DNA of 64,000 nt from Henricia sp. BOLD:AAB3569 (Eukaryota > Echinodermata > Asteroidea > Spinulosida > Echinasteridae): NCBI GenBank assembly GCA_037783545.1, contig JBBELK010000054.1, forward strand, positions 372,001 through 436,000. The letters run 5' to 3'. Below, piece after piece: positions 1 through 64,000 of this stretch; the first letter of the stretch is position 1; the number at the start of each line of letters is the position of its first letter. The notes under the pieces were generated by a model that worked only from the letters and a program-made list of their open reading frames with translations, was not told the origin of the DNA and ran no database searches. The translations under genes and the position numbers were made by a program.

Positions 1-1380
1 CATGCGTGGGAACAATTCGTCCTGTAGAACCATGGTCAAATTCCCTACCACTTTGGCTCTATTTGCATTCAAAATGCTGTGTCATTGTATGATTTGTTTA
101 GTTCATTGAGACCTATCATGATGTGAAATAATTATTCAAGTATATATTAAGGTTCTTGAGATATTAATTTTTGAAAAAATAACCTCTGATTTTTTGTAAT
201 TCAACACCTGTGACGACATTATGACATCACAGTTTTGTGCACAAATTGTTCAACAATTTGATAAACATCAAGTTCTGAAATGTGGTGAAAAAATCGTGCA
301 AATATCTGCTGTAGTTCTCAAGATACAGCATTTTTAAACAATTCAGCTCCAAATTCGCGTAATTTGACACCACATTACGTAACCACCGTCCACGTGATGA
401 CGTCACCATTGGTATAGTCATAAGTTCCACATGTGTGGGAACATTTCGTTCCGTAGAACTATGGTCAAATTCACTACCACTTTGAATCTATTTGCATTCA
501 AAATGCTAAAAAATTGCACATTTTCGAACAACTTCTGGTTTGGACCGGAAGTAGGCGTCACACAGGGGTCATGACATCGTATGATTTTGTTCAGTTCATT
601 TAGACTTATCATGTTGTTAAAGAATTGTTCAAGTATCTATTCCGGTTCTTGAGATATAAATTGTTGCTCGGTAAGTGTAAAAATTAAGATTTCCGTTTTC
701 GTTGAACTTTGACCTCCAATTGACCCCAGAAGGAAGGGTCAGATGAAAATGCCCACACAAAGAAAATTGTAGCCAACGATCTCATCCATAAGCCTGCCAA
801 ATACGAAGATCTTGAGTCGCACGGTTTTCGAGACGGAAGCATTTTACAACATGCATATTTTGGTTATTTTTGGGATGTAATTAGATACTTTATGACGTCA
901 CGATGACGTCACACGTGATGCCATCATGATATTATACATGATGGCGAAAGTCTGCCATAGGACCTATACCTGTACTTAGTTTCTTAAAAATTCATCTTGG
1001 TTTGATGGACATTGCTGCTGAATAAGTGCAAAAATTGAGATTTTCGTTTTCGTTGAACTTTGACCTCAAATTGACCCCAGAAGGAAGGGTCAGATGACAA
1101 TGCCCACACGAAGAAAATTGTTGGCCATGATCTAATCTATAAGCCTGCCAAATACGAAGATCATGGGTCACGTGGTTTTCGAGACGGAAGCATTTTAAAA
1201 CATGCATATTTTGGTCATTTATTGGTTGTAATTTGATACCCGATGACGTCACGGTGACGTCACACTTGTATGCACACCTTCACATTGGGGTTGATGTTCC
1301 TACTAAGTTTCAAGTTGATAGCTTGAACCGTTTTGAAGAAAAGCTCTGGAAACGTTTGAGCAGAAAAAGAAGAAAAACAA
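1..1380. repeat. Degenerate CRE-rich repeat, left block
   Basis: AT-rich DNA built of diverged units. Two clear units begin near 683 and 1030 (period about 347 bp). Each holds CTTTGACCTC, GACCCCAGAAGGAAGGGTC and CATGCATATTTTGGT, and ends in paired TGACGTCA-type palindromes (890-920 and 1240-1265). More palindromes lie at 390-405. The block reappears inverted at 21180-21990. No credible gene. Confidence 0.8.
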
Positions 1381-2520
1381 CAAACTAGAGCTACGTCTGT
1401 TCTATGAACAGATCGTAGGGCTTTTTCGAATTTTTTTAACTTCAAAAATGAGCATGCTTAGCTTGCAAAATTAGATGTTAGCATATAAAGTATTTAATTA
1501 AAAAAATGTTTACCTTTAATGTGTTACCTTTAAAGTATTGATGACGTAATCAATGTTTTAACAACACAGACATGTTTGGTGGTCGACGCACTCTATTATC
1601 ACCACTACTGGGCTAATTTGCGCAAACACTGCTTAAAAAGGGTTATTTTAAGACTTTTTAATTTCGCCGCTAGAGGGCCCCCTTTTATGGAATGACGTAG
1701 AAACTTACATTTTTGGAAACCCTATTTACCTTAGACACTAACACTACCAACCGCATCTCGGCAGCTTTCCCCACTTTTACAAAATAGGTTCATTTAAATG
1801 CACGGTCACAGGTTATGGCGATATTTTTTGGATACCCCACCCTAGTCGAACTCAAACACCTTTGACCCCATCCAAATACTTCTTACCAGTTTCAAATGGC
1901 AAGGCAAAGTCTGTTTGACCAATAGGGAATGAGGTCAAATGTGAAGGCATGGGGGCATCTGAAAAACCTTGATTAATAATCGTTAGTATGCCGAAAGAAT
2001 CAAGATCGTAGGTCAAACGGTTAATTTTGTATGAATGTTTGCATATATGGAAACATTAAATTTCATGCCCCTTTAAACTTACACCTAATGACGTCATGAT
2101 GACGCCATTGTTAGGTGCACACCTCTTTTAATATGTCTTTGATGTTACCAAGTTTGTTTTTACCTCAAGTTTGGGAACAACCTTAAAAAGTGCCAACAAC
2201 GCCCATGCGTTATTAATGGGGAAAAAATCAGAAGAAGAAATAAACGGAAAGGCCAAAAGTTAACGACCTTTGCTAGTGATCGTATATGGGAAGGAATCAA
2301 GGTTGTAGCTCGCATTTGTTAATATTTCATATTTATAATATTTGTATCACCTTTAATCGGACACGTGATGACGTCATTATGAGATCATCAGTTAAATACC
2401 TTTGTTAATGACCGTATATGGCGCATGAATCACGATCATAGGTGAATCGGCTGATTTGTTACGAATGTTTAAATATGGAAAACATTAAATTGTATGCTCA
2501 TTTACTGCTATACAGATCTG
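1381..2520. repeat. Dispersed repeat with CTACG hairpin; direct copy at 4550-5100
   Basis: Begins with an imperfect hairpin (CTACGTCTGTTC / GAACAGATCGTAG). It continues through a segment repeated in direct orientation at 4550-5100 (for example ACATGTTTGGTGGTCGACG and AATTTCGCCGCTAGAGGGC). 1990-2520 adds further TGACGTCAT palindromes. No gene seen. Confidence 0.75.
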
Positions 2521-4550
2521 CCACTTCCAGGTGTTTGATGAACTGTGAGATACCAAGTCATGGCGCAGGTAAAAACTTTTGATTACTTAATTAGGTCCTT
2601 GAGGAGTATCATAACACGTACCGTATAGTTCAGGATTTATACTAAGAGAGTCTTGAGCCAAATTTCATATAAAACAAAATAACATGTACATTATGTAAAT
2701 AGTACAGAAGCCTTCATCGATTGAGAAAAGATTTGTTTAGATTTGAAAATATGGCAATTTTCAGTTTTTGCACAAACATCAATTAAGTTACTGTAAAATT
2801 AGTACTATTTGTCATAATGTCACATGCCGTTATAAATTAAATATTTAAAAAGTTTATCCTGAAAGTGTAGTTTAGAGGCAAGTTTTATTTCCCTTTGCGA
2901 ATTATAAACTGTTAATTTTTACTAAATCAATACTCATCTGCTGTCTCACGATGTAGTCAGCGAAAAAGATTGTTAATTTTTAGTTTGTTTTGTTCACATT
3001 TGGGGTGGAAATCCGATGTTTGCTCAAAAAACTTATATAGGCCTACATATATTAGTCATCAAAGGTATAAATCAAAGCACATAATTTGTTAAGATTGAAA
3101 AGAGTTTGGCAGAAGGAACAATTTCGTAATTAGATTCGTTTAAGATGGTTTAATAAAATCCCGACAGTGAGGTAATGATATCAGGCCTATATTAAGCTTT
3201 GCACCTTACTAAACCTTAAAGGAAGAAAACAAACATTGGAATGAATGCTTCGATCACGGCAAAACTACGACATTCCCTCAATAACATACAATTACTTTCT
3301 TGTAGAGAGTGGACTCTCTTAAATAAGACTGAAATAACATAAAAGATTGTATCCTACTCACATGTCCTTTTGTTAAACCATCTTCTGTTAAATTACACGT
3401 CCGTGGTAGACACAGTTAAAAGACTGCTGCGCCTCCACGCAAAAAGTTACCGTGTCACCGTCTCGGCCGGCGCCGTGTCACACAGGGCACATATGTAATA
3501 GACAGCTGATTTCTGCGAAGTTTGCTCGCATTGAGAACGGTCAAATCTAAAACTAGGCCCCTGGCATAACACTGGTTACTGCTCAGTCAACCGAAAACAT
3601 AATGACATGATCATGGTGTAATTTTAAAGAGGAGATTCAACCCTAACAGTTGATATCTCCTGTTCATTTATACGCGCCCTACTTTAGTTACAATTTATAG
3701 CAATAATATCTCGGTTTCGTTTTTTTTTTTATCCACCCAGTGACCCTGTATATACGGAAATTTTGACTTGGCTGAACTTTGGCCTTCAATTGACCCAGGA
3801 AGGAAGGGGCAGATGAAAATGACTACACAAAGGAAATTGTAGCCCAGGATCTGATCTATAATGTCTGCTAAATATGGAGACCCTGCGAGGGAAACATTTT
3901 ACAAAATGCATTTTTGGCTCATTTTTATGACGAAAATCCACTTTTTGGCCAATTTTAATTAATTATAATTACGTAATCATTGACGTCATGGTGATGTTCT
4001 ACATGGTGGTGGAAGTTTGTGATGGGGCCTATGCCTGTACCTAGTTTTATAAAGATCAAGCGTAGTTTAATAGGTAATATTGCTTCATAAGTACACAAAA
4101 ATACAAACAATGTGATTTTTGAATTGGCTAAACTTTGACCTTCGATTGACCCAGGAAGGAAGGGTCAGATGAAAATGCCTACACTAAGAACATTGTAGGC
4201 TAGAATCTGATCTATATGTCTGCCAAATATGAAGACCCTGCGTCACACGGTTTTGGCAAGGGAATCATTTTAAAATGTGCATATTTTGGTCATTTTCGGC
4301 TTTTTAGGCATTTTTAAACTATTGTAATGACGTCACTGATGACGTCACAATGAAGCCATTCTTGGGTGCACACCTCTTATACTATGTCTTTGATGTGACC
4401 AAGTTTGGTTAAGATCAATGTTTGGGAACAACCTTAAAAAGCGCCGACAACGCCTATGCGCTTTGTCTATGGGAAAAAAATCAGAAGAAAACGGAAAAAA
4501 ACAAAATCTGAAGAAAACAAAAACAAAGGCTTTTTCGCTCAAAGCGAAAA
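2521..4550. repeat. First copy of a duplicated intergenic block
   Basis: 2930-3760 and 3760-4345 are repeated in the same order at 6355-7140 and 7150-8130. Shared landmarks include TAGAGAGTGGACTCTCTT and ACTGGTTACTGCTCAGTCAA. The second part again holds CTTTGACCTTCGATTGACCC units and paired CRE palindromes. It ends in a GGCTTTTTCGC / GCGAAAAAGCC hairpin (4528-4554). No gene seen. Confidence 0.75.
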
Positions 4551-5105
4551 AGCCAAACTAGAGCTACGTCTGTTCTATGAACAGGGCGTAGGGCTTTTTC
4601 AAATTTTTTTACTTGAAAAATGAGCATGCTTACCTTGTAAAATTAGATGTTGTTAACATATCAACTATTTAACCTAAAATATTAACCTTTAATGCGTTAC
4701 CTTTAAAGGACTGATGACGTAATCAATGTTTTAACTACAGACATGTTTGGTGGTCGACGTACTCTATAAGCACCACTATGGGCTAATTTGCGCAAACATT
4801 GCTATGAAAGGGTAATTTTAAGATTTGGTAATTTCGCCGCTAGAGGGCGCATTTTTTGGAAAGCATTTACCTTAGACACTAACACTGCCAACCCGATCTC
4901 GGCATCGTTGACCACTTTTACAAAATAGGTTTATTTAAATGCACTTCCGGTAGAGCAAGGTCAAAGGTCAACACCATAGTTTTGAATACCCTACCCTAGT
5001 TGAACCATAAAACAGTAGACTAGCTCTGAACACGTTCAAACTACAAGCAGAGTCTGTTTGACCAATAGGTCAAACAGTCAAAGGTCAAAGCATGTGGGCA
5101 TCTGA
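4551..5105. repeat. Second copy of the 1381-1960 repeat
   Basis: Direct, diverged copy carrying the same CTACG hairpin and the GTGGTCGACG landmark. No coding content. Confidence 0.75.
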
Positions 5106-5109
5106 ATCA

Positions 5110-5430
5110 TAGTGATGAGATTTATATAGCGCACATATCCACCCAGCAGGGTGCTCAAGGCGCTGTTACCATTATTACCGCTGCCATCAGGGAATCACCA
5201 GAACCATTTCGCTTCAACTAGGTGGCTGCTTGTCAGGCGCACAACACTACCAGCAGTTAGATTGTGGCATTCCCCTTAACAGCTTCCCATATATCGCTTG
5301 GGTTTACGAGGCAACTGGGATTAAGTGCCTTGCCCAGGGACACAGACACGTTGGTCGAAGTGGGGTTCGAACCTCCAACCTCTGATTGGGAGTCCCGCCT
5401 CATATCCACTAGACCACACGCGTAAGATGT
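5110..5430 (-). repeat. tRNA-derived SINE, minus orientation
   Basis: The 3' part on + (5360-5425) is the reverse complement of a tRNA-like head with B box GGTTCGAACCCC and an A-box-like TGGTCTAGTGG. The body contains TTTATATAGCGC and GCTCAAGGCGCTG, a motif recurring as TTATATAGCGC at 9016. It lies between CRE repeats. Confidence 0.7.
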
Positions 5431-6169
5431 ACACGTTTGCCCGCCACATTGAAACAGGAGGAATTGCTCCTTTTTGCAAAGGTTCCCGAAGTTACCCGAA
5501 TGCACGTCCGGACGTTATCGTTAATCGTCGGGTATGATTCGTCATTGTTTCGAGAATTTGAGTTGACGTCGCGTGCACTATGCGTGCCGCTGCGTGTGTA
5601 TTTGGTGATGCAACGGATTCAGAACTACTACGCAGTGGCTATAGTTACGGTAACCGTAAAGCGATAATGAATGGCTATATAGTTACGGGATTACAACAGC
5701 AGATTAAAAGTGCAATATGGAGCTCAGCTGGGTGATGCAGACAAGGTTTGAATTTGCTTTTAGATGCTAGGCCTACATGTATATTAAAATGGCATGTGTA
5801 ATATATTAATTGTTTATGAATTTTTATTATTTTTTTTAGAAGTAGTTTGGAAGCATGACAATTAATTCTCGTGCGCGCTGTCAGTCCGCTTTGCGAGCGT
5901 CGTGCGTCCATCGCCCATACTTCATAGGAACGCGTACAATACACACGGCGTACGCGCGTTTTGGAATAGCCGTGAGCTTTAAACCCGCGCTGTTAGCTCA
6001 TGCAGCCCATTATGTCGTCATTTGCCCATACTTTTCCAAGTCACGATTTTCAATGCACGATCGTTGGTCTATAGGTTTATAGGTCTGTGCATCACCGTAA
6101 TTTATGAATGACGCCCTCTGCCGGTCACGTACAGAAGTCGACATTTGGTGGCTTATGCATTGTTTTACG

Positions 6170-8325
6170 CAAATTTTGACTTGGCTGAACTTTGGCCTTT
6201 AATTGACCCAGGACGGAGGAATCATATGAAAATGACTCCAGCAAGCAAATTGTAGCCCATGATCTGATATATAATGTCTGCTAAATATGAAGACCTTGGA
6301 TTATGTGGTTTTATAGAGGGAAACATTTTAAAAGTGCATATTTTGGTAATTTTCATCTGCTGTACGGCTCACGATGTAGTCAGCGAAAAAATATTGTTAA
6401 TTTTTAGTTTGTTTTGTTCACATTTGGGATGGAAATCCGATGTTTACTCGAAAAACTGATATAGGCCTACATATATTAGTCATCAAAGGCAGAAATCAGA
6501 GCACATAATTTGTTAAGATTGAAAAGAATTTGGCCAAGAAGGAACATTTTCTTAATTATATTTGTTGAAGATGGTTCAATAAAATCCAGACAATGACTTA
6601 ATGATATCAGGCCTATATTTAATTAAGCTTTGCACCTTACTAAACCTAAAAGGAAGAAAACAAACATTGGAATGAATGCTTCACGGCAAAACTACGACAT
6701 TCCCTCAATAACATACAATTACTTTCTTGTAGAGAGTGGACTCTCTTTAAAAATAAGACTGAAATAACATAAAAGATTGTATCCTACTCACATGTCCTTT
6801 TGTTAAACCATCTTCTGTAGAATTACACGTCCGTGGTAGACACAGTTAAAAGTTACCGTGTCACCGTCTCGGTCGACGCCGTGTCACACAGGGCACACGG
6901 AATAGACAGCTACGGTAAAGATTTATTTGTACGACGTTTGCTCGCATTGAGAACGGTCAAATCTAAAACTAGGCCCCTGGCATAACACTGGTCACTGCTC
7001 AGTCAACCAAAAACATAATGACACGATCATGGTGTCATTTTGAAGAGGAGATTCAACCCTAACAGATGATATCTCCCGTTCATTCATACGCGCCCTACTT
7101 TAGTTACAATTAGCAATAATATCTCGGTTTCGTTTTTTTAAATCCACCCTGTATATACGGAAATGTTGACTTGGCTACACTTTGGCCTTCAATTGACCCA
7201 GGAAGGAAGGGTCAGATGAAAATGAGTACACAAAGCAAATTGTAGCGCAGGATCTTATCTATAATGTATGCTATTTATGAAGACCCTGGGTCATGTGGTT
7301 GTATAGAAGGAAACATTTTACGAAATGCATTTTTGGCTAATTTTTTATGACGAAAATCCATTTTTAAATAATTATAATTACGTAATCATTGACGTCATGG
7401 TGATGTTCAACAAGGTGGTGGAAGTTTGTGATTGGGCCCATGCCTGTACCTAGTTTTATGAAAATCAAGCGTACTTTAATAGCTAAAATTGCTTCATAAG
7501 TACACAAAAACACAACAAATGTGAATTTTGAAATGGCTGAACTTTGACCTTCGATTGACCCAGGAAGGAAGAGTCAGATGAAAATGCCTACACAAAGAAC
7601 ATTGTAGCCCATGATCTGATATATATGTATGCAAAATATGAAGACCCTGGGTCATGTGGGTTCATACAGGGAAGCGTTTTACGAAATGCATATTTTGGTA
7701 ATTTTCATGATAAAAATCCACTTTTGTGCCATTTTTTAATTATTATAATTACGTAATCCTTGACGTCATGGTGACGTTCTACATGGTGGTGGACGTTTGT
7801 GATGGGGCCCATGCCTGTACCTAGTTTTATGAAAATCAAGCATGGTTGAATAGCTAATATTGCTTCATAAGTACAAACAAATACAAAAAATGTGATTTTT
7901 GAATTGGCTGAACTTTGACCTTCGATTGACCCAGGAAGGAAGGGTCAGATGAAAATGCCTACACTAAGAACATTGAAGCTCATGATCTGATCTAAATGTT
8001 TGCCAAATATGAAAACCCTGGGTCATGTGGTTTGGGCAAGGGAACATATTTCGGCAAATTTCCGCTTTTTAGGCATTTTTAAAGTGTTATAATGACGTAA
8101 CTGATGACGTCACAATGAAGCCATTCTTGGGTGCACACCTCTTATACTATGTCGTTGATGTCACCAAGTTTGGTTAAGATCAATGTTTGGGAACAACCTG
8201 AAAAAGCGCCGACAACGCCCATGCGCTTTGTCTATGGGAAAAAAATCAGAAGAAGAAGAAATAAACGGAAAAAAAAAAAAAATCAAAACGAAAACAAAGG
8301 CTTTTTCGTCCTAAACGAAAAAGCC
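6170..8325. repeat. Second copy of the duplicated CRE-rich block
   Basis: 6170-6345 is a truncated CRE unit. 6355-7140 copies 2930-3760. 7150-8130 holds three units (starts near 7165, 7525, 7885; period about 360 bp), each ending in TGACGTCA-type palindromes (7392, 7762, 8092-8115). 8130-8325 matches 4360-4550. No gene. Confidence 0.75.
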
Positions 8326-8444
8326 AAAAAGACAAAGAAATCGTACAATATCAATAGGTGATCGGGGAACAACCCGATCACCTAAAAAAAGACAAAGAAA
8401 TCGTACAATAGCAATAGGTGATCGGGGAACAACCCGATCACCTA
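8325..8444. repeat. 60-bp hairpin unit in tandem (element terminus)
   Basis: Two 60-bp copies (8325-8384 and 8385-8444) differ by about one base. Each carries ATCGTACAATA and an 11-bp perfect hairpin AGGTGATCGGG / CCCGATCACCT (8356-8366 with 8373-8383; 8416-8426 with 8433-8443). The same hairpin, inverted in context, is at 21100-21131. It behaves as the 3' end of the CRE-rich repeat family. Confidence 0.75.
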
Positions 8445-8449
8445 AAAAG

Positions 8450-9120
8450 GGGGATCACCCCAATTTCACCCAAAACTACTTTTTACTGACTCTGCATCTT
8501 ATTTTTTTCTGGTTTAAAGTACATTTTAAGGCTGTGCTTTTGTCTGCGAGTACATGCACAAAGTACAAATCATTGACACTACAAATGACTATTAAGTTTT
8601 TTGAAGTATGGCACTAGACATTATATTAACAATTAGGGTGTTAATAAATGCATTTTTCACTTTTTTATATACCCAAATGAAGATGCATGTATTCTCTCCT
8701 TTTGTTCAAAAATGCTTTTTTCATTTTTAATATAAAAATGAAATTGTTGAACTAAAATGATGGTTCATTTTAAAACTAGTTGACAAGTAAACTGGATGGT
8801 TCTAATATGCGACACCCAAATGTTATTTGTTTAACCTTAATTTTACTTTATGGAAAGTTTTGTTAAATAAATGGAAAAATATTTAATTGACTTTTTGCTT
8901 TGTACATGTGATCTATTTATTAAACTTATGTTGCTTTTGCCAATATAAGCATTTGCTTGAAGGTTTCAAGCTCCTCAAGGTTTACTTTATATATCAAGTA
9001 ATAATAGACAGTTCTTATATAGCGCATTACAGATCCGATGGATCTGTGAATGCGCTTTCTGCATTATTACCCCTGGTCATTGGGCTCTGTAATATCATTC
9101 CTTAATCCTTCTCAGCTTCC
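8450..9120. other. AT-rich spacer; SINE fragment at its right end
   Basis: 8450-8990 is AT-rich with no credible coding region. 9005-9100 carries TTATATAGCGC and a GATCCGATGGATC inverted repeat, probably a fragment of the SINE family seen at 5110-5430. Confidence 0.55.
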
Positions 9121-9128
9121 TTAGAGTT

Positions 9129-9488
9129 TTGGAACCCCATGTGGTGCCTTATGCAGCGGCAATCGGCCAACAATTTATATTGATGGACGACAATGCCACA
9201 CCACACAGAGCGAGGATCACCAACCAATTCTTAAATGACCAAGGAATTGAGCGCCTGGAATGGCCATCAAAGTCCCCAGACTTAAACCCAATTGAACATC
9301 TCTGGGACCATCTCAAGCGGGAAGCAGACAAGAAGATCAAAGAAAACACTACTCTTCAGGAGCTTCAAAGAATCCTTGAAAACGCATGGGAGCGAGTTGA
9401 CCAAGGCCGTATCAGAAATCTTATCAACAGTATGGGTCGACGATGTACTGAAGTGGTTGATAAGCAAGGACGGCCAACCCATTACTAA
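9129..9488 (+). pseudogene. Tc1/mariner transposase, C-terminal half
   Basis: The frame keeps EPHVVPYAAAIGQQFILMDD, NATPHRARI and SPDLNPIEHLWDHLKR. The second catalytic Asp (MDDNATPHRA) and the DLNPIE glutamate of the DD34E triad are present, and the stop codon is natural (TAA at 9486). The N-terminal DNA-binding domain and the first catalytic Asp are missing: sequence upstream of 9122 is a different repeat. It cannot be a working transposase. Confidence 0.85.
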
Positions 9489-10490
9489 AACGAAAGGACA
9501 AAAAAAACTTTTCATTTCCACAAAACCTTTGTTAAAAAAAAAAAAAGGTTTTGGAAGCATTAACAACATTGCTTTGCTTGGGTGACTCTAATTTACTGTA
9601 CTTCGTAAATTTAGAAAATTAAAAACCAAAACCAAAACATTAAATGCATGTTTACATTTGTACACTTTAGAAAAATTGAATTGAAGTGAGAAAAGAATAT
9701 TACAAATTCTGTAAAAACATGATTTCATCAATTTGTCAAATCCCTATGCAAGAAAGTGTTATTTTTAATTGGTCATCAAATTTACTAAATGGCAGCATTT
9801 CAAGGCGAGGGTTAACTGTTGGGTGAAACTTTATTGCACATTAAATGTGTAACATTTTACTCTACATTTTACATTTTTGTAACAGGTAAAGGAGCCTAAC
9901 TGTTTTCCAGAAAAATTTAAATTTCTAGGGGTTACTTATTTCTTTTGACCTGTTTATTATGGTATCTGTGCATGCGAGCTACAAAATAGTACTCACCCCT
10001 CCATTAATGGTTTGACCCACAGCAGCAGCAACAAAATGGCTGCCACCGCGCGCACCGCGGAAAATTAAAACAACCTCACAAAAAAGTAATATTTTTAGTC
10101 ATTTTTAGCAGCTTTACATCATAAATACGGCATTTACTTTGTCAGTATGCTAGAATCTATTCTTTCTGATTAAAATGTGGTATTTGGTGGTAGTTGGCGG
10201 CAGTTGGCGGCAGTTGACGGCAATTAGTATGACCGGATATGGCCTCCTTAATTTGATTTTGTACTTGGTGAAGACTTGGTGATTTTTTCAAAATACTGAC
10301 AAGTATTGAAGTGATGACGCAGTTAAAATTGGCGCGCTGACGAGCAGCCACCGAAACACGTCCGACCAGTTTCGTGTCTCACCGAGAATCCCTGTTAAAC
10401 AGATCTGAAAACTCAACTGATATCAAAATGAATACAAACACATGCAAATATTCACAACCACAATATGAACTTTCGTGATTTCCTCCCACC
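9489..10490. other. Intergenic AT-rich DNA
   Basis: No credible gene. It contains a poly-A tract at 9534-9546, a short run of GGCGGCAGTT/GGCAGTTGACGG repeats at 10186-10222, and a GC-rich AATGGCTGCCACCGCGCGC stretch at 10034. Confidence 0.5.
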
Positions 10491-10590
10491 ACTTTATCTT
10501 TGACACATATCAAACATACTGACAAACATGTCCCGAAACAGAAATGTTGCAAATGCGAGAAATCATCGGGGATTCCCTTCGAATACTACA
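10490..10590 (-). repeat. Fragment of foldback family (reverse of 14525-14620)
   Basis: ACATATCAAACATACTGACAAACATGTCCCGAAACAG matches the reverse complement of 14545-14612 and, more loosely, 57900-57950. The matching sequence resumes at about 12940, so the MULE lies inside a copy of this family. Confidence 0.65.
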
Positions 10591-10593
10591 GGT

Positions 10594-10730
10594 CAACTCG
10601 TACGCGAGCCAACTCGTACGCGAGCCAACTCGTACGCGTGCCAACTCGTACGCAAGTTGGTCAAGTCGTACACGTGCCAACTCGTACACACACCAACTCG
10701 TACGCGTGCCAACTCGTACTCATCGTTATT
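10594..10730. repeat. 16-bp subterminal repeat array, left arm
   Basis: About eight head-to-tail copies of CAACTCGTACGCGNGC, the first three exactly 16 bp apart (10594, 10610, 10626). Each carries the palindrome CGTACG. The right-arm array is its reverse complement. Confidence 0.85.
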
Positions 10731-10787
10731 TTAACGGAATCATTTTAACGGGATATATTAATTTGTTTTCCCCTGCAGACTGCAATC

Positions 10788-12003
10788 ATGAACCAATTGA
10801 AGAACATATTTCTTCCCTGGCCTTCTCTAACCAGCTCCACCCTTTTACAAGTTTTAGAGGCAGGAGACTTAGTTTATGGAATTCGCACGGAGGAATTAGG
10901 AAACCCATTCCCGGTGGGCACGCGATGCCATGGCTTCCGCGGTCGTCGGGAAATAAATGTATCATCACATCCTCTTCTGATCGCCCCAAACTTTTTTTTC
11001 CGATTGTTGGAAACATCTTCCGATTGTTGGAAACATCTTCCGATTGTTGGAAACATCTTCCGATTGTTGGAAGATGCCAGACATCTCATCTTCATGACCG
11101 ACGAACAAGTATCAATCCTCGATCAAGCTAAGACATGGTATCTAGATGGCACATTCAAGGTCGTACACAAGCCGTTTATGCAGATGTTTAGCGTCCATGC
11201 TTTCGTCAAGTCGGAGTTGGGATCCCAGAAACAGATCCCTTTGGCCTTCTGCCTGATGTCCCGCCGAACCAAGAAGGACTATCGCAAAGTTCTTCGGGCA
11301 ATCAAGAAAAGACTGCCTTCAAAGGGGAGGGGGGGGGGGGGGGGGGGGGAACGCGCAACATTTCGTCGCCGACTTCGAAGCTGGCCTCTGCAGTCTGCAC
11401 TGAGGATCATCTTCCCAGACGGTCACATCCAGGGGTGTCGATCACTGGACCCAAGCAGTCTGGAGACAGTGCAAGCACTGGGACTGGCTGTTCCCTACAC
11501 AACAGACGCATATATCCAGCGGTGTATTCGGAAACTCATGTCACTGCCGTTTCTGCCACACGAACACATACAGGCTTCATTTGAGAAGATAAGGCTTAAG
11601 ATTGACGAACCAACCCTCTCCCGTCTGTTCAGCTACGTCGACAACAACTGGCTACAAAGCTCCGTGTGGCCGCCAGCCAATTGGTCTATATTCAACCATA
11701 GCATCAGAACCTTGCAACAACGACGTCGAAGGCTGGCATCGGCGGTTAAACTGCAAAGCCGGTCGTGCCGGATTGCAGCTCTACAAGATCATCCCGCTGC
11801 TGCACCAAGAGGCCACTCTTGTCAATCTTCAGAAGGTGCTAGTGCGGGAGTCCAAGCTCTGCAGAAACCAACGCCGGAATACAAGACAAGTTCAAGGAAG
11901 AATCTTCCAGCTGTGGGAGAAATACACCAACGGCAGCATCAAGACATCCGCTCTGCTCTCTGCATGCAGTCATCTGCACGGCCCAGCACTGTCAACCAAT
12001 TAA
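10788..12003 (+). pseudogene. MULE transposase, frameshifted
   Basis: In one frame 11080-11320 reads TWYLDGTFKVVHKPFMQMFS and FCLMSRRTKKDYRKVLRAIK, the Mutator transposase core with the first catalytic Asp (DGTF). A 21-G run at 11329-11349 breaks the frame. The HWTQAVW block (11436-11456), with the C-x2-H region, needs another frame. SSVWPPANWSIFNHSIRT and later NNDVEGWHRRLN (11722-11757) lie in two further frames. The reading ends at a TAA at 12001. No N-terminal FLYWCH-type finger is visible. At least three shifts mean it is dead. Confidence 0.8.
11001..11073. repeat. 20-bp tandem repeat inside the MULE pseudogene
   Basis: CGATTGTTGGAAACATCTTC is repeated three times exactly (11001, 11021, 11041) with a fourth partial unit. 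It lies just 5' of the conserved transposase core and probably expanded after inactivation. Confidence 0.9.
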
Positions 12004-12005
12004 TC

Positions 12006-12021
12006 GGTTCTTTTCAGAACC
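12006..12021 (+). promoter_or_regulatory. Histone-type 3' stem-loop 1
   Basis: GGTTCT-TTTC-AGAACC has the canonical six-bp stem and TTTC four-base loop of metazoan replication-dependent histone mRNAs, followed by AC. It starts 3 nt after the MULE stop codon. Confidence 0.6.
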
Positions 12022-12023
12022 AC

Positions 12024-12060
12024 GGCCCTTCCAGGGCCACACAATATCCAAAAAGAGATT
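12024..12060 (+). promoter_or_regulatory. Histone-type stem-loop 2 with purine-rich downstream element
   Basis: GGCCCT-TCC-AGGGCC (12024-12038) is a six-bp stem with a three-base loop. CCAAAAAGAGATT (12048-12060) lies about 10 nt downstream and resembles the histone downstream element (CAAGAAAGA-type) that pairs with U7 snRNA. Confidence 0.5.
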
Positions 12061-12085
12061 TCTGTAAATGCCAACAAAACCAATC

Positions 12086-12101
12086 GGTTCTTTTCAGAAC
12101 C
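12086..12101 (+). promoter_or_regulatory. Histone-type 3' stem-loop 3
   Basis: Exact repeat of GGTTCT-TTTC-AGAACC in the same orientation, 80 bp after the first. A partial copy (GGTTCTTTTCA) follows at about 12270. Confidence 0.6.
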
Positions 12102-12840
12102 AAACGGCCATGCACACACACCCCTCCTCCTCAAAAAGGAATTGTTATAAAAATTGTTATATTTATTAATACACACAGTGTGTTAAAACCCACGTTTCAC
12201 GTGGGTTTCAGTTCAACACAATATACAGAAAAATGACAACAATCGAGTAGGCCTACCCAAAACCACTCGGTTCGGTTCTTTTCATTTTTAAAGTTCATTT
12301 CAGATGCTTTCGTTTTAGCGCAAATATGAATGCAGTTTGGAATCATACTTCAATAATTTAAAAAAGAGCATTAAGTTTGGTTTTCGAGCACGCAATCGGG
12401 TTGCAATGGGAGACTTTTGAGGAGCAATATCAACAGAGGGCGCCAAACATACGGTCCCAGCGCATTTCGCGCCACGATGACAGCCATTGCATTACACGTA
12501 TTTTCGTGCTAAAAATGCGGTTAGGAAATGTTTTTTTTTACTATTAATTGAGGAAAGAGTGTGGTATGGTGTGGGGTTAAGGTAGTTATCGACAAAACAC
12601 ATCAGTATGCAACATATGCATAGGGGTTTAACCAATCAGAAGCAATGTTCGCTAAACAGCGGTACGGAAAAAAATATCGCGTACGGGACTTCATTGCTGA
12701 GAAATAGAGCTCTGAAATTGAAGAAATTTACGTCCACACGTAAAACAAACGAGACCGAAGTCAGAAGAAAATCACTTCCGGGATCGTGAAGGGCGCCCTC
12801 TTGTGTCTAAACCAGGATAGCCAAAAGTCTCCCATTGGTC

Positions 12841-12920
12841 GCGTACGAGTTGGTCCGCGTACGAGTTGGCACGCGTACGAGTTGGTCGGCGTACGAGTTG
12901 GCACGCGTACGAGTTGGTTA
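12841..12920. repeat. 16-bp subterminal repeat array, right arm
   Basis: Five exact-period copies of GCGTACGAGTTGGNNN at 12841, 12857, 12873, 12889 and 12905, inverted relative to 10594-10730. Together they form the subterminal inverted arrays of the MULE. Confidence 0.85.
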
Positions 12921-13002
12921 CGTAGTGGTAAAGTACAGTCTGAGTACCCCGCTCGCAGCTCGGTATGCGCTCCCCAACGACTAGTCTTGGCCCAAGACTA
13001 CT

Positions 13003-13656
13003 CTAGTCGATATTGGTTTGTGTACGCGTTGGCCATATAGTGCGCCCTCTTGCAGCACTAACGGACCAGTCTTTGCTCACTAGAGTAGTCTTGGGAATTT
13101 CTCCCGGAAGTTCAGCATTGGGGGCGGTACCGTTTTATGTAAATAGCTGCAGAGGGTTTTATGATGGCACACAAGGGACATGGCATACCACAGATATCTT
13201 TGCAAAAATTTGCAATGTCGCAATTATCTTCATAAACAAATGTATTTTGCGATGTCATACGCCTTTGCAAACATGTTTGTAAATATATTCGCAAACATTT
13301 GCCAAGAAACTTATGCCACCGAAAATATTAGCAACGATAAAACGGTCATGTTCGATGATTTTTGTAAGCCGCCTTATATTTTTCAAACCATTCGAAGCGC
13401 GTGCACGCGGTGTATTTGGGTCACGCTCTGCGGTCGACGCGCTGTATTTGGGTCACTCGCTGCATTCCCACGCTCTGCTGTATTTGGGTCACTCGCTGAT
13501 TGGTTCCCTAGGAAAGCCTAGGCAAAAACAAAGAAAAAGTTAAACCTTCCGGGAGAAATTCCCAAGACTACTCTAGTGAGCAAAGACTGGTCCGTTAGTG
13601 CTGCAAGAGGGCGCACTATATGGCCAACGCGTACACAAACCAATATCGACTAGAGG
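13003..13656. mobile_element. TIR element with about 105-bp inverted ends
   Basis: 13003-13108 and 13548-13656 are near-perfect reverse complements (outer CTCTAGTCGATATTGG, inner TTCTCCCGGAAG/CTTCCGGGAGAA). The 440-bp core carries three GTATTTGGGTCAC units (13409, 13445, 13480). No transposase; non-autonomous. Confidence 0.8.
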
Positions 13657-13793
13657 GCTGCGTTCGGGCGTGCAGTTCTCGTTTCTCGGGAGTAATGCGT
13701 GCGCATTGCACTCGGGTCACATCACGCGAACGGCAAGTCGGCATGCCGCATGCGCGAATGGCAATCAGTGAAGATGGCCGTCTCTTGCCATCA

Positions 13794-15201
13794 CTACACA
13801 AAAAACGTCGTTTTACTGCTCAAAAGAAACTGAGGAAATACAGGCCGTAAGTCGTGAGAACCTCTGATGCCGTCCAAAACAAACCTTAGTGAGTTGTTGT
13901 TTCAGTTATCCAGTTGACACGTTGAGCAAATTCACCAAAAATCCAACCTATATCCCGCCATCTTCGTACTAATCACATGGCATTCGTCGGGAGTAAGAGC
14001 ACACTCCCCATTTGTTGGGGAGTACCGAGAGCATACTCTCACTGACCCGAGTGTCGTTATTCTTGCCGTTCGCGCGCGCAGGAGTATAACTCGTGTTAAC
14101 ACGAGTACACGCCCGAACGCAGCCATGTAGTCTTGGGCCAAGACTACCCAACGACACGCGCTGTATCGGCACGGCGCTGGTTGGATTGAGTGTGCTGCAT
14201 GCACTGCGAGTCTGCCCCCGCCAATATAAATTTTTAAAAAACGTTTTTAAAAATGCATATCGTCAGAAATGATGCTTTATTTTCAGTATCTATAAAAAAA
14301 AATTAAAGGTTTGAATTGCACAATGTTGTGATATTTTAGAGGAAGTTTTTCAAGATGCGCTATTTCAGAAACGGCAGGAATGTGTTGTGAAACTCAACAG
14401 TTTTACCAGGGGAGTCCGTGTTCACGGACTTGCAGTGCAGCACACTCAATCCAACCCGTCTGTGCCGATACGGCGCGTGTTGCATAGCGCATACCGAGCT
14501 GTGAGCGTGGTACTCGGACTCTACCGATACGAAGGAAATTCCCGATGATTTCTCGCATTTGCAACATTTCTGTTTCGGGACATGTTTGTCAGAATGTTTG
14601 ATATGTGTCAAGATAAAGTGGTGGGATTCTTGAACTCTTTTTGGTTTTCGTGAAAATAGGTAAAAAAGTTGCCGAGTTGGCGTCCGCCTCAGTCATAAGC
14701 TAAAAGCGGTTTATGTACCCCTAGAACTATGGGGGATACAGTATCCCCCATAGGTTATGTTGTTTTTTTCCAATATGGCGGCGCCTGAACTTTAAGATCG
14801 GACCGATACGGTTTAAGCTAGCGCAATAATCCGCTCCCCAATCGCCACCAAACTCCGTCTGATAGTTCTTGAGACACTCACCTTGCGTGTGTCTACGGAA
14901 GCGGTCCCATTTGTCCACTAAATTCTCCGAAAATAATGTTGGGAAATGAACGGGAACATGTGCGATGCATCCACATGCATTTTACCGAATGCCTCAATCA
15001 TGCATGTGGATGCGTCGCACATGTTCCCGTTCATTTTCCAACATTATTTTCGGAGAATTTAGTGGACAAATGGTACCGAAATTCCGTAGACACACGCAAG
15101 GTGAGTGTCTCAAGAACTATCAGACGGAGTTTGGTGGCGATTGGGGAGCGGATTATTGCGCTAGCTTAAACCGTATCGGTCCGATCTTAAAGTTCAGGCG
15201 C
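13794..15201. repeat. 1408-bp direct repeat, copy 1
   Basis: It matches 19114-20521 at a constant offset of 5320 bp. All stretches I compared were identical. It contains a foldback element whose right arm is cut off at 15201, where the TIR-bounded segment begins. Confidence 0.85.
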
Positions 15202-15219
15202 GATGGAGTTAGCTCGATG

Positions 15220-16700
15220 TCCTTCAGCCTAATTGGGCAATTACCGAGCTTGCCCAGCCAGTGCAAAACCTATGGAGCCTCCCTGCTGCGCGTGACAGAT
15301 TTATGACCGCGAGAACGTCCTGTGTGTACTTTGCTCAATGCCGCTGTGCATGACCCACACAGCACTGAAATCCTATGTGAGGAATCATTACTGGAGTAAT
15401 TGGTGTTGCGGAACAAACAACCTCAGATATAAAACGCATGCGCAGTAGTATTTCCGGCCATGTATTGTATGCGCCATCATTGCTGCCGAGTTCTTCGCGA
15501 TTTTTCAAGTTAGTCAACGTTTTGATCATCAAAATCGGACTTTCCTAAGCCAGGTTTGGACAAAAATCATGTTTTTAGAAAAGTCGAACATTTCTGTTTT
15601 ATCAAGGATGTTTTGAGGGATTTTTGGTAATGTTTCGGCCACTCCCCGATCACCAAAATGACAGAAAATGGAAGCAGGGGTTTCAAACTTTGCTACACTG
15701 CACTTCGCTTGCGTGTGCGATTGCAGACAAAGACGGAATTTATTTTTCAAAAAAACATTACGTTTGTTTACATTTGAAACTCGGGAAGTAAACAAGGTGG
15801 TCATATGTCGTTCACAAACATTGTTAAGTGAGTTTTTCGGCCTTGTTTTTGACAAAGAAAATGTGAAAATACTGATCCATATTTTCTATTTGTATAAAAT
15901 CGAAATGGATTAAAAATAAAAATTGAAAATAATACTAGGATATGTCAGAGAATTTATTAATTGTTAACGCGTAGGCCTATATCTGGAAAAAAAATTTGTT
16001 TTGCTCTACTGCAAAATTCCACAACACGCTAAGGGTACCAGTATGTAGGCCTATTGCATCGAATAACCATGTTAAAAAACATTAAAAAGCTCATGGTATT
16101 TTCTTGGGGGAGGGAGGAGGTGGTTTTGGTTTTTTGGGGGGAGGAGCGTGGTTAAATGTGTAGGCCCTCCCCTAATGTTAAATTTATTTTTTTTATTTTT
16201 TATTTTTCTTTTAGTAATTGCAGAATACCCCGCCAGTGTAAAATTTATTAAAGTTTTCCCCCCAATTAATGGTATTTGGATAAACTCATCCCCAGGTCAA
16301 CTCATCCTTTCCTTTTTTTAAAATCATTAGAGGCTGTCATCTTCTGAATTCTTACTGTTGGATGACTTCATCCGAGCCAGCGGAGGACATCTTGACGTAA
16401 GTGTTGTTATGAGAGGATAACTGTACCCGAGGCTCTCATCCCCGTTATTACGGTAGTTTTTATACATGTACATGTTTTTGGGAATTTAGCATTTTTATAC
16501 GACCATGATGACACAAAACAAAACAAATAGTTATATTTTTCGTTACAGAGATACGTCGCTTTCTAAATTTGTTTGCGTGTGTAAATTAATTTGTTTAATC
16601 CTTTTAACTAAACACGGACAGTCATCTTTAATGTTAAAATTTTGCAGGTACGACTCTAGCCTGAGGACTACACGAACAAAAAGTGAATTAAAGTTTTTAT
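15220..16700. other. No recognised gene
   Basis: AT-rich sequence with G-rich and T-rich tracts (16105-16215). 16540-16600 matches the reverse complement of 28735-28800 (dispersed repeat). Nothing coding is convincing. Confidence 0.45.
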
Positions 16701-16722
16701 GCAATTGTGCATGTTCTTGCAG

Positions 16723-17325
16723 TGGCTCACCAAAGACTTCCTTGGGTTCCTAAAAGAATGGGAAGACCAAGTTCAATCCATTCCTAACTTGGACAAGAAG
16801 ACGAGGAAGAGTATGTGCAAGGAGACTGTAGATGGACTGCGCATTACAGGTTTGTGTCCACATCTTTTTTAACCAGGGCATACAAAGTGTAAAAAGACCA
16901 GATAAGTTTAGCGCATAAATTAAATAAAATAGCAGATCGTCTTGCTATTTAGTTTCCATTTTAAAAATGTTTGCTTTTGCTTTAGCAGAGATTGTAGTTT
17001 ACTTACCACGACATCTTTATTGATCTTTCTGGAATCCCCTAAACTATAGTTCATTGAGATGGACATGAAAAGTTTGTGTTGTTGATTTCCCATAATTAAC
17101 ATGTTTATACATGTATGTATTTGTTGACAAAACATCTGATTTTTTTGGGGGAGAGGGGGAGTGGAAATCAAAAGTTTTATTAAATTTGTCCATTTTTTAC
17201 TTTCTTCAGTTCACTCCTTTGTGGAACTGGCAAAGGAACTACTTAAAATGCCTGGAGCAAAGTATCTTCTTTCAGAGAAATTCAACCAAGATCGTCAGCG
17301 AGGCGTTGGTGGTGCTTGCTTGTGA
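16723..17325 (+). pseudogene. P-element/THAP9-like transposase, two C-terminal exons
   Basis: Exon 16723-16849 (acceptor TTCTTGCAG, donor G|GTTTGT) reads WLTKDFLGFLKEWEDQVQSI, then GLRIT. Exon 17210-17325 (acceptor TTTCTTCAG) continues in phase as VHSFVELAKELLKMPGAKYL and LSEKFNQD. The GLRxT-SF block and the (L)SE-FNQD block are hallmarks of P-element-type transposases. After FNQD the usual PLEE-FG motif is missing and a stop follows, so the copy is truncated. Upstream domains were not found. Confidence 0.65.
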
Positions 17326-17537
17326 ATGTGGATCTCTTCGGAGCTGCAGAACAAAATACAATGCGTATATTTTTAAATAAATATTATACTCTTGAGTAGA
17401 ATGTTAGAAAATGTTACATAATTGTAGCATTTAAGAAGTGTTTATTTAAAGCATCTTTGTTAATTTCTGACAAAGCAATAATAACATATGTTGAATTAGT
17501 AGTTTTTATCAAATTTGCAAAAGTGCATTCTATACCT

Positions 17538-17690
17538 GCAGTCGATTTCACAAAACATTGCGCAACTTATGACAAATGGCGCAAGCCCCATAGATTGCAT
17601 GTTATCTTCGAAAGAATGTTGCGCAACTTACGCAATAAATGTTGCGCAAGTGGGCTTACACAACTGCGTAAGTTTTGTGAAATCGGCTGC
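17538..17690. mobile_element. Foldback MITE with GCAGYCGATTTCAC ends
   Basis: Ends GCAGTCGATTTCAC and GTGAAATCGGCTGC are inverted. The interior repeats TTGCGCAA/CTTACGC motifs. The same family is at 22052-22174. Confidence 0.75.
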
Positions 17691-17721
17691 TGGAAAGTTA
17701 TTTAAGATTACATGTACTTAC

Positions 17722-18074
17722 CTGATTTTTTGGGCAATTGTTTCTTGTTCGTCTTGGCCTTTGTTTTCTCTGTTGCGATGGAGGTACATGTTTATGATGT
17801 TGGCGTGTCCTGTGCCAATTCCTTGTCTGCCCTTCCTGACACAGATGACTCTCCTTAAAAAAATTACAGTGTACATGTATACAGTTAAATTAAAAAGTCT
17901 GAACATTGGAGGAAAAAAAATGGTGATGTGCTTGGAAAATATGTCAACTCTTCTCACTTTTGTATGCGTCGTCTTTGCCTTTGCACTTGTTGGAGAGGCA
18001 GTTAGTGGCTGTTTCTGCAAGTTTTTTTATTGATGGGCCTACTGGAGTAGATGATCTGACGGAGTATGTTGAAT
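17722..18074 (-). pseudogene. Downstream exons of the PHD gene remnant
   Basis: On the minus strand, 18074-17958 (acceptor CATTTAACAG) reads PSIKKLAETATNCLSNKCKG. 17853-17722 (donor CAG|GTAAGT) reads RKGRQGIGTGHANIINMYLH, then RENKGQDEQETIAQKI. The splice signals are good, but the join between the two is one base out of phase, fitting decay. No family was recognised for this part. Confidence 0.45.
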
Positions 18075-18599
18075 CTGTTAAATGATTAAAAGAGAAAATT
18101 CTGTCACAATTTTGGAAAGACTGCCATAACAAATGACCGCCGTCTGAAACCCCATATAAAACTTAGAGCGAGACACAAAACTTTCAAAACATTTATTTTC
18201 AAAATTTCTGTGGTACATGTAGGCCATTTTATTATTTTTATAGGCCTAGGGCCTATTGACCTATTATAAAACACCAAAATCACTCAGGAGAAAACAAATT
18301 AAAAACGTTATTCAGTAGGCCTATCATCTGGGTTCTTTCTTACTTTTATTACTAAAATCCCTTATTTTTGTTAAATATTCTTTTTAAATCGGTAATGCAG
18401 GCCCTAAACAAAAATAATTAATTAAGCCTAGCTTACTAAATTAAAAGTTAAAAATCGTTTTTTGAACGAAGGAACAAACATTACGCAAGTAAGCCTAGGC
18501 CTACTCAATCAATTGTTTGATCTTTCTGAAAATTTATCATATTTATGCAAGTTATTATTAGCATAAAGATAAAATTCCTTGTTAAATCAAAACCTACCA

Positions 18600-18890
18600 C
18601 CATCAGCTGGTCGACAAAAATCGCAAAACCAGGAATCATTGGGGATTGTATCTGCCAACAAGCCCACGCACTCGTAATCATGCCTAAAAACCACTCGATT
18701 TTGCATCCACCGCCATCACAGGCAATCATATCGGTAGTTGCTGGCAGACTATACACACACAATATCGAAGAATATCTCCATCATCTGAGTCAAAATTTGC
18801 GTTTGAAAAGTGGTAATTATCATCGGAAATATCGCTTAATTCGGACCCATAATACAAATCAAAATTATCCTAGTTACTGTACGCCACCAT
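18600..18890 (-). pseudogene. PHD-finger gene, N-terminal exon, broken
   Basis: On the minus strand the ATG at 18890 is followed after six codons by TAG (18872-18870). An acidic leader comes next (SELSDISDDNYHF), then YCVC. A one-base shift gives TTDMIACDGGGCKIEWF, and another gives YECVGLLADTIPNDSWFCDF ending C-RP. The C-x-C, CD-C-IEWFH-CVGL, W-CDFC pattern is an ING-type PHD finger (histone H3K4-reader fold). One stop and two frameshifts mean it is not functional. Confidence 0.6.
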
Positions 18891-19113
18891 TTTGCTCAAT
18901 GATGCTGTTGTTATGTTCGTTTTACGCATGCGTGAGGTCACTGTGTCACTCCCAGAATGCTCTGCGTGCGATCTCTGATGAGCGCTGACCGCAGGATAAT
19001 GGATTAGTTTTATGGCCCTGTGGCTGGGGCGCTGATAGTTTTACGACCGCGGCATGGGACATTTTTTATTTGATCCCAGGCTCGAGCTAACTCCATCTTT
19101 TCCTACCTCCATG

Positions 19114-20521
19114 CTACACAAAAAACGTCGTTTTACTGCTCAAAAGAAACTGAGGAAATACAGGCCGTAAGTCGTGAGAACCTCTGATGCCGTCCAAAAC
19201 AAACCTTAGTGAGTTGTTGTTTCAGTTATCCAGTTGACACGTTGAGCAAATTCACCAAAAATCCAACCTATATCCCGCCATCTTCGTACTAATCACATGG
19301 CATTCGTCGGGAGTAAGAGCACACTCCCCATTTGTTGGGGAGTACCGAGAGCATACTCTCACTGACCCGAGTGTCGTTATTCTTGCCGTTCGCGCGCGCA
19401 GGAGTATAACTCGTGTTAACACGAGTACACGCCCGAACGCAGCCATGTAGTCTTGGGCCAAGACTACCCAACGACACGCGCTGTATCGGCACGGCGCTGG
19501 TTGGATTGAGTGTGCTGCATGCACTGCGAGTCTGCCCCCGCCAATATAAATTTTTAAAAAACGTTTTTAAAAATGCATATCGTCAGAAATGATGCTTTAT
19601 TTTCAGTATCTATAAAAAAAAATTAAAGGTTTGAATTGCACAATGTTGTGATATTTTAGAGGAAGTTTTTCAAGATGCGCTATTTCAGAAACGGCAGGAA
19701 TGTGTTGTGAAACTCAACAGTTTTACCAGGGGAGTCCGTGTTCACGGACTTGCAGTGCAGCACACTCAATCCAACCCGTCTGTGCCGATACGGCGCGTGT
19801 TGCATAGCGCATACCGAGCTGTGAGCGTGGTACTCGGACTCTACCGATACGAAGGAAATTCCCGATGATTTCTCGCATTTGCAACATTTCTGTTTCGGGA
19901 CATGTTTGTCAGAATGTTTGATATGTGTCAAGATAAAGTGGTGGGATTCTTGAACTCTTTTTGGTTTTCGTGAAAATAGGTAAAAAAGTTGCCGAGTTGG
20001 CGTCCGCCTCAGTCATAAGCTAAAAGCGGTTTATGTACCCCTAGAACTATGGGGGATACAGTATCCCCCATAGGTTATGTTGTTTTTTTCCAATATGGCG
20101 GCGCCTGAACTTTAAGATCGGACCGATACGGTTTAAGCTAGCGCAATAATCCGCTCCCCAATCGCCACCAAACTCCGTCTGATAGTTCTTGAGACACTCA
20201 CCTTGCGTGTGTCTACGGAAGCGGTCCCATTTGTCCACTAAATTCTCCGAAAATAATGTTGGGAAATGAACGGGAACATGTGCGATGCATCCACATGCAT
20301 TTTACCGAATGCCTCAATCATGCATGTGGATGCGTCGCACATGTTCCCGTTCATTTTCCAACATTATTTTCGGAGAATTTAGTGGACAAATGGTACCGAA
20401 ATTCCGTAGACACACGCAAGGTGAGTGTCTCAAGAACTATCAGACGGAGTTTGGTGGCGATTGGGGAGCGGATTATTGCGCTAGCTTAAACCGTATCGGT
20501 CCGATCTTAAAGTTCAGGCGC
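19114..20521. repeat. 1408-bp direct repeat, copy 2
   Basis: Matches 13794-15201. Here the foldback element is complete and runs on to 20585. A transposon duplication, tandem duplication or assembly of both haplotypes could each explain it. Confidence 0.85.
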
Positions 20522-20585
20522 CGCCATATTGGAAAAAAACAACATAACCTATGGGGGATAGGTATCCCCCATAGTTCTAGGGGTA
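20036..20585. repeat. 550-bp near-perfect palindrome
   Basis: Arms of about 270 bp meet near 20310. The left arm begins TACCCCTAGAACTATGGGGG and the right arm ends with its complement. Each arm has its own small hairpin GGGGGATACAGTATCCCCC or GGGGGATAGGTATCCCCC. In copy 1 (14716-15201) the last part of the right arm is lost. A wider TIR (CATCCAATCCCATAATGCAT at 20619) links it to the 57753-58562 element. Confidence 0.8.
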
Positions 20586-20689
20586 AGGTTTATGCACATT
20601 CGGCCGGGCAATTTTGTCATCCAATCCCATAATGCATTGAGAACGTCGATAAGGTTTATTAGAAATGGCCAGAGACACCTGGGATTCCC

Positions 20690-20810
20690 CTTGCTCTTCA
20701 CGAAAGAATGCTCTGGGAGCTTTAGCAGTGAGGACTTAAACTCCCGAAATGGAGAAATTCTCCCCTTCTGGAGTTTGAGTCCTCACTGTTTAGAGTAGAC
20801 TGCATTACCT
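20690..20810. repeat. Short inverted repeat
   Basis: GCAGTGAGGACTTAAACTCC (20723) and GGAGTTTGAGTCCTCACTG (20771) pair around GGAGAATTTC sequence, a small foldback. No gene. Confidence 0.6.
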
Positions 20811-20854
20811 GGTTACCGTTTACCAACGGCTTTACATCCCTACTGAAGGATGGA

Positions 20855-21060
20855 GCAAGTGTGGTTAAGTGCCTTGCCCAAGGGCACAGGTACCGCAGCC
20901 GGATTCGAACCCGCAACCCCAAGTTTTCACCTACTGGTATGATTGCGAGTCAATGACCCATAACACTCAGCCACGGTACTCCACACAAAAACATCTTGGC
21001 AGCGGTGGGATTCGAACCCACGGTATCGAAATGACTGGTGTGGCCGTGGATAGACCTTTG
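20855..21060 (-). repeat. tRNA-derived SINE, minus orientation
   Basis: AGTGCCTTGCCCAAGGGCAC and GGATTCGAACCCGCAACC (B box in reverse) are typical of deuterostome tRNA SINE heads. A second GGGATTCGAACCCACGG occurs at 21007. Confidence 0.6.
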
Positions 21061-21097
21061 CGGCAGGGTTTTTCTCACACATTATGAAATTAGCATA

Positions 21098-21995
21098 ATT
21101 AGGTGATCGGGCCAACAGCCCGATCACCTATTACTCTCGTACGATTTCTTTATTTTTTATTTTTTAATTTTTTTTCTTTTTCTTTTTCTTTTTCCACTCA
21201 AACGTTTCCAGAGGTTTTCTTCAAAACGGTTCAAGCTATCAAACTTGGTAGGAACATCAACCCCAATGTGAAGATGTGCATACAAGTGTGACGTCATTGT
21301 GACGTCATTAGGTATCAAATTACAAACCAAAAATGACCAAAATATGCATGTTTTAAAATGCTTCCGTCTAGAAAACCACGTGACCCATGATCTTCGTATT
21401 TGACAGGCTTGATATTTGATACAGACATAGGCCCTACGGCAGACTTTCACCAGCATGTATAATAGTATCATGATGGCATCAAGTGTGACGTAATAATGAC
21501 GTCATCAGGTGTCAAATTACAAAAATTCAAAGGTTATTATTTTCAAAATTCATATCTCAAGAACCGTAATAGATACTTGAACAATTCTTTCACAACATGA
21601 TAAGTCTAAATGAACTGAACAAATCATACGATTGAATGCAAATAGATTCAAAGTGGTAGTTAATTTGACCATATTTCTACGGAACGAAATGTTTCCACAC
21701 ATGTGGACCTTTTGACTATACCATTGGTGACGTCATTACATGGACGGTGGTTACGTAATGTTGTGTCAAATCACGCAAATTTGGAGCTGAGATGTTTTAA
21801 AATGCTGTATCTTGAAAACTACAACAGATATTGGTATGATTCCTTCGCCACATTTAAGAACTTGATGTTCAACATATTGTTCAACAATTTGTGCACAAAA
21901 TTGTGACGTCATGATGTCGTCACAGGTGTCACATTACAAGATTTCAAAGGTTATTATTTCAACAATTCATATCTCAAAACGGTGCAAGCTATCAA
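21098..21995 (-). repeat. Inverted copy of the CRE-rich repeat with hairpin terminus
   Basis: Starts with TAGGTGATCGGG-CCAACAG-CCCGATCACCTA, then GTACGATTTCTTT. It continues as the reverse complement of about 1400 down to 200, including the TGACGTCA pairs at 21289-21310 and 21485-21505. Confidence 0.8.
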
Positions 21996-22051
21996 CCCCC
22001 AGCTATGGCGGATATGCAGGGAGGAGATATTAGTTACCGGATTAGTGTATA

Positions 22052-22174
22052 CAGCAGCCGATTTCACGACACTTTACGCAATTGCGCAAGTCCACTTACG
22101 CCATAAGTTATTGCGCAAGTAATGGCGTAAGTGGACTTGCGCAATTGCGTAAAGTTTCGTGAAATCGGCTGCTG
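22052..22174. mobile_element. Foldback MITE, GCAGCCGATTTCAC ends
   Basis: Almost entirely self-complementary: GCAGCCGATTTCACGA...TCGTGAAATCGGCTGC, with TTGCGCAAGTCCACTTACGCC in both arms. Same family as 17538-17690. Flanked at 22000 by a fragment of the 57753-58562 family. Confidence 0.85.
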
Positions 22175-22291
22175 AACTTCCATTTTTGCCATTCCACAGG
22201 TGATAACAACGTCTGAAATTCATCACAAAATGTTCATTTAACCCGATCACCTGGCGTTTGTAACAACAAACGTCATACCTCTAGTTATTAT

Positions 22292-22729
22292 TTGGTACAG
22301 TATTTTTTCCGTTTAGGTTGAACAAAGATTTTAAGGAAATTACCTCCTGCAATCAATATTAATCCAATTCTAGGTATACTAATACTTCCCACATGCACTT
22401 AATTTTGTCGGAAATGTTGTATTTCTGAGATAATTAATTGATAAAATTACTGCAGAGAGTATAATGGACAAAATATCGGTGCAAGTGCTCTGTGCGTAAA
22501 CGCGACAATAGAGGGTGCTGCATGCGCGCATACATGATTCGTCTTGCACTATTAAAACTAAATGCAATTTTTGAAGGTGAAAATGTGATTTTTCTTTAGA
22601 AAAGCAACATTTGCGACAAAAGTGCATGTGGAAAGTATAGAATTGGATTATCTGTTGATTCCAGGAGGTAATATTTCCTTAAAATCTTTGTTTAACCTAC
22701 TTTGTAAATGGAAAAAATACTATTGGTAC
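22292..22729. mobile_element. Foldback MITE, GGAGGTAAT family copy 1
   Basis: Inverted ends TTGGTACAGTATTTTTTCC and GGAAAAAATACTATTGGTAC. The arms share AAAGATTTTAAGGAAATTAC and its complement. A second copy is at 25627-25985. Lies upstream of the large gene. Confidence 0.75.
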
Positions 22730-22932
22730 AGCGGACCTTTGACATGTATAGACCGGTTCCTGGTCCTAGCGCTTAATTGCCGAATATGCCATGAGGTGAG
22801 AACCAATTATGTCAAATAGGTCTGCTTTTATATATGCTAATTCCATTGTTTTCAGAAAACCCCCAAAAGGTCTAATTGACACATCATTTAACAGTTTTAA
22901 TTATGTCTGCCCCTTGTCATATGTGTGCCGGT

Positions 22933-23108
22933 GCAGTGGTTTTATGGGACGCTTTGGTCGAAAGGTCACGCCGTCACTATTGCTTGTCCGTGGGGCCGGG
23001 CAACACACCTGGCTGTTAACAGAAAAGCGTGTGGCTCTATTCTCTCCCGATCTGGAAGACAAGCAAGTGACCTGTGACCTTTTGACCCCATGTAAAAGCG
23101 CCCCATAG
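22933..23108 (+). other. Coding-like stretch just upstream of the large gene
   Basis: A GC-richer block with open frames on both strands lies 80 bp before the start codon. In the + frame it reads MGRFGRKVTPSLLLVRGAGQ and LLTEKRVALFSPDLEDKQVT. It is bounded by a possible acceptor (GGTGCAG, ending 22933) and a GTAAAG at 23109. It could be a 5' leader exon, the last exon of an upstream gene, or promoter-proximal DNA. No family was recognised. Confidence 0.3.
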
Positions 23109-23184
23109 GTAAAGCATAGAAAAGGAAGGTGCTTGCCCAAACGTACTGAAATAATCCCTCCGTTTTTGGCTAGTATCAACAGTA

Positions 23185-23431
23185 ATGGATGAAGACTTGG
23201 AATCCAGCGATATCTCAGCAGAAGAACTTGCTGCCATATGCAACAAGGGACAGTTTGCCAGGTCTATCTCCCTGGCCTTATCGGCAAATATTGATGAAGA
23301 AACTGGAGTTTTGCCTGCTGGAGAACAAGACAGTGCCAGTTACCAGTCATCCTGCACCCAAGATGGTGCAATAGAAATAAGAGAATTGACGGTGCAAGAG
23401 GAATCTGTGATCGTTTCTGATGATAGTGACG
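23185..23431 (+). CDS. Exon 1 of the large split gene (start codon)
   Basis: The ATG at 23185 sits in an acceptable context (purine at -3, G at +4). It opens an acidic 82-residue segment beginning MDEDLESSDISAEELAAICN and ending in a Ser/Asp run. The donor after 23431 (G|GTATTT) leaves phase 1. A possible acceptor TTTTTGGCTAG ending at 23172 would make the 12 nt before the ATG 5' UTR, so an upstream noncoding exon is possible. Confidence 0.78.
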
Positions 23432-26400
23432 GTATTTATTTATAAGAAATTGTTTCCAGCACTTTTTCTTTCTTTTATGGTACGTGTTTCCAGCCTATAA
23501 TGGTGGGTATATACACCACACCTGGGTCTTTTCACAGTACGGGGGCATTTTGGCAACAGACCATGCATATTTTCGAGGAAATACTTTTGTCTATAGTCTC
23601 AAAATAAAAGAAATAAGTTTCAGTTGTTCTGAAGAGATAACTAATTAGGCCCAAAAAGAGTTACAAATAATGTGACAACATACCTTTCTAAAAACCCTGT
23701 GTACAAATTTCCAATATACGTGCGTAACCGGGACGGACACTTAATTGTGTTACATTTTTAATAGGTGGTCCCGGTTACGAGCGTATATTGGAAATTTATA
23801 CGCAGGGTTTTTAGAAAGGCATGTTGTCACACTATTTGTAGGGCAATTCCATAAATTCAGATTTGCATTTCAGAGACTTTGAGGACTTGTAATGCTTCAC
23901 ATATTCAAGTTGTTTGATTTTAAACAAATGTTCTTTAAGGATCCTTGATGGAAGTGTAATTCCTGAAATTCCAGTGTGATCCCATTCTCAACATAAGCAT
24001 AACAGGTTAAAAAAAAACTCGGTTTCGGACGTACTCATTGAATACGTCCGAAACCGAGTTTTTCAGGAATTACACTTCCATCAAGGATATGCTTGAAGAA
24101 CATGTGTTTAAAATCAAACAACTTGAATACGTGAAGCATTACAAGCCCTCAAAGTCTCTGAAATGTAAATCCAAAGCTTGAAATTAGTCAATGAAGGGCA
24201 CCAAGGCCAAGAGCAGGGGCAACAGTAGACTGGTCCCACGCCGAGCAATAACCACGGGTGATTGGCCGTTGTATTGCCACGCGTGATTGGTCGTTGTATT
24301 AAATATATGCATGATCTGTTTTTAGAGTTTGCTCAACAACGAGTGAATTTCGCAATCGTTAATTTTGTCGCTGGGTTTTGCATATCCTATTCAATCTTTG
24401 CCATCCCTTATATTTATTTAGTAATTTTGGCAGTGGTGTACTCGTCAACGCCCAGGTTTGTACTGATACATTACTTTTTACTTGAAATGGCGCTGTTTGC
24501 CGTATTTTTAAGCCGCCAAACATCAATATCACAGTGCGGCCGTACGTTGTTCAAAAAAAGTTTTTCATCGCATAAAAAAACTCGACAAAACATGACAGAA
24601 ACCCCATCGAATGATAATGACATGGTTGGATATAGAGCTATTTGTTCAACCTTGATTCCCACCGAAACCAGAATGTTTATTTGGTCCTGACGGCAATTTT
24701 ACAGGCATATCTTCTGCTGTCGATGCAAAAATACCGCTGCTGCCGCCGCTGTAATTTTCCCAACAGACATTGATTGCGTAGCGCGCGATGCCAAATCGAA
24801 CGAAGGCGCGCAACACGCTGTATTCTGGGCGCCTGCTTGGCACTTGCGCAAACCGTGACACAGTCCTTTTAATTTGCATAAACATCCAGGAATTCCTGGA
24901 TATTTATGCCAAACATGGCGGCGTGTACCTGTCCTCATATACGACGGAGGGGAAGTAAATATGTGGACAAGGGAACCAGTCTAGGGCAACAGAGGCAATG
25001 ACCTCTGTGGCCCTGTAAATCTGAATTTATGGAATTGCCTAATGTAACCCTTTTTGGGCCTAATTAAGTTATGTCTTCAGAACAGCTGAAACTTTTATTT
25101 TGAGACCAGACAAAGGTATTTTCTGGAAAATTAGGTCTCGGACATTGTGTTGCCAAAATGCCCCTTTTACCGTGGAAAGACTCGCCTTAGTTTCGTGTGT
25201 AAATTCGGTGCGCGTCGCTTTGAGAAAAAGCGGTATGGAGGCAAATTGGAGTAAAAATAAGGTGCACTAAAAAAAAAACATTATTTCACTCCAAATTCCC
25301 TCCACATCGCTTTTCCTCAAAGCGACGTGCGTCGCATTTATGCGCGAAAAGCTCTGTGAATCCACCCTCAGGGTGGATTTGCACTGAGCCTTTTTGCCCT
25401 TAAATTTGACGCGTGTCACTTTGAGAAAAAGCGGCGTGGAGGGAATTACCCTATTCTACCCTTTTTCTTTCATTGTCACTCTCAAAATTGTTTTTTATAA
25501 AGGTCCATAAAATACATGTACATCATTTGCAGTTAACGTAACAAAAATTTTACTTCACAAGTTGACAAGAAAAACCTGTCTAAAAGTGTTGATAGCAATG
25601 GTAACGAACAACCTTTTAAGTTTTGGTTTTTTTTTTCGTATACATTGAACAAAGATTTGAAGGAAATTACCTCCTGAAATCAAGAGATAATGTAATTTTA
25701 AGATATACTTCCTACTTGCAAATGTTGCTTTTCTGTAGAAAAATCGCATTTTCTTCTTCAAAAATTGCATTCAGTTAGTGCACAAGATAACCATTCACGC
25801 CGTAATTTTGTGCATTACTTTATGCAGTATTCAATGTTATCATTTATTTATCTCAGAAATGCAACATTTCCGACAGAAGTGCAAGTGGGAAGTATATATC
25901 TTAAAATTGTATTATCTGTTGATTCCAGGAGGTAATTTCATTCAAATCTTTGTTCAATGTATACAGGAAAAAATACCTCATTTTTGTTTGTGTAAAATGG
26001 TACCTATAGACACAATAGTCTGAGCTAGTACTTGGACCAGTGAATTTCACTCTTCAGTGACTTTGTGTTTCTTGGGTTTTTTTTTCACAAGATCTATTAA
26101 AATATTTTTAAATCTTAATACGGGTGTTAATTGCGTTTTCATTGACTGCCAGTGTATTTCTGCATCTATGTGGCTCAAATTTCTACAAGGCAGTTTATCA
26201 ACATGATTCTATAGTTATGTAATGCTGTTGTTCCTGTTTTTAAAAGTTTTCCAATCATGTAATCTGTCTTTAAGACGATTCGACAAGTGAGGAAGATACT
26301 TCAGATGAATGTGATGCAGCACAGCTGACGACTCTACCCAAAATTGTTCCATCATCACGTCCCAGACATAGAACCAGACTCCGGCAGCAGAAACGTCGAC

Positions 26401-29400
26401 AAAAGATGACGGATTTCTTAGCACCATTTATGAGAGACAGTGACTCGGACAAAGAAGGGAAAACAATAGGTAGATGTGGCCATAACCATTTATAATACAA
26501 AATAATATTAAAAAGGAATGGGAGTTTCATCATGGTTATTGCTTTCTCACTATGTGTTCAGCGATAGGGACCATAATCTTTCAACTGCTGTTTTCACGTC
26601 TTTATCAGGCAATAGGGTAGACAGTTCTATGAGGCAAATTGGCTTCAATTAATTGAGACATAATTTCCTGACTTTTACACATTTTTACTGAAGCAATAGA
26701 CCTTTTTCACTCGTGGCCATGGTTGGGGTCAGGTGTTAAAAAGGATGATCCAAAAGCATACACAAGACTGTCGCAATAGGAACAATTGTTATATCCCATC
26801 TTAGATTACTACAATTTCATTGGTCCAGAACAGTCACATGTCTCAGTGAATAAAAACAACTGAATACCACTGACAGATCCAAATTTTCTTCTTCCTCCGC
26901 GTGTTTGAAAATGTCTTCAAATCACCCTGCCGTAAGCAAATTTCTTGCTCTAGCATGGGAAGCGATGTGTGTGCGCATTGTGCGTCTCCATAGCACGCGT
27001 TACGTGCTGTAAAATGTACTAAGGCCCCCATTGGTAAAATAAACCGCGTGTTATTGGGGCAAGCCGTGCAGGGGTTATTTGGGGCGTATCTTAAGTGATC
27101 TCTGGGAGGGGTGGTTATTTCTCTGTATAGGGCTTAATTGTTAAGCTCACGTGATAGGCAATTAATCCCAATCAGTGAAGAACAGTAAAGGGGCCATTTT
27201 GGCAACACGGACCATATTTTCGAAGGGAATACCTTTGTCTGGTCTCAAAATAAAAGAAATAAGTTTCAGTTGTTCTAAAGAGATAACTTAGGCCCAAAAA
27301 GGTAAATACTGTGACAACATGCCTTTTAAAAAACCCTGTGTAAACATTTCCAATATACGCTCGTAACCAGGACGGACACTTGTGTTACATTAACCAAATT
27401 AACAATTCAAAAGTTTCACTGTCATTTGAATATTTGCTTGTCCATTGTAGTAGTTGAAGGTGGAGACAGGATCCAGGCTGTTCCTACTCTGACAGAACTG
27501 TGCATACAGAAGGGAATCAATGCGTCTGGCAGCCTGCCCCCCGGCCTGAAGCCAGTATTATCACAGCATCATAACAAGGCTAGGCTAGTAACACTGCAGC
27601 TACGATGGCTCAGCAAGAATTTGACGCTACTCGAGAAACAGATTAAATGGAGTCTAGTTGATGCCTTAAGGCCACATGGTGTAGAGGTAAGAGTTGTGCG
27701 CGTGTGTGGTAGAGGTCGCTGGTTCGAATCCAGTTGAGTCCCATGTGATTTTTTTATCTTCCCATGTTTGGTTGTTTCGAGGGAGTATAAGGGGTACTGC
27801 TGTGCCTTATAGCTCAGTTGGTAGAGCATCTGTACGGTGAGTCATGGGTCTCGGGTTCAAATCCTAATAAGACCCTTACGATTTTTCTCCCATCCCAAGT
27901 TTAGTTGATTCATTTCAATGGTGGTTAGGCACCATACCAAAACCACTTGTAGAGTTTAGACGAAGTGATTTGGGGGCGAAATGGCACTTGGACGAAGTGG
28001 TTTGGGGGCGAAATGGCACTCGGGCGAAATGGTTTGGGGCGAAATAAATTTTCGTCTCATGAGACGAAAACTAATTGTTTTACTCATTTCTCAAAGACTA
28101 TGGCACTTCAGACAAAACCATTTTAGGGGAAGTTTTCTACGGTCATCATGTTTATATTGTGTAAGTTAGGAGTAAATCTGTGAACATTTCTGATTTTCGA
28201 GATACCAATCATGTACACACTGCCTTTAAAATCAAGCAACTTGAATACGTGAAGCAGTATACAAGCCCTAAAAGTCTCTGAAATGCAAATCTGAATTTAT
28301 GGAATTGCCCAAATATGAAAACCTGCCCCCCGTCTTTGTCGTCCGTAGAAAAGGTCTCTTTCTAGTCAAAAATATTCTTCTTTTTTAAACAAATCTCCAC
28401 TCATGCAGTCAACTATATTGAGACGTGATGCCCGATCATTATGGCGTAGGGACTGGTCGGAGAACACAACAGATCGTACACATCAGGAGGAGTCACAGTG
28501 GATTTTGCCGGCTGGCTGCCATTCATTCTGTGTAGCGGATTGGAAGATTGCTTGTAAGATTAGCAGAGCTATTAGCCTTGTGCGTGTTTCACATGAATAG
28601 CAACTGATGTACGTACTTTCACACAAACACTTAGTATCCAGGTGACCAGACTAAATGTTTGCTGCTATGTGGTGCACACAGCAGGTGTTGGGTTAAAGTT
28701 GCATTGCCCGTGTTTCGGTGAAAGGATTTAAAAAATTAATTTACACAAGCGAACGAATTTAGAAAGCTTACGTGTCTCTGTAACGAAAAATATCAAAAAC
28801 TTAAATTTCCGACGTTGGGAATTGGAGATACAAGCCTTTTCCTTGAAACGTGCTTCACATGTTGTACATGTGCGCGTACGCTCATATGTACATAGTATGT
28901 GTACAATGTACACATGTACGCGTACATTTACGTCATAACCCTGTCGATTAAATGACCTGCCAGCCTTTTAATAATTTCTTGTTTTTAATCGACTGGCATT
29001 AATCCTTGACGGATTTTTGCGTTCTTGGTACCAAATGAAAGCTGATAACTTTTTCTATTCTAGAAAAATACCTATTTATCTTTAAAAAAAAAATTTGACG
29101 CCCAAATCGGCCAAAACACGGGCAGTGCAACTTTAAGGTGTTCACATTTTCAAATTTTCTCACTCCAAAATTATGGTTTTTCCATCAAATCTACACTTAC
29201 TAATGCTTGATGAGTCATTTTAAAGAAAAACAAATTCTGGTCAACTTCTCATCTCTAAAGTACTGTCCACACTAGAGCATTTTGGCGTTCCGCTGCCGTT
29301 GTAATTTGGGCGCGCGCCCAATTTTTGACGTTCACAGTACAGAAATGATAACGGTAGCCGTTAACGGCAAACACCTAAAGTTGAATAGTTTCAACTTTCA

Positions 29401-32400
29401 GCGGTATTGATGACGTTGACGTTCTGTTGCCGTTACGCGTTCCGTTGACGTTCCGTCGCAAATGACTTACCCAAAGGTTACACACAAAATGCCAAATGTT
29501 TCAGTTAATACATGTAGATATCAATGTATGGCGAACTGCCATGTCCGCGCCCCCAATGAGCGATGCATCGCCAGTGTTACATCATATCCGAAAAAACACA
29601 CGGCCAGCCGGTCATACGAGTACATACACGTACGTAGATGGAGAGTTAAGCGATGCATCACCACTACTCGCGATTATACCAAACATCACGATTATACCAA
29701 ACATCACGATTAATGGCCCGATTATTTGGACAACACGTGCATGCAGGTATCACGCAAACATTGCACACATACTGTATGCATACGCCCCGTGTTACACACA
29801 GGGCGGCCTGCATAGTACTAGTGCATACTGCATATGTACTTTGTCTTCAACCAATCAAAGTACTGTCAGGCATGTTATGAATATGTATCGTCTACTCTAT
29901 TGGGTGATCGGGATAAGCTTATTGTGAGATTGTGAGTGACATACAATGAATATCAGTGTTCGCCCTTAACTTTTTTCCCAACTGGCCAACAGGGCCAGTT
30001 GTATTAAATCTTCACTGGCCCGTCGGCATTTCACGTGGCCCGGTTTAATACCGTTAAAATTTATGGTTGTTCTTTTTAAACACAGTCGACCATTAATGTT
30101 TGCAAAAACCACATTTGAGTGAATAAATTAGGAAAATTTGGTAGTCATAAGATGTGGTACATTTTAGAGCTTTCTGGTGAATTTTAGAGCTATTCTGGAG
30201 TCTTGAAAGGCTCTTTTGTTATAAATTCTCAAGGATGCATGTTTTTGTGCACATTAACCCCTTCCGGACTAAGTGTGAGTGTACTCTTGGGGGCAGTTAT
30301 ACAGAATTAGCCCATAGTACTACCTGGGCAGAGCTGGTCTTTTTTAACCTGTTGGCTTGGCGTCAAGTCAGTTTTTGGTTTTTGACATGTGACTTGACTC
30401 TGGAGAAAATGACTTGTGACTGGATTTGGGAAATAAGATTGATTTACGACTTGAAATAAAATAGTCATCAAGTCTTCAGCCCCAGAGACATATATGTATA
30501 CTGCAAGTGCAGTCTCTCACTCCAGGGGAATAAATTGGAACCGGCCGAGTCTGAAGAAAGATCAAAGTTATTTCATCACTCCTTTAAATTTAGTATGGCG
30601 TGGGTCTGTTTTGCCCGAGACCATTTAAACTGTCATTTGGCCAACGGACCAGTGCTAATTCGAACGCTGAATATGGAAATCGTGGGCAGGCGGAAGGGTG
30701 ATTGAAACACGTGATGCCCTGATATGATGCATACATTGTACACTGTGTACAGTACTCTAGTCTACAGTGCATGATACATGTAGGCCTACATGTTTGGCTC
30801 AACTAATCGCGTTGATGCACACCCAGGTGTGAACTCACTGACAATCGCGGACGTCCCTTTGTTCCTCTTTTGTTTGGACATAGTCTATTTTTCCTTACTC
30901 TCGTTGGTTTTGTACAGGAGCGAATCGCGGACGTTCGCTTGCCAATCGCGGACGATATTGTTCTCTTTGTTAGACCTCCCTAAAACGTCCACGATTGTTT
31001 GGGAGAACAAGCGCTGTGCTACCATCGATGTACATATATAGGAATGTTTGTAGCTCGATTATAATCGCGCTACATGCACTGTGATACCATCGATGGAGCT
31101 GCTAATCGCGATTAGTTGGAAATAATCGTGAGAGGCCGATTAATTGATTATTTTAAAAACCCGCGATTCAGGTAGTAATGCACATCAGACATCGATTAAT
31201 ATCGACTAATCACACAGGCTTATTGGTATTTTAATACCAATTAAATACCATTTAAAAATGCCCAACACACAAGATATTTCATGAAACATATAACTGATAG
31301 TTATTGCTGAGCAAATATATTTGTTGGTTCTTGTCAGTTGTCAAAGTTATAGTCGAGGTGGCACACTGTGGTAGCACGTACACCCAATAACACATTCCAT
31401 ATTAATTTACAAATGTATATCTCTGCAGGTCTTGCACATTACATCAACTTGACTCTGCCACAGCAGTGTGCAGACTGTAACCATAGTGAAGGGTCTTCTG
31501 TATCTGAGGCGGAGCAACGAGAGTTGAGCATTGATCGAGACGTGCAGCAGGTCAAACGATGCCTCAGGAAGAGGTCCGTATAAAGAATTATTATATAAAA
31601 TGAAGCTTTTGCGGATAACATGCATTTCTCATACTGTGCAACACAGAGTCATGCATTGAGTGAATTGCGTTTGTGCAACGCGTGTGTGAATGTACAGTAT
31701 CAAAATATATAGTACAACAGTAACAAAACCGCATGCAGTTGTAAACGTTGCAAATGAACTGTTTTCAACACCAAACAGACAAAAATCTTGCCAAGATCTT
31801 GCAAAACAAAAAAGGTATCAGTTTCATTTTATACAATAATAATATTGGATGTCATTTCGGGTGATATGAGAATATACTGCACTTGTCATACTGCACTCGT
31901 CATATGAGAATATACTGCACTCGTCATGAGCCTTTGGCTCGTTCGGTATATTCTCATATCACCCTCAATACCATCAAATATAAAATCTTCAACTCTCTTT
32001 CCCCTGCTGTTTTGAGAGTTCTGACATTTAAAGCCCCATTACATCATTACAGGGGTGTGAAATCTCTGATTTTTAGCGGATTTCCGCTTTTTTGCCCTAC
32101 TAATGGGCCATATTTTTTACTGAGCATAAACAGAGCACCCTAATAAATTTCGCAAAGCAAACTTATGCAAGTCTAGTCGCCAAGCAAGTACCATGGCATA
32201 CGGCGCTGGTGTATTGTAGATGCTAAATGCGGTGCCGCACGGCATGCAGACCACGACTGCAACGAGTAGCGAAGCAGATGTGTACAAGTCTAATTCCAAA
32301 GCAAGCGTCATCTGTGCCTGCACGGCAAACTGGCAGCAGTGTGTGTGGTATCCATGTGCTGCATTGGGGCGTGCGATGCGGCATGCAGCGGGCAACAAAC

Positions 32401-35400
32401 CGATTTTACTAGCCACTTTCACTGACTCGTCTTCAACAATCGATGTTTCCTAGATTCTTTTTTATTATCTACGCTTGTACAAGGTAAATATTTAAAACAA
32501 AACTGGTTCTTGCGATTGTTAAAATGTTTTTGACATTGCACGATGATGGTGCAAGATGGTGTAATTTAAAAACGATCTCTACGTTTTTAAACACTTGTTA
32601 TCTCTATGCCTCTTCCCGCTCCCTCCCCCAAAAAAAGCCACGCCCCCATAGCCACGCCCCTTCCAATTTTTTAAAAATTCTCCGCTCACACCCCTAGTCA
32701 TTAATAATGACCTGAAATCCTACTTATAAGGGCCCATCCATAAAGTATGTACGCACGGAATGCCGACTTTTTAGACCGCCCCCCCGTACGCAAAATGGGG
32801 TGTTATGGCCGAGCGGTCTAGTGCGTCGAACTTAAGTTCCTGTGCTAGTACTAGAATGTAGGTTCAATTCTGGGGCGCGACGGGTTGTGGCACCTGTGCC
32901 CTTGAGCAAGGCACTCAACCACACTTGCTCCCATTCCTGTAATTGGCAGTCCCTCCGCTGTTGGATGTGGTGAATAAATAAATAAATATACTTTAACGTT
33001 GGGTGTACCCATTGGCTCCAATACCAACCCACCCCCCTTCTCGCTCTGTGCGTACCTTCTTTATGGATGGCCCCCGAATGAGTTAACAGGGAAAACTCAA
33101 AATGTTGATAGCAATGGTAACAAACACCACATGAATGCAATGTTTGAAATAATCCTGGCGTTAACTGGTTAATGTGGCTTTTATGATAACCATTACTCTT
33201 GCAGATATCCCAAGTTGGTGAAGCATTGTTTTGGCCTGGCTATAGCCTACGTGTGGTGGGCACGAGGGAGGTGTACCAGGGCACAAGAGGCTTTCATGAA
33301 GGTTGCTAACAGCTACCCTGCTGGTACATATCTCAAAGACAGTTTTCTTAATATAATAAAACACTGGTTTGCGTAGAGAAAATCTGAGGATGTATAACAC
33401 TGTGCCTTGTAGCGCAGCTAGTAGAGCAAATGCCTTGTGAGTCAGAGGTCTCGGGTTTGAATCTCGATGAGGCCCATGTGATTTCTCTATCGTCTCTTGT
33501 TTGGTATTTCTATTTCAATGGTGATTATGCTGTTTATGCATCATGTCAAATATTGTGTTGGTTCAACTTTGTTACAATACATTAAGGATGTCTGAATGCA
33601 AGGTACTACGTGTCAACAAAAAACATGTCCTAATTTAGATTTTAAAGATCAAAATTAGGACATAAATTAAGGACATAAATAACCTTTTCATTTTCTTTGA
33701 AACCAAAATTTTAGATCTTTAAACAAGACCTGAAAAATTTTATTGAGTGAGTTTCCTCAGTTTTGGACGAAAGGGTGAGATTTAAAAGCCATACAAAAAA
33801 ATTTGTATGGTTTTTAAATCTCACCCTTTCGTCCAAAACTGATGAAACTCACACGATAAAATTTGTTGGGCCTTGTTTACGTGATCTTAAATTTTGGTTT
33901 AAATCTGTTAGAAAATGAAAAGGTTATTTAAGATGAAAAGTACATTTAAAAAGTTAATTTGCAAAAATAAAATCCTTTTAAAGGAATGTCATGTACCTGA
34001 CGTTTTTCCGTCTTGCTCATCACAAAATACTTCACAAAATTCCACACTTACATTCCGCATTTTTTTTTTATTTAACAAGTAAAAGGGATACATTTTTCAA
34101 TATTCACTTATCAAGAATTTGAATATTCAGATTTCAATATCATCAGCAGGGGCGGATCCAGGATTTTGAACGGGGGGGGGGGAAATGTTTAAGCATAAAA
34201 TGCTCATGACAATGAAATAGCGAGCGCGTAGCGCGAAGCCCTAACGGCTTCTAGATGGATTCTAGATGCTCTGTGATGCGATTTGGGGCAATATTTAACC
34301 ACTTCAAGCAGGAAAAGTGTGCACAGAATTTTCTTTTTGAAAAGGGGTGGGGGGTGGGGTGCGCCCCCCACGCCCCCCCCTGGACCCGTCCCTGATCAGC
34401 TTCTCCCAACACTGACAAAAGACTACTAAAGGGTGACATCAGGGGCGGATTGCAATAAAATCGACTTAGCCACTGGTCTGAGACTGATTTTTTTTATAGC
34501 CGGCTATCCAACTTAGCCAGTCGCGGCTATCCTTGCGTGATTTCAAGCCAAAAAAACCCATCCTCACAAAGCCACTCGATGACACGTGCTGTGTGGTGCA
34601 GTTTTTACGAAAGTTACCAAATAACACTAAAAAGGCCCTAATGGGCACAATGTGGATTTTGTTCGTCTTTTTTCACGCAAAATTACGAGATGTAGCGCGG
34701 TGTCCAAAAATTGCCTACTCGCCGCGAGCTTAAATTTTAAGACTGGTCTAACTTTAAGATATCGATATAGCAAGCGGGCTATAATTATAGACCAGTCTTA
34801 GTGGATGCCGCGTTAGCCGGCTCAGCCTATAGACCGGTCTTAGACCGCATATTGCAATTTGTTCCAGGGTCTAAACATTCACTGGTAATCTGAAACGTCC
34901 ACTGCTAAAAAGCGCAGGAAAACAGTTCACCGGTTTTAGTGTAGATCCAGTAACCTTGGCAACGCACAAAGGGCGACATATACACTTTTTATCTTCTTTG
35001 AACAGATATACAATCGGACACGGATAAAAGCACACTATGGGCTCGTCACAAGGCCATGGTGCTCGTGGAAATTGGCCACATGCTGACTATGTTCAACCAG
35101 CCGGATGCAACTGGACAGTTCTACCGCGAGGCTGTTGAAACGGCTTCGAAAAACATTCACCCTGATAATGTGGCCAAGTTGACTCTGCAATCGCTTGTCT
35201 TGACTGCTTCAGCATATGACCAAGGGTTGGTTTTTAAAAAAAAAATTGTTTTTTTTTTTAAGGGGATGTGTAGGGCAAAAGGAGATTTCTTGTTGTTGAG
35301 ATTAGCCGACTTAAGCCGTTGCCCTGTTGCAGCTAGGAGGTTGTATAGCATGGTCATGAAGTGCAAAAGAACAGGAAGAAATGCTCAGTTTTAGAGGTGG

Positions 35401-38400
35401 GAGGAAAACCTCACACATGAAAGTGTGGGGAGAAACCCACGGAATCAAGCAGGGACTGAGAACCCAATCCACATACTGACCTGGATGGCATTCGAACCAG
35501 GGCCACAGAGGTAGAAGGCGAGGAAATGGCCACTAGCAGAGCCGCCAACCCTCCCAGATTTTGCAACAGATTCTAAGGAAAATTACAAATTTTGTGAGTC
35601 CTGGCATGGATAAAAACCCTCCTGGATTGTCAATTAACAACCTTGGGTATGTGTTTGGAGTCACGGAATGAACGTGTTTTCCTAGATGTCGTCCCCAAAA
35701 TCCGGGAGGGTTGGTAGCTCTGCACTAGATATGAATCCACGGAGGTATGATTGTCAAATCGCTATAACGAACGATCGCTATACCAAACATTTTTTGTGGA
35801 CCCCGCCATGTTCGTTATAGCGACGTTTTACTGTAATTGTTTCAATGACAAATCGGCCAAATTGGTGTTATACATTGGAAACACAGTGTGGGACTTGCGG
35901 GTGAAAATACTTCTAAAACAATTAACCATTCCAGAATGAAATTTGTGGGTGCACAACACACAAGACATTTCATAAACAAGTGAAATAACTGATAATTATT
36001 GCTGAGCAGCCCGTTAGAGGGAGTGAATTTGAAAATTCATGTTATTTTGAAGCATCCCCTTTTATTTTTATAACTTTGACCCCGTTCTCACTAGAGAAAT
36101 CGCTTCGTTCGACGATGATTCCTGATGTGAACGCACGCCTCTTCATTAGACGATGATTAGAATCGCTTCATTTGATGAAGGAAATAGCTTCATTCGACAA
36201 AGAGATCGCTTCCTTTGACGAAGCAATTTTGTAATGTGAACGACTCCCTTCGTTCGACGAAGCGATCTGGCAGGCCTGTTGCACAACTTGTTGTGCGTTG
36301 AGCGCCTAGCAAGTTTTTTTTTTGACGCGCCGCTAAAAACCACACAGCGCGTCTAGACGCTTTAAGCTCAGCGCTTGATGCGAGATGCACATGTACGACC
36401 TCCCACGGCTTCATTCGATCTTCGTTAAGTGATATGTGAACGCACGCTTCATTAACTACAGATGATTAACTAATCTTCGTCGAAGCGATTTCTCTAGTGT
36501 GAACGGGGTAATTGAGGCCCGCTTTGACGTGCATGTCGCACAACCATTTTGAGTCTCAAAGGAATATAATAATATGTTTGTGTTTTTCACAGTGTAATGG
36601 GTGGGCCTTCAGCCACTCATGCTGCCGGTCTATGGACAGCAGCAGCTAAACAAGCTCAGTCTATCACAAATTGGGGAGATGATGTAGATCCACACAAGGG
36701 TGACGAAGATGCGGTACGCGCAGCCGTGGAGTCTCTGCTTCACTGCCACGCAGGGCATCTTCCCGGTAAGGATGACTTTTACACTGAAGCTTTTCACATG
36801 TAAAGTAGGTAAATCGATTCCACTTTGGGAATCGGAATCGCGATTCAATTTTTTTTGAGTGATCGATTCCCAGTAGGAATCAATTCCCTTTCATTCCGAT
36901 TCCCAATTTCAAAAAGCTGTTTAGCAAAATATTTGCTTAATCCAAAATTTGTTCGCTTTATACAAATTTGTTAATCGTTAAGCTTGATATCATGTTATGT
37001 TTTTAGCAAGAATAGCAGAACACCAGTCAATTTTGCTGAAAAACCCATTTTTATGAAGCAAAACATTTTTGATAAAGCAAATTTATTTTGCTAAACGGCT
37101 TTATGAAATTGGCCCCTGGCAATTCCGAATTCTACAAGAATACTCGGCCTCTGATAATTGTAACATTAGTAGGAACGTGAGTGTGGCACACGTTCCGACA
37201 AAAAAGTTTGCTGTGATATTAGTTGAATTTTTTTATTGCCGAATTTGCCACCTCAAAAAATTGTTTGTGCTCAAATTATAGACTTTATGTTGTAACTTGC
37301 ATAGCAGTTTCTCGCCCGAAGAGGTTTTTGCAGAAATTATCGTCGGCCCTTGTACACTGGACTTGTGGTTGGACGCAAATATGACAACAAAGCAGCCGTT
37401 TCAGCAAAGGAAAAAGGTTTTTTTACTTCTTCCTAGCTGAACGACATGTTTGGTTTGGAGTGGTAAAAGCACATACTAAATATTCGATTTGGTAAAATGC
37501 TTTTCGAATATTCGATGGACGACCGAATATTCGATTCACTATAGGCACAGCCTTAGATTAAGGGATAATTTCAGATTGATAATGAGGAAAATATGACCCA
37601 TTAGAAAAATGAGGGCACTGGAAAATATGATCTGGACACGCTCCTTGAACAGACGTAAGATTTATTTTTGTGGGGGTGTTATTTATGTGGGGTGTTATGG
37701 CCGAACTTAAGTTCTAGAATGTAGTACTAGAATGTAGGTTCAATTCCGGGCCGCGATGGGTTGTGGCACCTGTGCCCTTGAGCAAGGCACTCAACCACAC
37801 TTGCTCCCATTCCTGTAATTGGCGGTCCCTCCGCTGTTGGATGTGATAAATAAATAAAATAAAATAAAATAAAAATAAAATTAATTGTCTTCAAATCTTA
37901 GATTCCGTGAGTTGGAGTCCTGATGTTGGTTTCAATCGTAACCGGGAGTGGCTGAGAAGTGCACAGGCTTTTCTGGAGAAACTACTGGATGAAAAATGCC
38001 CATTTGTGGGCTTCTACCTGTCTTTCATTTTGGCAATGCTCAATGAAGGTGTCGCGGCACAAAATGCCTACCATTACCACTTTATCAGGTATACGAGTCT
38101 TTCCACGGTGAAGGGGGCATTTTGGCAACACGGACCATATTTTCAAGGAAATACCTTTGTCTGGTCTCAAAATAAAAGAAATAAGTTTCAGTTGTTCTGA
38201 AGAGATATTAAACTTAGGCCCAAAAAGGGTTACAAATAGTGTGACAAAATGCCTTTCTAAAAACCCTGTGTACAAATTTCCAATATTCGCATGTAACCGG
38301 GACGGTCTAAAATGTAACACAAGTGTCTTTTGGATGGGCAGTATGTGATTTTAGACAGTCATTTTGCGAAATGGACATTAAAAATGACAGGTGGATTTTT

Positions 38401-41400
38401 GGTTTAAAATGTATACATACTTGAGCGACTAAAGCCCGCCGCACACCTTTGCGATTTACCGGCCCATCGGACACCGGACCATCGCATCCGGAATGCTCCG
38501 GTCTATAGCGTACGGTCAGACCGGCCCGAATTGTTTCAGCGCACACCTTTCCGGTATGTGGTCCAATGATCCGATTATCCGGTAAATCGCAAAGGTGTGC
38601 GGCTGGCTTAAATTGCATTTTTTTCAGAATGAAAACAAAAGTACCTTGTAATCTGTGTGGCAGGCCGCCGCAACCGGCCGGCCGTGGTATGAGTTGTGAC
38701 TCTTGTACACAGTACACATGTACGTACATGTATGTGTGCCCTACGTGACTACATGACCACATTACATGCATCACGATTTTACACTTGCCTGGTGTCCGTA
38801 ACCACTTTATGCATTTGTATGCCTTTCAATTTTTGCCAGTCACAGGACGGGTAGTTTTTAACTGCACCTAAGTAGGATAGGCAGATTTGGAAATCCTAGA
38901 TGAAACCCTGCATGTTAGTTTGTAGATTAACAAAATAATTGACAAGGTAGCACTTTAAAGATAAACTTAAATGAATACGAGTCTTTCGTAGCAACAACTA
39001 CTTCATCAGATGCAATGACTCAAATGACAATCTGACTAGTTTTTTTGTTGGCCCCTTAGAACTCGTGCTGGACATGGTGTCTCAGGGGAACTTGCCAGGG
39101 TATTGAGTGAGGGGGACGTCAGGGCACACCCTTGGTGGTTGTTCCAGGAATGGATCACGGAAAAGGCCATAGCTTCCAAGAGGCTGATTACAAAACCACT
39201 AAAGGTTCTTTCTTTGGTCTGGAGACAAAGCCTGGAACATCCATGCTACTGTGACGGCAGGTGAGTGAATTGCAGAGCTCGGGGGCCAATTTCATGGAGC
39301 TGTTTAGCAGCCGATTTTGTGCTAACGACGGCTCCGGCTATTTCATGGAGACTGTAACCTTAAGCACTGGCAAACGTTTGCTAGCTTCAGAGGCAAATTT
39401 GCTAAACACTTGTGACGCAACAATGCCCGTTTCCAAGCACGCACATGCTTAAGCACGCCGCGGCCGTGAAATAGCCTTAAAGTTAGCACACCTTTTATGC
39501 TACAGTAAGCACACGTTTTCAGCTAGCGCTTAAGCAGCGCCATATAATTGGCCCCAGGTTGGCTTAGTGGTACTTTCCTCACCTTCCACTTCTGTGGCCC
39601 TGGTTCGAATTCCATCCGGGGGCCAATTTCATGGCGTTGCTTATACATTAGCTAAAATGTGTGCTTACTGCTGCAGACAAGAAAATACTCTCTTCCGACC
39701 GATGGCCGCACACTCGGTGATATTGATGTTTGATGGCTTAACAATACGGTAAATAGTGCCATTTCAAATAAAAAGTAATGCATCTGGACAACCTGGGAGT
39801 TGACAAGTACACCACTGCCAGAATTACTAAAGAATTATAAGGGATGGCTGAGATTGAATAGGATATGCAAAACCCGAGCGACGAAACTTTTCCAAGTTTT
39901 GCTGCACGTGCGCAAACCATGACACAGCCCCTTTAACACTGGTGTGATTGTGTTTATTTTTCTGAAAGGGAACAAGTAACTGACATACAAGGAATAACCC
40001 CTGACCTGTGTCTGACCTCCAAAGGTCACCTGAGTGGTGCCTTGATGCAGAACCTACCACCACTGGCTGCAGTCTGCATAGACCCACTAAACGGGTGAGC
40101 AAGTCGAGAAGGATTTTCATACCGGACAATTTTCGTACGGGCTCGATGACACTCATTTCATTAAAATATCCAAAATGTATCTCAAAGGAAATTGGTGGTA
40201 ATTTGTTCAAATTGAGTGATAAAACCTATTTATACAAAACCCAAAAATGGGTTATTATTTTCTTCTTTTAATTCTTCTTTCAGTAAGTGATGAAAAAACA
40301 AGGTTTTATTTTAATGCGTTTTTCCCTCAGACAAGTGAATTTTTCAAATTCCTGCTGTGCAGATGTCCATCATCAGTGGGGCAACTACGTAAGTAAGTGA
40401 ACTTCACAATTTTTGTTTAGCCTAACAGAGTACAGAGACTTCTGGTAGTTATTACATAATTGACCTAGCTGTTTTTACCAAGAATGAATATGATGATAAC
40501 AGTTGATTTTGCCATACAATCAAGCGCTTAAATCAAGCTTCTATTTAGGAAACTAGAAACACTACAAGCAATGCATAGTTCCGACTTCTCAATCAACCGA
40601 ACCCGCCGACCAATCACAACAGAGCTAACAGATATCACCAACATAGGTCAAAGTGCACTGTCAAACAACAACAAGATCACGCGATATGTTCTGCCGGCCC
40701 CATACAATTTGTACAGTGTTGTATGCGACGATCCGGGTGAATTTTTGGTTTCAAGGCCGGTCGTTTCGTTGTTTAAAGGTACGAAGGCACGTATTTCATG
40801 ATATGACATCCTTGTATTACTGGCCCTTTTACTCTGTGTGTTCTAAGATAACTGTCGACCCTGAAACATGAATGCCTTTGAGTTTTCTCCAGTGAATCCG
40901 TGCTTTCTGTTGAAAGTCCCATTGCTTTGTGCGTTGTGTGTCGCCATTTTGACGATAGCGTGTGAGCCATAGCAACAATATCCACGGGGCGGGGCTAACT
41001 AGGCAAACTCGGAACTATGCATTGCTTAATGGCAAAAGCAAAAGCTTGTTTTTAAGCAATGCATAGTTCCGAGTTTGCCCAGTTAACCCCGCCCCCTTGG
41101 ATATTGTTGCTATGGCTCACACGCTATCGTCAAAATGGCGACACATAACGCACAAAGCAATGGGACTTTCAATGGAAAGCACATTTTCATTGAAGAAAAC
41201 TCAAAGTTATTCATGTTTCAGGGTCGACAGTTATCTTAGAACACACCGAGTAAAGAGCCAGTAATACAGGGATGTCAAATCATGAAATACGTGCTTTCGT
41301 ACCTTTGAACAACGAAACGACCGGCCTTGAAACCAAAAATTTACCCGGATCATCGCATACACACTGTACAAATTGTATGGGGCAGAACATTGCGTGATGT

Positions 41401-44400
41401 TGTTGTGAGACAGTGCACTTTGACCTATGTGGGTGATATTTGCTAACTCTGTTGTGATTGGTCGGCGGGTTCGGTTGATTGACAGGTCGGAACTATGCAT
41501 TGCTAATCTGGGAAGCATTTGCTTGCAGGAAATAAACTTTTGCTTTTACCTAACTCTTTTACTGCCCTAGGTTTTTAAACAATTTAACCCTAAATTGCCC
41601 AACTGTTCGCATTTTTAAAAATCTTTCAAATTCTGTTAAAAAATAAATAATCAAGTTGTACTAACCAAACTTGTTGTATTTTTATTATATAGCATTGTTA
41701 TGAGAGTGATAAATACTGATCTTTTTCGATATATCTGAAGCCGCAAAATTCCCCAAAAATTCTTCCACAGAGAACCGCACGCGTTAGTCTATGGGCGACG
41801 CCATCTTTGCTGCTCAGAACAACTCAAACATTTTATAATTCCACCAAAGAGTCATCTATATGGACGGAATTAACGATCGGTATTTCCTACCTCCATGCTA
41901 CAATTGTACTGATTCATGATTTACATTACTTTTTAGGAATCATTTTCGCCAATTGTGATCATTTTCAGTACAAATTGCTCATCTCTATAGACTACTAAAG
42001 TGAAAACGTCACCCTTTGTGTCCTGCCATGGTTTTTGGTCTGCACTAAAACCAGTTTCCCTGCGCTTTACCAATGGATGATTAGACCCAATTACCATGAC
42101 AACTGACGTCACACTTTAGTAGTCTATTGCGATGGGTTTAGTGAAACACAATTTTCATGGACATCGCATCAGCGATGGATTTTTTTATCTTTGCGATCAT
42201 TGCAATCATGTTACTGCAGTAAAATTGGCCCCTAGTCTTCAACTAATTCTGTCGCAGGCCCCAAAAAACTTCCATAGTAATAGTAAAAGAGTTAATTTGT
42301 TGTCTCCTAGACACCTGGGGCTCCAGTACCAAATACCACTTCAGCTGCAACAGCGCCCTCCCACATCCAAACATCATCTTCACCGACCCCGAATCCACCG
42401 CCACGGTTAGCCTAATAATACCGGGCATTAGTGGGTACTACGAATCAGATGCAAAAAACCATTCATCGATGGTTCCAAAGAAACGATATTTGGCAAGAAT
42501 TGTTGAGAACATCAATCTGATTCGCAGAGAATCGCAGCCTGTCATGTCGGCCATTTACCAGGGTTCAGGAAGGAGGCTGAAGGTCAACATTGTTAAACTC
42601 GTCTTGCAAGAGAGAAAGAAGGTATACACTGTCAAATGAATGGAATAGTTGGCATGGTACTATAATCATAGTGCTATAGACCGTATTGAATAGCCGCCAT
42701 TTCGTGGGGCAGTTTCTTTGTTCCTTGAGGACATGCATGGTTGCACATATTGTGCTTCCATTGTTAAACGGTTTAAGTAACAAAAGGTGCCCAACGAAAT
42801 GGCGGCTATTCAATACTGTCTATAGACCTGTCCCAGGATGTTTTCCCTGGACACGTTCGCCATAGTTGGGAGGCAGCTTTTTCTAGTGCAAGGACTGCAT
42901 TTTGCGTTGTTGTTAAATCAAACAGCACGCATCCATAACGCACGCAATGCGCTCTTCACACAAACACATTCACACTAAGCCAGCTTTGCGCGCAAGATTT
43001 TGAAAAAAGCGGCGTAGAAGGAAATTTTGAAAATTACTGAATTATTAAAAAACTTTCCTTCCAAGCTAATGCATAGTTCCGAGATTGCCCAGTTAACCCC
43101 GCCCCTTAGATATTGTTGCTATGTGCTCACAAGCCATCGCAAAAAAAATGGCGACATTTATGTACAAAGCAACGGGACTCGGCATGGAAAGCACAGATTC
43201 ATTGGAGAAAACTCAAAGGTATTTATGTTTTAGGGTCGACAGTTACCGTAGCACACACTGAGCGAAGAGCCAGTAATGCAGAGATGACATATTTTTCATA
43301 AAAATGCGCTTTCCTACCTTTGAACAGCGAATCGCCCGACATTAAAACAAAAATTCACTCGGTCACTGGCTCATACAACATACAAACTGTATGATTGCAT
43401 CACTTTGACCTATGTGGGCGCCGTCTGCTAGCTCTGTTGTGATTGGTCGCGGGTTCGGCTTGATTGACAGGTCGGAACTATGCATTCTGTGCAAGGAATT
43501 TTGCACGAAACAACGCACTAAAAACCACAGAATTAGCTTGGAAATATTGGACAGAAAGTGTTTTCATAATAAAGAGTGATTTCAGTGCATCGTTTCACTC
43601 GAAATTCCCTCCACATAGCTTTGTCTCAAAGTGACGCGCGTCACAATTACGGCAAATTATTCGAAGTGAAGACACAATGAGCATCATCACATAACGCATG
43701 TTGTTAATGCACTGTCCCAGGTATGGCGGACATACAGGGAAGGTTTCCATGGTAATGGGAATGGTCTATTAAGTTGAAATGAAACAACCAAACGTGAAAT
43801 GGGAGACAAATTTTTATTGGAATTTTTGGTGACTGGTTATCCTGATATGTTGGTAATTTTTCTGCTTGCTATACACTTGGATTTATTTGATTCCAAAACC
43901 TTTATATTGGTGGTGTCATGTGTTGGTTGAATGCCTAAGCAATATGTTGTAAGTGAATGTGACGTGATTGGGAGAATTTACCATTGTGAAAGCACAGCTT
44001 TCCTGGCCGGCCATGAACAAATAGTGTAGCATGCATTATCACATAGCCTGCACCGTAATTTGTGAACGTATGGCTCCTTCCATGTGCATCACTCACCTAA
44101 AATGCATTATGTATAACTTAGCAGCATGTATTGAGATAAATTTGCCGTAGATCGCTATTCAATGATGATTTTTCCCACAGAGGTAGGTTGGACTACGACC
44201 ACACACAATCTAGCGAAAAAGTGCTGTCGTATCGTGGTCGTAATTGTGGAATAAATTGGAAAATGCCTAATCACCGCGAAGTGGTTAAGAAGTACTTTCA
44301 TTAGCCCTTTAATTTTTAGCTTTTTAATTATCAACCTTCCGTTTATTAGAACCATCTGGAGGACGTTTCTGGGCTGGGTATTTATGATGATGCAAAGTTG

Positions 44401-47400
44401 AAAGTAGTCAAGGATTTTGTGGATTTCTTCATTGCAAGAAATACAGAACCTCGTATGCAGGTAATCACAAAATGTGTATAAACTTGAAATATTTGTCTGA
44501 TAATTGGTGATCTAGCCTTGTCCAAGGCTGTGGAGGACTCAGCCGGCGATGGCCAAGCTGCGGAGAAAGGCCTGAGGAAATCCTGGTCAACCTGGCACAG
44601 TTGCATGCAGCGGCCGCACGGTACAAGGCGAACACAGCGAACATGAGGCTGGTTACCGGAATATCTTGGTTTATCTCTCTAGGTCCATTACTTTTAAAGA
44701 TATAACTGTCCAAACATAGCAAATCATGCTAATTCTTCAAAGTTTGTTGACCCGTATCTCAAAAATTAATTGACCAAATGGGATGACACAATTTTAGTTC
44801 TCGGGGTTTCTCAAGAAGTCCAATCAGCACACCAAATTTCATTTAAATCTGTGAGGGTTAGGTCCAAAAGCTCGTTGAATTGACATGACCCGTATATCTA
44901 GTAATTGAGGAAAATTGTCTTTTAAATTGTCATTTAAATTTGGAAAATTTACATGTACAGTAAGAAACTAAACAGCAATTATATAAGAGTGTGTTGAGAT
45001 TTTGATACCATATAATTTGTCATATTTTACTCATTACCGATCTGAAATTTCAAGGATATCACAAAAAAAAACCACAAATGTTTTGTAAACTAATTTTTGT
45101 GGTTCCATAAAGCAGTGCAGTGATGATGACACCAAACTTTTTGCTTCCACATCCAAATTGGAGATAGTAATTTGGGAAGGTATTTTACATGGTTGTTTCA
45201 AAGGCTGTTTTAGACTTTAACAGTTTGCAGAATGTAAGTTTAAGGTATAAACAATGTTTGTCAATTTCGGACATGAGTCTTTTCACGGGAAAGGGGGCAT
45301 TTTGGCAACACAGACCATATTTTCCAGAAAATACCTTTGTATGGTCTCAAAATAAAAGAAATAAAAGGGTTACAAATAGTGTGACATCATGCCTTTCTAA
45401 AAACCCTGTGTACAAATTTCCAATATACGCTCGGAACCGGGACGACCTAAAATGTAACACAAGTGTCCGTCCCGGTTACAAGCGTATATTGGAAATTTGT
45501 ACACAGGGTTTTTAGAAAGGCATGTTGTCGCATTATTTGTAACCCATTTTTGACCCTAATTTATCTCATCAGAACAACTTAAACTTATTTCTTTTATTTG
45601 AGATTAGACAAAGGTATTTCCTCGAAAATACGGGTTGTGTTACCGAAATGTCCCATTTACTGTGGAAAGACCCACATACATTTTTACCTTTTTTTGATGA
45701 TATCTACGATGCTCACACTACGATTTTACAGCCCGTTTGTGAAGACGAGTTACATTTGTCCATAAGGGTTCATGAAATGCCATCATTCTTTTCTCTTTGC
45801 AGTGGATCAGGAACTTTATGCAGGATAAATTTGCGAACCCCAAAAAATCGCCTGAACCCCAAAAGCAGCCATCCGTCACCAAGGCAGACTTTGCCAAATA
45901 CTTGGCCGAAGTCAATAGCTTCTCCGATCCTGTCCAGATCAGCTTGACAGACCTGCTGTATGTTGGCAAGGGAACAGTGATTCTCCTATTGCAAGTGAAC
46001 AGGCATAGCTTATTCGTGGTACGTATTTTTCTTTGAGGAACACAACATACGGTATAATAATAATGAAAATTTATAATGCGCTGGTATCCATCAAAAAAGA
46101 TGCTCATGGCGCAGCAAGACACATTAAAAATCTAATATCACAATCATGGAGTTCAGTCAGTTAATGAGATTCCATCAAATGTGTTTTAAGTGATGTTTTA
46201 AAAGTTGCAAGTGATGGCGATAGCTTGATGTGTTCTGGTAACTTGTTCCACAAGGATGAAGCTGCTGAGGCAATAGTGCCTGATCACCATTGAAATGAAA
46301 CAACCAAACTTGGGATGAGAGAAAATCGTAAGGGCCTTATCGGGATTCGAACCCAAGACCTCTGACTCACTAGGCAGATGCTCTACCAGCTGAGCTATTT
46401 CCGGGGCATAGGAAATAGTCTGGCAGGAGGATTAGGACCCCATGCTCGGCCCTCTTCCAAGATGCCAAAATTATTCTTAGCACTAGCTCTGGGAGCATCT
46501 GTTGCTCAAGGAATATTTATATTGCCATTAGGTCCTGTATTTCAAAGACGGCCACCATCAGAATACCAAGTTTTAATGGTAGTCACCTAATCAGCCGATT
46601 TGAAGGACTCTAGTGCTGCTACCTGGATCAGGGTCACTTCCAAGAACTTGTCTTTTTACCCAGCGTGCACCACCTGGACACAGCCCGATTCGCCAGGTAT
46701 AGCATGGTGCTTGACTCACTCGTACGCGAGCGCCATATATCGCGAAGGCGGGACTTTAGTAGCATTTATGCAAATATAAAGCGTGACTCTAGAATTTAGT
46801 GCAAATCTATCACGCAACTAGTCTATTATTGGCACTAAGTGCTCGATCCACCGGCGTGTAAATTCTTCCGGATGACGCAATAGGAATTTCTAGCACGTAG
46901 CGGTGAATGTATTTCATTCCGTGCGTGCTCACACTTCCGGATACTCAATACGAACGGCATGTATAGCGTTGTACAAAAACAAAACATGTTCATGTATGTA
47001 CGTCCGCATAGGCTGTGTGAGCATTACTACCCTTTCGTGTGCATGCGTGCAACCTTTTTTCACCCGTACCCTTTTTCACACGTACCTAGCCTATACCGTA
47101 GTCAGTGAGTATAAGTTTCGCGCTAACAAGATTGAGATGCGCCACGTGCAAATATACATGTGTGTACATACGTGCATGCTACCGTACGTAGTGTACACTA
47201 TACACGCTGGGCCGGAAGATTTAGCACAGCACGAAGCGGTGCACTTTTGTTTTGTAGTGCGCATGACGTTGCATTACGTAGATGACCAAATTTGGTCATC
47301 CCGGATAAATTTACATGGCGGTTAAATTTACACGCGACACCGGCCTGTATGTACCACACACACTTTCTTAACAATGTGGACATGATCAGAGGCTAAATAT

Positions 47401-50400
47401 TCTTACGAAAGTGGGAGTTTTGCCTTCGGAATTGCTTGGTAATTTCTGGAATCGGCAAGCTACCACTGGGAATCGAAAGGTTTAAGTAACAAAAGGTGCC
47501 CCACGAAATGGCAGCTATTTGATACGGTCTATATAGATCCTTTCAACGGGCAGACATGCTACGGGGGTTGTGGGGGTAGGTGGTTCTGGGGGTAGGTGGT
47601 GGTTGGGGGTTGGGGGGGGGGGGGGGGGGTTGGGGGGGTTAACGTGCTCCGGCCCCACAAATTTTCAGTTCCTCCAGATAAAACTCAAAACAGCCGTCTG
47701 ACCCAGCGTATACGCTATTCAAAACAAATGGGCACTTTACCAATGGCTGTTGTCTGTAATGCATTTTAATGTTTTTAAGTCTGTACTGCATTTTTAAGAA
47801 GCTGTCCCGGGTTTACCTAGGGGAATTGAATTTCAACTTTTTAAGGGGTTTTAGTAGACACCTTCATTAACAAATTGGTGAAGAAATAATTTGGTAAGGA
47901 TTTAGTTCCCAGATTAGCCAGATGTCAGATAATTTTCCCTGAGTAAAGTATATGTGTCGTTAAATGAAAATGGTGCATAGTGTCCCTCTTATATCGTAAT
48001 GAACACAACATATGGTATTGTATGGTGCCTTATCGGGATTTGAACCCGAGACCTCTGACTCACTAGGCAGATGCTCCACCAGCTGAGCTATAAGGCACAG
48101 TTGGTATTACTTCCTCAGGCTTCCCTATAGACCCAATTCTTCTCTCGGTGTTGCATGGTGGCGCGACTGGGAAAAGTAACGAACACAACATATGGTATGG
48201 TATGGTGCCTAATCACCATTGAAACGAAACAAACAAATTACTCGTTGGTATTACAAGTTGGTATTACTCCCTCAGGGAAGCCTGAGGGAGTAATACCAAC
48301 TGTGCCTTATAGCTCAGCTGGTAGAGCATCTGCCTAGTGAGTCAGAGGTCTCGGGTTCAAATCCCGATAAGGCCTTTAAGATTTTTCTCTCATCCTAAAT
48401 CTCTTATATCGTGACATTTCTGGAGTGATTTTTTATAAATAAAGGGCTTCACAGAATGATTACCCGCAGCATATAGACTAATCTGAGAGCTGAAGTCCTC
48501 TTCTCTGTACGTCCGCCATAACTGGGCCATCTAGTGCCATGAACTGTGCCTTTTGTGTTGATGATAAGCTGTTACATTATGCTGTCACTTCAAACAATTT
48601 TGCGTGTTTATTGTAAGCTTGCGAAATCTGTGTACTAATCAGCATTTTTTGTCATACCCATGAACATTTTACATTACAAGTAAATTCTCTACATGTCCCT
48701 CAACCCCCTCCTCCAGCCCACCCCCCTCCTCCAGCCCACCCCCCCTCCTATGCTTTGTAGAAATGTAAAAAATGTTGACAGCTTTGGACGGCCCTTAATT
48801 GTGGGTAAAACCATCCGCTACTTTTCCATATTTTAACTGGTTATGAACACAATGTAATAGACCGTATTCCTGAACGCGTGAGGGCGCCCGAACAAGGTGA
48901 TTTGGGGGAAAATGTCCATAGACGACAGTAGAAAAGTGGGGGTATGTGCATACGTACGTGGGGGAAAGTCGCGTACGCGGAGCGCGCAGACCTGTGTCGC
49001 GCGCACAGATTTTCATTCAAAATAAATGTTTGGAAGGCGTGTGCGCGTAGCGCGTTTTGTGTTCGAACATAACGCACGATGAGCGCGGACCACTTGACAC
49101 TGCCCTCCACGTTCAGAAATATGGCCTATTGTTAGAGTTGAGAACGCCCTGGTGTCCCCCCTTCGGGTCTTGAAAAATACTGCACACTTAAAGGTACACA
49201 CCGGCCTACTGTTTACTAATTTAGTGATGTAGCAGCATTGACAACACTTTTTAATAATCGTTGTGCAAACAAAATATCCCGTAATTTACTAAAGAAGTGC
49301 AAATTTAACAAAAACTGTCAAAAGACGGGTTATACGCTTTACCAGCCGTTGCAACTATTCGCGAGCTTCACGACTTTGTCACAAACAATTCGCTCTTTTC
49401 CTACTTTGGATATCTCCAATTTTCTGATCACGATTTCACTGGACAGCCCGGACGACCAATTAGGAATTTCCGTTCTCTCTGGAGAAGTTAGCATCATGTT
49501 TTTTCTTCACGAACGTACCAACCCGGGATCTTTGCCGTGCTACACTCCACCGTAGTTTGCCATACTAGCACGCGCTCGCTGAGTCCCATTTTGCGGACTT
49601 TCGAAACAAAATTTATGTTTGGATTTTCATACTTATGTTCAACTTTGTTTCATGTATAAATAGTCTCTCTTTTGTCAATTACTTATAAATATTGGGGAAA
49701 AATCAGAGTTGAATTTGGTGCGGTTCTGCAGTAAGAAACTTTTATGTGACTAGACATGGGACTGGACACAAAACTAAACCGCAAGACCATGTGACTTTTC
49801 GGAACCAGAATCTGTATCCGAAAAGTCACGTGACCTCTTTTTTTGAAAATTGTTCAAAAACGGCAAAATTCTGTGGTTTCTTTTCAGAATATGTTCAGTT
49901 TATTTCGGAAGGGCATTCAGAATCTGGTATGGGTCTATTTCGAGCTCAAAATAGCCCAAAAAGTCACGTGACCTCTTTTTTTGAAAATTGTTCAAAAACG
50001 GCAAAATTCTGTGGTTTCTTTTCAGAATATGTTCAGTTTATTTCGGAAGGGCATTCAGAATCTGGTATGGGTCTATTTCGAGCTCAAAATAGCCCAAAAA
50101 GTCACGTGACCTCTTTTTTTGAAAATTGCTCAAAAACGGCAAAATTCTGTGGTTTCTTTTCAGAATATGTTCAGTTTATTTCGGAAGGGCATTCAGAATC
50201 TGGTATGGGTCAATTTCGAGCCCAAAATAGCCCAACGAAGCCGGTGTGTACCTTTAAGGCCTCTTCACACGACATAAAAAAAAACTTGCAAGGTTTGAGA
50301 CAGAATTTACAAGCGAGGATTGTTTACTTAATGATTACACGGTAGGGTGATTTGGCGTACTTTCACTTTCACAGCGAAACCATCACTGCCGTTCTTTGAG

Positions 50401-53400
50401 ACAGAATGCTTTTTCTACTGTTTGCCGGCAGACCATCGATTATGTGCATAAGTGCTGCTGGTACCAGCAGCCAAGACAATACCCACGAGAAAGGTACTTC
50501 AACAGAGACGAATTCTCTTCTGCCGAAGAGACGAATTCTATTCGAAAAATAAGACATATACTTGCTGGATACAATCGCTTCAAATTTCGTGGGACTGCGC
50601 CGCGTGCACCCTGCGCTATCACAAAGGACGTGTATAAATGTATCCACGCATGCGCAATGCGTTGACTGTCGCAAAGGACATTGAACAAATCATTTCACAC
50701 AATCGTTCTCAAGGATACCTTGAGAAATCTTCCGCTAGCAGAAGATTTTGTCGTAGGTCTGGACCTCCGCCAAAATATCTCAAGGATTGAGAAAATTTCT
50801 CAAGGAATGCTTGTCACTCTCAAGCATTGTTGTCCTTTCACACGGCTCTTTTGTAAGATTTTCTCAAGCATAAGAAAATATCTCAGGCCTTGCAAATTTT
50901 TTTGACTCGTGTGAAAAGGGCTTTATCCGGGGGAACCTATCATAATTACACTGATCATAGGGTTCCATTAAATCACTCCATACACCGTCTCAGCTCCCTG
51001 GGGAGTATACAGCCCCCGGCTGTCTATCAGGCACTCAATGGCTAATCAAACACATCAACATTCACTACCCTGTCAAAGGTACCCATTTTTAAAGTAAATA
51101 TTCTTCGGTATCCATAAAAGTTTGGTAGCTCGAAAAAGCCTTTTTTTTTGTAAATGCATCAAAATGTTTTAGTAGATAATTTTGATTTATCATGATTTTA
51201 CTGTTATTTCTATTACTAGTTCTTGGACTGCTCGTCTCCGGAACGTTTCAGTCAACCCGTCATCAGAGAAAGTCCTGAGCACCCAATAACCTTCTATCAT
51301 CCATACGGCGAACCCGGTGGCTCCTGGGTGCTGCCAGACAACATAGACTGCTGGAAAACTCCAGAGGCACCTGCTAATGTCTTCTTTGCTTTTACGGGGA
51401 AATCGGAGACAAATATTGGCTTCCCACATTTGAAGTAAGCCAAACCAAGCAAGGAAATAACATGAAGGCTAGTGTATCAGTAAGTCACTAGCCTGTTACA
51501 TGGCGTACATTTGAAGCACTCCTAAAGTGTGCACATGCCTGTTTAAATGAAGAAGTGCGTGGTTGGTGCATCACTATTGTAAACTGTTGTGATTGAAGAT
51601 GTGCATGATTAAAACCAACCTGAGCAAAAACCAGCTCCGTACTTCGTCGAACTTTTGAGAAAAAAGGGTTTGCAGTAATTTCGCCCCAAAACAACTTCGC
51701 CCTAAATCATTTCGCCCTGAACCACGGCCTGTGGTTTTTGGGCGAAGTAGCATTTTGGGTGAAATGACACTCGGGCGAAGTGGTTTGGGGGCGAAATGGC
51801 ACTTCGGCAAATTGATTTTTCGTCTCATGAGACGAAAAATAATTGTTTTACTCATTTCTTAAAGACTATAGCACTTTAGACAACCATTTCAGGGGAAGTT
51901 TTCTACGGTCATCATGTTTATATTGTGTAAGTTGGGCGTAAATCTGTGAACATTTGTGATTTTCGAGATACCAATCATGTATACTGCCTTTAAGTCTTAA
52001 TCATCAATAGTACAAATTTGCACCATAACTTTATGTATGTATTAGTATTACACACACATATGGACTGGCAATGGGGTCACTAGCACATGTCTATGGGCCC
52101 AAGGGACTGTGACCACAAGAGGGTTCTATTTCTGGAGTCCAAAGGCCAAGGGAAATAGGACCCTCTTGTGGTCACTCCCAGTCCTGAGGGGCCCATAGAT
52201 GTGCACCTGTGACCGAATTATGCCAGTCCATATGCGTTTTATATTAAACATGCCTCTGGCCAAAATATAAATGCATTGAAATTTGCTAAGAAGCAATCCA
52301 TCAAAGGGCATTTATCTAGGTTTTTGAACAGAATGCAGGATTATGAACATCGAACCCTTCAACAATAAGCACTTGAACAATATGCATCTCAAGAGCTAGA
52401 CAGTTTGTCAGTTAAACTTTAAGGAAACGTTTGGCTTCCTAGCCTCAGTTTCTGAGTTGCTGTTCACTGACACAGTTGGCAACCTCCAGAGGGCTCAGTC
52501 AGTGAAACAGGGACTCCTAGTGCCATTGTCCCTTCATCACCCGGAGGTTAGCGGACCTGTAAAAATACCGGCGGGGCCCGGGCCCTTGAAACTGCAAGGG
52601 AAACGGCCGACCTTGCGGGACCATTTAGACACGGTACCGTGTGTCTGGGGGATCCTCTATAACTGGCCTCCTAGGGATTCCCTTGGAAAACTGCCCAGAT
52701 ACCCAGGTAGTACTTATATGGCTCTTTCCACAGTAATGGGGTACATTTCTGTGACCTTAGGTCCCAGTTCAGTTCAAATGTCTTAATTTTGTTGTTAAAT
52801 TATCCAGCTAAACTGAGGAAATAACTTTTGCACGAAGGAGTAAGAAAAATAGTCCTACAACATACATTTCTGAAAACCACGTGCACAAATTTTCCTATTA
52901 CGTATGTAACAAAGACAGAAAAAAAGTCACAAAATGGTCTGTCCAGGTTACATACGTAATAGGAAAATTTGTACACAAGATTTTCAAAAATGCATGTTGT
53001 GGCAGCAATTTCTTACTTTTTTGGGCAAAAGTTATCTCCTGAGAATAGTACAAGGAAATTTCTTTAAATTTCCTAAAGACACCTGAAAATAATTATTGAC
53101 TTATTTTTCAAATGTACCCCATTACTGTGGAAAGAGCCATATACAATGTTTCTTCAATCTTATTGAAATATATCACTTGATATCTATACAACTGATTCCA
53201 AGATCATATATTTTCCACAACTTACATGATTTAATTATCTTTAATTAAGACCAAGCATTTTATATATTTATTATTAACATAATCCCGCCATGAATATGGC
53301 CACTGATGCCGGCATGGCGTTAAACTCTAAACTCACTCACTCACTCACTCACTCCAGAGGGCTCAGTAACCGGTCACTAGTTTTTGAGACTAGTGCCCGG

Positions 53401-56400
53401 TCAAGGACAAAATGACTTTAAGATTCTGCAAAGTTGGTGCACAGCTATGCTAATACAACCTCTGCAAAGGGGCCACCTGTTTATAGTGGCCAGTTTTTTA
53501 TGGTCCCACGGGTTTTTTTGAATTCAACTTGAATTCAAGATGAAACCGAAAACAAACAGTAAAATCGCTTCCGCCCGCAAACGCAACTGTGCATGGTGGG
53601 CTTGAAACCACAAAGGTTACCGAGCGTTGTGCTCATCACAGCAGTATGCTGCCTGATTTTTTTTAAAGAATAAAACTGACACTTTAGACATTTCCGGCGG
53701 CGCAAACCTGCCATTAGATCTTTAAAAAATGGAGGATCGTTTCTTCACAAGTTAGTTTCGGATATCTGTTTAGCGGATAAACGTTTAAACGGTCCCAGCA
53801 CTAATATTTAATGTATTCTCCATTTTTCTCATATCTTCCCCTCTCTTAGTATGCACCTCTTTGACGATAAAGGCAACATTGTCACCTTTCAGAAGTTCAC
53901 AGAGAAAAAGCAGCAAGACAGTTCAAAAAGAAGATTTTTTACTGCATGCTGTGGCTACAAAATCATTGGCACGGATTGGACAAAAACAAAGTAGGCAACT
54001 CTGTGGTGTCCGATTTTTAGTGCCACAGGATCGAGGGCCGCATAGGACTTCACATGCACTGTAAACTGTCGACATTTCGTGGTAGTGACAAAAAATGTTG
54101 ATAAGTAGTATTTCGTGGGGAGGGAGGGGGTCTTGAAAAATACTACGCTCTGTAGAACAGTTTCCAAAATATCTCGCGGGGTTCTCAATTTCCTTGCGTG
54201 AGTCGCAGGACCTCACTCTCGTGTCACTGGAACATGTTCAAAAAATTCGCGCGACAAATTCTCTCTTAAAATAGTCACAGAGTTGTCGCGGGTGTCTTCG
54301 AACCCTTCTCAATTTAGTTTCCGAGGGGTTGGCGACCTATAAAACTAAATTGTGACTGATTGGAGACAAACATGAGAATCTGACATTCCGGGTGCAAGAC
54401 GGGTGCCCTGGGACCCCGACAAAATTGCAAATAAATTAAAAATAAATTGCGAACAAATTGCCAAAAATTCCCAATTTTGTTGCGTGAATGTCCCATGACA
54501 TTTGCACGACACGTCTGGGAACTCCCGGCGATTTTTTTTTTGGCACAAATTTCGCCAGGAGTTCGTGCAACATTCGTGCAACATTCGTGCAACATTCGTG
54601 CAACATTCGTGCAACATTCGTGCAACATTCGTGCAACATTCGTGCAACATTCGTGCAACATTCGTGCAACATTCGTGCAACATATGCAAACGTGTCAAGT
54701 ACCAATTCAGTGTGATTCCAAGTAAAAATTGTTGATAATTCGCTTATTTTCTTAAAATTGTGTGTCTCCAACTAGTCGCGAGCTGTCGCAGCTCAGTGAC
54801 ATACTACCTTTAAAGGCACAGGCTCATCGGCAATGCGCAGTTCCATGCCTTTGCTACCTATTAAATGCTATGTGTTCCATATCACATTAATTTGGTTTAA
54901 GTTTGAAACGTAAACCTAACTAAAAATATAATCTATCTACATTTATCAATTGAATCATTGAACCAAAGTGACCTGTTTCGGTTTCTTCAGGGTCACCTCA
55001 TGCGACATCCAAAGCGGAGTAGAGTCCTGGTCTTCACAACTACCACGGATCACTGAACTAGCCGTGTCTCAGAACACTGTCTATGTTTCAACAAGAGAGG
55101 GCGTTTATGCTCTGGATGCCAACAAGCTGAAACTGTTGGTCATCGTCCAACTCAAGCCCAATCTGTACATCGCGTCATCAAACGATGCAGGCGTCTTGCT
55201 GCGTCTGGAAGAAGAAAGTTCAAGTAGGATAAGAATGGCATATTGTATTATTTGCAAAGACCCCAGGGTTCTCCCCACGTTCAAATGTGCGTATCGGCCC
55301 AATATGCTGAAATTCCGGCCCGATACGCAAGAAAAATTGCCGATCAAAAAATATCACACATGGTGCTGCTAAAGAATACAATAAAATTACCATACATAAA
55401 TTTTTCTCTCGTGAAAAAAGAATCACAGAGAATTCATGGCAAACAATAATTCATTCTGATTCGCACGGCCGACCAAAAACAGCTCTCGATACGGTACAGA
55501 CAGCCCGGTTCCCTGGTGGGACGGAAACCAGTCCAACTCATGCTGATCACAACACGAGTTGGCCTCTTACTCTGAATGGGAAATTCCCTACACATGAAAT
55601 CCCCTGCCAAACATGTACATGTAGATAGCTGGGTTGTCGATCGTAATTTTTGTGATCGTTTTTTCGTGCATCCCAGCAACCATGTTTTGCTTGATCGTCA
55701 TTTTTATGGAGAATATTGTCAACTCCATGGATAATGTGTAAAAATATATTTCAGAAATGATAATATTTCATGTGGAATGGTCACCAACTACCGACAATGA
55801 CCGGCCGGCGGCGGCCGTGTCACGTCAAGCCTGCCATGTTGCGTCAAGCCTGCCGGGCGGGCTGCCACTCTCTGGCTGCATGCAGCACGCGGATAATGGA
55901 CCGGGGACTGAGGCCTACTGCGCGGGCCAAGGCCACATGAATGGGCGCGGTATGGGAAAGAATTGAGTACATGTTCATGTAGTTTATCATGGCTTCAAAC
56001 CTTGTGTGCAAAACATGAGGCAGACTGAAATTTTTTTAGGAATTGTTTCCACACAAAATATTAAAATTTTCTCAATCAAACGTTTTGAGTTTTTCCATCA
56101 AATCTGCATTCACTGATGCTTTATTACATGTATTGGAAAGAGTTTAAAAGTCACATTAGCCCTCAAGTTTTTCCTAGTAAATTCTTCATATTTTTTCCCC
56201 TCAAAATTTTGGTTTCTTCATTAGATTTGCAATTATTGATGTATAATAAATAATGTTTCGACAAAATTAGTGACATCCTTAGTGAGTACTAAATTCTTAC
56301 CCATGTATTTAGTCCTAGTCTTTTAAGATTATTTTTTAACAAAAAATTTCATCTGCACAAAAACAATCTGAAAGAATTCATAACAAGCCCTTCAAGACCC

Positions 56401-59400
56401 CAGGATAGCTCCAAAATGCACCAGAAAGCTTGTAAAGTCACAAATTGAGTCGTTACAGCATTGGGCCCCACACATTTCCAAACAACCTGGGGAGAACCCT
56501 GGACCCAATTATGTTTTTCGTGATTTGACAAGAAAAACCTTACTCAAAGTGTTGATAGCAATGGTAACAAACACCACATGAATTTATTTCCGTCCAAAAT
56601 GGTATTTCATGCTGGAAATTGACAACCAAAAGTGGTTTTCTAAAAGACTTAAGGCTAGTTTACCAACACTCTTCATTAGCTGTACTCGGCAGTACTTGGT
56701 ACTCGACTACTATGCTGCTTTTTCACAAAAAGGGATAATGCTGTTTTTATAATTATATCAATTATGTATTCTGTCTTTTATGTTTAAAAAAACTTCACAA
56801 ATTTTCTGTATGAACAATATTTTTCTCGATCACTGCAGAGTATTAAAGATGGAATACAAATGGTATAATTTCCATGTAAGATTGATAACTGTGTATAACA
56901 CAGTGGAAGTAAGCACTGTGTAGAAGTAAGCACTATTAATCTATGTTCCGAGAAAACAATGAAAAACTGCTTTCAAGAAATTGCCCAAAGCCACAGGCTG
57001 GTTCCCTGACTGTACTGCATTGAAAATGGAGCCATAAGTAGTCAGGTTTTGAAAAAAAATGTGTGCACACGCATATAAATTCATCTTCAATTATTGCAGA
57101 ATCACTGCAATGGACAGTTGGAACCACTTCTATCTTCTGTTTGAGTAAGGTTTTCCAGTCAAATGGTTCATTACAATTTTTGGACACTGCAAGTCCTACA
57201 TTATACAAGCTTTAAATAAAACATTTGTTTTTTAATTGCCACAACGAATAACTTGTTTCATTCGGTTTTCAATTTTGTGCTAATTTATCAATTTCTACAC
57301 CATCTTCACAGCATCTATGAAAGTACTGGGCCCACGTGGAGTGATAGTCATAGGTGACAGCGGACTGCAGTACAACCGAACATTCCTCGCATTGGACAAT
57401 CATTTACTCATTCTACAGCGCCGTAGAGTCGCGTAAGTTGAAATTACGGCTGGATTCACACTGAGCTTTAAAAAAGGGCAGTGTGGAGGGAATTTTGGAG
57501 TAAAACGACACACTGAAAACCACAGAATTGATCACGTTCAAATGACGTCACTTCCTACCAATTGTCACGTGCATCAGGATTTTTAGCGTAATTTTTTGTG
57601 ACGCGCATCGTTGTGCCGTATTTCAAACAAATTTCGAGCAACAAGTGTGTGCGTACTTGATGGCGTTTAATACACAATAGCATTTTTCCTACGAAGATGG
57701 TGTCTGTAAGAGTCGTCAATTGACGTGGATGGAAAGAATGAACCTAATAGACATTCTCAATGCATCATGGGATTGGATGAAAAATATAGCCAGAGAAGTG
57801 TGCGTAAACCTATGAGGCGGAGGCCAACTCGTCAACTTTATTCAAACATTTTTAAGAAAACCAAAAAGATTTCAAGAATGAGCCTTTTCATGAATTTGTC
57901 TTTGAAACATATCAAACATACTGACCAAGGTGTCCCGAAACAAAAATGTAGTGGCAGGGGAGTCCGAGTACACCGACTCGCAGTGCAGCACTCTCAATCC
58001 AACTAGCGGCGTGCTATACACCAATCCGGTAATAAGGTCTCCTTCCCTGTATATCCGCCATAGCTGGGGGGCTTCCACTGAATGAACTGTATATTTTTGT
58101 TGTTGCTGAAGCTGCATTTGTTTACTTCAAACAAGTTGCGCGTCTTTGTAGGGTTGTGTGCGCGCGAAGGTGGGCGCGTCGCGTGTACGCAAGGGCGGGC
58201 GCGTTGCATATACGCGAAGGAGGCTCGTTCGTGCATGTAATGGGTGAGCGCTTTTCGTTCTAACAGCAACACAAAACGCACAGCCCATGCACTGGACGCC
58301 CCCCAGCTATGGCGGATATGCAGGGAGGAGATCTTAGTTACCGGATTGGTGTATACGGCACGAGTTGCATTGCATACCGAGCTGCGATTTTTTTTACATT
58401 TGCAACATTTTGGTTTCGGGACATGTTTGTCGGTATGTTTGAAAGAAAAATTGCTGAAAGGTTGATCCTTGAGTGAAAAAGTTGCCGAGTTGGCCTCCGC
58501 CTTATAGGTTTACGCACACTTCGCTGGCTGTATTTGTCATCCAATCCCATGACGCATTGAGAACATCGATAATGTTTATTTTTGTAATTCTGTGGATTTT
58601 CAGTGCAATGTTTTACTCCAAAATTTCACAGTGTGAATCCACTCTAAACTGGTCATCTGAATTTCGGGCTTGCACGGACTTACTATTAAGTTTATACAAA
58701 GTTAATTAGATTGACCATTGCTGAAAATAGATTTCTAAAAAGTAGCACATCATTAAGATGGTTCAGACTAAAAGAGAAAGAGTGCTCCTCGCTTTAAGAA
58801 GCTTGTTCAGATTTTTGCAGAAAACAGATTTTGTTCTAACCTACAATCATATAAAATACTTCCCCAAAATACTATCCATGAGAAGAAAACAGGAAATTTG
58901 CAATCTCCAATTCACATGTGGAAGCAAAAAGGTTGGTGTAATCACTGCAGTTCTCTATGAAACAGATAAATTAGTTTACAAAATGTGTTTTGATATCCTT
59001 AAAAATATATGGACTGAAAGTGCGAAATGTCACAATGGAAATGAGAAAATTATGATTCATGATATGAGCATGATCTAAAACTTCTAAACACTGGATGAAG
59101 ATTTCAAGATTTCTTCAAAATAATGCCTCGATCTGTAAAGAAATGTCCATATTTTACAATCATATTACAAAAATTAACAGAATAAATTTGACTGGGCACA
59201 CTGTGCCATGACATTTTCGAGAAATAGTTAAAAATGCATGTACACAAATTAACTTTTTTGTCAATTTTATTGATTATCTGTCCCTCACGTGTAAAAACAA
59301 GCTCCGCATAAAACTTTAAAGTCAATTTCAACATGTTATAAACTGTTACGAAACATATTGTGTTTCTTAGATTATTTATACTGAAGCCTGCTTACCTGTC

Positions 59401-62400
59401 CATAGTTGACTGAACAATTGCATTCCTTTCGCGAGAATGGAATCACCCAAATAAACACTAAAAACACCCCCTCCAACCCATGTGGTCTAGCCCCATGACC
59501 CCAGGTCATGCCACTTGGCCCAACGATCGTCCTCACTTTGCGTTTGGCCGGACAGCGAAGACGTACACATCTTGCTGTGGGGCGGGAACGGCGTGGGAGT
59601 CAACTATGGACAGGTAAGCAGGCTTCAGTATAAATAATCTAAGAAACACAATATGTTTCGTAACAGATTATTAAACTGAACTGCTTACCTTGTTCCATAG
59701 TTGACTGAACAATTGCATTCAACTTCCAGACTAGCACACTTAGTAGGAGGTCGGAGCAAGATGTCAACAATCAAGGGCTCCGGACACGTCAGGGCTAGGA
59801 CATGGCAAGACGTAGACAAGTCAGAATCAAAAAGCCCCTGGAGAATACCAACTAAGGGGAGACTCAGCTCGACTGAGGAGGAGTACGTCCCGGAGGACTC
59901 TCGGGCTACTCTATGATTCTGACTGACTGGACTCTGTTTAGCAGCACTCCTTTCGGGCGGGCATCACGCCCATCGAAGCCCGAAGAGCGGAAGCTAGAGC
60001 CTTCCACAGCACCGCTTCGCAGAAGCAAAATAGTGACTCCGCGGCAGGCGGCCCAGGACGACGCCACGTTACCGGTGGAATAGGCTTGGATCGAACGATC
60101 CGAAGCATCCGCCGCGAGGGAGTCAGAGAACCCGGTGCATATCCATCTGGTCGGCAACCGCTAGGCGCCAGACGATGAGGGAATGCGTGAGCTAAACGGA
60201 AGGTAGGTTGGGTCCCGGACAGCAGCGGACTGACCGGGACTCCGACCAGCACCAAGGCGATCCCCCGCCTCAGAGGAAAAGTTAATACTCAAAAGAGGAA
60301 AGCCGAGTGCGGGAAGGATACATACCTGTTCCATACAACAGCGCCTTGAATGGAGAACAGGGAGGCCTAGCCTACGGAAATGTCGAGGCCAACACCAACA
60401 GGGCGTGGACCTCGTGAGAACATTTTCCGGTAATTCAGTAGTATATCGATGAATATGTATGAGTAATATGTATGAGTAATGTATAGGGCGTCAGGAAAAG
60501 ACGTCTTTTGGCTTTGCATACGACCCCACAAAGACGTTGAGCCAGCATTGAATTGACGTGGAAATAAGGTTGGGAATTGAGCGATATGACGTTTGTCCAA
60601 CGTTAACGCCAACTTATAAACAACGTTGTGCCAACGTTATTCGGAAGTGCAACTTTACGTCGGAACAACGTCATTTTCTAACGTTGGTCCAACGTTTCTT
60701 TGTCAATTACTGACGTTGATCCAACGTTGGGCTAAAGTAAGTTTGCTGTCTGGGGTCTTAGCTATAGGATAGGGTCTGATCGGATTGGGGTGGAGGCAGC
60801 ACCGCTCTACCTACGCCGCTTGGACGGACTTGAAGCACCCACCGAACGGTGGCAGATGCTCTAATGTCCTAGTCCACTGGGCGGGTCGCTAATAAAGCAA
60901 CTGTCTATCCTGGCCTAATCTCGCTTTCGGCCTCATCCGCCAGTCTAAGAACCGTGACGCAAACAAGTCCTCAAAGAGAACGGTTCCCGTCAGGGGTTGA
61001 CCCCAGTCACGAGATCAGAATTAGGAACTGAATGGGGGGCACACCGGCGTTATTCCGTCTGACCTGGAATGCGCCTGAGAAAGGCCTCTAATGCCCCCGA
61101 CTGGCAGGCCCGGGGAGGCCGCCAGGAGTGTGTGGCGTCGACCCGTGTAGCAACCTGGGATGGTACATGGGTTCCGGAGGTGGTGGCGCCCCGGGCGAGG
61201 TTCGAGCGGGACAGGTCTGGTGTCCGCCTGCCATGGCATAAGGACAGGGTTTCCGCAAGACATTGCGGGCCCCTCCGATAGAAGGGGCATTACCTCGCAA
61301 GGGAACACGGCATAGTGCTTATCGAGTGTGCAGGGGAGGTCACGGCGGGCAGTCATCCGCTCGCGAGGAGAGACCCGTGTGCAGACCAAAGCCGGAATGC
61401 CCTTCTGAGGCGCCTGCGGGGTCCACACTAGGGGTTGTCCAGGGGCTGCGTGTGGCCGAACAGACCGATGTAAGCCCGAAGTGGACAGCCCTCCGCCTCC
61501 CCCTGCGCTCCAGGACTCCTCCCAGATGACAAGATCAGAGGCCCAGTGCACTGGCCACCAGGTCCACCAGGTCTAGTCATGGGTGGTGATGGATGCCGCA
61601 CCGGGCATCCCCGCCTCCCCTGAGCGGTGCGTGGGGTGGCGCCCCCGACAGCCGTACCACCGGCTGAGGTGGGGGAACGGGCCACTACGAACTTTACCGT
61701 CGGTGCAGGCACCGCGGAAGTCTACACCACAAACCAGCCGGCTCCCGCACGGGTCGTGCGTAGGGAGGCCGGATTTTCCAGCGTGCTGTGGGAAGGCAAG
61801 CTTTCAAGGGGAACGGCCTGAGCCACTGGTCCCGCCCACTACGCCAGCTCCGTTGTAGCTAGCAGGTGGGACGCACGTCGGCGGCGCGTAACCGCAGTGT
61901 CCGTAGAGGCGCCGACTAGCACCGGGGACACAACTTTTCCCGGCGTGCTTAGAAAAGGCAAGCTTTCCTATGAATAGCCCACAAGGGGCTGTCCCCGCCT
62001 GACACGCCAGCTCCGATGTGGAGCTAGGAGCAGTCACGCTCTCCAGAGTTGTCCTGTGTGCTGTAGAAAGGTAAGCCTTCTTGGGGGTTGTCCCGGAGGA
62101 CTGGCCCCGCCCGCCATGCCAGCTCCGATGTGGAGCTAGCAGGTGGGCCGCACGTCGGACCGGAGCAGACACACTCTGTTTCTTCCCCGGTGTGCTGAGG
62201 AAAGGCAAGCTTTCCTAGGAATTGCCCGTGAGGGCTGACCCCGCCCGCCACGTCAGTTCCGTTGTAGAGCTGACAGGCGGGCTGCACATCGGAGGCGTGT
62301 AACCGCAGGGGAGGTCCGAGCCTAGCCCGAAACCGCCCGTAACCGCAATGATCCGAGCCTTGTCTGAAACTCAAAACGGTCACGCTCCGCCAGACCGGAA

Positions 62401-63652
62401 AACTCTGCATCGGTGAATCCTCTGGGAGACTCCGAGCTGAGCTCCATCGACCAGCGACAGCGGCCCCCCTAGGGGGCCGCTTTGCTGATCGACGGCCGGA
62501 GGTGTAACGTTAACGGAAAGAGGACGGATCACCTCCGTCCTCTGCGCAGATTGTACACCGCGAGTCCCTCGCTTGAATCGGCCTCACCGATCCAGCAGGG
62601 GTCTCGCCTTTCATGCACACAGCGGTACCAGCAAGTATCGCAAGCACGAGGACCGGAGCCCTGTTAGGATTAGAGACGGTTCCGGAGCCCTCTTGGGCAA
62701 CATCCCCATTAGAAACCCCCATTATCCCTTGTCCTTCACCTAGCGCGCTCGTGGCGGAGGCTCTAACACCATGAGCAGTTAACGATGGAAAGTAGGCGAC
62801 GTATGCGGGGCCACCGAGAAATCGCTCGATGGCTGAAACTGCGCGACGGAAACCCAGAGCACAGGAGCACTGGGCTTGTGGAGCATGGCCCGGAAGCGCG
62901 TAGGCAGGGAGGCCGATCCTACGTGCGAGCCAGAACTGAAATCGCACGATAATTAAAAGGATATAGAGGTGAAATCTGTCCCAGAGTCGCTTCGTTTGCC
63001 AGGAGAACTGGTAGGAGCGTGGGCAGAATCTGAAGGAGACTCTCTTTGGAAGACTAACAGAAATCCGATCTCGAAATTGGCTGAACACCGGAGCAGTACA
63101 GAAGTACGTCTGGTCCAGATGAAGCCAAACGAAAAGTGAGGACGATCGTTGGGCCACGTGGCATGACCTGGGGTCATGGGGCTAGACCACATGGGCTAGA
63201 GGGGGTGTTTTTAGTGTTTATTTGGGTGATTCTATTCTCGCGAAAGGAATGCAATTGTTCAGTCAACTATGGAACAAGGTAAGCAGTTCAGTATAATAAT
63301 CTGGGTGTGTGTATTAACATCAGTAGCAGGTAAAACTTTAGTTTTCATTTGTTGTTGACTAAGGAAAGGCATTTGTCTCTTGATTTCCGTCCCTCACGCA
63401 TGAGGGACGGAATTGAATCAAGCTCATATGATATTAAAATCTCCTCACCAATGGGAAAAAATAGGGAAGCTCAAAAATGTGATTTGGACACGCTTTTTTA
63501 ACCAACTACAGAAGATGCAGTACATTGTTTGTATCATGCATTTTATAGAGATGACCAACTGCTGGAAGGGGAGGCATTGCCGAATGTATTGGAGGTTCAG
63601 GATATCATGTTGCCAGGGAGAGCAACGGAGCTGTGCTACATAAACGAGAAAG
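23185..63652 (+). CDS. Large 19-exon gene, TPR-like plus beta-rich protein, family not recognised (3' incomplete)
   Basis: Hand-built model with exons 23185-23431, 26275-26469, 27451-27686, 28409-28553, 31429-31573, 33205-33323, 35006-35225, 36593-36765, 37902-38088, 39060-39260, 39969-40094, 42258-42621, 44350-44460, 45803-46018, 51220-51434, 53850-53990, 54991-55223, 57312-57432 and 63549-63652. All 18 introns start GT and end AG, and every join keeps one open frame of 3499 nt, 1166 codons plus 1 nt. Residues 1-147 are acidic and Ser/Asp-rich, then basic. Residues about 325-440 contain TPR-like helices with the IG-HML-FYREA-P spacing. Residues about 825-1166 are beta-rich, with propeller-like strands such as VYVSTREGVYALDA. 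The end lies outside the window. No known family was recognised, and no catalytic motif is visible. A scaffold or adaptor role would fit this architecture but is only inference. The start is the first ATG of the only open frame of exon 1. Confidence 0.82.
23526..25182. mobile_element. Foldback MITE (GGGGGCATTTTGGCAACA family) split by a nested element
   Basis: Left arm 23526-23843 and right arm 25039-25182 begin and end with CTTTTCACAGTACGGGGGCA and a CCCCTTTTACCGTGGAAAGA complement. The interior contains ACCCTGTGTACAAATTTCCA in both arms. Located in intron 1. Other copies: 27181-27395, 38095-38325, 45275-45672. Confidence 0.8.
23844..25038. mobile_element. Nested TIR element, 1.2 kb
   Basis: CAATTCCATAAATTCAGATTT (23844) and its complement (25018-25038) bound the insertion. 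Inside is a palindrome about 23865-24175 centred on CTCGGTTTCGGACGTA. 24190-25010 resembles 39740-39945 in places (GCGCAAACC.TGACACAG). Terminal fragments recur at 28240-28310. No transposase. Confidence 0.7.
25190..25450. repeat. Fragment of GTGGATTCACACTGAGC-family foldback
   Basis: TTTGAGAAAAAGCGG.(A)TGGAGG and CCCTCCACATCGCTTTTCCTCAAAG are inverted. A GTGAATCCACCCTCAGGGTGGATTTGCACTGAGC hairpin lies at 25357-25391. Related sequence at 42945-43660 and 57451-58641. Confidence 0.6.
25627..25985. mobile_element. Foldback MITE, GGAGGTAAT family copy 2
   Basis: Left arm TTGAACAAAGATTTGAAGGAAATTACCTCC and right arm GGAGGTAATTTCATTCAAATCTTTGTTCAA are complementary, with a matching CTTGCA/TGCAAGTGGGAAGTATA core. 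Intron 1. Confidence 0.75.
26275..26469 (+). CDS. Exon 2: acidic patch, basic cluster and MTDFL motif
   Basis: Acceptor CTGTCTTTAAG ends at 26274 and the donor is G|GTAGAT. The phase-1 join continues the acidic run (SDDSDDDSTSEEDTSDE, residues 79-94, casein-kinase-2 style). A strongly basic stretch RPRHRTRLRQQKRRQK (residues 111-126) follows, then MTDFLAPF (127-134) and another acidic DSDSDKE. The basic cluster followed by MTDF resembles a PCNA-interacting PIP box, but the glutamine spacing is one residue off. Confidence 0.8.
26485..27180. other. Intron 2, no recognised feature
   Basis: AT-rich, non-coding. No clear repeat boundary seen before the MITE arm at 27181. Confidence 0.4.
27181..27395. 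mobile_element. Solo arm of the GGCATTTTGGCAACA MITE
   Basis: One arm only, ending near ATATACGCTCGTAACCAGGA, 55 bp before exon 3. Confidence 0.7.
27451..27686 (+). CDS. Exon 3: helical segment with tandem TAG-TAG acceptor
   Basis: The exon encodes about 78 residues, including LTELCIQKGINASG and the predicted helix TLLEKQIKWSLVDAL. The acceptor is ambiguous: TTGTAG|TAG| allows starts at 27451 or 27454. These are both in frame and differ by one valine. The donor GAG|GTAAGA (phase 0) lies inside what looks like the A box of a tRNA-derived SINE that continues into the intron. Confidence 0.82.
27671..27790 (+). repeat. tRNA-derived SINE overlapping the exon 3 donor
   Basis: CCACATGGTGTAGAGGTAAGAG looks like a tRNA A box, and GGTTCGAATCC (27720) is a B box about 40 bp downstream. 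The body CCCATGTTTGGTTGTTTC is shared with the SINE at 27807. The first about 16 bp are exon 3 coding sequence. Confidence 0.55.
27806..27935 (+). repeat. tRNA-derived SINE
   Basis: A box TAGCTCAGTTGGTAGAG and B box GGTTCAAATCC. The tail includes CATTTCAATGGTGGTTAGGC. The tRNA-like head (AGT anticodon position in related copies) has a mispaired anticodon arm, so it is a SINE and not a tRNA gene. Confidence 0.75.
27955..28320. repeat. Repeat with GGGCGAAATGG array and CTGCCTTTAAA end
   Basis: Repeated GAAGTGGTTTGGGGGCGAAATGGCACT motifs, a TTCGTCTCATGAGACGAA hairpin, then TTTTCTACGGTCATCATGTTTATA up to CTGCCTTTAAA. Copies at 51680-51995 (direct) and 63690-63830 (inverted). 28240-28320 adds an end of the 23844-25038 family. 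Confidence 0.7.
28409..28553 (+). CDS. Exon 4
   Basis: Acceptor CACTCATGCAG ends at 28408 and the donor is T|GTAAGA. The frame is RRDARSLWRRDWSENTTD, then QWILPAGCHSFCVADWK. Phase 0 entry and phase 1 exit match exons 3 and 5. No domain was recognised. Confidence 0.8.
28685..29140. mobile_element. TIR element, GTTAAAGTTGCATTGCCCGTG ends
   Basis: AAAGTTGCATTGCCCGTGTTT (28695) pairs with AAACACGGGCAGTGCAACTTT (29114). The interior has a run of GTACA/TGTAC palindromes (28860-28925) and a fragment shared with 16540-16600. Confidence 0.7.
29145..31428. other. Intron 4, mostly unassigned
   Basis: 29275-29460 contains GCCGTTAACGGC and GTTGCCGTTACGCG motifs and looks like a MITE starting TGTCCACACTAGAGC. 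29676-29708 repeats CGATTATACCAAACATCA. 29905 has a GTGATCGGG terminal fragment. The rest shows no gene. Confidence 0.45.
31429..31573 (+). CDS. Exon 5
   Basis: Acceptor TCTCTGCAG ends at 31428 and the donor is AG|GTCCGT (a weak, non-consensus donor). The segment LAHYINLTLPQQCADCNHSE has a C-x2-C pair. A charged helix around VSEAEQRELSIDRDVQQVK follows. Phase 1 in and 2 out fit both neighbours. Confidence 0.78.
32051..32696. mobile_element. TIR element, AGGGGTGTGA ends
   Basis: AGGGGTGTGAAATCTCTGATTTTTAGCGGA at the left, and AATTCTCCGCTCACACCCCT at the right. About 646 bp, no transposase. The sequence between is GC-richer with GGCATGCAG motifs. Confidence 0.65.
32795..32995 (+). repeat. tRNA-derived SINE (TGGCCGAGCGGTC head)
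   Basis: The head GGTGTTATGGCCGAGCGGTCTAGTGC resembles a class II (Leu/Ser) tRNA, with B box GGTTCAATTC. The body has TGCCCTTGAGCAAGGCACTC and the tail is AATAAATAAATA. A copy with a deleted head is at 37685-37870. Confidence 0.75.
33205..33323 (+). CDS. Exon 6: TPR-like helix pair
   Basis: Acceptor ACTCTTGCAG ends at 33204 and the donor is G|GTACAT. It reads YPKLVKHCFGLAIAYVWWAR, then AQEAFMKVANSYP. The A-(x)3-F-(x)2-A pattern followed by YP is typical of helix B of a tetratricopeptide repeat. Confidence 0.82.
33405..33545 (+). repeat. tRNA-derived SINE, diverged
   Basis: TGCCTTGTAGCGCAGCTAGTAGAGC head, B box GGTTTGAATCTC, tail ATTTCAATGGTGATTATGC. Same family as 27806 and 48301. Confidence 0.7.
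33640..33960. repeat. Foldback palindrome in intron 6
   Basis: Arms 33690-33800 and 33802-33930. The centre is ACAAAAAAATTTGT, with GTTTTGGACGAAAGGGTGAG and its complement in the arms. It is flanked by a CCTAATTT..AAATTAGGAC inverted repeat. Confidence 0.75.
34149..34396. mobile_element. MITE with AGGGGCGGATCCAGG ends
   Basis: AGGGGCGGATCCAGG at the left and CCTGGACCCGTCCCTG at the right, with G-rich/C-rich inner ends. A similar AGGGGCGGAT-type end is widespread in metazoan MITEs. Confidence 0.75.
34440..34870. mobile_element. TIR element, GCGGATTGCAAT ends
   Basis: CGGATTGCAATAAAATCG on the left pairs loosely with CCGCATATTGCAATTTG on the right. Inner ACTGGTCTGAGAC/GGTCTTAGACC and TATAGACCAGTC motifs are mirrored. 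Confidence 0.55.
35006..35225 (+). CDS. Exon 7: best TPR-like motif
   Basis: Acceptor CTTTGAACAG ends at 35005 and the donor is GG|GTTGGT. VLVEIGHMLTMFNQPDATGQ followed by FYREAVETA and HPDN closely follows TPR helix A/turn/helix B spacing. It is followed by a second helix TLQSLVLTASAYDQG. The intron begins with a poly-A/T tract. Confidence 0.84.
35385..35545 (-). repeat. SINE-like tRNA fragment, minus orientation
   Basis: TGGGAGGAAAACCTCACACA, GAGAAACCCACGGAATCAAG and TGGCATTCGAACCAGGGCC form a reversed tRNA-like block. A related fragment (CCCTGGTTCGAATTCC) is at 39598. Confidence 0.5.
36076..36511. mobile_element. TIR element, CTAGAGAAATCGCTTCG ends
   Basis: GTTCTCACTAGAGAAATCGCTTCG and CGAAGCGATTTCTCTAGTGTGAAC are near-perfect inverted ends. 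Internal CGTTCGACGAAGCGATC motifs repeat. Ends 80 bp before exon 8. Confidence 0.8.
36593..36765 (+). CDS. Exon 8
   Basis: Acceptor GTGTTTTTCACAG ends at 36592 and the donor is G|GTAAGG. The exon encodes MGGPSATHAAGLWTAAAKQA, then a helix EDAVRAAVESLLHCHAGHLP. It is Ala-rich and helical, consistent with a continued solenoid. Phase 2 in, phase 1 out. Confidence 0.82.
36800..37125. repeat. Intron 8: AATCGATTCC cluster and GGGGCCAATTTCATG-type MITE end
   Basis: 36805-36905 is dense in GAATCGATTC-like palindromes. 36910-37120 has TAGCAAAATATTTGC and TTTATGAAATTGGCCCC, the terminus shared with 39284-39557. Confidence 0.55.
37685..37870 (+). repeat. tRNA-derived SINE, ending 30 bp before exon 9
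   Basis: Same body as 32795-32995 (CCTTGAGCAAGGCACTCAAC, CCTCCGCTGTTGGATGTG), with an ATAAA-rich tail that forms the polypyrimidine-poor lead-in to the exon 9 acceptor. Confidence 0.75.
37902..38088 (+). CDS. Exon 9
   Basis: Acceptor TTCAAATCTTAG ends at 37901 and the donor is AG|GTATAC. It reads WSPDVGFNRNREWLRSAQAF, LEKLLDEKCPFVGFYLSFIL and GVAAQNAYHYHFIR. It is helical in appearance. A foldback MITE begins only 6 nt into the following intron, at 38095. Confidence 0.84.
38095..38325. mobile_element. Solo arm of the GGCATTTTGGCAACA MITE
   Basis: GAGTCTTTCCACGGTGAAGGG begins at intron 9 position +7. The arm ends near CATGTAACCGGGACGG. Confidence 0.8.
38426..38610. mobile_element. Small MITE, GCCGCACACCTTTGCGATTTACCGG ends
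   Basis: The 38434-38460 sequence is the reverse complement of 38577-38600. GC-rich centre with CCGGTCTATAGCGTACGGTC. About 180 bp. Confidence 0.8.
39060..39260 (+). CDS. Exon 10
   Basis: Acceptor TTGGCCCCTTAG ends at 39059 and the donor is AG|GTGAGT (consensus). It encodes GHGVSGELARVLSEGDVRAH, WWLFQEWITEKAIASKRLIT and VLSLVWRQSLEHPCYCDGR. Helical, no recognised domain. The intron is entered by a MITE with a GGGGCCAATTTCATG end. Confidence 0.84.
39284..39557. mobile_element. MITE, GGGGCCAATTTCATG ends
   Basis: GGGGGCCAATTTCATGGAGC on the left and ATATAATTGGCCCC on the right. GCTTAAGC and GTTTGCTAGC motifs inside. Related ends at 37095-37115, 39618-39635 and 42222-42235. Confidence 0.65.
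39735..39950. repeat. Repeat related to 24330-24880
   Basis: AGGATATGCAAAACCCGAGCGACGAAA and GTGCGCAAACCATGACACAGCCCCTTT match the 24360-24390 and 24840-24870 region in inverse or direct form. Ends just before exon 11. Confidence 0.5.
39969..40094 (+). CDS. Exon 11 (short)
   Basis: Acceptor TATTTTTCTGAAAG ends at 39968 and the donor is GG|GTGAGC. Translation EQVTDIQGITPDLCLTSKGH and LSGALMQNLPPLAAVCIDPL. It is needed to bridge exons 10 and 12 in phase (2 in, 2 out). The frame is short and has no ATG, so ORF-based surveys would miss it. Confidence 0.78.
40568..41025. mobile_element. MITE, GCAATGCATAGTTCCGA family, copy 1
   Basis: 17-bp ends GCAATGCATAGTTCCGA and complement. The interior has CCGAACCCGCCGACCAATCA and ATAGCAACAATATCCA. 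About 458 bp, no transposase. Confidence 0.85.
41056..41503. mobile_element. Same MITE family, copy 2, opposite orientation
   Basis: Inverted relative to copy 1 with a 30-bp gap (41026-41055), so 40568-41503 folds into a 0.9-kb near-perfect palindrome. Confidence 0.85.
41988..42126. mobile_element. Short MITE, TAGACTACTAAAG ends
   Basis: TAGACTACTAAAGTG and CACTTTAGTAGTCTA (reverse complement), 139 bp, with a GACGTCACAC next to the right end. Confidence 0.8.
42258..42621 (+). CDS. Exon 12 (largest)
   Basis: Acceptor AATTCTGTCGCAG ends at 42257 and the donor is AAG|GTATAC. It reads KTSIVIVKELICCLLDTWGS, HPNIIFTDPESTATVSLIIP, then the charged VPKKRYLARIVENINLIRRE and QERKK. A nearer acceptor at 42310 gives a frame incompatible with exon 11, so 42258 was chosen. 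Mixed beta and helical content. Confidence 0.82.
42674..42825. mobile_element. Short MITE, CTATAGACCGTATTGAATAGC ends
   Basis: Ends CTATAGACCGTATTGAATAG and its complement, with GCCGCCATTTCGTTGGGC-type inner arms, 152 bp. A half copy is at 47480-47537. Confidence 0.8.
42945..43660. mobile_element. AAAAAGCGGCGTGGAGG-family element split by a MITE
   Basis: TTTGAAAAAAGCGGCGTAGAAGG (43000) pairs with CCCTCCACATAGCTTTGTCTCAAAG (43610). The GCAATGCATAGTTCC-family MITE is inserted at 43068-43486. Confidence 0.6.
43068..43486. mobile_element. GCAATGCATAGTTCCGA MITE, copy 3
   Basis: AATGCATAGTTCCGAGATTG to GGTCGGAACTATGCATT, same interior landmarks as copies 1 and 2 but more diverged. Confidence 0.8.
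43665..44349. other. Intron 12, right part
   Basis: AT-rich with a fragment GGTATGGCGGACATACAGGG (foldback-family piece, 43722). No gene. Confidence 0.4.
44350..44460 (+). CDS. Exon 13
   Basis: Acceptor CCGTTTATTAG ends at 44349 and the donor is CAG|GTAATC. 37 residues, including GLGIYDDAKLKVVKDFVDFF and IARNTEPRMQ. Phase 0 on both sides, so it could be skipped without a frameshift. Confidence 0.82.
44510..44710 (+). pseudogene. Coding-like fragment, possibly retroelement gag
   Basis: Reads SKAVEDSAGDGQAAEKG, then after a frame change EEILVNLAQLHAAAARYKAN and TANMRL, ending at TAA. Ala-rich helical sequence without recognised motifs. It lies 50 bp after exon 13. Confidence 0.3.
44720..45270. 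other. Intron 13, unassigned AT-rich DNA
   Basis: No coding or repeat structure recognised. Confidence 0.4.
45275..45672. mobile_element. Complete GGCATTTTGGCAACA foldback MITE
   Basis: Both arms present: GAGTCTTTTCACGGGAAAGG on the left and CATTTACTGTGGAAAGACCC on the right. The centre is near GACCTAAAATGTAACAC. Arms of about 185 bp share ACCCTGTGTACAAATTTCC. It is the best reference copy for the family. Confidence 0.85.
45803..46018 (+). CDS. Exon 14
   Basis: Acceptor TTTCTCTTTGCAG ends at 45802 and the donor is GTG|GTACGT. WIRNFMQDKFANPKKSPEP is followed by a helix KADFAKYLAEVNSF and a beta-rich end TVILLLQVNRHSLFV. Phase 0 on both sides. This marks the switch from helical to beta-rich sequence. 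Confidence 0.84.
46270..46412 (-). repeat. tRNA-derived SINE, minus orientation
   Basis: GGGATTCGAACCCAAGACC, ACTAGGCAGATGCTCTACC and AGCTGAGCTA are the reversed tRNA-like head. The reversed tail ATCACCATTGAAATGAAAC is at 46282. Confidence 0.8.
46420..47995. other. Intron 14, middle
   Basis: Contains GTACGCG and TGTACAC-rich DNA (46730-47370), a half MITE (47480-47537) and a long G tract (47560-47637). No credible gene. Confidence 0.45.
48000..48130 (-). repeat. tRNA-derived SINE, minus
   Basis: GGTGCCTTATCGGGATTTGA, GACTCACTAGGCAGATGC and GAGCTATAAGGCAC. Confidence 0.8.
48190..48400 (+). repeat. tRNA-derived SINE with 20-bp hairpin upstream
   Basis: Head 48301-48375: TGCCTTATAGCTCAGCTGG, anticodon-loop position CTAGTGA, B box GGTTCAAATCC. 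It is preceded by a perfect 20-bp stem GTTGGTATTACTCCCTCAGG (48257-48276 with 48281-48300). The anticodon stem has a C-T mismatch, so it is not called a tRNA gene. Confidence 0.75.
48857..49135. mobile_element. MITE, AATAGACCGTATTCCTGAACG ends
   Basis: AATAGACCGTATTCCTGAACG pairs with CGTTCAGAAATATGGCCTATT. The inner GCGTACGCGGAGCGCGC is GC-rich. Confidence 0.7.
49188..50257. mobile_element. TIR element, TTAAAGGTACACACCGGC ends, with 138-bp repeats
   Basis: Perfect 18-bp inverted ends. It contains three 138-bp tandem units (49818-50231). No transposase motif. Confidence 0.8.
49818..50231 (+). repeat. 138-bp x 3 in-frame minisatellite
   Basis: Unit starts at 49818, 49956 and 50094. It contains GTCACGTGACC and encodes a 46-residue repeat (SHVTSFFENCSKTAKFCGFF, then SEYVQFISEGHSESGMG) with no stop in any unit. 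Units differ at only a few bases. Confidence 0.85.
50259..50923. mobile_element. TIR element, CTCTTCACACGACAT ends
   Basis: GCCTCTTCACACGACATAAA and GACTCGTGTGAAAAGGGC are inverted, with AACTTGCAAGG/CCTTGCAA just inside. Abuts the previous element directly, which suggests shared target preference. The interior has repeated TCTCAAGGA. Confidence 0.75.
51220..51434 (+). CDS. Exon 15
   Basis: Acceptor TTTCTATTACTAG ends at 51219 and the donor is AA|GTAAGC. It encodes FYHPYGEPGGSWVLPDNIDC and ANVFFAFTGKSETNIGFPHL. Beta-rich. The preceding intron is about 5.2 kb and holds SINEs and two TIR elements. Confidence 0.83.
51680..51995. repeat. Second copy of the GGGCGAAATGG / CTGCCTTTAAA repeat
   Basis: Direct copy of 27955-28235, with the TTCGTCTCATGAGACGAA hairpin and TTTCTACGGTCATCATGTTT. 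Confidence 0.75.
52067..52240. mobile_element. Palindromic MITE, CATATGGACTGGCA ends
   Basis: CATATGGACTGGCA and TGCCAGTCCATATG at the ends. The arms share CCTCTTGTGGTCAC and GGGCCCATAGA. About 170 bp. Confidence 0.8.
52250..52430 (+). pseudogene. Possible transposon coding fragment
   Basis: Reads FAKKQSIKGHLSRFLNRMQD, then YEHRTLQQ, stop, ALEQYASQELDSLSVKL. The KxSIKGxLxRF pattern recalls gag-type sequences of retroelements, but the match is weak. Confidence 0.25.
52430..52708 (+). CDS. Candidate extra exon, frame open, placement unsolved
   Basis: An open, GC-richer frame reads FGFLASVSELLFTDTVGNLQ, LVPLSLHHPEVSGPVKIPAG and VWGILYNWPPRDSLGKLPRY. It ends at a possible donor G|GTAGTA (phase 1). 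Acceptor candidates end at 52425, 52441 or 52447. None fits the phase left by exon 15 (2), and the exit phase does not fit exon 16. Exon 15 joins exon 16 in phase without it. It may be an alternative cassette with further small exons, or a fragment of an unrelated element. Confidence 0.35.
52717..53141. mobile_element. TIR element, TATGGCTCTTTCCACAGTAATGGGG ends
   Basis: Perfect ends TATGGCTCTTTCCACAGTAA and complement, and mirrored AATTTTCCTATTACGTATG inside. A diverged relative of the GGCATTTTGGCAACA family. Confidence 0.8.
53270..53356. repeat. SINE-like 3' end with CACT microsatellite
   Basis: ATGCCGGCATGGCGTTAAACTC is followed by five CACT/CTCA repeats, a typical tail of a dispersed invertebrate repeat. 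Confidence 0.55.
53850..53990 (+). CDS. Exon 16
   Basis: Acceptor CCCCTCTCTTAG ends at 53849 and the donor is AA|GTAGGC. MHLFDDKGNIVTFQKFTEKK, then FFTACCGYKIIGTDWTKTK. The first strand resembles a propeller blade (F-D-x-G-N). Phase 2 on both sides. An ATG-led shadow frame overlaps but does not match the splice phases. Confidence 0.82.
54562..54682. repeat. 11-bp x 11 minisatellite
   Basis: TTCGTGCAACA is repeated exactly 11 times (121 bp). Because 11 is not a multiple of three, all frames on both strands are open, producing spurious ORFs (HSCNIRATFVQ repeats). Confidence 0.95.
54991..55223 (+). CDS. Exon 17: propeller-like blade
   Basis: Acceptor GGTTTCTTCAG ends at 54990 and the donor is A|GTAGGA. 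CDIQSGVESWSSQLPRITEL is followed by NTVYVSTREGVYALDANKLK. The VYV-G-VYALDA pattern is typical of a PQQ/WD-type beta-propeller blade. Phase 2 in, 1 out. Confidence 0.84.
55224..57311. other. Intron 17
   Basis: AT-rich. It contains a GC-rich island (55795-55965, GGCCGGCGGCGGCCG) and a GATAGCAATGGTAACAAACA motif shared with 25590 and 33105. No gene or clear element ends. Confidence 0.45.
57312..57432 (+). CDS. Exon 18
   Basis: Acceptor CCATCTTCACAG ends at 57311 and the donor is GC|GTAAGT. Beta-rich residues SMKVLGPRGVIVIGDSGLQY, then NRTFLALDNHLLILQRRRV. The intron is at least 6.1 kb and contains a composite foldback element and the GC-rich TIR element. Confidence 0.82.
57451..58641. mobile_element. 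Foldback element, TGGATTCACACTGAGC family
   Basis: TGGATTCACACTGAG on the left and GTGTGAATCCA on the right. The arms share TTTTGGAGTAAAAC and its complement. Starts 18 bp after exon 18. It is interrupted by the element at 57753-58562. Confidence 0.65.
57753..58562. mobile_element. Nested foldback element, TTCTCAATGCATCATGGGATTGG ends
   Basis: Inverted ends TTCTCAATGCATCATGGG and CCCATGACGCATTGAGAA. The inner arms share TATGGCGGATATGCAGGGAG and GTTTCGGGACATGTTTGTC. Relatives at 10490, 13794-15201, 19114-20660 and 22000. Confidence 0.75.
58645..59340. other. Intron 18, AT-rich; 106-codon open frame not accepted as an exon
   Basis: 58758-59078 is open, but its codon content is AT-driven and no acceptor gives the phase needed after exon 18. 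Confidence 0.4.
59343..59666. mobile_element. Deletion derivative of the GC-rich TIR element
   Basis: Perfect outer ends CTGTTACGAAACATATTGTG and complement. 59400-59560 matches the reverse complement of 63110-63265 (the right end of the larger element), then a short core and the opposite end. Confidence 0.8.
60590..60740. repeat. AACGTT-rich cluster
   Basis: At least seven AACGTT/AACGTC motifs with TTGGTCCAACGTT and TTGATCCAACGTTGGG, ending GCTGTCTGGGG. Confidence 0.75.
61770..62300. repeat. Irregular GC-rich tandem repeat in the TIR element
   Basis: Units begin with GTGTGCTG.GGAAAGGCAAGC near 61780, 61945, 62057 and 62192, and include CGCCAGCTCCGNTGT and GCTAGCAGGTGGGNCGCAC. Confidence 0.7.
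63549..63652 (+). CDS. Exon 19 (last exon in window)
   Basis: Acceptor ATGCATTTTATAG ends at 63548 and the donor is G|GTAAGA. In the phase demanded by exon 18 it reads DDQLLEGEALPNVLEVQDIM and LPGRATELCYINEK. A second possible acceptor ending at 63511 gives an open frame with the same reading but the wrong phase for exon 18. The gene continues past the window. Confidence 0.68.
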
Positions 63653-63689
63653 GTAAGATTTCTTTGTGTAGCTTATGTGAAATGCCAAC

Positions 63690-63830
63690 TTAAAGGCAGT
63701 ATACATATTGCTATCTCGAAAATCAAAAATGTTCACAGATTTACGCCTAACTTATAACATGATGACCGTAGAAGACTTCCCCTAAAATGGTTTTGTCTGA
63801 AGTACTATAGTCTTTGAGAAATGAGTAAAA
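63690..63830 (-). repeat. Third copy of the CTGCCTTTAAA repeat, inverted
   Basis: CTATCTCGAAAATCAAAAAT, AACATGATGACCGTAGAA and TCTTTGAGAAATGAGTAAAA match 27955-28235 in reverse. Confidence 0.75.
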
Positions 63831-64000
63831 CAATGCATAGTTCCGAGTTTGCCTAGTTAGCGCTGCCCCCTTGGATATTGTTGCTATGGCTCACATGCTA
63901 TCGTCAAAATGGCGACACACTGCGCACAAAGCAATGAGACTTTCAACAGAAAGCACAGATTCATTGGAGAAAACTGAAAGGTATTCATGTTTCAGGGTCG
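63831..64000. mobile_element. GCAATGCATAGTTCCGA MITE, copy 4, cut by window edge
   Basis: Starts CAATGCATAGTTCCGAGTTT and runs to the edge. Inserted directly into or beside the preceding repeat. Confidence 0.8.

Follow-up and report, generated by a model that had tools for sequence, protein, structure and literature searches.

A candidate histone-type mRNA 3' end beside the stop codon of a group of MULE transposons, and in Penelope-like elements, of the sea star Henricia sp.

Two hairpins of the histone type, a further hairpin and a purine-rich element directly follow the stop codon of a MULE transposase remnant in Henricia sp., and comparison of copies across the genome indicates that they probably form an mRNA 3' end of the replication-dependent histone type, which is part of a group of MULE transposons and would bring with it S-phase or maternal-type expression. 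A signal of this kind is also present in Penelope-like elements, an unrelated class in this genome, and we lean towards the view that both classes of element use a histone 3' end, their enzymes being translated, in S phase or out of maternal stores, from messages that lack poly(A) and are bound by SLBP. To our knowledge, this 3' end is known in animals mainly from replication-dependent histone genes. The finding extends beyond one transposon; its parts are known, and a search of openly accessible journal papers at the level of titles and abstracts found no report of histone-type ends with transposons, retrotransposons or Penelope-like elements, nor with non-histone genes.

Results

Hairpins and purine element at the stop codon

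The window, i.e. the whole 64,000-nt stretch of DNA analysed, contains at positions 12,001–12,003 a TAA which, from the letters read directly, is the stop of a broken MULE transposase remnant. A first-pass annotation had described two exact GGTTCT-TTTC-AGAACC hairpins near this stop and a third six-bp hairpin with a purine-rich element, and all of these were confirmed (Table 1). The first hairpin, which had been placed 3 nt from the stop, actually lies 2 nt from it, and 7 nt from it in better-kept copies of subfamily A, the subfamily of the window copy. The 15-nt hairpin sits between stem-loop 1 and the purine element and is altered in some copies (e.g. L007, L008), and the purine element of the second unit is missing in the window and present in L004–L006, L008 and others.

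The pattern GGYYCTTTTCAGRRCC, allowing up to one mismatch, occurred twice in the window (0.01 expected), and none of 100 shuffled sequences had two; the stem-loop pair is far beyond chance. RNA folding gave z = -3.27 for positions 11,998–12,068 and z = -2.27 for 12,075–12,120. With the Rfam Histone3 model (cut-off 34) the stretch scored below the cut-off, at 25.5 bits (third hairpin plus purine element) and 17.7 bits (stem-loop 2), and the purine element lies 29 nt from stem-loop 1, as compared to 11–17 nt in nine host histone hairpins. An Rfam scan of the whole window at the cut-off returned tRNAs only. The window holds a decayed, atypical copy of subfamily A.

Table 1. Features of the MULE copy and its 3' end in the window.
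Feature	Position	Strand	Remarks
Putative left terminal inverted repeat, ~98 bp	10484–10581	+	94/98 identical to reverse complement of 14530–14626
16-bp tandem repeats (CCAACTCGTACGCG..)	10594–10719	+	core 10609–10719; inverted relative to 12840–12919
Transposase, first part (broken)	10749–11712	+	open frame; long G run near 11330–11350
Transposase C-terminal piece, other frame, NNDVEGWHRRLN ... GPALSTN	11713–12003	+	136-aa open frame; 56 matching genome rows
Stem-loop 1, GGTTCT-TTTC-AGAACC (GGTTCTTTTCAGAACC)	12006–12021	+	histone-type; 2 nt 3' of stop
Third hairpin, GGCCCT-TCC-AGGGCC (GGCCCTTCCAGGGCC)	12024–12038	+	15 nt; 6-bp stem, 3-nt loop
Histone-downstream-element-like CCAAAAAGAGATTT	12048–12061	+	from window letters, Rfam match and comparison of copies
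Stem-loop 2, identical to stem-loop 1	12086–12101	+	opens second ~80-bp unit
16-bp tandem repeats	12840–12919	-	inverted copy of 10594–10719
Stretch between right tandem repeats and right terminal repeat	12920–14529		contains inverted repeats
Putative right terminal inverted repeat	14530–14626	-	partner of 10484–10581

Transposase and element boundaries

The reading frame of the window transposase shifts near position 11,710, and the stop at 12,001 therefore belongs to the C-terminal piece and not to the long open frame 10,749–12,236, which passes through the hairpins. In L004 and L006 the transposase ends with ..HGPAL and its stop lies 7 nt 5' of stem-loop 1; judged by these copies, the later stop in the window copy is a change of its own. 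The MULE transposase domain (PF10551, cut-off 27.6) was firmly matched in a relative from subfamily G (E = 1.4e-10, 41.9 bits) and below the cut-off by residues 130–189 of the window copy (E = 4.3e-4, 21.1 bits), i.e. the enzyme had been identified correctly at the outset, but the broken window copy itself is a weak match. The G run inside the transposase frame varies in length and purity between copies.

The 98-bp terminal inverted repeat probably bounds this MULE, which appears to be flanked by 16-bp tandem repeats in inverted order. Positions 12,920–14,529 would represent a nested insertion; they contain nested inverted repeats (110 bp at 13,001–13,110/13,546–13,655, 100% complementary, and 46 bp at 12,933/14,479) that are probably elements inserted into the right end. 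Elsewhere in the window, positions 14,781–15,201 comprise two long inverted repeats that share a centre (complementarity 100% over 120 bp and 96% over 79 bp) and are a large hairpin-forming repeat, and a putative end of a Tc1/mariner-like transposase (..LINSMGRRCTEVVDKQGRPTHY stop) was recognised by eye at approximately 9,180–9,488.

Census of MULE copies

The host genome searched comprised 740.7 Mb of one species. The 120 bp from position 12,001 gave at least 44 matches (best 40 of 63 candidates scored), nine of which span 108–120 bp at 91–100% identity. The census was performed with the 96-aa transposase C-terminus and not with the hairpin as query, so that copies were not picked by their hairpin; it yielded 56 rows corresponding to 54 loci, two rows being second pieces. 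Among these protein-found loci, a hairpin lies just 3' of the stop at 38 out of 39 loci of the window's group and at none of the 15 loci of other MULEs. By subfamily, a stem-loop follows the stop in 13/13 loci of A (the window type), 6/6 of B, 6/6 of G, 13/13 of F and 0/1 for the fragment C57. Sequence was read for 35 of the 38 stem-loop loci, while three F loci (C409:156677, C129, C1902) rest on Rfam matches over the cut-off located 7 nt from the protein match. C57 is identical to B at 51/87 and to G at 50/87 positions, as compared to at most 38/87 for four signal-less copies, and since it is closer to B and G it was counted in the group, which sets the group score at 38/39. Subfamily F was likewise placed by similarity (25/51 to B and 22/51 to G versus at most 17/49).

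At the 16 loci without the signal, the 451–491 nt fetched gave no match to Histone3 at E ≤ 1, and the downstream stretch fetched lacked any perfect six-base GG..CC hairpin with a loop of 4 nt. In an unrooted tree of 14 copies, eight without the signal cluster against A, B and G with a support of 0.998; the tree left out copies with fewer than 100 aligned residues, and F, C57 and others were placed by similarity.

The first-pass annotation had proposed to look for the hairpins at the same place in other copies of the family and had named a stray histone-gene 3' end as the alternative. The census bears out the former and speaks against the latter: the matching stretches are copies of the element, and no listed histone match (best 150 of 1124 histone candidates scored) shares a contig with any of the 54 loci. 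Matches of 78–83% identity had at first looked like histone genes, and the eight that were read are derivatives of the same element. Short derivatives of the window element (L009–L012, L014–L017) have an altered stem-loop (3-nt loop or broken stem) and kept CCAAAAAA-type elements; no transposase similarity was found in these eight. A second, inverted subfamily B 3' end with one stem change is present inside a single B locus (L024:2217–2262).

Conservation of the signal between subfamilies

A GGYYCU/AGRRCC stem with a 4-nt loop was found throughout: GGTTCT-TTTC-AGAACC in A, in two tandem units of ~80 bp, GGCTCT-TTTC-AGAGCC in B and identically in a family C, GG(T/C)TCT-TTTA-AGAGCC in F, mostly with one U-G pair, and GGTCCT-TTTC-AGGACC in G, where it occurs twice, 31 bp apart. 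The distance from stop to hairpin is 7 nt in A, 26 nt in B (L024), 18 nt in G and 8 nt in C and F, and stays within 7–27 nt across at least four subfamilies. Across the final 87 codons, stop included, A, B and G are 40–49% identical at third codon positions and 56–61% identical in residues; despite this divergence they keep the stem, the loop and the AAAGAGA-type element, with paired changes at two stem positions. In a set of 15 stem-loops from MULEs, Penelope-like elements, family E (see below) and histone genes, all chosen for having a hairpin, 90/90 pairs form and two pairs are changed on both sides. The covariation score of this set was reached by 0/500 shuffles, the count of doubly changed pairs by 27/500 and that of 'further pair types' by 419/500.

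The start of the purine element lies 14 nt 3' of the hairpin in B, 12 nt in C (11 of 12 loci; L048, with a changed element, was filtered out) and 11 nt in F and G, and thus falls within the range of the nine host histone hairpins in these four. In A the spacing is outside this range (27–34 nt in 17/22 units), and the element is missing or changed in the other five units. Subfamilies B and F, family C and Penelope-like copies score over the Rfam cut-off, and A (25.5 bits) and G (27.8 bits) below. With 46.9 bits, B is at the top of the 75 listed Histone3 matches (best host histone 44.0 bits, H4 cluster C835 38.7 bits), which are the best 75 of 128,444 first-look candidates and not a sample. They comprise 33 at histone genes (8 read, the remainder assigned by position in clusters), 20 in MULEs (7 B, 13 F), 12 in family C, 2 Penelope-like copies, 6 of family E and 2 of unknown nature. 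In family C, four of the 12 loci still read ..LFS[AS]CRHMIGPVI with a stop 8 nt 5' of the hairpin and a fifth ends similarly; the family is absent among the protein matches to the transposase C-terminus and, from these remnants, is a probable decayed MULE.

Penelope-like and other carriers

In the whole genome there are 658 occurrences of GGTTCTTTTCAGAACC (327 + 331) and none of the reversed control pattern. Twenty places among the first 100 of these 658 matches all contain a 5'-truncated repeat, family D, which in one of them is present in inverted order only. In family D a GIY-YIG piece lies 5' of the hairpin (PF01541, 27.9 bits for a 129-aa piece; cut-off 22.6) and the stop 241 nt 5' of the hairpin; the 272-aa frame of this family gave no PF01541 match at E ≤ 0.1. 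A sister of family D, C298 (68% identity with the GIY-YIG query), contains a reverse transcriptase core (PF00078, RVT_1, 43.5 bits; cut-off 29.6) within an open frame of 847 aa. Reverse transcriptase and GIY-YIG, the combination by which we recognised Penelope-like elements, were found for families D and C298. In C298, GGCTCTTTTCAGAGCC and AAAAAAGAGATTT follow ~150 nt 3' of the stop and reach 35.0 bits with Rfam (cut-off 34), and the stems GGTTCT (D) and GGCTCT (C298) represent a paired change between two families. The four D loci scanned scored 35.9–40.5 bits. Twelve of 25 D hairpins have an exact AA[AG]AGA within 8–16 nt and nine others have ACAAATGAGA instead. Among four more distant Penelope-like copies, one retains a degraded stem-loop (24.6 bits), another a degraded hairpin beside an intact AAAAGAGA, and the remaining two have no stem-loop.

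The Penelope-like copies L115, L117, L136 and L142 (C412, C92, C298) have the stem-loop and the AAAGAGA element after the frame. Further GIY-YIG matches at 63–67% identity on C95, C159, C1094 and C708 recur mostly every 9–11 kb, i.e. as tandem arrays; the Penelope-like copy on C95, the one array checked, is without a stem-loop. Hammerhead ribozymes are described in Penelope-like elements (PMC11167929). A hammerhead ribozyme in the present family, suggested by CTGAAGA..CGAAACG, was rejected, as Rfam returned none for L065, L069, L117 and L107 (E ≤ 0.5) or for L136 (E ≤ 0.1).

Family E (L040, L041, L042, L044, L045, L109) consists of non-histone genes or repeats with the C-terminus ..LTPVMRRFVRTGFLR and a canonical histone 3' end; in 4/6 the hairpin follows the stop at 22 nt, two pairs lie ~5 kb apart in inverted order, and two L042 pieces gave no Pfam match. 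The stem-loops GGCTTTTTTCAGAGCC at L105 and L106 (C11:76832, C760:35849) score 34.4 bits, are accompanied by AAAAGAGA and have a tail that resembles family D. Viral contigs contained no relative of the G transposase and no match to two stem-loop-plus-element patterns.

Host machinery

The host encodes SLBP (PF15247 over the cut-off, four exon matches at two loci), and its histone genes carry the same kind of 3' end. The U7 model RF00066 had no match in the host genome, a result that does not show absence; a U7 pattern gave 18 matches, of which two were fetched; one was an inverted repeat, the other a stretch without remarkable features, and neither was U7-like by eye.

Discussion

The element ends resemble the replication-dependent histone 3' end (RF00032 plus histone downstream element) in the 6-bp GGYYCU/AGRRCC stem, the TTTC loop (TTTA in F), the A-rich 5' flank and ACC/ACA-type 3' flank, and the AAAGAGA-type element 11–14 nt downstream in B, C, F and G. 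Unlike histone ends, they follow a transposase or retroelement frame, with the hairpin as little as 7–8 nt from the stop; A and G double the hairpin, and A has an extra hairpin and a wider spacing. With MULE/Mutator-like transposons (PF10551) the group shares the domain (over the cut-off in G), the NNDVEGWHRRLN C-terminal block and, putatively, terminal inverted repeats, whereas the 15 loci of the same genome outside the group have no histone-type end. Families D and C298 are like Penelope-like elements in their reverse transcriptase and GIY-YIG, their variable 5' truncation and their common 3' part, but unlike known ones they carry a histone-type stem-loop and an AAAGAGA element after the frame. 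The first-pass annotation was right about the anatomy and probably right about its meaning.

It is known that MULEs can take up pieces of host DNA, as Pack-MULEs do, and the hairpin, its flanks and the purine element look histone-like, above all in B; a captured histone gene 3' end is a plausible source of the signal and may well be how it arose. That such a captured end has since been carried passively, without function for the element, we consider unlikely: a passive piece would decay, and persistence beside the stop in several subfamilies, through paired changes and at third codon positions of 40–49% identity, counts against it, as do the eight short derivatives without detected transposase, all of which have an altered hairpin (although these may share one event). 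We regard it as highly improbable that the hairpins act at the DNA level, as transposase binding sites or excision structures. Tandem sites are usual for transposase binding, and A has two tandem units and G two closely spaced hairpins; yet the sites are found next to the stop, on the coding strand, and not at the element ends, their loop, flanks, purine element and spacing resemble those of host histone ends, a retroelement without transposase has the same signal, and other MULEs of the genome are without it.

There is little probability, too, that the hairpin merely makes the message more stable or helps termination, with no part for SLBP, U7 or S-phase control, the real end being a poly(A) site farther down. 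A[AT]TAAA motifs do occur within 300 nt downstream in B, G and some C and F copies, where they are not group-specific, and some histone pre-mRNAs bear both kinds of signal (PMC9756948). A plain hairpin, however, needs no histone loop, no ACC-type flank and no AAAGAGA at a fixed distance, all of which are kept across subfamilies.

If the signal is instead a histone-type end that serves the element, the host SLBP would bind the element stem-loop, and the U7 snRNP would pair with AAAGAGAUU elements and cut the pre-mRNA a few nt downstream of the stem-loop, leaving a transposase message with a stem-loop, and no poly(A) tail, at its 3' end. In subfamily A, folding of the 15-nt hairpin would shorten the distance to 29 - 15 = 14 nt, back in the histone range. 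The transposase mRNA would then be made and kept mainly in S phase or, in the manner of maternal histone mRNA, be stored for translation in eggs and early embryos. Transposase supplied while chromosomes are being copied would favour a net copy gain for cut-and-paste elements. The same kind of end may have arisen in Penelope-like elements by convergence or exchange. Taken together, the sequence comparisons suggest that the carrier elements tie their own expression to the cell cycle.

If this is true, the elements would obtain from one short signal their timing in S phase, a message stability that does not depend on poly(A) and perhaps maternal storage as well, RNA-seq on poly(A)-selected RNA would overlook them, and mobile elements would have a hitherto undescribed way to synchronise with the host cell cycle. 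The elements offer a natural set of putative SLBP/U7 substrates other than histones, in which the spacing is altered and hairpins are doubled, and the coupling of transposition to replication, an old question, becomes directly testable.
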